Origin: an uncultured Saprospiraceae bacterium
GTDB taxonomy: Bacteria > Bacteroidota > Bacteroidia > Chitinophagales > Saprospiraceae
Direction: 5' to 3'
Assembly: GCA_905480595.1 (NCBI GenBank)
Contig: CAJQQY010000229.1
Coordinates: 1-45,731 of the forward strand
Length of the DNA stretch: 45,731 nt
A model generated the notes under the pieces. It did no database searches, was not told the DNA's origin, and saw only the letters and a list, made by a program, of their open reading frames with translations. This document shows, piece after piece, positions 1 through 45,731 of this stretch (its first letter is position 1; every line of letters starts with the position of its first letter). Both the position numbers and the translations under genes were made by a program.

Positions 1-3000
1 TGGATAAAATATTTGATATTTATTTTTCCAATTCAAGTGCTTTGATTCCAAATGCAAGTGCAACACTTGAAATTACTGCAATCAATTTAACAACAACAGC
101 AACTGATTCTTCAGATTTGGTTTCTCTTATATTACCTGAAGGGGTGACTTATGATCCTAATACAACTGCGACGATTGAACCAGGTGGATGGGTTTTATCA
201 GAACCAATTATTGAAATTGATGGAAATTTCCAATTGCTTTATTGGCATTTGCCAATAGGGTTATTGCAAGGAGATTCGGCTGTTTTCACATTTAATGTAA
301 TTACTCCAGATGTAGATTGTGCAGTTAATGATTTGCAAGCGGGACTTAATACGATTCAAAGAAAGGAATTGACTTGTGCTGTTTCTATGACTGTTTGTGA
401 TGTTGATGTGATTACCTCGATTAATGATGGTGCATTGACAGATTTGCCAGTTACACAAAATACGTTAAGCTTTGTTTTCTCAAGTTTAACAAGTTCTTGT
501 TCAGGAGTTGATGAAGAAACGATTCAATTCGATGGAGCAGTTTCGAATAATGGAACTGCATTTCCTGCTGTCCCTTTTGATGTTGAATATTATTTTGACC
601 AAGATGGATCAGGAAATGTAAATATAGGTGATCAGTTGTTGGCAACCATTACTGAAAATGGACCGATAGGTGCTTACTCTGTTTTACCAATTTCTCATTC
701 TATTTCTGTAAGCGATAATCAAGTTTGTAATATTATTGTTAGAATTGATTCTACAGGATTAGGAATTTGTGAAATAGCAGAGATTCCACTTGGTGAGCCT
801 CAATTATTAAATGCTGGAAATGATCAAATGTTTTGTGAAATTACCGCTACTACAATTACTGCTAATCTAGGAGATCCGACTTGTGGATCACTTTCAAATT
901 ATACTTATAATTGGTTAGCTATTTCTCCAGCTTCAACTGGAGATTTAAGTGCAACAGATATTCCAAATCCAGTTTTGACGGTAAGTCATAATGCCACGGT
1001 TCAAGATACATTACAATATATTTTGGAAACTACTCGACCAAGTTGTAGTGGAATAAATCGAGATACAATAAGTGTTATTAGAGCATTGGGTATAACTGTT
1101 GATGGAGGGCCAATAGTTTATGTGCAGTCCGGTGGAAGCACTACTTTGTCACCAATGGTGAATGGTGGATTTGCACCTTACACATATGCTTGGACGCCAA
1201 CAGTTACTTTGGATGATCCAACAAGTTCAAATCCAATTGCGTCACCAATTGTGGATACGGATTATTCGGTAACAGTTACAAGTGCATCAGGATGTACTGG
1301 TGAAGTAATTGTTCAAGTTCAAATTGGAGGAACAGTTACGATTTCAGTTGAACCTTATGATACTATAATTTGTGCTGAAACGGAGATTCAATTTGCAGCT
1401 TCAGGAGGAACAGATTATGTTTGGATAGAAGATGCAGGAAATGTTACAACTGGAAACTTAAGTGCTTACAATATTCCAAATCCAATTTTCTCAAACGGAC
1501 TTCCAGCGAGTACTTATAATTACCAAGTGATTGTGGAAGACAATGCATTTCCTGGATTTTATGATACAGCAGATGTCGTGATTCAAGTTTTGCCTTCACC
1601 AGATGTTCAAATAACATCAAGTTCGGCCACATTTATTTGTGAAGGAGATGAAGTAGTATTGACTGGAAGTGGAGCAGATGTTTATGTTTGGGAAAATTTA
1701 ACCACAAACATACAAATCGGAAATGAAGAAGTAATAGTTGTGATGCCTTCTGTCGAAACTATTTATCAAGTTACTGGAACTGATACGACAAGTGGATGTT
1801 TTGCCATCGAACAAATTACCATTGGTGTGAATGAAGGAGCAGATGCAGAAGTACTTGTTAATCCAGCTGTTGCCTGTGAAGGAGAACCGATTCTTTTGGT
1901 GGGGGGAAATGATGGTATATCATATGAATGGTTAGAAGATGGTGCTCCACTTGGAACTGGTGATAGTATTATGGTAACACCAATTGCAGGATCAACTTAT
2001 AGTTTAGTCGTGGAAAATTTAGTGGGATGTCAAGATACTGTTGAGGTGATGATGGACGTAATTGTTTGCCCGTGTCAAGATATCGAGGTGAGTAGTATTA
2101 TAACCGTTGAAACAACTTGTGGAAATGAAACAGGAGAGGCGACGATCAATTTAGTGGACGATCCTAATAATTATACATTTACTTGGAGTCCTGATTTAGG
2201 ATCGCCAATTGGAGTTGGAAATGTTAGAATGGAACTTCCATTTGGAGGATATGAAATAGCGATTCAAAATAATAATTCACCTGCTTGTACTGATACAGTT
2301 TATCTAATCATTCAAAATTCAGATGGACCAACTGCTGCTGCAACCACGACACCAGCAACTTGTTTTGCACCCAATGGTTCTGCGATATTGATGCCTGATA
2401 CTTTGAATTTTTTATGGGAAGATAACTCAACTGATTCAGTTCGAAATGACTTGACGGCAGGTGTTCATTTTGTAACGATTACAGATCCAGTTAATCCAAA
2501 TTGTCCAAATGTTATAGAAGTTATTATTGATGAGCAAAATTCATTAGCTGGAACATTGACTGTGAACCAAGCTCCTGATTGTGGAGTAGCGAATGGCTCA
2601 GCAACAATAAATATAACAGGAGGAAGTGGAAACTATTCTTACAGTTGGACAAGTGGAACTAATACAGGAAATAATTTAACCTCTGGATTTTACTCAGTTA
2701 CAATTACTGATTTAGATTCCACGATGTGTGAATTAGTGTATGATTTTGTTTTGACAGATAATGTTCCTCCAGCAAATATTTTGATTACTGGAGTGAATGG
2801 AACTTCATGTGTTGGAATGGCAAATGGTTCAGTTGAATTTACTGTTGATTTCGATTCTCTTTTTAATGCTCCAGCAGATACTATAATAACTAATGGTTTT
2901 CAAAATTTTGAAAATGGAACTCTTTCAGAAGGTGATTACTGCTTGATTGTTACAGATTCAAGTGGATGTGTTGCAGGTGAAAGTTGTTTTACTATAGAAT

Positions 3001-4055
3001 CTACTCAGATTTTGGAGGTTAATTTTATAGTCACTCCAGATTGTGATTTAGGAGGATCTATAACTTTGGAAATTGTAGGAGGGACACCTCCTTATAGTTT
3101 TGATTGGGCTGATTTACCAGATTCTTTGGATACTCAAAACCGAGTTGATTTAGAAGTTGGTTTGTATGGAGTAAATATTACAGATAGCCTTGGCTGTGAA
3201 GCAAGTTACTCTATTCTAATAATACCATGTGATGTGATTACTCCAGATACTTTTTGTGATACTATCTTTGTTGGTCAAACAGATACTTTATTTTTAGATA
3301 CTTCACAGCTTCCAGGCTCAGTTATTTCGCTGCAAAATTTCTGCCCAGATGAAGGTGGAATTGAAGTCGACTTTTTTGAAGACTTTGGAATCTTAGGGAT
3401 TGAATATACTGGTTTAGCAATTGGGCAAGATTCGGCTTGTATTGAATTTTGTGATGATTTAGGATTTTGCGACACAACTTATATGTGTATTAGTGTGGTA
3501 GAATATGATAGTCTTCCAATGTTAAATGATGATAAGGATTCAGTTAATATCGGATTGCCAGTAGTAGTTAATGTCAAAGAAAATGACATCATCTACGGTG
3601 GAATTGACACCATGTATATTCTAGATCAACCACTTTATGGAATGGCTACTTTGAACTTAGATGGTTCGGTAACTTACAATGCAGGAGATACTTATTGTGA
3701 AAGGGTAGATAGTTTTTCATACGTCGTATGCAATCCAAATGGTTGTGATACTGCCAATGTCTGCATATTTATTAACTGTACTGATATTGTTATTTTTAAT
3801 GCAGTTTCACCGAATGGAGATGGAGTTAATGATGTCTTTTACATCGCAGGAATTACTGATTATCCAAATAGTGTACTTAGAATTTACAATCGTTGGGGAA
3901 ATAAAGTTTATGATAGAGTAGGGTACACAAATGATTGGGATGGAACTTTTAATCGTAAGCGAGATGTCCCTGATGGAACCTATTTCTATACCTTAGAATT
4001 AAAAGATCCTGATGATAATAGAACCTTCCAAGGATATATAGAAATTAGTAGATAG
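1..4055 (+). CDS. Giant T9SS type-B (CHU_C) surface protein, 5' end cut by window
   Basis: The reading frame is open from base 3 with no stop, so the gene starts upstream; the TTG at 42 is not a real start. About 1350 residues are visible. They are Thr/Asn/Asp/Gly-rich beta-sandwich repeats. A PKD-like stretch (GGFAPYTYAWTP) lies near residue 375 counted from base 42, and several SprB-like repeats with paired cysteines lie at about 680-1040. A Cys-rich module (GQDSACIEFCDDLGFCDTTY) is near 1130, and a cadherin-like segment is at about 1165-1245. The end is a gliding motility-associated C-terminal domain from about 1250 (SPNGDGVNDVF, YNRWGNKVY, NDWDGTFN, DGTYFY). That tail directs type IX secretion and cell-surface attachment in Bacteroidota. 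The role is probably adhesin-like; the ligand is unknown. It shares its last three modules with the protein at 17557. Confidence 0.9.
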   Translation, partial: DKIFDIYFSNSSALIPNASATLEITAINLTTTATDSSDLVSLILPEGVTYDPNTTATIEPGGWVLSEPIIEIDGNFQLLYWHLPIGLLQGDSAVFTFNVITPDVDCAVNDLQAGLNTIQRKELTCAVSMTVCDVDVITSINDGALTDLPVTQNTLSFVFSSLTSSCSGVDEETIQFDGAVSNNGTAFPAVPFDVEYYFDQDGSGNVNIGDQLLATITENGPIGAYSVLPISHSISVSDNQVCNIIVRIDSTGLGICEIAEIPLGEPQLLNAGNDQMFCEITATTITANLGDPTCGSLSNYTYNWLAISPASTGDLSATDIPNPVLTVSHNATVQDTLQYILETTRPSCSGINRDTISVIRALGITVDGGPIVYVQSGGSTTLSPMVNGGFAPYTYAWTPTVTLDDPTSSNPIASPIVDTDYSVTVTSASGCTGEVIVQVQIGGTVTISVEPYDTIICAETEIQFAASGGTDYVWIEDAGNVTTGNLSAYNIPNPIFSNGLPASTYNYQVIVEDNAFPGFYDTADVVIQVLPSPDVQITSSSATFICEGDEVVLTGSGADVYVWENLTTNIQIGNEEVIVVMPSVETIYQVTGTDTTSGCFAIEQITIGVNEGADAEVLVNPAVACEGEPILLVGGNDGISYEWLEDGAPLGTGDSIMVTPIAGSTYSLVVENLVGCQDTVEVMMDVIVCPCQDIEVSSIITVETTCGNETGEATINLVDDPNNYTFTWSPDLGSPIGVGNVRMELPFGGYEIAIQNNNSPACTDTVYLIIQNSDGPTAAATTTPATCFAPNGSAILMPDTLNFLWEDNSTDSVRNDLTAGVHFVTITDPVNPNCPNVIEVIIDEQNSLAGTLTVNQAPDCGVANGSATINITGGSGNYSYSWTSGTNTGNNLTSGFYSVTITDLDSTMCELVYDFVLTDNVPPANILITGVNGTSCVGMANGSVEFTVDFDSLFNAPADTIITNGFQNFENGTLSEGDYCLIVTDSSGCVAGESCFTIESTQILEVNFIVTPDCDLGGSITLEIVGGTPPYSFDWADLPDSLDTQNRVDLEVGLYGVNITDSLGCEASYSILIIPCDVITPDTFCDTIFVGQTDTLFLDTSQLPGSVISLQNFCPDEGGIEVDFFEDFGILGIEYTGLAIGQDSACIEFCDDLGFCDTTYMCISVVEYDSLPMLNDDKDSVNIGLPVVVNVKENDIIYGGIDTMYILDQPLYGMATLNLDGSVTYNAGDTYCERVDSFSYVVCNPNGCDTANVCIFINCTDIVIFNAVSPNGDGVNDVFYIAGITDYPNSVLRIYNRWGNKVYDRVGYTNDWDGTFNRKRDVPDGTYFYTLELKDPDDNRTFQGYIEISR

Positions 4056-4061
4056 TTGATT

Positions 4062-4118
4062 AGGTAATCGGGCGAGATGTGAAAAATATATTTTCAAAGA
4101 TCCTTCGCCTGATTACCT
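4062..4118. terminator. Stem-loop between convergent genes
   Basis: Arms AGGTAATCGGGCGA (4062-4075) and TCGCCTGATTACCT (4105-4118) pair over 14 bases with one G-T wobble. The loop contains a second small stem (TGAAAA/TTTTCA). It sits between two convergent genes and probably serves both. There is no strong T-tract. Confidence 0.6.
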
Positions 4119-4123
4119 GATAA

Positions 4124-4480
4124 CTAATTTCCACCCGCACCTTTCGTCTGCGAATATCCTTTTTCTAACAATAGTTTTACAACCTTATCTTTTTGATTTC
4201 CTTGGACCATAATTTCGTAATCTTTGACACTTCCACCAACACCACATTTAGATTTTAAATATTTTCCTAAATCTTTCAGGTCGTCTTCATTTCCTTCAAA
4301 ACCAACGACTAGAGTTACCTCTTTTCCTTTCCGTTTTTTACGATCGATCATCACCCGAAGTTTTTGCTGATTAGGTGCAATAGTTTCTTCTGTCGTTTCA
4401 TCTTCATCGTTAGGCTGATAATCAGGATTTGTGGAAAAGACAAAATTGAAACCTGATTGAGGTTTTTTATTTTTTGACAT
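4124..4480 (-). CDS. yciH: SUI1/eIF1-family translation initiation factor (YciH-like)
   Basis: This 118-residue protein has the normal family length. The SUI1 fold occupies roughly residues 40-115, with the basic strand IDRKKRKGKEVTLVVGF and the signature KSKCGVGGSVKDYEIMVQGN, which match bacterial YciH proteins. The first 40 residues are a polar, acidic tail typical of Bacteroidota members. Eukaryotic eIF1 controls start-codon selection; YciH is thought to influence initiation fidelity on the small ribosomal subunit. It is the last gene of a minus-strand run, 21 bases after the membrane protein at 4502, and ends just before a bidirectional hairpin. Family assignment is firm; the precise cellular role is inferred. 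Confidence 0.9.
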   Translation of the reverse strand: MSKNKKPQSGFNFVFSTNPDYQPNDEDETTEETIAPNQQKLRVMIDRKKRKGKEVTLVVGFEGNEDDLKDLGKYLKSKCGVGGSVKDYEIMVQGNQKDKVVKLLLEKGYSQTKGAGGN

Positions 4481-4501
4481 AAGTATTTTTATTTGAAATT
4501 T

Positions 4502-5179
4502 TTACAAACGAATATAATGTAAAAGTAAAAGAATGTTGATTGGAATAATAAAAATCATCCACCATGGAATTACATCCTCTATTATAGATAATTGCATTTC
4601 ATTTATTTTAGTTTCAACATTCGTTGAAATTTGTTCTTCATCCAACTTTTCTAAATCAGAAAATTTATAACTGTTCACAAATTCAAGAATTGGAATTTGG
4701 TCAAACAATCTTTTCGTAACCCATTGTAACCATTTTGGCAAACTCCCAATTTTTTGATTCATCCACATCACTATTCCATCTAGATCAGCGATGTTCGATA
4801 TTCCTTCTTTGTTAATATATCTTTTGATTAGATATTTACCAATCAATTTACTTAATTCATGATTCCATTTTCTAAAAAAATCATGTTGCACTCCAAGCAT
4901 TATCTTTTTCATGGTTAAATGTAGAAACCAATAGATATATATTATAGGAACAAAAAAAACTAGAAGAGTTTCAGTTAGATATGATTTATTTTCCCAAAAA
5001 ATAATCTCACTTTGAAACCAAGAAAAGATTTTCCAAACGGCAATTCCTTCGTTAATTATCATAGCTATCCAGAGTGGTGCAATAAAATTAAGCGCTATTA
5101 TTTTGAAATACTTCAAAAAATAAGATTTAATTTTAATGCCATCTTCATTCATGAAATATGGGTTGGGAACCTCACTCAT
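4502..5179 (-). CDS. Unknown membrane protein with three predicted TM segments
   Basis: I do not recognise this 225-residue protein. Hydrophobic stretches at about residues 28-47, 68-88 and 203-222 look like membrane helices, the last close to the C-terminus (PWWMIFIIPINILLLLHYI). Between the second and third is a long, charged soluble part (about 90-195). It starts 15 bases after the stop of the unknown gene at 5195, so the two are probably co-transcribed and may work together. There is no signal peptide or lipobox. A function cannot be assigned from sequence alone. Confidence 0.75.
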   Translation of the reverse strand: MSEVPNPYFMNEDGIKIKSYFLKYFKIIALNFIAPLWIAMIINEGIAVWKIFSWFQSEIIFWENKSYLTETLLVFFVPIIYIYWFLHLTMKKIMLGVQHDFFRKWNHELSKLIGKYLIKRYINKEGISNIADLDGIVMWMNQKIGSLPKWLQWVTKRLFDQIPILEFVNSYKFSDLEKLDEEQISTNVETKINEMQLSIIEDVIPWWMIFIIPINILLLLHYIRL

Positions 5180-5194
5180 GCCTTTTAATTTAAA

Positions 5195-5842
5195 TTAGTT
5201 GTTGCCTTCAATATCTAAATATTCATCATCTGCTTCCAATTCAATAAATTCAATTTCAGTTTGTGATCTTATTTTGTTAGCTAAATCTTTCCCACATCCC
5301 ATCACTAAAACTCCTGATTGTAAAATGATATTTCCAATCAACCAACTTTTATCTTGCGGAAAAATATAACTGGGAAAATTAACAATTTCCATTTTAGCAA
5401 ATTCATTCATTGCATTTACAATATTTGTCAAACTCTTTATTGTGCCAATTGATGCCCATGGATTTGTAAATTTCTCAGGTAAATTTTCGCCACCCAATCC
5501 GTAAAAAATAATAGGATTGCTGGTATCCAAAATTGCTATCAAATCACCAAGCATTTCATATTCATCTTTTTCCGATGCCGTAATAAAAGGTGTGATATAA
5601 CTTGGAAAACTTTTCGCACTAAAGTTTCCTTCAAAAGGAAGACCGCTTAGTTTAGCAATTTCTTGAAAGGTGATTCTTTTACTTTGACCGGTTTCTTCAT
5701 TTTCAATAATAATCGGAAAATACAATTTGAAATAAGTTTCAAATTTTTTAGGGATGACACTTTTAACTATATTTTCAGGGACATTCGGATCTATATTTTG
5801 AAAAATCCAAGAGGTGATATCGTTATCGTTTTCTTTGTTCAT
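5195..5842 (-). CDS. Unknown soluble protein, 215 aa
   Basis: I cannot place this protein in a family. It has no signal peptide or membrane helix. It is acidic towards the C-terminus (about the last 20 residues are rich in E and D). A mixed alpha/beta look with a central hydrophobic strand (NPIIFYGLGGENLPEKF) suggests a globular cytoplasmic domain. Isolated cysteines or glycines such as VLVMGCGKD do not form a recognisable nucleotide site. It lies between the lipid kinase at 5876 (33-base gap) and the membrane protein at 4502 (15-base gap). The tight spacing with 4502 suggests a two-gene module. Confidence 0.75.
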   Translation of the reverse strand: MNKENDNDITSWIFQNIDPNVPENIVKSVIPKKFETYFKLYFPIIIENEETGQSKRITFQEIAKLSGLPFEGNFSAKSFPSYITPFITASEKDEYEMLGDLIAILDTSNPIIFYGLGGENLPEKFTNPWASIGTIKSLTNIVNAMNEFAKMEIVNFPSYIFPQDKSWLIGNIILQSGVLVMGCGKDLANKIRSQTEIEFIELEADDEYLDIEGNN

Positions 5843-5875
5843 TATTTTTTTTAATATGAAATTCTATTGGAAAAG

Positions 5876-6787
5876 TTACTTCGGAACCCACACCGACAAA
5901 GATAAAGGATTAATAGAAAATTCTAAATCCTCATTGACCAACATTCCTTCACCATCCATGTGTACAGGCGTTTCTTCAACAATTTTCACTTTGATATTTT
6001 TTCCAGAATAACATTTAGTCAAACCACTTTCATTGATAGTTTTTTGATAAGAATGCCAAGCCAATTGTGGGAATTTCCAAGGAGTCATTTTTTTTACTAT
6101 TATCATTTCTAAAATACCATCATTGAATTTAGCATGAGGAGCAATTTCAAAATTATATCCAAACATTGGGGCGTTTACGATTTCTAAACAAAGGCATTCC
6201 TCCTCCATGATTTTCCCATCAATATTAATTTGATAAGTTTGAGGTTTAAATTTAAAAGACTCTTGAGTTATGATTTTTCCATAACCCAAAAAACCTCTAA
6301 GCTTGCTTTTCTTTAATTTGTAAGAAACCCAACCGTCAAATCCCAATCCAGCTAAATTCACAAACGGACGACCATTCATTTTGACGGTATCAATCCTAAT
6401 TTCTTTTCCTTGATTAAGTTGTTGAATGGCTTTTACCACATTGGTGCTGAGGCCCAAATGCCGAGCAAATCCATTACCTGAACCTGCTGGAATAATTCCT
6501 AAAATTGTATCTGAACCGATAAGCGCAGCAGCTACTTCATTGACTGAACCATCACCTCCAACGGCAATGACCATATCAAAATTTTGCTCCATAGCTTCCT
6601 TTGCCAATTCAGTACCATGGCCTGCAGCCTGAGTGTTTTTTATTTCAAAATCGAAGAGATTAGTATTAAGATATTGCTTGATTTGATCGGTAAGTTTACC
6701 TTTTTTGCTAATACCAGAAAAAGGATTTACAATAAATCGTATTCGTTTTTTTTGAGTAGTAGGCGAGGCTTTTATTTCGCTTGACAT
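5876..6787 (-). CDS. Diacylglycerol/lipid kinase family protein (YegS/DagK type)
   Basis: Members phosphorylate diacylglycerol or related lipids at the inner membrane with ATP. I place the start at 6787 (MSSEIKASP) rather than the longer frame from 6832. The longer version adds 15 hydrophobic residues that do not fit the family, and this gives 303 residues, the usual length. The nucleotide-binding glycine motif VGGDGSVNE is at residues 76-84, IIPAGSGNGFARHLGL follows at about 108, and an early VNPFSG strand is present. The C-terminal beta domain ends the protein. It is in a minus-strand run with a serine-hydrolase-like gene upstream (105-base gap) and unknown genes downstream. Substrate is not predictable; a role in phospholipid turnover is inferred. 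Confidence 0.88.
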   Translation of the reverse strand: MSSEIKASPTTQKKRIRFIVNPFSGISKKGKLTDQIKQYLNTNLFDFEIKNTQAAGHGTELAKEAMEQNFDMVIAVGGDGSVNEVAAALIGSDTILGIIPAGSGNGFARHLGLSTNVVKAIQQLNQGKEIRIDTVKMNGRPFVNLAGLGFDGWVSYKLKKSKLRGFLGYGKIITQESFKFKPQTYQINIDGKIMEEECLCLEIVNAPMFGYNFEIAPHAKFNDGILEMIIVKKMTPWKFPQLAWHSYQKTINESGLTKCYSGKNIKVKIVEETPVHMDGEGMLVNEDLEFSINPLSLSVWVPK

Positions 6788-6892
6788 TTGAATGGTTATG
6801 TTTTGAATCAAAATAAAAATCAAAAATGACAATTTTATTTGAATAAAATAAAGTTGAAGAGTTCTGATTTTAATTTTGATGCTATTTTGATT

Positions 6893-8026
6893 TTACCTCA
6901 TCCAATTATTATTCAACATTCTTAAAATATAATAGCCTAAATTATAGAGATTGTGTTCTGAGTTGGTCAAAATAACTACTGCTGTGTCACTCTCTTTGAC
7001 AAAAGCTAAATAGGATCGATGTCCGTTGGTATTGCCCGTATGAAGAATAATATCGTAATAATTTTTAGGAGAAATGACATGCCATCCACGAGCAGATTCC
7101 ACTTTTTTATTTCGAGCAGTTGCTTTTCGTCCATCATGAGTTGAATAAAAAGCATTCGTTAATCTTGAATTGCTTTCCCCCATATGAGCCTCTGCAAATT
7201 TAATTAAATCCTTAGCCGTTGATTTTAATCCTTCTGATGCTTTGAAAGATTGAAAAGTCCATGGCGGAGTGGATTGTCCACTTGTGGTATAACCAATTGC
7301 TAGACGTTTTTTTTGATTTTCTGATAACTCAACCCGAGTGTCAGTCATATTAATCGGAACTAGAATTTTGTCGGTCAAAAGTTTTTCAAAACTCGTATTT
7401 TGGCTAGATTCAATAGCTACTTCTGCTAAGGCATAATTGAGATGAGAATAAGAATAGTTGTCTTTGTTTTTTTTATTCTTCTTTCGTATTTTCTTCTTTT
7501 TAGATTCAAGAGGAATATATTCTTTATAGAATTCCATCAAGTCTTGCTTCGTGTAATGAGCGTAAGGATTATTTTTCTCGATTTCTTTAGTACCAAATTC
7601 CAGAGGCATTCGAGGTAATCGGGAAGTGTGAGTCAACAATTGGTCAATCGTTATTTTTTGAGTTTCTTCATTTTTTTCAGTATCAGAAAGATAATCATTC
7701 AATGGTTTTTCGAAACCCATTTTTCCTTCTTCCACTAAAATACTCACCAGGGAACTTGTAAAAGTTTTGGTCAAACCACCAATTTCAAAAATGGTATTTT
7801 CGTCAGGTACTTGTTTGAAATCCTTCGAAATAGAACCATAGCCATAATAGAAAACTGAATCTTGATATTTCACTCCAATAATAAATCCTGGCGTTTCAGA
7901 TAATTTGATTTCAGTATCGTAGTGGATAATCTTGTCTATTTGCTTTTGCAAATTAGCTCGATCTTGAGCCCAAATGTTGGAAGCAAAAAAAAGGGAAACA
8001 ATAAAAAAGATAATCGGTTTTCTCAT
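6893..8026 (-). CDS. Serine-hydrolase (class C beta-lactamase fold) protein lacking the catalytic serine
   Basis: This 377-residue protein has a signal peptide (about residues 1-20, ending SNIWA-Q) and the beta-lactamase/DD-peptidase fold. The SxxK region reads EIGGLTKTFTS, where relatives have EIGSxTKTFT. Residue 84 is Gly (codon GGT), so the nucleophile is missing, while the lysine (K87) stays. The second motif is Y193-S-H195 instead of YxN. The third, HTG (329-331), is intact. A lysine-rich insertion (about 175-190) is unusual. Relatives act in the periplasm on peptidoglycan, beta-lactams or esters. This one may be a binding or scaffold pseudoenzyme, or may use a different chemistry. The fold assignment is secure; the activity is doubtful. 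Confidence 0.85.
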   Translation of the reverse strand: MRKPIIFFIVSLFFASNIWAQDRANLQKQIDKIIHYDTEIKLSETPGFIIGVKYQDSVFYYGYGSISKDFKQVPDENTIFEIGGLTKTFTSSLVSILVEEGKMGFEKPLNDYLSDTEKNEETQKITIDQLLTHTSRLPRMPLEFGTKEIEKNNPYAHYTKQDLMEFYKEYIPLESKKKKIRKKNKKNKDNYSYSHLNYALAEVAIESSQNTSFEKLLTDKILVPINMTDTRVELSENQKKRLAIGYTTSGQSTPPWTFQSFKASEGLKSTAKDLIKFAEAHMGESNSRLTNAFYSTHDGRKATARNKKVESARGWHVISPKNYYDIILHTGNTNGHRSYLAFVKESDTAVVILTNSEHNLYNLGYYILRMLNNNWMR

Positions 8027-8597
8027 ATCTGAATTTAAATTAAAAAAGTGTGAACCGAGTTTTGTGATTAGAAGTAAAAGTAAAACTTTGGATTTACTTT
8101 TTAAAGGTTACTCAGCACTTCTTTTTTATTGCAAATTTTGAGCTAGATAACTCGAAATAGGAGATTTAACATTTATTTATCTCATGATGAAGAATGAATT
8201 GAAAGAGAGTACTTCTAATAATTATTACATTAAATAAATAACAAATATTTGTTTTTATTAATAATAAAATGTATATTTATTTACAGATGAAGAAAAATGA
8301 ATGCAAAACTATTATTCCTGCCTTTATTCAATTTCTCTTCCCAGAGGATTCCCTGAAAATCTTCAACTTTTTTCCTTTTTAAATTACCTAAATAACTAAG
8401 TTCTCAATTACTTGAGACAGTCCTGTAATTTACATGACTCAAGTAATTACACTTGAAATTTATTTTTATGAAAAAAATAAATTTCAGTAAGCAATTGATT
8501 AGTCATGGTATTCCTGAAATTATATCAATAAAGGATTGCCATTAATTAATATCACCATGTTGGTAAATCAAATTACAAACACTAAAAATTTTTAAAA
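8027..8597. other. Long intergenic region upstream of a small peptide gene
   Basis: About 570 very AT-rich bases with no convincing gene. They hold a 14-base perfect palindrome AACAAATATTTGTT (8240-8253) and an 11-base inverted repeat at 8406-8447. A 31-codon ORF at 8287-8382 has no supporting features. The region is long enough to carry regulated promoters for the flanking divergent genes, but I could not define one. Confidence 0.5.
8406..8447. promoter_or_regulatory. Inverted repeat upstream of the GG-leader peptide
   Basis: Arms AATTACTTGAG (8406-8416) and CTCAAGTAATT (8438-8447 with the first C at 8437/8438) are 11-base complements separated by about 21 bases. The spacer contains a small nested ACAG/CTGT pair. 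It is about 150 bases upstream of the peptide start and could be a paired operator or an RNA hairpin. No protein partner is known. Confidence 0.4.
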
Positions 8598-8732
8598 ATG
8601 AAAAAGAAATCATTAAAAATCCAAGATTTTAAAGCAAAATTGAGCAATGCTCAGATTATTGACAGGAAAAGCTTGAACAAAGCTAAAGGTGGAAAAAGTG
8701 ATCCTCCGCCATTTGGACACCAGGAAAACTAG
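8598..8732 (+). CDS. Orphan double-glycine leader peptide (RiPP/bacteriocin-precursor-like), 44 aa
   Basis: This small gene has 44 codons plus TAG. The leader begins MKKKSLKIQDFKAKLSNAQ, continues IIDRKSLNKAKGG, and ends in Gly31-Gly32. This is the layout of Bacteroidota GG-leader natural-product precursors: a basic start, Leu/Phe heptad-like positions, an LS-x-x-Q segment, then GG. The predicted core is only 12 residues, KSDPPPFGHQEN, Pro-rich with no Cys and one Ser, so lanthionine rings are not possible. GG leaders are normally cut by C39-peptidase ABC transporters during export. No such transporter, radical SAM enzyme or cyclase is in this window, so the partners must be elsewhere. A TTTTTAAAAATG start context and a strong terminator 56 bases downstream frame it as a single transcription unit. 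Confidence 0.7.
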   Translation: MKKKSLKIQDFKAKLSNAQIIDRKSLNKAKGGKSDPPPFGHQEN

Positions 8733-8787
8733 TATAAATTCCTAGTTGAGTGCTAAAATTTTAGCCCTCTACCGTTTAAAAAAAACT

Positions 8788-8817
8788 TAGGGAGTAAGAT
8801 GTAAATCTTACTCCCTA
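8788..8817. terminator. Strong bidirectional terminator
   Basis: A perfect 13-base stem (TAGGGAGTAAGAT / ATCTTACTCCCTA) has a GTAA loop. On the minus strand it is followed directly by AG and eight T residues, giving an ideal intrinsic terminator for hscA. On the plus strand TTTCTTT follows, ending the small peptide transcript. Confidence 0.9.
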
Positions 8818-8845
8818 TTTCTTTGTCAAAAAATGATTGAAAATT

Positions 8846-10701
8846 TTAGACTTTTTTTCCTTGCATGGCTTTCTGAATATTTACATCCATTGCTCGGTGG
8901 GCGAGGGGAGAAGTATAAGTATTTAAATCATCCATCGCCTTATTGATGGCATCTTTATCTTCTTCATTGACTGATTTTCTTAAAATTTCGATCAATGATT
9001 GAGTCTTTTCTTTTTCTTCGGCTGATAAAATTTCTTCGTTTTGTTGCAAGAATTTATCAGATGAAAGCAAAATATTATTTGCTTCATTTCGCGCTTCTAG
9101 CAATCCTCTAACTTTCATATCTGCCTCTGCATTTTGAATTGAATCAATCAGCATTTTTGCCATTTCTTCTTCAGACAAACCATATTGAGATTTGATTTCA
9201 ATTTCAGTTTCAACATTTGAGCGAAGCTCTTTGGCTTTGACTTTTAGTATTCCATCTGCGTTGAGGATAAATTGAATTTCGATTTTTGGTAAACCAGCAG
9301 GCATTGGAGGAATGCCTTTTAGGATAAATTCTCCTAGTTTTCGATTATCATTTACTAAGTCTCTTTCTCCTTGATAAACAGCCACTTTAAGATTTTTTTG
9401 ACCATCAACAGATGTAGTATATTGTCTACCTGCTTTATTCGGTACTTTGGAATTTCGAGGGATAATGGTATCCATTAATCCACCAACAGTTTCAATTCCA
9501 AGTGACAAAGGAGTGACATCAAGCAATAAAATATCTTTCTGATTTCCTGCTAAAATATCAGCTTGAATTGCCGCACCAAGAGCAACTACTTCATCTGGAT
9601 TTAATTCATTAAAAAGTGTTTTTCCAAAAAAGTCAGCAACAGAATTTTGCACTTGAGGTATTCTTGTCGAACCACCAACCATGACAATATGATCTATTTT
9701 GTCAACGGAAACTTCTGCATCTTTTAAGGCATTTTTGCAACAATCCAAAGTTCGTTGAACAAGTGATTGAGTTAATTCTTCAAATTGAGTTTTAGTTATT
9801 TTTAACTCTAAATTATCAATTGAACTTGAAAATTCATCTGAGTCAGTTAATGATTTTTTAGCATGTTCAGCTTCCAACCTAATGGATTGAGCTAACTTTT
9901 TATTTTGATTTAAAAGTGTAGGATCGAGGTTGTTTTCTTTTGCCCAAAAATCAATAATAGCTCGATCAAAATCATCTCCACCTAAAAAGGTATCACCATT
10001 GGTTGACAAAACTTCGAAGATGCCATTTTGAATTTGCAAAATAGAAATATCGAATGTACCCCCTCCTAAATCATAAACTGCAATCGTTCGGGTTTCCTCT
10101 GGATCAAGACCAATTCCATAAGCTAAACTTGCTGCGGTAGGTTCATTTACAATTCTCAAAACATCTAGTCCTGCTAACTTCCCAGCATCTCGAGTTGCTT
10201 GTCTTTGCGAATCATTAAAATAAGCAGGAACGGTGATTACTGTTTTATTAATTTTTTCACCAAGGTCTTTTTCGATGCGATGTTTTAGGGCTTTTAGAAT
10301 TTCAGCGCTAAGTTCGATAGGTGTGTAAAATTTATCATCAACTCTAACCTTTACCAAACTTTCCGTGTCCTCATCAATAATTTTATAACCAAAATATTGT
10401 TCAAAATTCTCTACATCATCATAGGATTTTCCCATCAATCTTTTGACCGAATAAATTGTATTTGCAGGATCGCTGATGAGTTTTTCTCTGGCTTCTTCGC
10501 CTATTACAATTTTTCCCTCTTCTCCAAAGTGAACGATGGATGGTACGAGCGTACTTTACCGTTACTACCTTTCACCGCTTCCGCTTTTCCATCTTTGATA
10601 TACGCAACTAAACTATTAGTAGTACCCAAATCAATCCCGACAATGATATCGCTAACTTTATCGATTTTCCCTTCTTTTATATTAATTGAAATTTTTGCCA
10701 T
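8846..10701 (-). CDS. hscA: Fe-S assembly Hsp70 chaperone HscA, disrupted by a -1 frameshift near 10553
   Basis: HscA is a specialised Hsp70 that helps release Fe-S clusters from the IscU scaffold. The N-terminal 50 residues (10701 to about 10554: [27 protein letters not shown]) run into a wrong frame and stop at 10504. The continuation starts at 10552 in another frame ([18 protein letters not shown]) and runs 568 residues to 8846. Adding one base after GGTAAAGT restores an in-line 619-residue protein of normal length. The N-terminal extension before IIGIDLG and the C-terminal [16 protein letters not shown] point to HscA rather than DnaK. ATPase motifs [15 protein letters not shown] and VGGSTRIP are present. 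No isc genes are adjacent. Either a real mutation or an assembly error; if real, both halves are inactive. Confidence 0.88.
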
Positions 10702-10731
10702 TACATTTTTATTTTTCTAAAAATAGAACCG

Positions 10732-10739
10732 CAAAGATA
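10732..10739 (-). promoter_or_regulatory. Candidate -7 element for hscA
   Basis: The minus strand reads TATCTTTG, an exact match to the Bacteroidota -7 consensus TAnnTTTG, 31 bases before the hscA ATG. No TTG lies at the expected -33 distance, so the call rests on one box. Confidence 0.45.
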
Positions 10740-10760
10740 TGTAATCGTTCAATGTCTTTC

Positions 10761-10786
10761 GGTTTATTTTTTAGAAAAAATAAACC
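10761..10786. terminator. Stem-loop downstream of the barrel protein gene
   Basis: GGTTTATTTTTT (10761-10772) pairs with AAAAAATAAACC (10775-10786). It lies 34 bases past the stop of the minus-strand gene at 10820. The stem is AT-rich with only two G-C pairs at its base, so the terminator call is moderate. Confidence 0.5.
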
Positions 10787-10819
10787 TTTTATTTATCAAG
10801 CATTTCGAATTTCTTAGAA

Positions 10820-11830
10820 TTAAAAATACCTAGAGTAAGAAGCAAAGGGTAGAGAGCTGTTTTGATTAAATTCATCAACGGGGAAGTTGAAAAGACCAAA
10901 GTTGGGAGAAGGTTGGATCCCAAATTTCACCGCATTTTTATCATTAAACCAACTTGCACCAAAACCAGAAAACAAACCAAAGATTTCGTTATTTCTTCTT
11001 TCAAAAGCTCCAAAGGAATTTTCATAAATGATTTTCCAATGACGAGCTACTCTAACAGTTCCGCCGAAACTGAACTTAACGAGTACTTCATCAAAGAAAT
11101 CTAAGGGCTCAAAAACAGGGGCAAAATTTAACGATACATGAACATTTCGATCGGGCGTTCCATAAGAAAAATAACCAGCAGCATTTACAAAACCAGTCCA
11201 ACCTAACATTTCCTCATTTTCAAATTGATTAAAAATTCGTTCTGGTTTTCCGACAGCTTTGATATCAAAACCTGCTCTAAATTTGGAATTATCATATCCG
11301 TGAATGTAATTGAACTTAAGATGAAACATGATGTGACCAAAATTGGTAAACCCAAAACCAACAGTCACCGCATCATTTACTCCGTAATCAAAATTATGTA
11401 TGACTCCCAAGATTGAAGTGAATTCTTTTTCTCTTTTGTATAAAGAAAGACCAGTTTCGGCATAAAATAATCGGTTGTTGCCTTTAACCATTTGAGGTTC
11501 AAATTGATGCTTTAGTTTTTCATGATCTTGAACCACTTTTTGATGCTCGGGAAAACTCATATCGAGACCTTCATCATCAACGATAATTTTTTCTAGGTCA
11601 GTAAGTTCGAAAATAACAGCTTCCGTCTTTTCATCTTCTAAGAAATTAAGCTGAGTATTTTGGATAGAAATAATTTTCCCATATTTCACTTTCCCATTTT
11701 TAAGGATGAGAAGATGGGTTTGGTTTTTATCATTAAAATCAAAATCGCCAATGAAAACTTGGGCACTTAAAATAGGAGTCAGTAAGACTAAAAAAAGAAT
11801 TGTAAGTATTTTGTTATAAAATGTTTTCAT
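10820..11830 (-). CDS. Predicted outer-membrane beta-barrel protein (paralogue 1)
   Basis: A 336-residue exported protein with a signal peptide ending LSAQ (about residue 24). After it, a small beta domain (HLLILKNGKVKYGKIISIQN, about 39-80) resembles a short SH3/Sm-like barrel often found in Bacteroidota secreted proteins. Residues from about 120 alternate in hydrophobicity with many aromatic strand ends (LFYAETGLSLYK, VGFGFTNFGHIMFHLKFNY) and end in SRYF, the aromatic C-terminus of outer-membrane barrels. The adjacent gene at 11840 has the same architecture; the 9-base gap implies one transcript. I do not recognise a named family, and the function is unknown. Confidence 0.75.
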   Translation of the reverse strand: MKTFYNKILTILFLVLLTPILSAQVFIGDFDFNDKNQTHLLILKNGKVKYGKIISIQNTQLNFLEDEKTEAVIFELTDLEKIIVDDEGLDMSFPEHQKVVQDHEKLKHQFEPQMVKGNNRLFYAETGLSLYKREKEFTSILGVIHNFDYGVNDAVTVGFGFTNFGHIMFHLKFNYIHGYDNSKFRAGFDIKAVGKPERIFNQFENEEMLGWTGFVNAAGYFSYGTPDRNVHVSLNFAPVFEPLDFFDEVLVKFSFGGTVRVARHWKIIYENSFGAFERRNNEIFGLFSGFGASWFNDKNAVKFGIQPSPNFGLFNFPVDEFNQNSSLPFASYSRYF

Positions 11831-11839
11831 AGTTGCTTT

Positions 11840-12820
11840 CTAAAATATTTTGGAAAAAGTAAAATAAGGTAGTCGACTAAAGACTTCTGGTGGAAAAACT
11901 AGATCAAAATCTTCATTAAAGTCTAAAATTGGAATAATATTGAATCCCAATTTATTGTGAGAATGAAAACCAAATGCAATATTGAACTTTGAAGTTGCAT
12001 AACTAAATCCAAAGGATGGTAGTAATTGCACTTCCATAAATTTATCATTAAAATTGACATTGTTTTCAATTATAAATTGCCATCGCTCATTCATCCGAAC
12101 ACCACCTCCAAGGGAAATTGAATTATAAATCTTTGGGAAATAATCATTTCTAGAAAAGAAATAATTATGGTTTGCTGTATAATAGTTGGAAAAAGAAATA
12201 TTGAAAAAATGGTCAGGTGTTCCAAAAGATTGAGATAATGAATTTTCAATAATAAAGAACTTTTCATCTTCTTCGAGTAGAATTGGAATGGTTAAAATTA
12301 AGGACTTGAAAGCAGTTCCATTTTTTTCTTGACTAGGAGTCGATAGTTTTATATTCGCTCCCAGAGTAAATGGAAAACTATAACATAATCCAATGGAAAC
12401 GCCATTTGTCACTCCATGATCCCAGAGTATAGAAGCACCCATAAAGGTTCGATAACTTTTTTCTCCTTTCTTTAGGCTAAAACCAGTATTAGTGTAAAAA
12501 AGATATTGTGAATATTGGAAAGGACTGGCGTACTTTTTTTTATTCCAATCGAGATTACCCTTCACCTTTATCTCTTGAATTTCAGAAAGTGTCAAAGTGA
12601 TTTTTTCATCCTTTTTCTTCTTTAGAAAAAATACTTTTTCATTCTGAATTTCTAAAATTTGGCCTTTGATTTTTTTTCCATTTTTTAAAATAATAAGATG
12701 AGTTTGGGTAGAATCTTGAAGATTAAGTTGAGTGTCAAAATTTTGGGAATGTATTGTTATAGAAAAGAAACAAGTACTAATGAAAAGCAATTTTAATTTT
12801 AAAAAAAATAATTTGTTCAT
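11840..12820 (-). CDS. Predicted outer-membrane beta-barrel protein (paralogue 2)
   Basis: A 326-residue tandem paralogue of the next gene. Both carry THL(L/I)ILKNGK, then a GxIxxIQN stretch, an F/LFYxxTGxSL strand and a DHGV/DYGV motif, followed by barrel-like strands ending in an aromatic residue (FSKIF). The signal peptide ends ITIHSQ at about residue 25. The pair arose by duplication but is now strongly diverged: the N-terminal domain is recognisably alike while the barrels match only at scattered positions. This one is the first gene of the pair. The role is unknown; transport or structural barrel function is an inference. Confidence 0.75.
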   Translation of the reverse strand: MNKLFFLKLKLLFISTCFFSITIHSQNFDTQLNLQDSTQTHLIILKNGKKIKGQILEIQNEKVFFLKKKKDEKITLTLSEIQEIKVKGNLDWNKKKYASPFQYSQYLFYTNTGFSLKKGEKSYRTFMGASILWDHGVTNGVSIGLCYSFPFTLGANIKLSTPSQEKNGTAFKSLILTIPILLEEDEKFFIIENSLSQSFGTPDHFFNISFSNYYTANHNYFFSRNDYFPKIYNSISLGGGVRMNERWQFIIENNVNFNDKFMEVQLLPSFGFSYATSKFNIAFGFHSHNKLGFNIIPILDFNEDFDLVFPPEVFSRLPYFTFSKIF

Positions 12821-12873
12821 AAAGTTTTAGTTTGCTGAAATAGAATATAATTCTAGAACGTGCTTAAAGTTTT

Positions 12874-12881
12874 TATATTTG
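12874..12881 (+). promoter_or_regulatory. Candidate -7 element for the queuosine-precursor transporter
   Basis: TATATTTG matches TAnnTTTG exactly, about 74 bases before the ATG at 12955. A TTG at the usual -33 spacing is absent. The leader that follows holds a TGACGTCA palindrome (12897-12904) but nothing resembling a preQ1 aptamer. Confidence 0.4.
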
Positions 12882-12954
12882 GAAATGGTAAATTTCTGAC
12901 GTCATATTAATAGACGCTTTGAAAATGCAAAACGAAAGTTGAAAATAAAAAAAA

Positions 12955-13764
12955 ATGAAAGATATTTTATCAGATAAAGGTACACGACTATTTATAATTC
13001 TCGGTGGTTTTTTCATAGCCAATGCAGTCATTGCAGAATTTATAGGTGTTAAGATTTTTTCTTTGGAAAAAACACTAGGCTTTGAACCTTTCAGTATGGA
13101 GTTTTTTGGTGAAAAAAACTTAGCCTTTTCATTAACAGCTGGAACCTTACTTTGGCCGATCGTTTTTATCATGACAGATATTATCAATGAATATTTTGGC
13201 ATGCGAGGTGTGAAAATGTTGTCTTATTTGGCAGTTGGATTGATCGCGTATGGTTTTGTGATGGTTTATTTTGCGATTGGATTGGAGCCTGCTGGGTTTT
13301 GGCCAACATCACATATCTCACCTGAATTTACTGAAGTTCAAAAGCAAGATATTTTGAATAAGGTAGGCGATTATAATTATGCATTTAAACTTGTTTTTGG
13401 TCAAGGTTTATGGATCATTGCCGGATCGATTATCGCATTTCTAATTGGTCAATTAGTAGATGTTTTTGCGTTTCATAAAATAAAAGAAAAGACAGGAGAC
13501 AAACATTTATGGTTGAGAGCAACAGGTTCAACATTGATTTCTCAATTTGTAGATAGCTTCGTTGTATTGATAATTGCATTTTATATTGGTGCCAATTGGA
13601 GTCTAGTTTTGGTGCTAGCAATTGGGCTGGTGAATTATATTTTTAAGTTTGTAGTAGCTGTTTTATTGACACCATTTTTATACCTGATTCATGATATAAT
13701 TGATCGGTATTTGGGAGAGGAAAAGTCTAAAGCAATGCGAGATGCTGCACTTTTGGAAAGCTAA
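12955..13764 (+). CDS. yhhQ: Queuosine precursor transporter (YhhQ/VUT family)
   Basis: The VUT/YhhQ family imports queuosine precursors (preQ0/preQ1) for tRNA modification. The 269-residue protein has about six to seven hydrophobic helices. Family signatures include the early NAVIAEFIGVKIF, FIMTDIINEYFG, the GQLVDVFAF helix, and LWLRATGSTLISQFVDS, where polar residues sit inside helices. The helix order and length fit the family. The gene stands alone on the plus strand, divergent from the barrel pair, with 104 bases before the next start. No queuosine biosynthesis gene is nearby. The family assignment is strong; the exact substrate is not determined by sequence. Confidence 0.9.
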   Translation: MKDILSDKGTRLFIILGGFFIANAVIAEFIGVKIFSLEKTLGFEPFSMEFFGEKNLAFSLTAGTLLWPIVFIMTDIINEYFGMRGVKMLSYLAVGLIAYGFVMVYFAIGLEPAGFWPTSHISPEFTEVQKQDILNKVGDYNYAFKLVFGQGLWIIAGSIIAFLIGQLVDVFAFHKIKEKTGDKHLWLRATGSTLISQFVDSFVVLIIAFYIGANWSLVLVLAIGLVNYIFKFVVAVLLTPFLYLIHDIIDRYLGEEKSKAMRDAALLES

Positions 13765-13867
13765 AAACTTAAAGCAAAACACAATAATATTCTTTGGAAA
13801 CTGGATTAGTTTTAATTACATTTACATATTAACAATTTTCTTATTTTTTATCAAAAATCATATAATT

Positions 13868-14347
13868 ATGAATAACACTCCTTTAATTAAAAAGATAGAA
13901 TTTTCTAAAAATCTTTTTTACTTCTTTTTTATTGCTTTAGTTTCAACTAGTATTTCTTTTCAGAGTTGTAACCCTGCTAAAGGAATGGTGGCACAAGATG
14001 CTGAATCATTGGAATCGTTCAATATTTTAAAAACAGATGCAGTTTCTATTATGAAGAAAGGAGCAAAAAGTTTTTCTGCAATGGCTTCTCAAATTAATGA
14101 GTACAAAGCAAAAATGAATGATCAACTTGATTATGAAAGAGCGAAAGGAGAGAATAATTTGAAAACAGTTCAGATGCTTGAACTTATCTCGAATCCTGAA
14201 GGAAATCTATTAGGTGGATTCTTTAAGAGATGGGAAGATGAAGGGAAACTCAATGGTCCATTCATCAAAGAAGCTGCAGGTGTGGTTTCCAAAAATTTCG
14301 ACAAAATTATAAACCTAGAGAAAAGAAAAAAGAAACCTAAAATGTAG
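13868..14347 (+). CDS. Small lipoprotein of unknown function
   Basis: The start is placed at ATG 13868 because the frame open from 13700 overlaps the transporter gene and its N-terminus is nonsensical. The resulting 159 residues open with a signal peptide whose lipobox is ISFQSC, with Cys34 as the likely lipidated residue. The mature part is helical and charged (YKAKMNDQLDYERAKGEN), ending in a lysine-rich tail (LEKRKKKPKM). I do not recognise a family. It is 63 bases upstream of the HhH protein at 14411, in the same direction, so co-transcription is possible. Confidence 0.7.
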   Translation: MNNTPLIKKIEFSKNLFYFFFIALVSTSISFQSCNPAKGMVAQDAESLESFNILKTDAVSIMKKGAKSFSAMASQINEYKAKMNDQLDYERAKGENNLKTVQMLELISNPEGNLLGGFFKRWEDEGKLNGPFIKEAAGVVSKNFDKIINLEKRKKKPKM

Positions 14348-14410
14348 ATTTGAGTAAAATTTATAACTAAGTGTTTTCTTTTAATTTTTTTAAAAACCAA
14401 AAAATCCATC

Positions 14411-15127
14411 ATGGCAAAAAGAAATTCTAATAAAGATAATTTAACTAAAATTACTGGTGTTGGGCCAAAGATTCAGCAATTACTTAATGCAGGAGGAATC
14501 ATGACTTATAGTGATTTGGCCAAAGCTAAAAAAGCAACTGTTGAAAAGATATTGGAAGATGCCGGTCCAAGATTTAATGCTCATGATCCAAGTACTTGGA
14601 TGAAGCAAGCTAAAGAATTAGTAAAAGCTGCAGGTGCTGCCAAAACTACTACTACGAAGCCAAAAACTTCAGCTAAACCGAAGGCAAAGCCAAGAACTAC
14701 TACTTCGAAACCGAAGACAAAACCGAAGGCTTCAACTAAACCAAAAACTTCTGGCGATGCTTCCAAAATTAAAGTGGGTGAATTGGATTTACCAAGGTTT
14801 AGAAGTATCATGAAAGAGCTTTCTGGTAATGTAGAAGATTTGTCAAAATTAACTGTACGTAAATACCAAAAAGACGCAAAACGAGATGCCGAAAAAATGA
14901 TTAAAGGTATGAAGCGTGATTTGAGAAGATGGACTCGAATGTTGGAACGAGGAGATTTGACAACGATGGATTTTGAGTTTTTGGTGAAAAGTAATGTCGA
15001 TACAGCTAAGATGAGCGCATTAGAAAGTTCAGGTATCGCTGTGATACGTTTAAGAGCTTATCGAACTTCATTGTTTAATTTAATTATCGATACAATTTTT
15101 GGATTAGCATTGAAAGCTTTGAAATAG
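14411..15127 (+). CDS. Helix-hairpin-helix protein with histone-H1-like Lys/Thr/Pro linker
   Basis: The 238-residue protein has three parts. Residues about 8-75 form a tandem helix-hairpin-helix domain (LTKITGVGPKIQQLLNAGGI), a non-specific DNA- or RNA-binding fold. Residues about 78-115 are a low-complexity linker of TKP/SKPK repeats, similar in composition to histone H1 tails and bacterial H1-like proteins. Residues about 118-238 are helical and basic (RDAEKMIKGMKRDLRRW) and end in a hydrophobic helix (LFNLIIDTIFGLALKALK). No signal peptide is visible. It is likely nucleoid-associated or otherwise nucleic-acid-binding, but the C-terminal domain is unknown to me. Confidence 0.75.
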   Translation: MAKRNSNKDNLTKITGVGPKIQQLLNAGGIMTYSDLAKAKKATVEKILEDAGPRFNAHDPSTWMKQAKELVKAAGAAKTTTTKPKTSAKPKAKPRTTTSKPKTKPKASTKPKTSGDASKIKVGELDLPRFRSIMKELSGNVEDLSKLTVRKYQKDAKRDAEKMIKGMKRDLRRWTRMLERGDLTTMDFEFLVKSNVDTAKMSALESSGIAVIRLRAYRTSLFNLIIDTIFGLALKALK

Positions 15128-15153
15128 TTGTAACAAAATAATTTCAAAATAAG

Positions 15154-15187
15154 AGAACCTTGACATTTTAATTAATGTCAAGGTTCT
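15154..15187. terminator. Bidirectional terminator after the HhH gene
   Basis: A perfect 13-base stem AGAACCTTGACAT / ATGTCAAGGTTCT with loop TTTAATTA, followed by TTTTC, lies 27 bases past the stop. The A-rich base on the left side also makes it work in reverse. Confidence 0.85.
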
Positions 15188-15199
15188 TTTCGTAGGACG

Positions 15200-15237
15200 A
15201 CTTTCTAAGTTGTTTTGCGTCATCCGACTTAGAAAGT
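15200..15237. terminator. Second hairpin, at the flippase 3' end
   Basis: ACTTTCTAAGT (15200-15210) pairs with ACTTAGAAAGT (15227-15237). It abuts the stop of the minus-strand gene at 15242. A related word, CGACCTTCTAAGTC, occurs at 23501-23514, hinting at a dispersed hairpin element. Confidence 0.55.
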
Positions 15238-15241
15238 TAGG

Positions 15242-16531
15242 CTATGTGAAAAAATAGGAAGTGGCCAAAAGTAAGCTGTAAAATAAATACCATCCAACTG
15301 GAGTATACTTTGAAAATGAAATATCATATTGGAAAAAAAGATAAATTGCAATGGCTACTTTTTCAAATAGATAAGCGAGGAAAGTTCCAAAAGCAATTCC
15401 CACCAAACCAAAATGTTGGACAAAGATAACGCTTAAAATTATGTTTAAAATAGTTTCCAAAATAGAAATGTAGAGTATCATTTTTGTTTTCCCCAATGCA
15501 ATTAAAATAGTTTGAGGGAAAATCAATCGACTGATGATGACCAATAAAAAGACATTAAAAACTGAAGCACTTTCTAGAAAATCAGGATTAAATACTTTGG
15601 GAAACCACCACGCACTTGTTAACATTAATATTATCGACAAGGGGAAAAGCCAATGAAATAAGTTTAAAGTTTTCTTTTTTAACTCTGTAAAAGTATTGTT
15701 ATGTTGTTTTGCAATTACTGGAATCATGGCCATACTGAGAGCATTTGCCAGAGCAATAGTTAAGGGTAGTTCTCTCGCCCCATATCTAAAAATGGCAAAA
15801 GTTGACTTGTCGTCATAAAACCAACCAACTACCCAACTATCAAAAATTGTCGGAAATCCTGAGAGCAATGCATATAAAATTAGGGGGATAGATAACTTCA
15901 GGTAATTACTCATTAACTCACTTCTCCATTCGATTTTTCCAAATTCAAAAACTACTTTTAGTAACCATAAGAATCGAAAAACTCCAAGTCCTACCAGACC
16001 TTGGATACTTCCTAAAAGTCCTTTTCCTAAAAATAAAGGAATGATTACCACTAGCACTTGAAGAGAAAAAACGATTACTCCAAATCCCAAGATTTCTTTT
16101 GCTCGATTATTTACTAAATAAATATAATCCACTAAAAAACTAGGCATGAAAAAAAACAAATAGATAGCATACCATTTGAAATAGGGGAGTGTATCTTGAC
16201 CAACAAGCAATTGAGTGAGGCTTTTTTCAAAAACAAAAAACAATACAATTACAAAAAATGAAATTCCACAGAAGAGAAGAAAAGTATTAAAAATAAATGG
16301 TCTCTGATCGGTAGAATTTAATTTTGGAAAAAATGGAAGAATACCTTGATTTAATCCTGCAATCCAAAAAAAACTTACAGTAGTTCCGATAAAAGTTAAC
16401 ATTTCGAAAGTTCCAATCTCATCACTTGTAAGTACACTTTTGGCCAATAGGATGCTAATCAGAATTGCAGCACCTTGCCGCAAAATCTGAAATCCTTGGA
16501 GTGCTCGCACGTTGGTGATTTCGAAATTCAT
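15242..16531 (-). CDS. Oligosaccharide flippase family (Wzx-like) membrane protein
   Basis: A 429-residue, almost wholly hydrophobic protein with about 12 to 14 predicted helices and a short N-terminal cytoplasmic lead (MNFEITNVRALQGFQILRQG). The start of the fold (GAAILISILLAKSVLTSDEIGTFEML) and the mid-protein SMAMIPVIAK helix are typical of the polysaccharide-biosynthesis MOP/MATE-related superfamily, which flips lipid-linked sugars across the inner membrane. No glycosyltransferase is adjacent, so the sugar lipid it moves cannot be named. It is transcribed alone, facing away from cdd. Superfamily confidence is high; the specific role is inferred. Confidence 0.85.
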   Translation of the reverse strand: MNFEITNVRALQGFQILRQGAAILISILLAKSVLTSDEIGTFEMLTFIGTTVSFFWIAGLNQGILPFFPKLNSTDQRPFIFNTFLLFCGISFFVIVLFFVFEKSLTQLLVGQDTLPYFKWYAIYLFFFMPSFLVDYIYLVNNRAKEILGFGVIVFSLQVLVVIIPLFLGKGLLGSIQGLVGLGVFRFLWLLKVVFEFGKIEWRSELMSNYLKLSIPLILYALLSGFPTIFDSWVVGWFYDDKSTFAIFRYGARELPLTIALANALSMAMIPVIAKQHNNTFTELKKKTLNLFHWLFPLSIILMLTSAWWFPKVFNPDFLESASVFNVFLLVIISRLIFPQTILIALGKTKMILYISILETILNIILSVIFVQHFGLVGIAFGTFLAYLFEKVAIAIYLFFQYDISFSKYTPVGWYLFYSLLLATSYFFT

Positions 16532-16618
16532 TTTGCGAAATTAAATAAAATTTGGTTACAGAGTTATTTGTTATAGAGTTACTAAATTTAATGCAGCGGT
16601 TAATGAAAATTTTGCGTT

Positions 16619-16644
16619 ATTAATTCAAATCAATTTGAATTAAT
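16619..16644. promoter_or_regulatory. 26-base palindrome between flippase and cdd
   Basis: ATTAATTCAAAT, CA, ATTTGAATTAAT is an inverted repeat with 12-base perfect arms. It sits between two divergent genes, 88 bases upstream of one start and 122 bases upstream of the other. It could be an operator, but its AT-richness lowers the weight. Confidence 0.4.
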
Positions 16645-16708
16645 CTATTTACTTAGATGATGATCCTATTTTTTAAACTTCTGTTAAATCCAACAATCCA
16701 ATTATGGT

Positions 16709-16739
16709 TTGAATTTTGATTAAAAAAAAGATACATTTA
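16709..16739 (+). promoter_or_regulatory. Candidate cdd promoter
   Basis: TTG at 16709-16711, a 20-base spacer, then TACATTTA at 16732-16739, one base from the TAnnTTTG consensus. Transcription would begin about 20 bases before the ATG at 16766. Confidence 0.5.
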
Positions 16740-16765
16740 CAACTTATTGATATTCAGATACTTAT

Positions 16766-17248
16766 ATGAAAAAGCACATTTTAAAAACAATAATTGAAGT
16801 TTATGCTTCTGAAAAAGAATTGTCTCTTGACGATCAAAAATTGATCAAAAAGGCAAAACAAGCGTTAAAAAAATCCTACTCACCATACTCTAACTTTAAA
16901 GTAGGTACTGCCATTTTATTAAAAAATGGGAAAATGATGTCAGGGAGTAATCAAGAAAATGCATCTTACCCACTTTGCCTTTGTGCCGAACGTGTAACTA
17001 TTTCAGCAGCAGATTCGGTCTATCCAAAAGTGCCAATTTTATCCATGGCAATTACCGCTAAAAGTCCTACTCAAATTATTTCAAAACCAGTTGCACCTTG
17101 TGGAGCTTGTCGTCAAGTTATTGTTGAAACAGAAATGAAACATGACACTCCGATGCGAATTATATTACAAGGTGAAAAAGGTAAGGTTTATGTGATTGAG
17201 GGTGGCAAGGGGTTATTGCCACTTTCATTCGATGGATCACAACTCTAA
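16766..17248 (+). CDS. cdd: Cytidine deaminase
   Basis: The enzyme deaminates (deoxy)cytidine to (deoxy)uridine in pyrimidine salvage. The 160-residue length is standard for the homotetrameric zinc form. The catalytic zinc site is visible: CAE within LCLCAERVTIS (Cys ligand plus the proton-shuttling Glu), then PCGACRQ supplying the two remaining cysteines. SPYSNFKVGTAIL and the substrate-binding SNQENASYP precede them. It is a single gene with its own candidate promoter, not obviously linked to its neighbours. No odd features. Confidence 0.95.
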   Translation: MKKHILKTIIEVYASEKELSLDDQKLIKKAKQALKKSYSPYSNFKVGTAILLKNGKMMSGSNQENASYPLCLCAERVTISAADSVYPKVPILSMAITAKSPTQIISKPVAPCGACRQVIVETEMKHDTPMRIILQGEKGKVYVIEGGKGLLPLSFDGSQL

Positions 17249-17556
17249 ATTTGCATTGGAAAATATTTATATAGTAATAAGTGAAATCCATTGGCATGAT
17301 TTTAGGTATTATAAAAATATCGAATATTTAAACGAAAAGATTAAACAAACCAATAGAAATTTCATAAATTAATATTTATATTAATTATAAAAGTGTATTA
17401 GTTTACGCAAAAGTATTTCAGAGCAAAAATGAAAAAATACTCACCCAATTGAGTAACAAAAAATAAAGTTTAAGCCTGAATTTATTCCAACCGATAAGCA
17501 AGTTTTCATTAAACAAAGGTCGATTTTAAAAAGGAAATTTTTCCAAAATCCGGAAT
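17249..17556. other. Intergenic region upstream of a CHU_C gene
   Basis: About 308 AT-rich bases with no credible gene. An imperfect palindrome AATTAATAT-TT-ATATTAATT lies at 17367-17386. A TAAATTTG match to the -7 consensus overlaps the cdd stop (17246-17253), which would leave a leader of about 300 bases; I do not regard it as established. Confidence 0.5.
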
Positions 17557-19611
17557 ATGAAAAGAGTTTTTCTACACACTATTTTATTTTTAATGTCCTC
17601 GGTTTCTCTTTTTTCCAATAGCTGGGAAAGAGAATATAATACAGCTTCTATTGAAGCTGAAATAATAGTTAATGATTTAGTAACAGAAGACACTTTTTAT
17701 GTCCAAATCTATGATTGCCTCGTTTATGGAGACGTTTGTATTGATATTCCATTAGCTGATGTGGGTAATTATATTTTTTCCGAAGGAGGAAATATGTACA
17801 CCAATGGTTTTGAGGGATGTATGGAGTCATTTAGTTCAAGTTATGACTATTCTCAATTATTTGGTCAAGGAAATATTGGTCCATATATGTTGGAATCATG
17901 GGACATAGATGGAACTGAATTTTCAGGAGAGTTTGCTAATATTCCAGACCTAGTTGACTCTATGAATCTTTGGGATCCAACTGGAAATTGGGTACTTAAC
18001 ACTAACAATCAATCTATTACAGGTGGAAATCCAAGTTTGGAATATTACCCAATGGATGTGACGGTCATCTCAATTAATTTGCCATCAAGTATTCCGATAG
18101 GTTCATTTAATGTTTTTGAAGGAGTTTCTTTAAGCCTGTCAGCAGGGGAACATTGGATTCAAATAATTGATAATGGAGGCGGAATATGTGTTGACTCATT
18201 TTTTGTTAATGTTGTTTGCATTGAGACAGGAATTGAAAATTTCATTTTATTAGAAGATTCTATTCATACTTTTTGCTTTGACAATAGTGAATTATTAGGA
18301 CAAGTCATTTCGACTGAAATTCTTTGTCCAAGCACCGGTTTATCGCCTGCCGAATTTACTTTACTTGGAGGAAATGCATGTGTAGAAATTACTGCATTGA
18401 GTGTAGGTCAAGATTCAGCATGTTATGTTTTTTGTGATAATTTTGGATTTTGCGATACGACATACATTTATGTTACAGTAGAAGCTACACCATTTGAGAC
18501 AAGTGTAGAATGGATTTTTGAAACCATTTATTCTAATACGACTGAGCAGGCTTGCATTGATACAATGGATCTTCCTGGAAATACAATGAGTATTTTCAAT
18601 GACTGCCCCGATCAGTCTGGCGAGTATGTAATGTTTTCAATTGACCCATTATCTTATTGTATAGAGTATTCGGCAATTGATATTGGAAAAGATACAGCAT
18701 GTATAATTTTTATGGATGATTTAGGAAATGTGGATACTACTTATATTGTGGTTTGTGTTTCCAATCCAACACCAGATACTTTAACTCAAAATATTATTTT
18801 AGGAGATACCATTTCAGTTTGTATGGATTCAACTCAACTTGGAGGAAACCTTATATTGATAAATAATATTTGTGCAAATACTAACGGCCCAGCAAGTTTT
18901 TCAGTTGATACTTTAACTTATTGTGCTGAAATAATAGCCGACCAAATTGGTCAAGATACAGCCTGTATTATTCTTTGTGATAATTTTGGAGTTTGTGATA
19001 CGACTATTTTGATTGCAAATATTACGGAAAATACACCATTGATTTTGACTGCGGTAGATGATAATGGATCAGGTTTATATACTGATGTTTTGACATTAGA
19101 TGTTTGTCTCAATGATACGATTCCAGAAAATCAAGCTTTGACAAATTATTTTATTCTTTCTTCATTATCTGGGGGAATTGATCCACAATATGGCTCTGCA
19201 ACTTTTGTAAGTGAATGTAATATAATTTATACACCTGATGAGATTGATTGTGATGTGGTGGATAGTTTTATGTATGTGATTTGTACGTCGGATGTATGTG
19301 ATACAGCTCTTGTGACTCTTGCACTTAGTTGCGAACCAGTCATAGGAGAAGAGTTAGTTTTTTCCAATGGATTTTCTCCAAATGGAGATGAGATAAATGA
19401 ATTTTTTGAAATAGGAGGAGCAGAAACTTATCCTAATAATTCTCTAAGAGTTTTTAACCGATGGGGAAATGAAGTTTTTAAAACTGAAAATTATCAAAAT
19501 GATTGGGATGGAACTTTCAATGGAGCAAGATTGATGAACGGTACTTATTTCTACTTATTCAATGATGGTGAGGGAAATACTTACACGGGTTACGTGTATA
19601 TTCAGAAGTAG
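17557..19611 (+). CDS. T9SS type-B (CHU_C) surface protein with three Cys-rich repeats
   Basis: A 684-residue secreted protein with a signal peptide (about 1-21, ending SLFSNS). After an N-terminal beta region come three tandem modules at about 225-312, 315-404 and 405-491. Each has spaced cysteines and ends in a variant of GQDSACYVFCDNFGFCDTTY; the middle one has lost some cysteines. A cadherin-like segment (about 498-590) and a CHU_C sorting domain from about 602 (SPNGDEINEFF, FNRWGNEVF, NDWDGTFNG) follow. It is the first gene of the CHU_C / PorP / OmpA set, a pattern common in Bacteroidota in which the PorP/SprF-like partner assists secretion or attachment of the neighbouring CHU_C protein. 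Confidence 0.9.
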   Translation: MKRVFLHTILFLMSSVSLFSNSWEREYNTASIEAEIIVNDLVTEDTFYVQIYDCLVYGDVCIDIPLADVGNYIFSEGGNMYTNGFEGCMESFSSSYDYSQLFGQGNIGPYMLESWDIDGTEFSGEFANIPDLVDSMNLWDPTGNWVLNTNNQSITGGNPSLEYYPMDVTVISINLPSSIPIGSFNVFEGVSLSLSAGEHWIQIIDNGGGICVDSFFVNVVCIETGIENFILLEDSIHTFCFDNSELLGQVISTEILCPSTGLSPAEFTLLGGNACVEITALSVGQDSACYVFCDNFGFCDTTYIYVTVEATPFETSVEWIFETIYSNTTEQACIDTMDLPGNTMSIFNDCPDQSGEYVMFSIDPLSYCIEYSAIDIGKDTACIIFMDDLGNVDTTYIVVCVSNPTPDTLTQNIILGDTISVCMDSTQLGGNLILINNICANTNGPASFSVDTLTYCAEIIADQIGQDTACIILCDNFGVCDTTILIANITENTPLILTAVDDNGSGLYTDVLTLDVCLNDTIPENQALTNYFILSSLSGGIDPQYGSATFVSECNIIYTPDEIDCDVVDSFMYVICTSDVCDTALVTLALSCEPVIGEELVFSNGFSPNGDEINEFFEIGGAETYPNNSLRVFNRWGNEVFKTENYQNDWDGTFNGARLMNGTYFYLFNDGEGNTYTGYVYIQK

Positions 19612-19838
19612 GAATTTGTGACTGTAAAAAATAGACATAGTGATATTTTTTTTACTATATATTTAATCTTTTTATTTGTTAAAAAATTGGACTTAAGTTA
19701 TTGGTAGTCAATGGATTATCAATTGGCTAAATGTATGATTTTATTATAACCTTAAACTAGCATAGTTTTTGTTTTTAAAATGTGTGACGTAAATTGGACT
19801 TTAAAAAAAGCGGCTCACACAATAAATACCCATTTGAA

Positions 19839-20849
19839 ATGAGAAAAATATTTACTCTCTTATGCTTTGTTTGCTTTTTCGGACATTCTGCTTTTTCGCA
19901 GCAAGATCCGATGTTTACGAAGTATATGTTCAACAGTTTACATTATAACCCAGCTTATGCCGGTGCTAAAGATCACTTAGCTATTGGGTTACTTTACAGA
20001 AACCAATGGTGGGGCATAGATGGCGCACCGGTTACTCAAACTTTTACGATTCATACTCCCCTTAGAAATAAGAGAGTAGGTGTTGGATTTAGTGCTTACA
20101 ATGATGTTATTGGGCCTTCACACCAAATGGGTGCAAATTTCAGTTACGCATACAGAATTCCAATGGGGAATGGTGGACGAGGAAAATTAGCAATTGGATT
20201 GCAAGGAGGAGTGACGAATTGGCGAGCTGATTTTTCCAAAATAACTTTAGCTAATCAGAATGCATCAGTTGATGAAGCATTTATGGAGCAACAGCCAAGT
20301 TATTGGCTACCAAATTTTGGAGCTGGAATATACTACTACACTCGAAATTTTTATGTTGGATTTTCAAGTCCTCACTTAATTGAATATGACTTGAGAGATA
20401 ATGCCACTACTGATATCTGGGCAAGACAATATAGACACTATTTTGGTTCAATAGGAGCAGCTATTCCGATTAAAGGGGATATGATTATTTTCAAACCATC
20501 TATGTTAATTAAAAATGTTGGATTGTTGAGTAAATTCAACAAAGACGAAGCTTTCCAAGAAATTGGAGCACCAACAGAAATTGATATTGATTTATCAGTA
20601 TTATTTTATGAAGCACTTTGGATTGGAGCATCTTTCAGGACTGCGATTGAAGCATTTAATGATACAAGTTCATTTGACTCAGTTGATCTATGGGCTGCAT
20701 ATTACCTGCAAAATGGATTAAGAATTGGAGCTGCATATGATTATTCTTTAACAAAATTGCAAAATCCTGCTAGGGGATCATTTGAATTAATGTTAGGATA
20801 TGAGTTTAATTATAAAACAAAACAAATTGTAACTCCGCGTTACTTTTAA
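19839..20849 (+). CDS. porP: PorP/SprF family type IX secretion membrane protein
   Basis: PorP/SprF proteins are outer-membrane barrels. They anchor or help deliver type-B T9SS cargo, and in gliding species they help deliver SprB. I place the start at ATG 19839; the longer frame from 19794 begins with TTG and adds 15 polar residues before a clear signal peptide (MRKIFTLLCFVCFFGHSAFSQ). The mature N-terminus QQDPMFTKYMFNSLHYNPAYAGA is diagnostic. The 336-residue barrel has alternating strands such as RVGVGFSAYNDVIGP and ends FNYKTKQIVTPRYF. It follows the CHU_C gene by about 230 bases and precedes the PorE-like gene. The match to the family is strong. Confidence 0.93.
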   Translation: MRKIFTLLCFVCFFGHSAFSQQDPMFTKYMFNSLHYNPAYAGAKDHLAIGLLYRNQWWGIDGAPVTQTFTIHTPLRNKRVGVGFSAYNDVIGPSHQMGANFSYAYRIPMGNGGRGKLAIGLQGGVTNWRADFSKITLANQNASVDEAFMEQQPSYWLPNFGAGIYYYTRNFYVGFSSPHLIEYDLRDNATTDIWARQYRHYFGSIGAAIPIKGDMIIFKPSMLIKNVGLLSKFNKDEAFQEIGAPTEIDIDLSVLFYEALWIGASFRTAIEAFNDTSSFDSVDLWAAYYLQNGLRIGAAYDYSLTKLQNPARGSFELMLGYEFNYKTKQIVTPRYF

Positions 20850-20862
20850 TAAAGGTCTAAAC

Positions 20863-20898
20863 TTACGGCACATAAACCTTTTGGTTTAGGTATCGTAA
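20863..20898 (+). other. Nested weak hairpin upstream of the OmpA gene
   Basis: TTACG/CGTAA (20863-20867 with 20894-20898) encloses TAAACC/GGTTTA (20873-20878 with 20883-20888). It is 14 bases after the porP stop. It may be an attenuator or mRNA-processing site; no T-tract follows. Confidence 0.35.
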
Positions 20899-21021
20899 AC
20901 AAAAAGAGAAAACTACTAGACTTTAATCAATAGAATTGAATGGTCACCCATTCAAAACGAAATTTTCCAAAAAAATATTAATGTTTTCCCAAATACTGGG
21001 GATGATTAAAACACTACAAAC

Positions 21022-23493
21022 ATGATAAAACAGAAGGTGATTTTAGCTTTGTTGCTTTGTATAATAGCTTCAAGCAGCGCATTTGCTCAATTCTCAAAAG
21101 TAAAAAGAGCAAGAATGTATATGGAAGAGCTCAACTATATGGGAGCGATTGAATTATACAATCAGATCCTTGATAAGGATGATAATCCAGAAGCCAAAAT
21201 CAATATTGCTGAAGCATATCGAAAAGTTAATGATTCAGAAAATGCAGAATATTGGTACGGTCAAGTAGTTCAATTGGCTGATGCAGAACCAATTCACAAA
21301 TTATATTATGGTCAAATGCTCCAACGAAATGGAAAATGTGATTTGGCTAAAGAATGGTATCAAGCTTATGTTGATGCTGTTCCTGAAGATCAACGTGGAC
21401 AGTACTTAGTGCAAGCTTGCGATTACGAAGATGAGTTGCGTACCAAAAATGCAGGTATCTATGAAATCGTACATGTTGATTTCAATTCTAACTTAGATGA
21501 TTTTTCTCCAGCATATTATGATGATGGTTTGGTCTTCGCTTCAGAGCGAGACAAAGGTATAGCCATAGTTCGGACAACTGAATGGACAGGTAATCCTTTT
21601 AATGAATTATTTCAGGTGAAAAGACAAAAAGAAGGAAAAGAACCTGCAGAATATACTTATAAAAAACCTGAGAAGTATTCTAAAAAATTAAATTCTAAAT
21701 TTCATGATGCTGCGGTAACGTATAATAAAGACCAGTCTAAAATTTATTTCACAAGAAATAATATCATGAATGGAAAAGTTGGAAAAGATGATGATGGGAT
21801 TATCCGTTTGAAAGTTTTCTCTGCAACTATATCTGGTGATGAGTGGAAAGATTTAGAAGGTTTACCTTTTAATTCTGATGAGTATTCAGTTGCTCACCCA
21901 ACCTTAAATGCAGAGGGTACTAAGATGTATTTTTCATCTGACATGCCCGGTGGTTTTGGAGGAATGGATTTATACATGACTACGATGGATGGAAGCAGCT
22001 GGGGGCCACCGATCAACCTTGGTGCAAGAATTAATACAGAAGGAAGTGAAATTTTTCCATATTACGATAGCAATAGTGAAAGATTATATTTTGGATCTAA
22101 CGGACATGTTGGTTTAGGTGGATTAGATATCTATTATATGGATGACAAAGGAGAAGATCAATTTGGAGATGTAATCAACATGGGATATCCATTAAATACA
22201 ATTTCTGATGACTTCGGAATCATTTTCGACGAAGAAGGAAAAGAAGGATATTTTACTTCTGATCGTGAAGGTGGAGTAGGGCGTGATGATATTTATGCTT
22301 TTAGAAAATCTGCTGCTGCGATGGAAATCTTAGTGATTGATGAAGCGACTGGAGAACCAATTCCTGGAGCAACAGTTACTAATGATTGCACAGGCGCTGA
22401 AATGTTGACGAATACTGAAGGAAAAATCATGTTTGACATGAAAATGGATCAATGCTGCAATTTTGCTGCAAGCATGGATGAATATTTAGACAACTCAAAA
22501 GAAGGTTGTACTAAGAGTGTTGAAATGGGACAAAAGGTTTTTGTTGAAATTCCATTAAAAAAAGAAGTACTATTTAATTTAGATGTATTGGTAGTTGATC
22601 CGACAACTGGGATTCCAATCGAAGGGGCTATGTTAACTTTAACTAACGATTGCGAAGGTGTTGAGCCAGAAGTACTTTATACAGATTCAACTGGAATGCT
22701 TTCTTATGAATTAGCAGAAAATTGTTGCTATACTGTTACGGCTAAAAAAGACGGTTATTTTGGAAGTCCAGTAGAGAATCAATGTACTCGTGATTTGACT
22801 GAACCAACAACATTACAGGCCATTGTTAATTTGAGTCCAATTGTTGCACCAGAAGTAACTGATGAACCTATTGTTGGTAATAATCCACCAACTATGCCTG
22901 AAGGATATACTACAGATTCGGAAACAGGTCAACTAATAGATAAATTTGGAGAACCAGTAGATGGACCTCTTGGACAAGATTACTATGAAGATGGAATTCG
23001 TCAACCTAGAGAAGGAGAATTTCCTATCGTAGAAGGAGTAGAAACTCAAGAAGGGCAACCTATTGCATACTTGCTTCACATTTATTATGACTTCGATCAA
23101 TCTTATTTAAGAGATGAAGCTCAACCTGAGATTGACAAATTATGTAGAATGTTGACTGAAAATTCTGATTTAATTATTGAGATCGCTTCTCATACTGATT
23201 CAAGAGGATCATTCAGATACAACAGAAGTCTCTCACAAAGAAGAGCAGAATCAGTAGTTCGAGCTTTAGTTGATTGTGGAATTTCTGAACAAAGACTAGT
23301 AGCAAGAGGATATGGTGAAAACCAAAATATCAATAATTGTGCTAACCGAATTCCTTGTTCTGAAAGAGAACATCAAATGAATCGACGAACTGAATTCCGA
23401 GTAATCGGATGTATGAGTTGTGCAGATGTAAAAGCAATTTCTAAGCAGAATGACAATACAAAAGTAGATGAATGTGCAAGTTGCCCATTCTAA
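21022..23493 (+). CDS. PorE-like OmpA family protein (TPR, PD40, CarboxypepD-reg, OmpA)
   Basis: The 823-residue protein has a signal peptide ending SSAFAQ (about residue 23). Domain order: TPR-like helices (about 25-135), a PD40/WD40-like beta-propeller (about 150-425; DMPGGFGGMDLYM, GSNGHVGLGGLDIYYM, SDREGGVGRDDIYAF), two carboxypeptidase-regulatory-like domains (about 430-510 and 525-605; DEATGEPIPGA, DPTTGIPIEGA), and an OmpA peptidoglycan-binding domain (about 680-790; IYYDFDQSYLRDEA, IASHTDSRGS, NRSLSQRRAESV, MNRRTEFRVIG). This is the architecture of T9SS PorE and related linkers that tie the outer-membrane machinery to peptidoglycan. A Cys-rich tail (CASCPF) is present. It closes the CHU_C-PorP-OmpA set. 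Confidence 0.9.
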   Translation: MIKQKVILALLLCIIASSSAFAQFSKVKRARMYMEELNYMGAIELYNQILDKDDNPEAKINIAEAYRKVNDSENAEYWYGQVVQLADAEPIHKLYYGQMLQRNGKCDLAKEWYQAYVDAVPEDQRGQYLVQACDYEDELRTKNAGIYEIVHVDFNSNLDDFSPAYYDDGLVFASERDKGIAIVRTTEWTGNPFNELFQVKRQKEGKEPAEYTYKKPEKYSKKLNSKFHDAAVTYNKDQSKIYFTRNNIMNGKVGKDDDGIIRLKVFSATISGDEWKDLEGLPFNSDEYSVAHPTLNAEGTKMYFSSDMPGGFGGMDLYMTTMDGSSWGPPINLGARINTEGSEIFPYYDSNSERLYFGSNGHVGLGGLDIYYMDDKGEDQFGDVINMGYPLNTISDDFGIIFDEEGKEGYFTSDREGGVGRDDIYAFRKSAAAMEILVIDEATGEPIPGATVTNDCTGAEMLTNTEGKIMFDMKMDQCCNFAASMDEYLDNSKEGCTKSVEMGQKVFVEIPLKKEVLFNLDVLVVDPTTGIPIEGAMLTLTNDCEGVEPEVLYTDSTGMLSYELAENCCYTVTAKKDGYFGSPVENQCTRDLTEPTTLQAIVNLSPIVAPEVTDEPIVGNNPPTMPEGYTTDSETGQLIDKFGEPVDGPLGQDYYEDGIRQPREGEFPIVEGVETQEGQPIAYLLHIYYDFDQSYLRDEAQPEIDKLCRMLTENSDLIIEIASHTDSRGSFRYNRSLSQRRAESVVRALVDCGISEQRLVARGYGENQNINNCANRIPCSEREHQMNRRTEFRVIGCMSCADVKAISKQNDNTKVDECASCPF

Positions 23494-23532
23494 TATAAAA
23501 CGACCTTCTAAGTCTTTTTACAAATAAAAGTG

Positions 23533-23570
23533 AAAACTGTCTAGTCTTTGAAAAAAGGCTAGACAGTTTT
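23533..23570 (+). terminator. Intrinsic terminator after the OmpA gene
   Basis: AAAACTGTCTAG (23533-23544) pairs with CTAGACAGTTTT (23559-23570), and the T-run continues to TTTTTTTT. Clear rho-independent terminator. Confidence 0.9.
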
Positions 23571-23600
23571 TTTTGGAAAAAATAAACAAAAAATGAAAAT

Positions 23601-23616
23601 AGATGTTGTAACATCT
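23601..23616. promoter_or_regulatory. Candidate MarR operator overlapping the -33 box
   Basis: AGATGTT-GT-AACATCT is an inverted repeat with 7-base perfect arms and a 2-base spacer, of the size and symmetry of MarR-family sites. It covers the TTG at 23606-23608 used as the -33 element of the adjacent marR gene, so binding would block the gene's own promoter. Confidence 0.7.
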
Positions 23617-23636
23617 AATGTAATTGTATATATTTG
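23606..23636 (+). promoter_or_regulatory. marR promoter
   Basis: TTG at 23606-23608, a 20-base spacer, and TATATTTG at 23629-23636, an exact TAnnTTTG box. The expected start of transcription is about 12 bases before the ATG at 23655. Confidence 0.65.
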
Positions 23637-23654
23637 CATCATAATTATTTTAAC

Positions 23655-24107
23655 ATGAGATTAGAAGAAGAAATACAACAAAGTAAATTCAAAGATGAAT
23701 ACCATAAGTTAGGAGTAAATATTATTTACTCTGCTTCATGGATGAGTTCATTGCATTTACAGGTTTTAAAGAATTTCAATCTCTCCGTTCAACAGTTTAA
23801 TATTTTAAGAATATTAAACGGACGAGATCCAGAACCAGCAACGGTTAAATTATTAACAGAAAGAATGATTGATAAGATGTCTAATGCTTCTCGCCTTGTT
23901 GAGAAACTAAAACAAAAAGGACTAGTAGCTAGAACTTCTTGTTCTGAAGATCGAAGACGAGTAGACATTGCAATCACAGAAAAAGGAAAAAAAACAGTAG
24001 ATCAAGCTTCAAGAATTTTAGAAGGAGAAATAGATAACACACTCTCTGTATTGACTAAAAAGGAAGCAAAACAGCTAAATGATTTATTAGATAAAATGAG
24101 AGATTAA
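23655..24107 (+). CDS. MarR family transcriptional regulator
   Basis: A winged-helix dimeric regulator of 150 residues. I place the start at ATG 23655 (MRLEEEIQQSK), not the TTG at 23634, which lies inside the -7 promoter box. The DNA-binding region runs from about residue 45 (LSVQQFNILRILNG) through the recognition helix (MSNASRLVEKLKQKGLV) to the wing (SEDRRRVDIAITEKGKK), all typical. Helices at both ends form the dimer interface. It sits about 144 bases before a YceI gene, and MarR-YceI pairs are frequent in this phylum, so YceI is the likeliest target besides itself. A palindrome over its own promoter suggests autoregulation. The ligand is unknown. Confidence 0.92.
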   Translation: MRLEEEIQQSKFKDEYHKLGVNIIYSASWMSSLHLQVLKNFNLSVQQFNILRILNGRDPEPATVKLLTERMIDKMSNASRLVEKLKQKGLVARTSCSEDRRRVDIAITEKGKKTVDQASRILEGEIDNTLSVLTKKEAKQLNDLLDKMRD

Positions 24108-24250
24108 AATCTTTTCATTTTTTTTGAAATAATAGGTGTATATACATTTAATGTCTAAACCTTTTTAAGTAAACTTTGTTATAGAAAAATATATTTAATC
24201 ACGTTTCCGAAAAAAATTAAAATCGGAATTTTAAAATCAAATTAGAAATT

Positions 24251-24841
24251 ATGAAAAATTTATTCACATTAGCATTCGTAGCATTTTTTGCATTCGCATT
24301 TACTCCTAATAATGTAGGAGAAGGAACTCCTGTAGATACTAATAAAAGTGTAATTACTTGGAAAGGTTACAAAGTAACTGGAGAGCACGCAGGTATCTTA
24401 AAAGTAAAAAACGGGAATTTAGATTTCACAGATGGAAAATTGACCGGTGGAAGTTTTGATATTGATATGGCAAGTTTGGAAGTAACTGATTTGAAAGCTG
24501 GTCAAGGTAAGGAAAAGTTGGAAGGGCATTTAAAATCAGCTGACTTTTTTGGAACGGAGAAATTTCCAACCGCAAAATTTGAAATCACTAAAGTTGTATC
24601 AAGAGGTAAAGCAGGAGAGTACAAAATTACTGGAAATGTAACGATCAAAGAAACTACTAAAGAGATTAAATTCAATACAATGGTAACTGAAGCGAATGGA
24701 GTAAAAACTGCTAAAGCAGATATTACTTTAGATCGATCTGATTTCAATGTAAGATATGGATCTGGAAGTTTCTTCGATGGTCTTGGAGATAAAACAATCT
24801 ATGATGAGTTTGACTTAGCAGTAAGTTTAGTAGTTAAGTAA
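24251..24841 (+). CDS. YceI family periplasmic lipid-binding protein
   Basis: YceI proteins are lipocalin-like beta-barrels that bind long isoprenoid-type lipids in the periplasm. The 196-residue protein has a signal peptide (about 1-18, FAFAFT). Family signatures follow: SVITWKGYKVTGEHAGILK, SFDIDMASLEVTDL, LEGHLKSADFFGTEKFPTAKFEIT, the ITGNVTIKETTKEIKF strand, and LDRSDFNVRYGSG near the end. Length is normal. It follows the MarR regulator and ends in a strong hairpin, so it is either a separate unit or the second gene of a two-gene unit. A TGTATATACA palindrome (24137-24146) lies in its leader. Confidence 0.93.
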   Translation: MKNLFTLAFVAFFAFAFTPNNVGEGTPVDTNKSVITWKGYKVTGEHAGILKVKNGNLDFTDGKLTGGSFDIDMASLEVTDLKAGQGKEKLEGHLKSADFFGTEKFPTAKFEITKVVSRGKAGEYKITGNVTIKETTKEIKFNTMVTEANGVKTAKADITLDRSDFNVRYGSGSFFDGLGDKTIYDEFDLAVSLVVK

Positions 24842-24849
24842 AAGATAAT

Positions 24850-24888
24850 TAAGTTTAAGCATCATGTAATTTTTGATGCTTAAACTTA
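24850..24888. terminator. Hairpin after the YceI gene
   Basis: A 15-base perfect stem (24850-24864 with 24874-24888; core AAGTTTAAGCATCA) with a 9-base loop lies 8 bases past the stop. No strong T-run follows. Confidence 0.75.
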
Positions 24889-24901
24889 AAAATGATATTC
24901 A

Positions 24902-25201
24902 ATGAATACCAATTATCAACTAATCGAAAACGTAGCCGTTAAACAATATGAATTTTATATTGATGGGTTTATTCCAAAGATTGAATATATCAAAGTCAAA
25001 GGCAAGATATTTTTGACGCATACAGAAGTGCCAGTTGAGTTAGAAGGGAAGGGCATAGGTTCAGCATTAATTAAGCAAGTTTTGGAAGAAATAGATAAAC
25101 ATGATTTTGTAATTATTCCAACTTGTCCGTTTGTTGCAGCTTATATCAAGCGGCATCCTGAATGGAAAAGATTAGTGAAGAAAGGGATTAATATTGAATA
25201 A
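24902..25201 (+). CDS. Small GNAT-fold N-acetyltransferase (Gcn5-related CG type)
   Basis: This 99-residue protein belongs to the short GNAT clade that includes YidJ/YjdJ-like proteins. Key features are FLTHTEVPVELEGKGIGSAL (the acetyl-CoA pyrophosphate loop is contained in EGKGIGSAL), then the conserved VIIPTCPFVAAYIKRHPEW block, whose Cys and Pro are clade hallmarks. There is no signal peptide, so it is cytoplasmic. Substrates in this clade are poorly known. It starts 13 bases after the YceI hairpin and is followed by a double hairpin, so it may be its own short unit. Confidence 0.9.
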   Translation: MNTNYQLIENVAVKQYEFYIDGFIPKIEYIKVKGKIFLTHTEVPVELEGKGIGSALIKQVLEEIDKHDFVIIPTCPFVAAYIKRHPEWKRLVKKGINIE

Positions 25202-25206
25202 AAAAT

Positions 25207-25237
25207 CATTGGTGATTAAAGTGAATAACCACCAATG
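25207..25237. other. Hairpin after the GNAT gene
   Basis: CATTGGTG (25207-25214) pairs with CACCAATG (25230-25237), directly after the stop and before a second, terminator-type stem. Confidence 0.5.
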
Positions 25238-25246
25238 TGTAAAATG

Positions 25247-25277
25247 AAAGAGGTCAGAGTTTAACTCTGATCTCTTT
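25247..25277 (+). terminator. Intrinsic terminator for the GNAT gene
   Basis: AAAGAGGTCAGAGTT (25247-25261) pairs with AACTCTGATCTCTTT (25263-25277) with one G-T wobble, followed by a T-rich run (TATTTTTTTTC). It also separates the gene from the convergent CRTAC1 gene. Confidence 0.85.
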
Positions 25278-25320
25278 TATTTTTTTTCATAACAAGAATA
25301 TTAGATTTACGTTTTTAGAA

Positions 25321-28300
25321 TCAATTCATTCTCTTTTCCATCAGCCGAACATAATCATTATTAAATCCAATGATCAATTTTTCACCTTGATTGATTTTTC
25401 GAATAACACGCACATCACCTCGGAATAAAAGCCCTGATTTTTTATTGGAAACTGATTCGAAATTTCCATTTCCATCGTTTAATAATACGCATCCATATTG
25501 ACTTTTGTAATTTCCAATTTCAGGTTTTACCTGTGAAAGATTCCCTCCTAACAATATATCTACATTTCCATCTGAGTTAATGTCAGTTGTCTCGATAGCA
25601 AAAATTGGAGACAATTGAGTAGAGTAGGGAAGGGAAGATTTTGTGAATTTTCCTTTTTGATCATTGAAGAAAATGCAAGTTGATAATTCTTCAATTTGAT
25701 AATGAAATGAATTTTCCAAAACATTTTTGTCGAAAATATCCTCTATCGTTTTCCCTTTGAAATCTTGATATTTAAGATATTTTCTTTTGATAAAAGGAAG
25801 TTGTTTTTCTAGGTCATGTTTTAGAGCAAGTGGATATTTTTTTCCATCAATTGACTTTACAAAAATGGGTTGAGTTGATCGACTACCACTAAAATCATGT
25901 GCATAGATTTGTAAGTTTTCTGTTTCATTTATTTTAAAAACAGAATTCAAACCCAAATTTCCTGCTACAAAATCAGGAAAACCATCATTGTTAAAATCAT
26001 CAATTTTTAAGCAATTCCAAAAACCAACGGTTTGGTCTAAAGTTTCTTTTTCCAAAAAAGTTCCTCCTTCATTTTTAAAAATATGAATCCCCGTCCATTC
26101 ACCTACCACAATTAGATCTTCATCATTATCTTGATCTACATCAAAAAATGCAGCATCATTTATCAAGCCAATTTCAATTAATTCAGGAGCGATTGCCGCA
26201 GTATTTTCTTTAAAATTTCCTTTTCCATCATTAATCAAAATCTGTCCACTTCTTGGTTTTCCTAATTGAAAAGCCTTGTATCCTTCTCCAACAAATAAAT
26301 CTAAATCACCATCTTGATCGATATCTGCTGAGGTAACACAAGTGGAATTTATTTTTTTTCGAGAAGGTAATTGTTGTTTGGAGTCGATGAAATTTCCTTG
26401 CCCATCATTAAAATAAAAACGATCCTTGAGATCCATCGAAGTACTTGAAAATTCTGATCCACCTGAACAAACAAACAAATCCAAATCACCATCACCATCT
26501 GCATCAAAAAATAAACAATCGGTGTCTTCCGATTTTTGATGAGTCTTAAAAATAGAATTACTGGAGGGCGAAAAATCTCCATTCTTTTTTTGAAAAAACA
26601 AAACTCCAGCCTGACCTTTTGCACCTCCTAAATAAATATCCTCCAAGCCATCACCATTTACATCTCCAATATCCAAGCATGGACCTTTGGTCGAACGCAT
26701 TGAAAATGCTAGATGATCTCGATCAAAATCTGAGTATGAATTTTCTTGATGTTTAAAATCAATTTTAGAATTAGAACTTTCAAAAATTGATGCGATTGTA
26801 TTTTCCATTTTTGAAAAAGGAACATTTTTGGTAGTTGATTTTTTTATTGTAAGAGTATTGTTGTAATTCCAATCGTTAATAGTTGTTTTGGTCAAGTCAG
26901 ACCATTGAATGACGATAGAATCAACTGGATTTTTATCATCAATTCCAAAAATTAAAGGAAATCCAACAGAAGATTGAAATCCTTTTTGAGGAATTAATTG
27001 TTGGGCCTGAACGCCTTTTTTTTGATAAACTAAAACTTTGCTACCTATGGCAAATACATTTTTCCGATCTCCTTCTAATTGGATTTTTATATATTTAAAA
27101 TCTGGATTTTCAGAAGTTGTATTTTCAAAAACAGAAGCGAATTCCATGATGTTATTTGTTACCAAATCATAATCTCCATCATTGTCAAAATCAGCATAAG
27201 CAGCCCCATTGGAAAATCCTTTTTCATCTAATCCCCAAGCGCTGGCCATTTCTTCAAACTGAAACTGAGTGTTTTCTCCTGTTGGATTTTTAAAAACATA
27301 ATTAGGAATTGGTTCTGAAGGAATAGCATCGATGAGTTTTTTAAAATCAACTTTTTTGCCTTGAACGATTTGTTTTACGGTCTCATCATTCGACGCAAAT
27401 TTTATATAGTCCAAATCAGTTAGGTCTTGATAAATACCATTCGCTACAAAAATATCTTTATAGCCATCCATGTCCATATCAAACATTAGCGCACCCCAAC
27501 TCCAATCTGTTGCAGCTACATTTGCCATCCGTGCGACTTCACTAAATGTATTATTTCCATTGTTCCATTGCAATGTATTTCGAGTAAATTGTTGGAAGTA
27601 ATCATGTTTTAGATTGTATTGAAATTTATTCCAATCCTCAAAAGTCGCCTTCGATTGGTATCTTCCAAAGTCTCGTGGCAACATATCTGTTACGAAAATT
27701 TCAGGATAAATATCATTATTTAAATCAGCCATATCTGCTCCCATTGAAGCAGAAGAAATTCCATTCATCATCGAAGTAAGTGATTCTTTGAAGGTTCCAT
27801 TTTTTTGATTGAGGTATAAATAATCTCTTTCAAAAAAATCATTGGAGACATAAATATCTTCGTAGCCATCTAAATTTACATCGCCAACAGTCACGCCCAA
27901 ACCAAAACCAATGATGCTTCCATAGATTCCGGCCGCTTCGCTAATGTCCATAAATGTATTGTTATCATTTCTGAAAAACTTATCGCCACCTTTTGGGTTT
28001 CGTGTTGTTCGTTCATTTTTTTGAAGGTTAAAACTACTGATCGGACGATAACTATTATTGAGTAAATACAAATCCAAATCTCCATCTTTATCAAAGTCAA
28101 AAAAGGCAGCATGAGTTGAATGTCCTGTATCATCCAATCCAAAAATCGCAGCAGACTCCGTAAAGTTTAATTGGCCATCTTGATCCAAACCATTATTGAT
28201 AAAGAGTTCATTTTGCTTATTATCGCCTTTCACATCTCCAGAATTGCAAACATAAATATCCAACCAACCATCACCGTTTACATCAGCAATAGCAACACCT

Positions 28301-28644
28301 GTTGACCATTTTTGCTTGCCACCAACATTGGCACTTTGGGTAATATTTTTAAATTTAAAATTTTGTTGATTGAGAAAAAGTTGATTTTCTTTTTGATTGG
28401 AGGTGAAGTAAATATCTTCGAAACCATCGTTGTTAAAATCTCCAACGCCGACTCCACCGCCGTTGTAAAAATTTCGATAAGTATAAATGTTGAATTCATT
28501 ATCGAAGGCTAAATCGTTGCGGAAATCAATTCCTGTTTCGGTTGGAGTTAATTTTTTAAATCGTTTTTGCCGAGTGGGGATTTCATTTTGACAACTCGCC
28601 AAAAATAAAATGATGAGGTAAAATATGATGATGTGTTTTATCAT
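25321..28644 (-). CDS. FG-GAP/VCBS-repeat CRTAC1 (ASPIC/UnbV) family lipoprotein
   Basis: A 1107-residue surface lipoprotein with lipobox FLASC (Cys18). Two blocks of calcium-binding FG-GAP/VCBS-type repeats (DFNNDGFEDIYF, DVNGDGWLDIYV, DFDKDGDLDLYL, DVNGDGLEDIYLGG and more) form beta-propellers. Between them, at about residues 540-600, is an ASPIC/UnbV-like segment (PVDSIVIQWSDL). In Bacteroidota such proteins are often encoded next to SusC/SusD pairs and are thought to bind carbohydrate or protein at the outer surface. Here it is downstream of susC-susD and a small lipoprotein, with hairpins in both gaps. It may therefore be expressed at lower level or separately. Exact ligand unknown. Confidence 0.88.
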   Translation of the reverse strand: MIKHIIIFYLIILFLASCQNEIPTRQKRFKKLTPTETGIDFRNDLAFDNEFNIYTYRNFYNGGGVGVGDFNNDGFEDIYFTSNQKENQLFLNQQNFKFKNITQSANVGGKQKWSTGVAIADVNGDGWLDIYVCNSGDVKGDNKQNELFINNGLDQDGQLNFTESAAIFGLDDTGHSTHAAFFDFDKDGDLDLYLLNNSYRPISSFNLQKNERTTRNPKGGDKFFRNDNNTFMDISEAAGIYGSIIGFGLGVTVGDVNLDGYEDIYVSNDFFERDYLYLNQKNGTFKESLTSMMNGISSASMGADMADLNNDIYPEIFVTDMLPRDFGRYQSKATFEDWNKFQYNLKHDYFQQFTRNTLQWNNGNNTFSEVARMANVAATDWSWGALMFDMDMDGYKDIFVANGIYQDLTDLDYIKFASNDETVKQIVQGKKVDFKKLIDAIPSEPIPNYVFKNPTGENTQFQFEEMASAWGLDEKGFSNGAAYADFDNDGDYDLVTNNIMEFASVFENTTSENPDFKYIKIQLEGDRKNVFAIGSKVLVYQKKGVQAQQLIPQKGFQSSVGFPLIFGIDDKNPVDSIVIQWSDLTKTTINDWNYNNTLTIKKSTTKNVPFSKMENTIASIFESSNSKIDFKHQENSYSDFDRDHLAFSMRSTKGPCLDIGDVNGDGLEDIYLGGAKGQAGVLFFQKKNGDFSPSSNSIFKTHQKSEDTDCLFFDADGDGDLDLFVCSGGSEFSSTSMDLKDRFYFNDGQGNFIDSKQQLPSRKKINSTCVTSADIDQDGDLDLFVGEGYKAFQLGKPRSGQILINDGKGNFKENTAAIAPELIEIGLINDAAFFDVDQDNDEDLIVVGEWTGIHIFKNEGGTFLEKETLDQTVGFWNCLKIDDFNNDGFPDFVAGNLGLNSVFKINETENLQIYAHDFSGSRSTQPIFVKSIDGKKYPLALKHDLEKQLPFIKRKYLKYQDFKGKTIEDIFDKNVLENSFHYQIEELSTCIFFNDQKGKFTKSSLPYSTQLSPIFAIETTDINSDGNVDILLGGNLSQVKPEIGNYKSQYGCVLLNDGNGNFESVSNKKSGLLFRGDVRVIRKINQGEKLIIGFNNDYVRLMEKRMN

Positions 28645-28658
28645 AGAAAAACTTTTTT

Positions 28659-28689
28659 ATCATCGACTGGCTGGAAGCAAGTCGATGAT
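28659..28689. other. Intercistronic hairpin
   Basis: ATCATCGACT (28659-28668) pairs perfectly with AGTCGATGAT (28680-28689) over 10 bases. It sits in the 49-base gap between the small lipoprotein gene and the CRTAC1 gene. There is no T-tract on the minus strand, so RNA processing or stability is likelier than termination. Confidence 0.5.
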
Positions 28690-28693
28690 GTTG

Positions 28694-29260
28694 TCAAAAT
28701 TGATCGGTCATGTCTAAAAATTCACCACCCACCATTTTTTGATTTTTTAAAAAAATACGAAGCCGACGATTTCCTGTAAATACAACATATGCTTTTCCAT
28801 ATTTTTCATGATCGAATTCTTCCATGGTCAGGTTAAATTCTTTTTCCAAATAGGATTTTATTTCAGGAATAATTTCTTTTGAATAGACCTGCTTATTCCA
28901 TTTTGAAAAACCGGTATGATAAAATTCAAAATCTAGTTTGTTAATTTTTTCAGATTCATACTGAGGGTAGAAGTTCATTTGATATTGATTTTCTTTCCAA
29001 GTAATTCTTTGACCTACTTGAAGAGGTGTGCCGCTATCAAAGATATCTCCAGCTTGATTATATTTTTGGCAATGATCAAAAAAATCTTCTTTGGTCATTC
29101 CAAAACGAATACCTAGTGTGAGCGAATCTTCTTGGATACCTGATGTACTAGCTGTAGCTAACATTGTTTGATATTTTCCCTTTTTACAAGAAGTCAAACA
29201 AAGAAAGAAAAAAGAAATACTCAAAAGGAGGAAGTATTTTTCTTTTTTTAAAATGGTCAT
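28694..29260 (-). CDS. Small lipoprotein of unknown function
   Basis: I start this at ATG 29260 (MTILKKEKYFLLL), not 29305, because the signal peptide begins there. This gives 188 residues with lipobox CLTSC, lipidated Cys25. The mature part has GIRFGMTKEDFFDHCQK, a phrase seen in small Bacteroidota lipoproteins of unknown role, and a charged alpha/beta body with conserved-looking YVVFTGNRRLRIFL. It lies between the hairpin that ends susD and the CRTAC1 gene. It may be part of the uptake locus, but I see no carbohydrate-binding feature in it. Confidence 0.7.
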   Translation of the reverse strand: MTILKKEKYFLLLSISFFFLCLTSCKKGKYQTMLATASTSGIQEDSLTLGIRFGMTKEDFFDHCQKYNQAGDIFDSGTPLQVGQRITWKENQYQMNFYPQYESEKINKLDFEFYHTGFSKWNKQVYSKEIIPEIKSYLEKEFNLTMEEFDHEKYGKAYVVFTGNRRLRIFLKNQKMVGGEFLDMTDQF

Positions 29261-29316
29261 ATCTGTAATTTTGTTTTTTCTCAAAATAAAATACCTGAGA
29301 ACCAATATAAAAAAGA

Positions 29317-29350
29317 ATCCCGAATTTTTGATTTATCAAAAATTCGGGAT
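29317..29350 (-). terminator. Terminator after susD
   Basis: A perfect 15-base stem (ATCCCGAATTTTTGA / TCAAAAATTCGGGAT) with loop TTTA is followed on the minus strand by TCTTTTTT. It ends the susC-susD transcript 25 bases after the susD stop and would insulate the two lipoprotein genes downstream. Confidence 0.9.
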
Positions 29351-29374
29351 TATGTATTTATTTATTCAATAAAA

Positions 29375-30916
29375 TTAGTAACAAGGATTTTGTACCAAGT
29401 TTGGATTTGCATCAATTTGACCTTGTGGAATTGGCCAAAGTGAAACACAATTTATATCAGTCATCTCTTTTTCCCACCATGCATCGCCGTATTTTCCAAA
29501 TCTAATTAGGTCAGTTCTTCGTTGTCCTTCGATGTATAATTCTTTAGCTTTTTCTGCTAAGATTACATCTTCGTTAATTGTCATCAATGGATCTAAGTTT
29601 GCTCGATTTCGAACAAGATTAAGATAATCAACAGCATCCGGTTGATTTAATCTCCATTGCGTTTCTGCTTTCATTTGTAAAATTTCCGCATATCTGAAGA
29701 TAGGGTAATCGGCACTATTATCAGCGTCAATACCTTCTTCGATTTCAAATTTCCCAAGACGTGCACCAGCTTGACGCAATGCTCTCGGTTCCAATTCGTT
29801 GATAGCAGGAGTTAAGTTTAACCCTGGTCCATCAGTATCAAATGCGCCTGCGGGATTAGTTGGATCAAATGGTTCGTATAATGGATCAGTCAATTGAGTA
29901 ACTCCATCTGGTCCATATTGAGGACCTGCCAATAATCCATTTCTTCGATCATCATCATCTTCAAATGAATTGTAGAATTCCTCCAATGCACAGATTCCAT
30001 TCCATGGAGTTGCCTGTAAACTAAATTTCTCTTGGTGCTGATAATGCAAAGAAAAATAATGCAACGTCAATCCTGTAGCAAATACATCATCGTAAGGAAC
30101 AGCCAAAATTGCTTCCGGTGAACCACTTGCATCTACTTTGAAATTGTCAAAATAACTTGGTGCTAAATCGTATTTGTTCGCATCAATAATTTGATTTAAA
30201 ACATCATCCGCTTTTTGCCATTGAGCAGTTCCTGTGTAAACTTCAGCATTCAAATATAATTTTGCCAAAGTAGTTAATGCTGCATATTTTGTCATCCGAC
30301 CATAAGTAACTGCGCCAACTTCTTCCGTTAACAAAGGAGCTACTTCCAATAATTCAGCTTCGATAAAGTCATACACTTCTTGGCGGGTATTAGGAGTTGG
30401 TAAATATCCATCAGGTACATCGAATTCTGTTTCGATCGGAATATTTCCAAACAAGTCAACGCCCCACCAGTAATAAAAAGCACGTAATGCTCTCAATTCT
30501 GCGATGGCGTTATCTGCTAAATCCCCACCTGATAATTCAAATTGGAAAATTAACTGATTACAAATATTGACACCGTTAAAAATAAATCCCCACATATTAT
30601 CTACATAAATTTCGTTAGTAGTCCATTCATGTCTGTGAAGTCGTTGCCATCTTCCTCCATCTAACCAATCGCCACCTCTAGTTGGTACGGCAAAAAGGTC
30701 AGTAGAAACATCTAAAGAAGGCATAGAATATTGAGCACCATATTGATACAAGATGGTATAACTTGTTCCAAATGCTCTCAATAAATTCTCTTCTGTATCG
30801 AAAAAAGTATCTCCTGTCAAATCACTATAAACCTCTTCATCCAAATTTGTACAAGAGAAGGTAGTTGCTAAAACGCAACCAAGCAAAAGAATATATATGC
30901 GTTTAAAATTTTTCAT
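29375..30916 (-). CDS. susD: SusD/RagB family glycan-binding lipoprotein
   Basis: A 513-residue surface lipoprotein that forms the lid of the SusC transporter and binds the glycan before import. The lipobox is TTFSC (Cys22), and the mature start is TNLDEEVYSDLTGDTFFDTEENLLRAFG. Typical SusD helical-TPR regions follow (ELRALRAFYYWWGVDLFGNIPI, YDFIEAELLEVAPLL, YGRMTKYAALTTLAKLYLNAEVY), and the family ending YIEGQRRTDLIRFGKY, then LWPIPQGQIDANPNLVQN. It follows susC by 75 bases on the same strand. Neighbouring GH13 and starch-binding genes make an alpha-glucan the likely ligand. Confidence 0.95.
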   Translation of the reverse strand: MKNFKRIYILLLGCVLATTFSCTNLDEEVYSDLTGDTFFDTEENLLRAFGTSYTILYQYGAQYSMPSLDVSTDLFAVPTRGGDWLDGGRWQRLHRHEWTTNEIYVDNMWGFIFNGVNICNQLIFQFELSGGDLADNAIAELRALRAFYYWWGVDLFGNIPIETEFDVPDGYLPTPNTRQEVYDFIEAELLEVAPLLTEEVGAVTYGRMTKYAALTTLAKLYLNAEVYTGTAQWQKADDVLNQIIDANKYDLAPSYFDNFKVDASGSPEAILAVPYDDVFATGLTLHYFSLHYQHQEKFSLQATPWNGICALEEFYNSFEDDDDRRNGLLAGPQYGPDGVTQLTDPLYEPFDPTNPAGAFDTDGPGLNLTPAINELEPRALRQAGARLGKFEIEEGIDADNSADYPIFRYAEILQMKAETQWRLNQPDAVDYLNLVRNRANLDPLMTINEDVILAEKAKELYIEGQRRTDLIRFGKYGDAWWEKEMTDINCVSLWPIPQGQIDANPNLVQNPCY

Positions 30917-30991
30917 AATTAAAATTTAAAATTGTTTCCGTTTTAATTTTTTATAAAAAACTAAGACGAGTACAATGATTGAGTGATGATT

Positions 30992-33964
30992 TTAGAATCC
31001 TAAATTTAATCCAAAGGTGAATGAACGAGTTGTTAAATAAGTACTTCTTCGTTCAATTCCTGGAGCTAATGGATCACCAAATCCATCTCCATCTGGATCA
31101 TCAATAAATCTAACTTCAGGATCAATTCCTGTATAGTTTGTAAATGTAGCTAAGTTTTGTCCAGAAATATACAACCTAACTTTTGAAAAATAAAACTCAT
31201 CTGGCAAACTAAAATTATAACCTAGAGTAGCATTGTCAATTTTTACAAATGAAGCATCCTCCACATATCGGTCACTAAATACGGCAAACTGTGTAGCATC
31301 TTTATTATCCAATGCTGAAGCCAATCCGTTTAACTCAGAAATGTTGACAGGTGTCTCATAATACAATCGGTTGGTGTTAACCAAATCATGACCAAATACT
31401 CCACGTAAGAAGATATTGAAGTCAAAGTTTTTATAAGTAAAAGTATTGTTAATCCCCAACTGATATTTTGGTAAACCATTTCCAATGTAGGTTCGATCGT
31501 TTACAGGGTCGAAACCAGCGATCGTATCAATGTCTCCATTGTGTATCCATTCTCCATTCTCATCTAAACCAATATATTCAGCTCCGAAGATACCTCCGAT
31601 TGGTTGTCCTTCTTCGATTCTTACCATGGTTTCTCCTGAAAAGTTAGGAGCTCCTAAACCTGCTAAGTCTCTAAATGATCCTGATAAAACTGACTCGTCA
31701 GAAATCTTTAATAGCTTAGTGTCAAAGAATCTCGTGAAAGCAATATTTGGTTTCCAGCTGAAATTTTCTTTTTGAACACCACTATATCCAATAGTCAATT
31801 CTAGACCTGAACCTTCCATTTCTACCAAGTTCAAAAAGGTAGTTGGATAAAGATTCGGCGGAGAAGGGACTGAAAAATCTAAGATCAAATCTGCAGTCTT
31901 CGTTCGGTAGTAATCAACAGAACCGGTCAATAAATAATCAAACATAGCAAAGTCTAAACCGAGATTAGTTTCTGTTTTTGTTTCCCATTTCAAATTAGGG
32001 TTAGGGTTAGAGACTGGGCCATATGCTTGAATGTATTCTCCATTATTATAAAATGACTGACCAGTTGGGCCGAATCGGAAAACAGAGATTAATGGATTCC
32101 CTGGAGTGTTTCCAGTAACTCCATAACCAGCTCTAAGTTTTAATCGGTCTACATTTTTGATCGGTAGTAATTTTGCCACATTTATACCAGCACTTGCCCC
32201 TGGGAAATTTCCCCAAGCATTATTAGCACCAAATCGAGAATCACCTTCTCTTCTTAAACTTGCTGATAAAAAGTAAGTATCGTCATAGTTAAAGTTAACT
32301 CTTCCAAAAAATGCAATCGTTCTAATTCTTTGTTTGAAAGAATAAACATTTCCATTTCCATTTTTTATATCATCGGCAGCACCTAAATTATTATAAGTGA
32401 AGTCATCTGATAAAAATCCACCAGCAGAACCACCAAAACCTTCTTTGATATTTTGTTGATAAGAATAACCTGCTAAGAATTTCATTTCAGTTTTTCCAGT
32501 TTCTAATTGATAGTTCAAAGTAGATTCAAAAAGATTACTCACCCGTTCCTCAGTTTGTCTGCTGGCAAAACCTCTGTCGTCACCTTTTGATCCAAATCTC
32601 CAAAAACTCTCTTTTGAAATGTATAAACCTCTAAATTCATTTTCACGAGTTTGAGCAAATTGAACCGTTCCAAAAAGACCAGGAAGGATGTCTAATTTTG
32701 CACGAACACTACCCAACATTCTCTTTTTGGTTTCGTCATTTAAGTTTTGTTCCAAAATGGCAACAGGATTAAAGAAGCCAAAAATTTCTCCTTGGAAATA
32801 ACCTCCCCAATTTTGTGCAAGCGCCGAAGTATCTTGAATAGAAGCAGTAGGGTTAAAAGTTACTGCGGTTCCAAATGCATCATTAAATCCTTTTTCTTCC
32901 TCTCTAAAAGTAGTCGATAATTCAGAAGAAATAGTCAATCTACCTTTTAAAGCTTTTTGTTCAATATTGATTCTTGCGTTGAGTTGTTCGTAAGTTGTAG
33001 CGATTCCTACTCCTTGTCCATTTCTATAATTAAGAGACATTCGGTAAGTCGTTTTATCAGTTCCACCAGAAAGCGAAACTCCATTTACGTGAGTAAAAGC
33101 AGTTCTCGTAATTTCATCAAACCAATCAGTATCACTTCCAAAATCACGTACAGAAGGATTAGAATCTTTGAAAGATAAATATTCATCTCTATTTAAAACA
33201 TCTAATTTTCTATCTACATTTTCGGTAGTAACAAAGCCTTCGTATTCTACTGTTGCTTTTCCTTTTACACCTTTTTTTGTAGTAATTAAAATTACCCCGC
33301 TTGATGCACGAGTACCATAAATAGCAGCAGCGGATGCATCCTTAAGTATGTCAAAAGTCTCAATATCACGAGGGTCAACACTCGAAAGTGAAGCCCCAAT
33401 CACACCATCAATAACAATTAAAGGCTCTGTGTTTCCTCCAAAAGTAGATAATCCTCTCAAACGAATATTAACATTTGCATTTGGATTTCCTCCTGGTCTT
33501 GAAACAGAAAGTCCAGCTACTTTACCTTGTAATAATTGCATCGGATCAGTAACATTCCCTTGATTAAAGTCCTTACTGCTAATGCTAGTAATCGCACTTG
33601 TTACCTCTTTGGTTTTTTGAGTACCATAACCAACTACTACCACTTCGTCCATAAGATTACCTGTGGTCATTTTGATAAGGAGGCCATCAGAAGTGATTTC
33701 AACCGTTTGTTGAGTATAACCTGTGTAAGAAATAATTAAGGATGTAGTCTCTGAAGAAACGGTAAGTGAAAATTTTCCATCAATGTCGGTAGTCGTTCCG
33801 TTGGATGGATTATCGGAACTTTGGACGGTAGCACCAATGAGCGTTTCATTGGAATCTTCATCGATAACGGTACCTGTTATAGTTCTTTGAGCAACGCTTG
33901 AACTAATCAAAAAACAAGTTCCTAAAAGGATGAAAAAAGATCTTAGTAGTAATGTTTTTTTCAT
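30992..33964 (-). CDS. susC: SusC/RagA family TonB-dependent outer-membrane transporter
   Basis: The 990-residue barrel imports oligosaccharides across the outer membrane, driven by TonB. A signal peptide ends SSVAQ (about 25). An N-terminal carboxypeptidase-regulatory-like domain (TITGTVIDEDSNETLIGATV) and the SusC-type sequence LMDEVVVVGYGTQKTKEVTSA lead into the plug (about 115-230; LRGLSTFGGNTEPLIVIDGV, DILKDASAAAIYGTRASSGV). The rest is a 22-strand barrel ending in RSFTFGLNLGF. It is the first gene of the minus-strand unit with a good promoter and an operator-like palindrome at the start site. Confidence 0.95.
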   Translation of the reverse strand: MKKTLLLRSFFILLGTCFLISSSVAQRTITGTVIDEDSNETLIGATVQSSDNPSNGTTTDIDGKFSLTVSSETTSLIISYTGYTQQTVEITSDGLLIKMTTGNLMDEVVVVGYGTQKTKEVTSAITSISSKDFNQGNVTDPMQLLQGKVAGLSVSRPGGNPNANVNIRLRGLSTFGGNTEPLIVIDGVIGASLSSVDPRDIETFDILKDASAAAIYGTRASSGVILITTKKGVKGKATVEYEGFVTTENVDRKLDVLNRDEYLSFKDSNPSVRDFGSDTDWFDEITRTAFTHVNGVSLSGGTDKTTYRMSLNYRNGQGVGIATTYEQLNARINIEQKALKGRLTISSELSTTFREEEKGFNDAFGTAVTFNPTASIQDTSALAQNWGGYFQGEIFGFFNPVAILEQNLNDETKKRMLGSVRAKLDILPGLFGTVQFAQTRENEFRGLYISKESFWRFGSKGDDRGFASRQTEERVSNLFESTLNYQLETGKTEMKFLAGYSYQQNIKEGFGGSAGGFLSDDFTYNNLGAADDIKNGNGNVYSFKQRIRTIAFFGRVNFNYDDTYFLSASLRREGDSRFGANNAWGNFPGASAGINVAKLLPIKNVDRLKLRAGYGVTGNTPGNPLISVFRFGPTGQSFYNNGEYIQAYGPVSNPNPNLKWETKTETNLGLDFAMFDYLLTGSVDYYRTKTADLILDFSVPSPPNLYPTTFLNLVEMEGSGLELTIGYSGVQKENFSWKPNIAFTRFFDTKLLKISDESVLSGSFRDLAGLGAPNFSGETMVRIEEGQPIGGIFGAEYIGLDENGEWIHNGDIDTIAGFDPVNDRTYIGNGLPKYQLGINNTFTYKNFDFNIFLRGVFGHDLVNTNRLYYETPVNISELNGLASALDNKDATQFAVFSDRYVEDASFVKIDNATLGYNFSLPDEFYFSKVRLYISGQNLATFTNYTGIDPEVRFIDDPDGDGFGDPLAPGIERRSTYLTTRSFTFGLNLGF

Positions 33965-33987
33965 AAAATATAGTAAAGTTGATTTAA

Positions 33988-34003
33988 TGTGTCATATTGA
34001 CAT
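33988..34003. promoter_or_regulatory. Operator-like site A at the susC start site
   Basis: TGTGTCATATTGACAT, an imperfect palindrome of form TGTGTC-N5-GACAY, lies 7 bases downstream of the susC -7 box, where bound protein would block transcription. Same motif as sites B, C and D. Confidence 0.65.
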
Positions 34004-34010
34004 TATGTAC

Positions 34011-34039
34011 CAAAGGTAAAAATTTTTATAATAATGCAA
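34011..34039 (-). promoter_or_regulatory. susC promoter
   Basis: On the minus strand TTG (34039-34037), an 18-base spacer, then TACCTTTG (34018-34011), an exact match to TAnnTTTG. Transcription should begin near 34003, about 40 bases before the ATG. Confidence 0.7.
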
Positions 34040-34074
34040 ATACGAAATATTATTATTTTTTAAAATAAATTTAA

Positions 34075-34227
34075 AAAAGAGGTTGGGAATATATTCCGTT
34101 TGGAAATTATTATGATGAGGTCGGATTAAAAATTAGTTTCAACAAAGGCGATTTAATCTTGTGTTGCAAAACCATGTCAACCAAAGAGACGAAAATGATA
34201 AATAAGATTCTATCTTTAGAAGAATAG
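34075..34227 (+). pseudogene. Possible remnant of a lost gene (50 codons)
   Basis: The frame from just after a stop at 34072 to TAG at 34225 reads as natural-looking protein (RGWEYIPFGNYYDEVGLK, ISFNKGDLILCC, ETKMINKILSLEE). There is no start codon before the first third. It lies between two divergent genes of the sugar locus. It could be the C-terminal stub of a deleted gene or a chance open frame. I do not recognise the family. Confidence 0.3.
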
Positions 34228-34360
34228 TTCATATACAAATATGATAAATTATAAAACCCTCCGAAGATTACTATTTTTTTATAAAAAGATATCCTAAATA
34301 ATAATTAACGGACAAAATAAATATGATTTTTTTCTAAGATTTGAAAATATTCTTATACAT

Positions 34361-34394
34361 TGTGTCACATTAACACGTTGTGTCGTCTTGACAC
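34361..34394. promoter_or_regulatory. Operator-like sites B and C upstream of the SusE/F-like gene
   Basis: Site B, TGTGTCACATTAACAC (34361-34376), and site C, TGTGTCGTCTTGACAC (34379-34394), are 18 bases apart. Site C has 7-base perfect arms TTGTGTC/GACACAA. The pair lies inside a larger 12-base inverted repeat, TACATTGTGTCA (34356-34367) and TGACACAATGTA (34389-34400). I could not place a consensus promoter with confidence here. Confidence 0.65.
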
Positions 34395-34446
34395 AATGTA
34401 AAAAAATCAATTTCAACCATTTTTAATAATCTAAACTAGTATAGAA

Positions 34447-37400
34447 ATGAAAAAACTATTACCCATTATTTTTATGTTTTTAGTCTCGAATATGCTACAC
34501 GCACAAAGCGAAGTTGTAGGTATTATTGGAGAACTTACTGAGTGGTCATCAGATATAATTATGACCAATGACATGACCGACTTAAATAAATACACAGCTG
34601 AAATTGCGGTATTTGATAGCCAAGATGGAGATGGAAGTGGATTTATTGATTTAAAATTCCGACAAAATTTAGATTGGGGTACTAATTGGGGAGCTTCTGA
34701 TTTCCCTTCCGGAACAGCTGTGGATGGAGGAGCAAATATCCCTGTTCCTGCAGGCTCTTATTTGGTTGAATTCGATCGAAGTACAGGAGAATACTCTTTT
34801 ACTGAGCAATGTAATAATGTTAGTATCATTGGAGAAATAACAGAATGGGGTAGTGATATCTTCCTTACTCGTAGTTCAACTGATCCAAATGAATGGACTG
34901 GATTTATTGCAACGTTTGATAGCCAAGATGGTGATGCAAGTGGATTTATTGATTTGAAATTCCGACAAAATTCTGATTGGGGAACGAACTGGGGAGCCTC
35001 AGATTTTCCGTCTGGAACTGCTGTAGGAGATGGACCTAACGTTCCTGTTCCAGCTGGTTCATACGATGTTACTTTTAACTGTTCTACTGGAGATTATAGT
35101 TTTACAGCTGTTCCTGGTTTAGTTGGAGTAGTAGGTGAATTTACGAATTGGGGCGGTGATCCTGATGTAACTTTGAAAAGAGATGGAAACGACTGGAGTG
35201 GAATTATTACGGTAAATGAAACACATGATTTAGACGAAAATGGAACTGTAGAATTGAAATTTAGAGAAAATAGCGATTGGGGAACTAACTGGGGTGGATC
35301 AAGTGATTGTGGTACTGCTACTTTAAATGGAGATAATGTTTCTCTAGCTTTTGGTTCTTATGCAGTTACTTTCAATGATCAAACCTTAGACTACTGTTTT
35401 ACTCCAACTTGTGGGCAAGTATCTATGATTGGTGCATTCAATGGGTGGGGAGCTGATGTAAATATGGTTCGATCTGAGTCAGACCCAAATATGTGGACTG
35501 CCGAACGAGTATTTTATGCTGACGTAGAAATGAAATGGAGAGAGAATGCAGATTGGGGTACTAATTGGGGAGCTACAGATTTTCCAACAGGTACTACTAC
35601 TTTAGGAGGTGGAAATGTTCCTGTTGTAGCAGGAGAATACACAATTTCTTTTAACTGTTCAACTGGAGCTTACTCTTTTGTTTCTTCCAATAACTTGCCA
35701 TGTGGAGAGGTTGGAATCATTGGTAACTTCAACAATTTTGGTACTGCTGATCCAGCAACAGATCCAGTTACTGATGTTTGGATGAATAGAGATCCTAACA
35801 ATCCAACTCAGTTTTCATTATTTTATAATTTTGATGCTGCGACGCCAATGTACTTTAGAGAAGATGGTCAGCCTATTAGTAATGATGCTATTTGGGGTGG
35901 TTCTGGATTCCCACTTGGTGTAGGTGTTCAGGATGTAACTACGCAAATTCCAGTTGAAGGTGGAAAATTCAATATTAACTTTAACTGTTTCACTCGATTA
36001 TATGAATTCGAAAGATTAGGAAACTCTGCAACTGCACCTAAAGTATTTAATATGGTGGTAGATGGAGTTACTGATGAAGCAGATTGGAATATTGACAGAG
36101 GTGTATTAAGTGTATTGGAAGGTGATGTAGGAGATGATGGAGCACAATTCGCAGTAACTTATAACGATGAGTTTATTTTTGTAGGAGTGAATGTAACTGA
36201 TGGTGAAGTTAATTTACTTGATAACGCAAGTGGAGATAACATATCCATTTATATTGATGGAGATAAAAGCGGCGGTGATTATACCGATGCTGATATTGCC
36301 GTTAGAGCATATGATGATACTAATGGAGCGATATTAAATGGTAATACTGGAACTGCATTCGATGATTGGGGGGTTACAACTACCTCAACTGGTTACTCTG
36401 CGGAATTTTCTTTTTCATGGGCAGAATTGGGTGTTGATCCATCAGCAATTGCATCTTTTGGATTTGATGTAATCGTTCAAGATGTTGACGGTGCGGATAC
36501 AGCAAGATATGCATGGAATGGTACATTGGACAATGACACTAATACTAGTGGATTTGGTGATATGAATTTAGGTGGACTAGAATGTGGACAGATTTCAATG
36601 TTTGGTGATAATATCGGAGATGTTGGATTAAATACCTTGACAGCTACACCAACTGAATATGTAGCAACTTTTGAATTTTCAGCAGCTGAAGATATCGTAT
36701 TTAGAAAAGATAATTCAGATGTAGTTACTTGGGGTGGAGGTGCAGCACCTTCAGGAACAGCAACTTTAGGTGGAGATTTAATTAATGTTGCAGCAGGAAG
36801 ATACATGGTATCTTTTGATTGTAGCACATTAGATTATAATTTCGCTGATGCAACTGCAGGAGACTGTGTGGCTATTTCTGATAATACTTCTTCACCAGCA
36901 ACTATTGATGGTGACTTGGCAGAGTATACATTGGATCAAGTGATGGATTTAGTGGTAGATGGAGCAGATGAAAATAATACAATCACTTGGGGAACTCGAT
37001 GGGATAATGATAATTTATACATTGCAGCTCAGGTTACTGATGGAACTGTATTAAGTTCTGGATCATCTAACCCATGGGAGCAAGATGCAATAGAAGTTTA
37101 CATCGATGGAAATCACGATGCAGATGGAGAGTACGATACTGATAAAGATGTACAGCTTGTTATTCATGATGATGGTGCTGGAGCAACTCAAATTTGGAAT
37201 AATGGTGGCCCAGCTGCAGATGTTGAAGCATCATTTGCTTTAACTGCAACAGGGTATAATGTAGAGGTTAAATACCCATTCAGTAATATTGGATTTGTTC
37301 CTGGTGCAGGAAGAACAATTGGATTTACTATTGGTACAAACGATGCTGATAATGCAGTAGGTGCTAGAGAAAATCAAATTGCTTGGTGTGGAACAGGGAC

Positions 37401-37731
37401 TAATTACAATAACACTTCCGAATTTGGAGATTTGCAGTTTACAGGAGGAATGATGATTGCAAACGAGAATATTTATTTAAATAATGAAATTCTTGTTTAT
37501 CCAAACCCAGCTTCTTCTATCATTACTATTCAAGCATTGAGTGATGCTTTTGATAGCAATACAAATGTTAGAATGTATGATCTTTTAGGAAGAACAATCA
37601 TGAATCAAAAAGTTGATCTTTCAAGTTCAAATGTACAATTGAATGTAGAAAATATTCCAGCAGGAATATTCTATTTAGAATTATTAAGTTCTGATGGCAA
37701 AATTGCGATTAAGAAATTAGTGATCGAATAA
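34447..37731 (+). CDS. Secreted SusE/SusF-like starch-binding protein with two CBM9-like domains and a T9SS tail
   Basis: A 1094-residue protein with a signal peptide ending LHAQ (about 20). Six SusE/F-type beta-sandwich repeats begin near residues 22, 122, 224, 321, 418 and 713. The recurring core is (L/M)KxRxNxDWGTNWG(A/G), the aromatic pair typical of starch-binding sites; repeats 5 and 6 have lost this core. CBM9-like domains lie at about 530-705 and 815-1005 (VDGVTDEADWN, ATIDGDLAEYTLDQV, WEQDAIEVYIDG). The end is a type-A sorting domain (ILVYPNPASS, LLGRTIMNQKV, FYLELLSSDGKIAIKKL). Classical SusE/F are lipoproteins; here export is by T9SS. It probably gathers alpha-glucan at the surface for the amylase and SusCD. 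Confidence 0.88.
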   Translation: MKKLLPIIFMFLVSNMLHAQSEVVGIIGELTEWSSDIIMTNDMTDLNKYTAEIAVFDSQDGDGSGFIDLKFRQNLDWGTNWGASDFPSGTAVDGGANIPVPAGSYLVEFDRSTGEYSFTEQCNNVSIIGEITEWGSDIFLTRSSTDPNEWTGFIATFDSQDGDASGFIDLKFRQNSDWGTNWGASDFPSGTAVGDGPNVPVPAGSYDVTFNCSTGDYSFTAVPGLVGVVGEFTNWGGDPDVTLKRDGNDWSGIITVNETHDLDENGTVELKFRENSDWGTNWGGSSDCGTATLNGDNVSLAFGSYAVTFNDQTLDYCFTPTCGQVSMIGAFNGWGADVNMVRSESDPNMWTAERVFYADVEMKWRENADWGTNWGATDFPTGTTTLGGGNVPVVAGEYTISFNCSTGAYSFVSSNNLPCGEVGIIGNFNNFGTADPATDPVTDVWMNRDPNNPTQFSLFYNFDAATPMYFREDGQPISNDAIWGGSGFPLGVGVQDVTTQIPVEGGKFNINFNCFTRLYEFERLGNSATAPKVFNMVVDGVTDEADWNIDRGVLSVLEGDVGDDGAQFAVTYNDEFIFVGVNVTDGEVNLLDNASGDNISIYIDGDKSGGDYTDADIAVRAYDDTNGAILNGNTGTAFDDWGVTTTSTGYSAEFSFSWAELGVDPSAIASFGFDVIVQDVDGADTARYAWNGTLDNDTNTSGFGDMNLGGLECGQISMFGDNIGDVGLNTLTATPTEYVATFEFSAAEDIVFRKDNSDVVTWGGGAAPSGTATLGGDLINVAAGRYMVSFDCSTLDYNFADATAGDCVAISDNTSSPATIDGDLAEYTLDQVMDLVVDGADENNTITWGTRWDNDNLYIAAQVTDGTVLSSGSSNPWEQDAIEVYIDGNHDADGEYDTDKDVQLVIHDDGAGATQIWNNGGPAADVEASFALTATGYNVEVKYPFSNIGFVPGAGRTIGFTIGTNDADNAVGARENQIAWCGTGTNYNNTSEFGDLQFTGGMMIANENIYLNNEILVYPNPASSIITIQALSDAFDSNTNVRMYDLLGRTIMNQKVDLSSSNVQLNVENIPAGIFYLELLSSDGKIAIKKLVIE

Positions 37732-37756
37732 AAACTACATTTCGATAAAATAGAAC

Positions 37757-37819
37757 GTTCTTAGACAAAATCTTTAGTCAATATTCGTATGACTGAAAAT
37801 ACAGAATTTGTCTAAGAAC
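37757..37819 (+). other. Large 3' stem-loop after the SusE/F-like gene
   Basis: GTTCTTAGACAAA (37757-37769) pairs perfectly with TTTGTCTAAGAAC (37807-37819). The 37-base interior holds another stem (TTTAGTCA/TGACTGAA). It is a stable RNA structure of about 63 bases, just ahead of the terminator. Confidence 0.65.
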
Positions 37820-37824
37820 AAATA

Positions 37825-37862
37825 AAAAAAGGTGTTAGTCCATTTGGGCTAACACCTTTTTT
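37825..37862. terminator. Intrinsic terminator after the SusE/F-like gene
   Basis: AAAAAAGGTGTTAG (37825-37838) pairs with CTAACACCTTTTTT (37849-37862), followed by ATTTTG. The A-run before the stem makes it usable by the convergent Nudix regulator gene as well. Confidence 0.9.
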
Positions 37863-37910
37863 ATTTTGTGTGATTTTTTAAATTAAAAAATATCAAATGA
37901 TCAATGCTTT

Positions 37911-38630
37911 TTAAATTGTAAAATTTAAAAGCCCTTTCTCCATCAATTTATTATATTTTTTAAAATCAAAACTGTATAATTTTGCTGGACGATGAGAAAC
38001 ATTATTTTGAATTTCATTTAAATCAATCAACAAGTCAAGTGAATTTAGTTTTCTTCTAAAATTCCGACGGTCCATTTTTATTTGCAAAACAGTTTCATAA
38101 AAATTTTGCAATTGCATCAAGGTAAATTTCTCAGGCAATAAAGTAAAACCAATTGGATGATTACGAATTTTTTTCTTTAATGATTTATAAGACTCATCCA
38201 AAATCAATCGATGGTCAAAAGCTAACTCATCAATATCATTAATTGGAATCCATTCTAAATGCTTGTCCTCACTATCATGAATTTTATAATCAGAGATTTT
38301 AATAAAAGAATAATAAGCAATCGTCACTACTCGACCTAGTGGATGGCGGTTAGGATCACTATAAGCTTTTACTTCTTCAAAATACAAATCAGTCAAAGTA
38401 GTTCTTCTTTGCAACACTCGAATGACTGCATCTTCCAATGTCTCATTCATTTGCACTAAATCACCAAGCAAAGATTTTTTCCCTTCGTATGGGGGCATAT
38501 TGCAGTCTATCAATAATACTTTCAGACCTTCTTCATCATAGCCAAAAATAACACAATCAACAGAAAGAGATGTTTTTGATTCTTGTGTCAAATGTGTTAA
38601 CCATGTATTGATATTCTTAACTCTCGTCAT
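37911..38630 (-). CDS. Nudix-wHTH transcriptional regulator (NrtR/AraR-like)
   Basis: A 239-residue protein with an N-terminal Nudix-fold domain (about 20-150; SVDCVIFGYDEEGLKVLLIDC) and a C-terminal winged helix (about 165-235; LLPEKFTLMQLQNFYETVLQ, DRRNFRRKLNSLDLL). The Nudix box (GDLVQMNETLEDAVIRVLQRRTT) has lost the catalytic REXXEE core, as in relatives that use the fold to sense a ligand rather than hydrolyse it. In Bacteroidota such proteins are local regulators of sugar loci (for example AraR for arabinose). Lying between starch-binding protein and amylase genes, it is the obvious candidate to bind sites A-D, with an alpha-glucan-derived sugar as the ligand. No other regulator is present in the locus. 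Confidence 0.88.
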   Translation of the reverse strand: MTRVKNINTWLTHLTQESKTSLSVDCVIFGYDEEGLKVLLIDCNMPPYEGKKSLLGDLVQMNETLEDAVIRVLQRRTTLTDLYFEEVKAYSDPNRHPLGRVVTIAYYSFIKISDYKIHDSEDKHLEWIPINDIDELAFDHRLILDESYKSLKKKIRNHPIGFTLLPEKFTLMQLQNFYETVLQIKMDRRNFRRKLNSLDLLIDLNEIQNNVSHRPAKLYSFDFKKYNKLMEKGLLNFTI

Positions 38631-38679
38631 TGTCTCGTAATTTCTAATAATAGAATAGTTTAAAAAATAATTATTATTG

Positions 38680-38709
38680 AAAGTGTAAATTTTCGTGGTT
38701 AAATGTCAA
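38680..38709 (-). promoter_or_regulatory. Candidate promoter of the Nudix regulator
   Basis: On the minus strand TTG (38709-38707), a 19-base spacer, then TACACTTT (38687-38680). Spacing is ideal; the -7 box has two mismatches to TAnnTTTG. It starts about 43 bases before the ATG. Confidence 0.4.
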
Positions 38710-38740
38710 GGAGTAATCCTCAAAAAGTAGATAATTCTCT

Positions 38741-38748
38741 TATCTTTG
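38741..38748 (+). promoter_or_regulatory. -7 box of the amylase promoter
   Basis: TATCTTTG is an exact TAnnTTTG match, 164 bases before the amylase ATG at 38912. No TTG lies at -33, suggesting a weak or activator-dependent promoter. It directly abuts operator-like site D. Confidence 0.55.
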
Positions 38749-38763
38749 CGTCTATGTGACACA
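38748..38763. promoter_or_regulatory. Operator-like site D upstream of the amylase gene
   Basis: GCGTCTATGTGACACA; its reverse complement TGTGTCACATAGACGC shares TGTGTCACAT with site B. It sits directly on the expected amylase transcription start and about 40 bases upstream of the regulator's own -33 box, so it could act on both divergent genes. Confidence 0.6.
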
Positions 38764-38911
38764 CATGGAAAGAATTAGCAACAATATTAAAAATAAAATT
38801 ACAAAAGAGCGAATTCAACAGAATTAATTCTAACTCATTTTATGAAAGGTAATTGTTAATTTTTCCCTTCTAACATATTTAAATTTGAAAATTCATCAAA
38901 AAAAATATTAT

Positions 38912-41734
38912 ATGAACCGCAATCTATTCTTCAAAATCCAGGCATCTTTCATTCTTTTTCTTTTAAGTTCTTCTTTTGTAAATGCTCAAATTGTAACAAT
39001 TGATCCTACTTTCTTTAACGGGGATAGTGACATAACTGTTACTTTCGATGCCACCCAAGGTAATGGAGGATTGGAAGGTGAGTCTCAAGTTTTTATGCAT
39101 GCGGGGTTGATTACAGATGTTGGTGGTCCGGCTAATTGGCTAAATGTTCAAGGCAATTGGGGAACATTTGATCCTAATGTTTTGATGGCAAATATCGGTG
39201 ATAACAAACATCAGAAATCTTATAATATTAAAGATTTTCACAACTTCACAAGTACTAGTTCGACGATTGTTCAGTTGGCATTTGTATTTAGAAATGCGGA
39301 TGGATCGAAGGTGGGTAAAACTGCTGCGGGAGGTGATATTTTTATTGATGTGCCAGAATCATCTGGATATGATGCATTTTTTGTAACACCAACTTCTCAG
39401 CAAATTGTGAAGCAAGTAGGAGAGTCAATCGAAATAAAAGTGGTTAGTTCTGAAGCTGCGACGATAACTTTATTTGATAATAACCAATCAGTCACAAGCG
39501 CTGCAAATGTGGAAGAATTAGAATATACTTTGCCTGTATCAACGCAAGGAAATCATGTGGTTCATTTTGAAGTTAACAATGCGAGTGGGATTTTGCGAGA
39601 TACTTTTTCTTATGTAGGTTTGGATGGGACGACTGTTGTGGAAGCTGATCCACCTACTGGGACAAAATTTGGTCTTAATAGAATTAGCGATACAGAAAGT
39701 ATTTTAGCATTGTATGCTCCGATGAAAGATCATGTTTTTGCTTTTGGAAATTTTAATGACTGGATCGTCGATGTAAATTATTTGATGAAGCGATCATTGG
39801 ACGGAAATACTTGGTGGTTGGAGTTGGACAATTTAGATCCAAATACTTTTTACTTATATCAATATTTAATTGATGGGGCTATTAAAATTGCTGATCCTTA
39901 CAGCGAGTTAATTTTAGATAAAGATAATGATGGTGGAATTCCTGCCTCATTGGAAAGTATTCCTGTAGATTATCCAACTACTCAAACAGAAGGTCATCTA
40001 AGTGTTTTCAAAACGGTTGCTGATAATTTCAATTGGCAAGTAACCGATTTTCAAGCTCCGCGAAAAAAGGATTTAGTGATCTACGAAATTTTGATGCGAG
40101 ATTTTTTGGAAGATCATGCCTTTGAATCATTGATTGACACTTTAAATTATTTACAAGATTTAGGAGTGAATGTAATCGAATTAATGCCTGTTTCTGAATT
40201 TGAAAACAACGATAGCTGGGGCTATAATCCATCGTACCATATGGCTTTGGATAAATATTATGGTTCTGTGGAAAGTTTTAAGAAAGTAGTTGATGCAGCA
40301 CATAGTCGTGGAATTGCAGTTGTTTTGGATGTAGTTTATAATCATGCTTTTGGACAATCGCCTTTGGTGAGAATGTATTGGGATGCTCAAAATAATAAAC
40401 CATCTGCCGAAAGTCCATATTTTAATGTTGATCCAAAACATCCTTTTAATGTTGGTTTTGATTTTAATCACGAAAGCGAAGCAACGCAAACTTATGTGAA
40501 ACAGACGCTCGATTATTGGATGAGTGAATATAAAATTGATGGATTCCGTTTTGATCTTTCAAAAGGTTTTACACAAACATTTTCAACTGATGATGGCGTT
40601 TTTGCAGCCTATGATTCAGACCGAATTGCAACCTTAAAAGATTATGGAGATCACCTCTGGGATCAAGATGCAGATCAATTATTAATCCTCGAACATTTCG
40701 CAACTAACTCAGAAGAAAAGGAATTAGCAGAGTATGGATTTATGCTTTGGGCAAATGCTAATCACACTTTTAACGAAGCGACTATGGGGTATCATGACAG
40801 CAATAAATCTGATTTCAAATTTTTATATTTTGAAAATAAAAACTGGGATGTGCCTCATAATGTTGGCTACATGGAAAGCCATGATGAAGAAAGATTGATG
40901 TACAAAAATTTGCAATTCGGAAATTCAGGAAGTAGTTATAGTGTACCAAATATTGTAACAGGTTTGGAAAGGAATGCGATGGCAAGCGCTTTTTTCTTTG
41001 CAATTCCAGGCCCAAAAATGGTTTGGCAATTTGGAGAATTGGGATATGAATTTTCTATCAATCGTTGTGAAAATGGAACTATTAGTCCTGACTGTCGATT
41101 GTCTCGAAAACCAATTAGATGGGATTATTTAGACAATGACTTAAGAGTAAACTTGAATACAGTTTATAGTAAAATGATTGCTCTTAAGAAATCACATCCG
41201 GCGATTTTAAATGGACAAGCAAATCTAAAAGTAAATCCTGCTTTGAAAAAAATGCATTTGGATCATGCAGATGGGAACGTTTGTATTATCGGAAATTTTG
41301 GAGTGGAAGAGGCGACAATTGATCCTGAATTCCAGCACATAGGAACTTGGATAAATTATTTGTCAGGCGATGATTATATTGTAAATGATGTCAATGAAGG
41401 TATAGTTTTAGCGCCTGGAGAATATTATGTGTATGTTGATAATTTAGATTTTACGGCAATAGAAGATTTGGAAACTTTCGAAAATGAAATTTCTATTTAT
41501 CCAAATCCAGCCAATAGTTTTGTGAATATCACGACGACTGCTGAATTTTTATTTAATGAAAATTTTCAATTAAATATTTTTGATGCGACAGGTCGATTGA
41601 TAAAAAATGAAAAGATTCAATTTCCTTTTGAAGTAGATTTTTCTAATCAAAATTCAGGAATGTATTTCATACAATTAATCGATGACTCTAATCAAGTAGT
41701 TACGAAAAAGGTAGTTTTACAAAAAGAAAATTAA
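38912..41734 (+). CDS. Secreted GH13 alpha-amylase family enzyme with T9SS type-A tail
   Basis: Hydrolyses alpha-glucans outside the cell. I use ATG 38912; the frame from 38885 starts with TTG and adds nine residues before the signal peptide (about 1-26, ending FVNAQ). Domain order in 940 residues: an N-terminal Ig-like sheet (about 27-240), a CBM48-like N-domain (about 255-345; FGNFNDW, YLYQYLIDG), the GH13 barrel (about 370-740), a C-terminal beta domain, and a type-A sorting tail (from about 860; ISIYPNPANS). GH13 regions: DVVYNH (D473), GFRFDLSKGF (nucleophile D548), ILEHF (acid/base E594), SHDEE (D658). All catalytic residues are present. It lies directly upstream of a sugar transporter. 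Confidence 0.93.
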   Translation: MNRNLFFKIQASFILFLLSSSFVNAQIVTIDPTFFNGDSDITVTFDATQGNGGLEGESQVFMHAGLITDVGGPANWLNVQGNWGTFDPNVLMANIGDNKHQKSYNIKDFHNFTSTSSTIVQLAFVFRNADGSKVGKTAAGGDIFIDVPESSGYDAFFVTPTSQQIVKQVGESIEIKVVSSEAATITLFDNNQSVTSAANVEELEYTLPVSTQGNHVVHFEVNNASGILRDTFSYVGLDGTTVVEADPPTGTKFGLNRISDTESILALYAPMKDHVFAFGNFNDWIVDVNYLMKRSLDGNTWWLELDNLDPNTFYLYQYLIDGAIKIADPYSELILDKDNDGGIPASLESIPVDYPTTQTEGHLSVFKTVADNFNWQVTDFQAPRKKDLVIYEILMRDFLEDHAFESLIDTLNYLQDLGVNVIELMPVSEFENNDSWGYNPSYHMALDKYYGSVESFKKVVDAAHSRGIAVVLDVVYNHAFGQSPLVRMYWDAQNNKPSAESPYFNVDPKHPFNVGFDFNHESEATQTYVKQTLDYWMSEYKIDGFRFDLSKGFTQTFSTDDGVFAAYDSDRIATLKDYGDHLWDQDADQLLILEHFATNSEEKELAEYGFMLWANANHTFNEATMGYHDSNKSDFKFLYFENKNWDVPHNVGYMESHDEERLMYKNLQFGNSGSSYSVPNIVTGLERNAMASAFFFAIPGPKMVWQFGELGYEFSINRCENGTISPDCRLSRKPIRWDYLDNDLRVNLNTVYSKMIALKKSHPAILNGQANLKVNPALKKMHLDHADGNVCIIGNFGVEEATIDPEFQHIGTWINYLSGDDYIVNDVNEGIVLAPGEYYVYVDNLDFTAIEDLETFENEISIYPNPANSFVNITTTAEFLFNENFQLNIFDATGRLIKNEKIQFPFEVDFSNQNSGMYFIQLIDDSNQVVTKKVVLQKEN

Positions 41735-41744
41735 TGCAATCAGA

Positions 41745-41772
41745 TATCGGATACCATTTAAGGTATCCGATA
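41745..41772 (+). other. Hairpin between amylase and transporter genes
   Basis: TATCGGATACC (41745-41755) pairs perfectly with GGTATCCGATA (41762-41772), loop ATTTAA. No T-tract follows, so it probably modulates stability or partial read-through rather than ending transcription. Confidence 0.5.
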
Positions 41773-41800
41773 CCCAACTAAGGTCAAAACAAAACAAACG

Positions 41801-43192
41801 ATGAATAACGAACAATCAACTGTACAAAAAAAAGAACTTAGCTTTTGGCAAATATGGAACATGAGTTTTGGGTTTTTAGGAATCCAATTTGGTTTTGCTT
41901 TGCAAGGAGGTTTCATGACTCGAATTTTTCAGACACTAGGAGCGGATCAAGAATCAATTCCATTATTATGGATTGCAGCACCATTGACAGGATTATTGGT
42001 ACAACCAATCATCGGTTATATGAGTGATAAAACTTGGAGTCCAAGATGGGGGAGGAGGCGTCCTTATTTTTTGATTGGAGCGATATTGAGTTCCATTGTT
42101 TTGTTATTTGTACCTCACTCACCAGCGTTATGGGTAGCAGCAGGTTGTCTTTGGGTTTTGGATGCGTCGATCAATATTTCGATGGAACCATTCAGAGCAT
42201 TAGTTGCTGATAAATTACCTGACTCACAACGATCATATGGTTTCGTTGTGCAAACTTTAATTATCGGAATCGGAACATGGATAGCCAGTAATTTGCCTTG
42301 GATGATTTCACAATTAGGAGTGAGTAATTCAGCCGAAGAAGGAATTGTTCCAATGTCTGTAAAAGTTGCTTTTGCCATTGGTGCATTAGTTTTTTTATTG
42401 AGTATTTTATATACCGTTTTCACGACGGACGAATATCCGCCAGAAGATTTGGAAGCATTTGAAAAAGAAAAACGAGAATCAAAAAATACTTTTGTCTCAG
42501 ATATTTTAGGAAACATAGGAAGCATGCCTACGACTATGAAAAAATTGGGATTGATTCAATTCTTTTCATGGTTCGCATTTTTTACGATGTGGAGTTTGGC
42601 AAATCCTGCTTTGACAGAGCACGTTTTCCAAACACCTGCTCCTGTTAACTCAGCTTATAATATGGATGTTCCTGCAGAAGCGGAAGCATTTAATATTGCG
42701 AATACAGCTTTTCAAGAATCATCAAATTTAGTTGGATCTGCAATGGGAGTTTATGGATTGAGTTCCATGGCATTTGCATTGTTGTTGGTGTTTTATACTT
42801 CAAGAAGAAGAATTAATCGGAAGTTTGTTCACTTAGTTTCGTTAATGTTGGGTGGGCTAGGTTTTATTTTCATGTCATACACTTCACCTGAAAATTTAAA
42901 ATATTGTTTCGTGTTAATTGGGTTCGCTTGGGGAAGTATTCTTTCGATGCCTTATGCGATGTTGTCGAGTTCAGTCGATCCAAAAAAGATGGGAGTCATC
43001 ATGGGGATTTTCAATATGTTTATTGTGATTCCACAAATTATAGCTGCGCTTGGAGGGATTAATTTTGTATCAGGCTTGTTGGGCGAAGAAGCGATTAATG
43101 CGATGACCGTTGCAGGGATTAGTTTGATGATTGCAGGTTTGTTGAATTTATTGATTACGAATAAAAATGCGATTACTTATCAGGCGGAGTAA
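41801..43192 (+). CDS. MFS sugar transporter, SLC45/maltose-transporter-like
   Basis: A 463-residue inner-membrane carrier with 12 predicted helices. The loop DKTWSPRWGRRRPYFLIGA is the characteristic GRRRPYF motif of the SLC45/plant sucrose transporter branch of the major facilitator superfamily, which also includes bacterial maltose transporters. Other features: FGIQFGFALQGGF (helix 1), SINISMEPFRALVADKLP (helix 4-loop region) and WGSILSMPYAMLSSSV near the C-terminal half. It is 66 bases downstream of the secreted amylase and likely co-transcribed. It would import maltose or small malto-oligosaccharides released in the periplasm. The substrate is inferred from context. Confidence 0.9.
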   Translation: MNNEQSTVQKKELSFWQIWNMSFGFLGIQFGFALQGGFMTRIFQTLGADQESIPLLWIAAPLTGLLVQPIIGYMSDKTWSPRWGRRRPYFLIGAILSSIVLLFVPHSPALWVAAGCLWVLDASINISMEPFRALVADKLPDSQRSYGFVVQTLIIGIGTWIASNLPWMISQLGVSNSAEEGIVPMSVKVAFAIGALVFLLSILYTVFTTDEYPPEDLEAFEKEKRESKNTFVSDILGNIGSMPTTMKKLGLIQFFSWFAFFTMWSLANPALTEHVFQTPAPVNSAYNMDVPAEAEAFNIANTAFQESSNLVGSAMGVYGLSSMAFALLLVFYTSRRRINRKFVHLVSLMLGGLGFIFMSYTSPENLKYCFVLIGFAWGSILSMPYAMLSSSVDPKKMGVIMGIFNMFIVIPQIIAALGGINFVSGLLGEEAINAMTVAGISLMIAGLLNLLITNKNAITYQAE

Positions 43193-43202
43193 CAAATAAA
43201 AC

Positions 43203-43231
43203 CCGTGGCACGGCTCTAAGCCGTGTCACGG
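43203..43231. terminator. GC-rich hairpin after the transporter gene (repeat copy 1)
   Basis: CCGTGGCACGGCT (43203-43215) pairs with AGCCGTGTCACGG (43219-43231), one mismatch, flanked by AAAA and TTTTATT. It ends the transporter transcript and the convergent WG gene. An inverted copy lies at 44392-44419. Confidence 0.8.
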
Positions 43232-43255
43232 ATTTTATTAAAAGAAAAAGGGATT

Positions 43256-44344
43256 TTATTTTTTTGGCGAAAATATTTGTCCAGTTGTTATATCGAAAAA
43301 AACTCCAGAATCTTTTTCTGAAGTCGTCAAGAAAAAATAGTTATCTATTTTTTTATCTCGATTATTACGAGAATAATATCTAGTTGCTAGTTCTATTTTT
43401 TGATACTCAGCTGGGAGCATTATTTTATTTTGATCCATTGAAAACCAACCGTAAAGTCTATCCTGTCCAAGAAGTAGAAGTCCAGGCAAATCATAATCTA
43501 GTTTGATTTTTTCATATTCTATTGGAGCTAATAAATTACTTTTCTCATCAATTATTCCATAGAATCTAGCTGTGCGAACTATTCCAATTCGTGCGCCATT
43601 TTTTTCATTTTTTATAGTTCGGTATAATTTAATTTCACTTCCTATCTTAGATGAATCAAGTTTGATAGGAGGGACTGGAACAAAATCTTCGTCTTCGTCA
43701 ATGTCCATATCCATATCCATAAAGTATGGTCCATTCTCTTCATCTTTTTTTTCTTCTTTATTGGTGTTTTTTAAAACATTACCACTTTCATCGAAGAGTA
43801 TAATTAAACTATCTTGCATTGCCTTAAATATGATAGAACCATCTTCTTGTATTTCATCTTCAACAAAAGAATATTCTATTGGAATAATTATTTTGTGATT
43901 AATATCAGCAATCCCACATTTCTTATTTTCTTCAATGACTCGGAAATATTTTTCATTTTTAAGGGCAGTTACATTTCTGTAAATTATTGGAATACAAACC
44001 TTTCTGTTTTTTAAATCAAAAGTTCCAACTTTTCCATCAAGTCTTAATCTTGCGGTTTTTGCTGTATTCCGAAGTAAAACATGATCATATCCAAAAGGAA
44101 TAATAATTTCTCCCTTTCGATCAATAAGTCCCCATCTGGAATTCTGTGATGCATAGCTATGAGCACTTTCTAAATCATGATTTATAAAAAAAGTAATATA
44201 ATCAAAAGTTGCTTCTTTAATTATCTTTTGATTTTCATCAATAATTCCCCATTTGTCATTTTTTTTAAATGGAAAAACTCTCGTCTGTGCTGAAAGTATA
44301 TTTACGAAGAAGATAGTTAGGAGGAGGAAAATATTTTTTTTCAT
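43256..44344 (-). CDS. WG-repeat secreted protein
   Basis: A 362-residue exported protein with a signal peptide ending ILSAQ (about 20). The body is made of WG-repeat units, recognisable as (K/R)WGxIDxxGxIIIPxxYDxI (DKWGIIDENQKIIKE, SRWGLIDRKGEIIIPFGYDHV, KKCGIADINHKIIIPIEYSFV, RIGIVRTARFYGIIDEKSNLLAPIEYEKI). These short repeats form a beta-rich, likely propeller-like structure. An acidic insertion (about 198-220) interrupts them. Function of the family is unknown. It is bounded by two inverted copies of one hairpin, so it reads like a self-contained cassette. Confidence 0.85.
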   Translation of the reverse strand: MKKNIFLLLTIFFVNILSAQTRVFPFKKNDKWGIIDENQKIIKEATFDYITFFINHDLESAHSYASQNSRWGLIDRKGEIIIPFGYDHVLLRNTAKTARLRLDGKVGTFDLKNRKVCIPIIYRNVTALKNEKYFRVIEENKKCGIADINHKIIIPIEYSFVEDEIQEDGSIIFKAMQDSLIILFDESGNVLKNTNKEEKKDEENGPYFMDMDMDIDEDEDFVPVPPIKLDSSKIGSEIKLYRTIKNEKNGARIGIVRTARFYGIIDEKSNLLAPIEYEKIKLDYDLPGLLLLGQDRLYGWFSMDQNKIMLPAEYQKIELATRYYSRNNRDKKIDNYFFLTTSEKDSGVFFDITTGQIFSPKK

Positions 44345-44391
44345 AGCTTATTTTTTTCGAGTAATTATAAGAGATTTTTATTAAAAAAAAA

Positions 44392-44419
44392 CGTGACACG
44401 GAGTTGAGCCGTGCCACGG
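44392..44419. repeat. Inverted second copy of the GC-rich hairpin
   Basis: CGTGACACGG (44392-44401), loop AGTTGAG, CCGTGCCACGG (44409-44419). Its reverse complement matches the element at 43203 through CCGTGGCACGGCTC, then CCGTGTCACG and an AT-rich tail ending in TTTTTAATAAAA. It lies 13 bases from the tex stop and also serves as its terminator. Confidence 0.75.
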
Positions 44420-44432
44420 AGTGGTTACTTTT

Positions 44433-45731
44433 TTAAACCTGCTTCATCGATAACTGAATCCTCCCTCGTTTCAAATCAACCTCCAAAACTTTCACCTTCA
44501 CCTCTTGATTCAACGATACAACTTCCGCAGGATTTTTAATAAATCGATTCGCAATTTCAGAAATATGAATTAAACCACCTTGCTTAATTCCAATATCCAC
44601 GAATGCTCCAAAATTAGTAATATTATTAATCACACCTGTCAGAATCATCCCAGGATTAACATCTTCAATCGTCTTAATTGTCTTGGAAAATTCAATCGCT
44701 TTAGCTTTACCACGAGGATCCAATCCTGGTTTTTCCAACTCTTTTAAAATGTCATTCAATGTAGGCAAACCAATACTTTCAGTAACATATTTTTTCAAAT
44801 CAATCTGCTTACGATGCGATTCACTTTGGATTAATTCTTCCACAGAGCATTTTAAGTCTTTAGCCATTTGCTTTACCACAGAATAACTTTCAGGATGAAC
44901 AGCAGTATTATCCAAAGGATTTTTGGCCTCTCGAATTCTTAAAAAACCTGCAGCTTGTTCGAAAGCTTTATCCCCCATTCGTTTTACTTTTTTCAATTCA
45001 GCACGGCTTTTAAATAAGCCATTTTCTGTTCGATAAGCAATGATGTTTTTTGCCAAGGTTGGACCAAGTCCTGAGACATAAGTAAGCAATGGTTTACTCG
45101 CAGTATTCAGATTGATACCTACATTATTTACACAACTTTCCACCGTTCGGTCTAGGCTTTCTTTTAATTTGGTTTGGTTCACATCATGTTGATATTGACC
45201 AACTCCGATTGACTTCGGATCAATTTTTACTAGCTCGGCCAAAGGATCCATCAACCGTCTTCCAATTGAAACTGAACCTCTCACGGTAATGTCTTGATCT
45301 GGAAATTCTTCTCTTGCAATTTCGCTAGCAGAGTAAATTGAGGCACCATTTTCATTAACCATAAAAACATCAACAGGTCGTCCATAATCTACTTGTTGAA
45401 AAATCGTCAAGCTCTCTCTTCCCGCAGTTCCATTTCCAATGGCAATCGCATCAATTTGGAATTGATCGACCAAATGTTTTATATCTGCAATCGCTTCATA
45501 TTCTTTCGATTGAGGTGGGTGGGGGAAGATTGTCGAGTACTTTAGAAGTTCTCCACTTTCATCCAAACACACGACCTTGCATCCTGTTCTAAAACCAGGA
45601 TCAATTGCTAAAACTCTTTTCTGTCCCAAAGGAGGAGAGAGTAAAAGTTGTTTTAAATTTTCCGTAAAAACATTAATAGCTTCTGCATCCGCCAACTCTT
45701 TTGACAAATTTCTAAACTCGGTTTCGATAGA
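44433..45731 (-). CDS. tex: Tex family RNA-binding transcription accessory protein, 5' end cut by window
   Basis: The frame is open to the last base, so the gene starts beyond the window; the TTG at 45707 is internal. About 433 of the usual 700-780 residues are seen. In order: the YqgF/RNase H-like domain (RVLAIDPGFRTGCKVVCLDESG), the linking region (GNGTAGRESLTIFQQV), a ComEA-like helix-hairpin-helix (NLNTASKPLLTYVSGLGPTLA, FKSRAELKKVKRMGDKAFEQA), and a C-terminal S1 RNA-binding domain (GMILTGVINNITNFGAFVDIG, KVLEVDLKRGRIQLSMK). Tex is a conserved cytoplasmic protein linked to transcription; its molecular role is still unclear. A firm assignment. Confidence 0.95.
   Translation of the reverse strand, partial: SIETEFRNLSKELADAEAINVFTENLKQLLLSPPLGQKRVLAIDPGFRTGCKVVCLDESGELLKYSTIFPHPPQSKEYEAIADIKHLVDQFQIDAIAIGNGTAGRESLTIFQQVDYGRPVDVFMVNENGASIYSASEIAREEFPDQDITVRGSVSIGRRLMDPLAELVKIDPKSIGVGQYQHDVNQTKLKESLDRTVESCVNNVGINLNTASKPLLTYVSGLGPTLAKNIIAYRTENGLFKSRAELKKVKRMGDKAFEQAAGFLRIREAKNPLDNTAVHPESYSVVKQMAKDLKCSVEELIQSESHRKQIDLKKYVTESIGLPTLNDILKELEKPGLDPRGKAKAIEFSKTIKTIEDVNPGMILTGVINNITNFGAFVDIGIKQGGLIHISEIANRFIKNPAEVVSLNQEVKVKVLEVDLKRGRIQLSMKQV

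Follow-up and report, generated by a model that had tools for sequence, protein, structure and literature searches.

Double-glycine (GG) leaders are recognised by a GG pair at positions -2/-1 and by hydrophobic residues at -4, -7 and -12. In the streptococcal ComC/ComD system (CSP), a pheromone with such a leader is exported by a C39 transporter and is paired with an adjacent histidine kinase, ComD, which is a polytopic membrane sensor. To our knowledge, no peptide quorum-sensing system has been established in Bacteroidota. A literature search on peptide pheromones or TPR kinases of this phylum, with preprints and most subscription journals outside its scope, found no such pair, and searches with the peptide motif strings returned two unrelated papers only. 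Likewise, no known ligand was found for TPR sensor kinases, of which the genome studied here has several copies (at least eight).

Several described systems are close in one respect or another. The topology of ComD is the subject of a dedicated paper (PMC4873836). RRNPPA receptors are cytoplasmic (PMC9765709), tandemly duplicated propeptides occur in RRNPP(A) systems (PMC11343458) and bacteroidetocins are toxins related to class IIa bacteriocins (PMC6671954). Bacteroidales RiPP clusters combine GG precursors with C39 transporters and, in some cases, with TPR or two-component genes; the same source mentions that, in other bacteria, TPR domains come into action once a pheromone has bound (PMC10352776).

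The subject of the present analysis is a short gene in a 45,731-nucleotide stretch of DNA from an uncultured Saprospiraceae bacterium, the whole of which is referred to as the window. From sequence comparison, this gene probably encodes, in precursor form, an exported pheromone that serves a TPR-sensor-kinase system, with the window copy as an extra ligand gene unlinked to the kinase. The evidence for this reading, and for its rivals, is given below.

The precursor gene and its locus

The gene encodes MKKKSLKIQDFKAKLSNAQIIDRKSLNKAKGGKSDPPPFGHQEN, that is 44 codons followed by a stop, and its translation agrees with the earlier note, which had described a GG leader and a 12-residue core without cysteine. 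The leader conforms to the GG pattern, Ala at -4 being a weak fit, and the five paralogues described below carry Ile at -4, Leu at -7 and Ile at -12. The core is short, hydrophilic, roughly neutral and Pro-rich. Pfam gave no match to the peptide, and an NCBIfam match to GreA, far below cut-off, was dismissed as due to chance. TIGR04149 (GG_sam_targ_CFB) did not match the window peptide at E ≤ 10 and had no match over its curated cut-off in the whole genome, where the best match below cut-off was a peptide on contig C438. No Rfam match at gathering scores was found in the window. The positions of the features are collected in Table 1.

Table 1. Features of the precursor gene and its surroundings in the window
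Feature	Position	Strand	Basis or remark
Serine hydrolase gene, class-C-beta-lactamase/AmpH kind	6893-8026	-	Divergent neighbour; matches below curated cut-offs
Conserved upstream region with inverted repeat	8343-8449	+	Alignment with G004 locus
5' element ACAAACACTAAAA	8575-8587	+	13-mer, 10 nt before start codon
Precursor peptide gene, 44 aa	8598-8732	+	ORF; G004 and G001 peptides at same place; five paralogues
Double-glycine leader MKKKSLKIQDFKAKLSNAQIIDRKSLNKAKGG	8598-8693	+	Sequence; GG at -2/-1, A at -4, L at -7, I at -12
Core KSDPPPFGHQEN	8694-8729	+	SDPPPFGHQEN identical in 6/6 precursors found in genome
Intrinsic-terminator-like hairpin	8788-8817	+	13-bp stem, then T-rich tail
HscA-like gene	from 8846	-	Converging neighbour

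The large upstream control region and the strong terminator attributed to the gene in the earlier note are both borne out. The peptide gene lies 571 bp from the divergent hydrolase gene, and within this distance three blocks (8343-8364, 8377-8416 and 8437-8449) align well with the corresponding locus of the sister species G004; a perfect 11-bp inverted repeat, located by eye, falls inside them (8406-8416/8438-8448). On the other side of the gene, the fold of 8733-8840, which contains the hairpin, has a z of -6.5 against 200 shuffles, with 0 of 200 equally stable. A matching terminator site was also called on the opposite strand, so that the hairpin may be shared by the two converging genes. 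The possibility of a second peptide, encoded by a small ORF farther upstream (8471-8545), was rejected, as this ORF has no family match and a frame that, by eye, is not kept in G004.

The gene order of the window is kept in G004, and the space between the HscA and serine hydrolase genes holds a peptide there too, MKKNSLKIQDFKKKMSKAQ...KGGGKSDPPPFCLGGCS, whose leader resembles that of the window peptide. In a second sister species, G001, the same flanking genes enclose three tandem GG peptides (core GPDKCPPPFDR) and two further ORFs. Both flanking genes are present in G002, with no peptide found between them, and G003 (66% complete) gave no match to the serine hydrolase. Judged by the GG peptides that occupy this position in two sister species, by the strong terminator and by the conserved upstream region, the ORF is a real gene. 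It has no kinase near it and, in line with the earlier note, no C39 transporter or peptide-modifying enzyme was recognised among the window ORFs of at least 100 aa (the family-library scan covered three window neighbours). Elsewhere in the window (10820-12820), two adjoining exported-looking proteins of 326-336 aa are conserved in synteny; they are distantly related (24-26% in cross-species comparisons).

Paralogues and selection on the core

The description of the peptide as an orphan holds within the window only. A search of the 6.27-Mb assembly revealed five further precursors with an identical core, three in tandem on contig C169 and two on contig C289. The six precursors, spread over three contigs, all end in SDPPPFGHQEN and have different leaders; those on C169 and C289 contain an additional unit, GDPPPWGD, in front of this ending, and the 24-mer of the arrays is QGDPPPWGDAKVKSDPPPFGHQEN. 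Over the 11 core codons, the window gene differs from each paralogue by 5-7 synonymous and 0 nonsynonymous changes, as against 11-13 nonsynonymous differences over 22 leader codons. With core changes that are synonymous only and a leader that has diverged, the core seems to be under selection and not to be the result of recent copying.

The same trend is seen between species. Against its G004 counterpart, the window gene has 3 synonymous and no nonsynonymous changes in KSDPPPF, the seven core residues common to both, and 4 synonymous and 12 nonsynonymous changes in the 32 leader codons. The core tails are GHQEN in the genome of the window, CLGGCS in the G004 counterpart peptide and GLGV in the G004 array peptides. 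Since these tails differ, the dispersed copy is, in each of the two genomes, closer to the arrays of its own genome than to its counterpart, and for G004 the resemblance is loose. In G002, the precursors occur singly and form no arrays.

The 5' element has five exact copies in the assembly, each just before a family member (one in the window, three on C169 and one on C289), compared with one occurrence of the reversed control pattern; the 13-mer of the sixth precursor differs by one base. Exact copies also precede three G004 peptides and one G001 peptide. The C169 and C289 arrays have about 360 bp upstream in common, and a genome search with this 361-bp promoter was near full-length at the two arrays only, the other 27 matches covering 17-47 bases. 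The upstream region of the window gene differs from the array promoter, so that, on sequence, expression of this one core probably responds to two or more kinds of control.

Distribution of the peptide family

Leader homologues in related genomes, on which the earlier note had made its reading depend, were found. Peptide matches at E ≤ 0.05 occur in 51 of 398 genomes in a family-level search; a class-wide search gave 2 of 395 genomes, one being the genome of the window and the other a weak match with stops. This near-absence across the class indicates that, as far as model A3 detects them, the peptides belong mainly to this family-level group. A scan of named genomes for the DPPPW group returned nine loci, two of them from Saprospiraceae MAGs; the other seven, short partial matches mostly in other groups, were judged to be due to chance. 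A viral origin was rejected: viral contigs gave 229 and 42 matches to the patterns, none of which encodes a relative of groups A7 and A8. In two sister species, the gene right after an SDPPPFG peptide encodes a subtilase that carries a T9SS sorting tail (L048, 242-3635; L050, 9662-13007).

Association with TPR sensor kinases

On C289, the same-strand gene before the two precursors encodes a TPR-HisKA-HATPase-REC-AraC hybrid kinase; two of the five paralogues thus adjoin a TPR hybrid sensor kinase, and G004 and G002 have an orthologue of this kinase in the same gene order. The association extends to the peptide family. At 55 loci in 17 genera, TPR kinases account for 21 of 100 genes adjacent to GG peptides and for 1 of 287 non-adjacent genes (Fisher p 1.4e-12, orthology ignored), the sole non-adjacent one being in G019. 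The loci were picked by their peptides only, with wide flanks covering matches down to E ~0.0023 plus one on contig C314 of the window genome (E 0.017); at L052 and L100 the pattern found no peptide, and these two supply far genes alone. Kinases were counted with the help of kinase and TPR profiles that themselves derive from seven linked receptors, and Pfam confirmed TPR, HisKA and HATPase domains in all 12 peptide-linked receptors scanned. With one locus per genus in 2000 draws, the median was 8/32 versus 1/90 (median p 7e-5, largest 0.0027). A GG peptide gene stands beside a histidine kinase at 21 loci from 11 of the 17 genera; the other six have no directly adjacent kinase, G019 among them, where the kinase follows after one gene. 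The linkage is statistical and holds for the peptide family, not for the window locus itself, and a linked kinase may also regulate a peptide without sensing it.

Among peptides with PPP or RP, to which the list of strands and distances is confined, the nearest peptide is on the kinase strand in 23 of 24 pairs, 50-467 nt away (827 nt, with one gene between, in G019); G178 is the exception, with its nearest peptide on the other strand. In the other genera and in G099, the peptide mostly lies 50-344 nt before the TPR-HisKA-HATPase kinase on the same strand. Such an arrangement, in several genera, would also suit an upstream ORF whose translation controls the next gene: PPP and DPP are known ribosome stallers, and stalling at the (D)PPP(W/F) motif of the core could sense the translation (EF-P) status. 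This explanation is very improbable, since a terminator of its own and a converging gene come after the window copy, the peptides of its own genus are downstream of the kinase, and the kinase-linked GG peptides of g36 and g47 are devoid of PPP; it also leaves the GG leader and the conserved HQEN tail unexplained.

Not all TPR kinases are accompanied by a peptide. The genome of the window has at least eight (from the surroundings of 30 of 52 matches), two of which, on C289 and C438, have an adjoining GG peptide; for the other six of the eight, no GG peptide was found in the flanks examined. The C438 peptide, with a core ending in GGGNPPPPPDSSAG, is 100 nt upstream of its kinase, and this second pair (L175, 2927-3094 and 676-2826) has the core INSGGDNNGTIIPGGGNPPPPPDSSAG. 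In the kinase tree, hybrid and plain kinases are far apart, with 11 of 24 inner branches open. Conversely, GG peptides of G053, G137, G140, G336, G276, G148, G227, G150 and others have no directly adjacent TPR kinase, and some of them, whose cores have endings such as IIVDD or IIIED, seem to belong to a different family.

Individual loci illustrate the variety of these peptides. In G099, from another family of the order, a TPR kinase is preceded by a tandem series of six GG peptides, which alternate in type and have GYPPPF cores (L059, 8578-10014). GG peptides with KRKDRP or KRRDRP cores lie 130-153 nt before TPR kinases in g36 and g47 (L114, L117, L120, L121, L122, L110). In G227, six GG peptides of 39 aa stand in tandem; their cores resemble KIKKQEPKAG, and no TPR kinase adjoins them (L119, 2395-3607). 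In G178, a pyridine-nucleotide oxidoreductase with a weak C39-like N-terminal match adjoins CPPP peptides and a TPR kinase (L104, 219-1820).

The sensor domain of the linked kinases

Comparison of the hybrid kinase between the genome of the window (G000), G004 and G002 separates its two parts. For the pairs G000-G004, G000-G002 and G004-G002, the kinase part is 88.4, 87.1 and 88.4% identical and the TPR sensor 54.5, 50.6 and 75.2%. Four other proteins gave 86.4/87.2, 91.1/90.1, 98.0/94.5 and 93.8/91.2% for G000-G004/G004-G002, and 82.5, 86.5, 96.8 and 89.6% for G000-G002, which is the most distant pair for three of the four. Since these proteins place G000 about as far from G004 as G004 is from G002, the sensor gap between GHQEN and GLGV-type genomes is far above expectation. 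On the evidence of three species, which are few, the TPR sensor appears to have diverged together with the tail of the peptide, as the kinase part and the four other proteins have not. The three genus members with a C289-type receptor carry SDPPPF precursors beside it; neither was seen in G001 and the incomplete G003, where the receptor search at E 1e-100 gave nothing and the peptide matches were all weak.

A transmembrane segment precedes the kinase in 22 of 22 peptide-linked receptors, and 19 of the 22 have an N-terminal hydrophobic segment over the hydropathy cut-off; the TPR domain between them is predicted to be periplasmic. Both segments were seen in one of five TPR kinases without peptide scanned in the genome of the window, so that the two-segment layout is not universal. 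The C289 sensor was modelled as an all-helical TPR superhelix (pLDDT 86.9, pTM 0.74). Its best structural matches are eukaryotic LGN TPR domains in complex with partner proteins, followed at lower rank by the pheromone receptors Rap and NprR (Z 17.3-18.6). Such matches are generic for TPR, and the modelled fold fits peptide binding without being a proof of it.

Export of the peptide

The earlier note had envisaged export by a distant C39 transporter. Two full C39-ABC transporters were indeed found in the genome, one on C19, close to HlyD and outer-membrane efflux genes, and one on C86, followed by a 437-aa gene. A C39 match is present in 22 of 22 peptide-bearing genomes and in 9 of 20 hand-chosen family members without peptide match (p 4e-5), a contrast in which C39 presence may in part follow genome size. 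Together with the leader homologues and the kinase-linked relatives, the transporters lend indirect support to the idea of a signalling peptide exported by a distant transporter. On contig C235, a stand-alone C39 peptidase lies beside a LanB-type dehydratase, a possible lanthipeptide locus (L046, 7940-8413 and 8502-11063).

The peptide could instead be an exported natural product, such as an antimicrobial with or without modifications; the neighbouring kinase would then sense something else and regulate its production. GG precursors and C39 transporters are found together in Bacteroidales RiPP clusters (PMC10352776), and the genome of the window has the LanB-like gene beside a stand-alone C39 just described. 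However, the scanned neighbours of the peptides included no recognisable radical-SAM, ATP-grasp, YcaO or Lan gene (most neighbours being listed by length only, and a modifying enzyme may be encoded farther away), the core lacks Cys, is short and hydrophilic and is identical in six paralogues, and the recurrent neighbour of such peptides is a TPR kinase. We regard this explanation as unlikely. The bacteriocin-like character suggested earlier found no support, given the same lack of a recognised modification gene among scanned neighbours and a core that is short, about neutral and Pro-rich; bacteriocin and modified-peptide readings have less support than the pheromone reading.

A further alternative is that the peptide stays in the envelope of its producer and tunes the TPR kinase with no cell-to-cell signalling. 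It would suit the predicted periplasmic position of the sensor domain, the release of the peptide from the cell being a prediction as well. It nevertheless seems improbable, because multiple gene copies of one core, together with species-specific tails, resemble pheromone systems and because the HlyD and outer-membrane efflux genes near the candidate exporter on C19 point to export across both membranes.

A proposed pheromone system

The pheromone reading, which assumes an unmodified core, can be put as a sequence of steps. The C39-peptidase ABC transporter on C19 or C86 would cut the leader after GG and export the core KSDPPPFGHQEN, a step suggested by the leader motif and by the presence of the transporters. 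The peptide would then arrive at a membrane sensor kinase and meet its TPR superhelix, which is predicted to be periplasmic. In its own genome, the most likely receptor would be the C289 hybrid kinase, because it stands beside two tandem precursors of the same core; the linkage is observed and the binding proposed. From its domains, the kinase relay and the AraC domain would change transcription. The window copy would be an additional ligand gene, and its different upstream region would allow the same signal to be made under a second input.

Related pairs of peptide and TPR kinase with other cores occur across the family. More broadly, and tentatively, these pairs could represent an undescribed class of quorum sensing in Gram-negative Bacteroidota, in which short-core, often poly-Pro, GG pheromones are exported by C39 transporters and read by periplasmic TPR kinases as co-evolving species dialects, the window gene being a dispersed ligand copy with the same receptor and another promoter. 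If true, bacteria of this group would communicate by peptides in a new way, with a signal read by a sensor encoded elsewhere in the genome. The recurrent gene pair provides TPR kinases with a directly testable ligand. It also illustrates that length-filtered annotation can hide a signal gene, the family being visible only across contigs and species.

Comparison with known systems

With the TIGR04149 family, the peptides share a Bacteroidota GG leader, the genome of the window having no match over cut-off. The clusters of PMC10352776 considered here carry modifying enzymes, unlike the loci of the present peptides, where none was recognised among scanned neighbours. Bacteroidetocins are likewise small Bacteroidota peptides; they are set apart by their description and by the gene linked to the present peptides, which is a kinase. 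The RRNPP(A) systems (Rap, NprR, PlcR, AimR) resemble the proposed one by a TPR superhelix as the putative receptor, a generic fold that was modelled here; they differ in that the TPR domain of the present kinases is predicted to be periplasmic and is kinase-fused, and in that the peptide has a double-glycine leader. The likeness to streptococcal ComC/ComD lies in a GG-leader peptide, C39 exporters in the genome and an adjacent histidine kinase, the last at loci of the family and not at the window locus. Unlike the polytopic ComD, the proposed receptor has a predicted periplasmic TPR domain and one transmembrane segment before the kinase, and the system would belong to Gram-negative bacteria, with a hybrid kinase in the genus of the window that has an AraC output.
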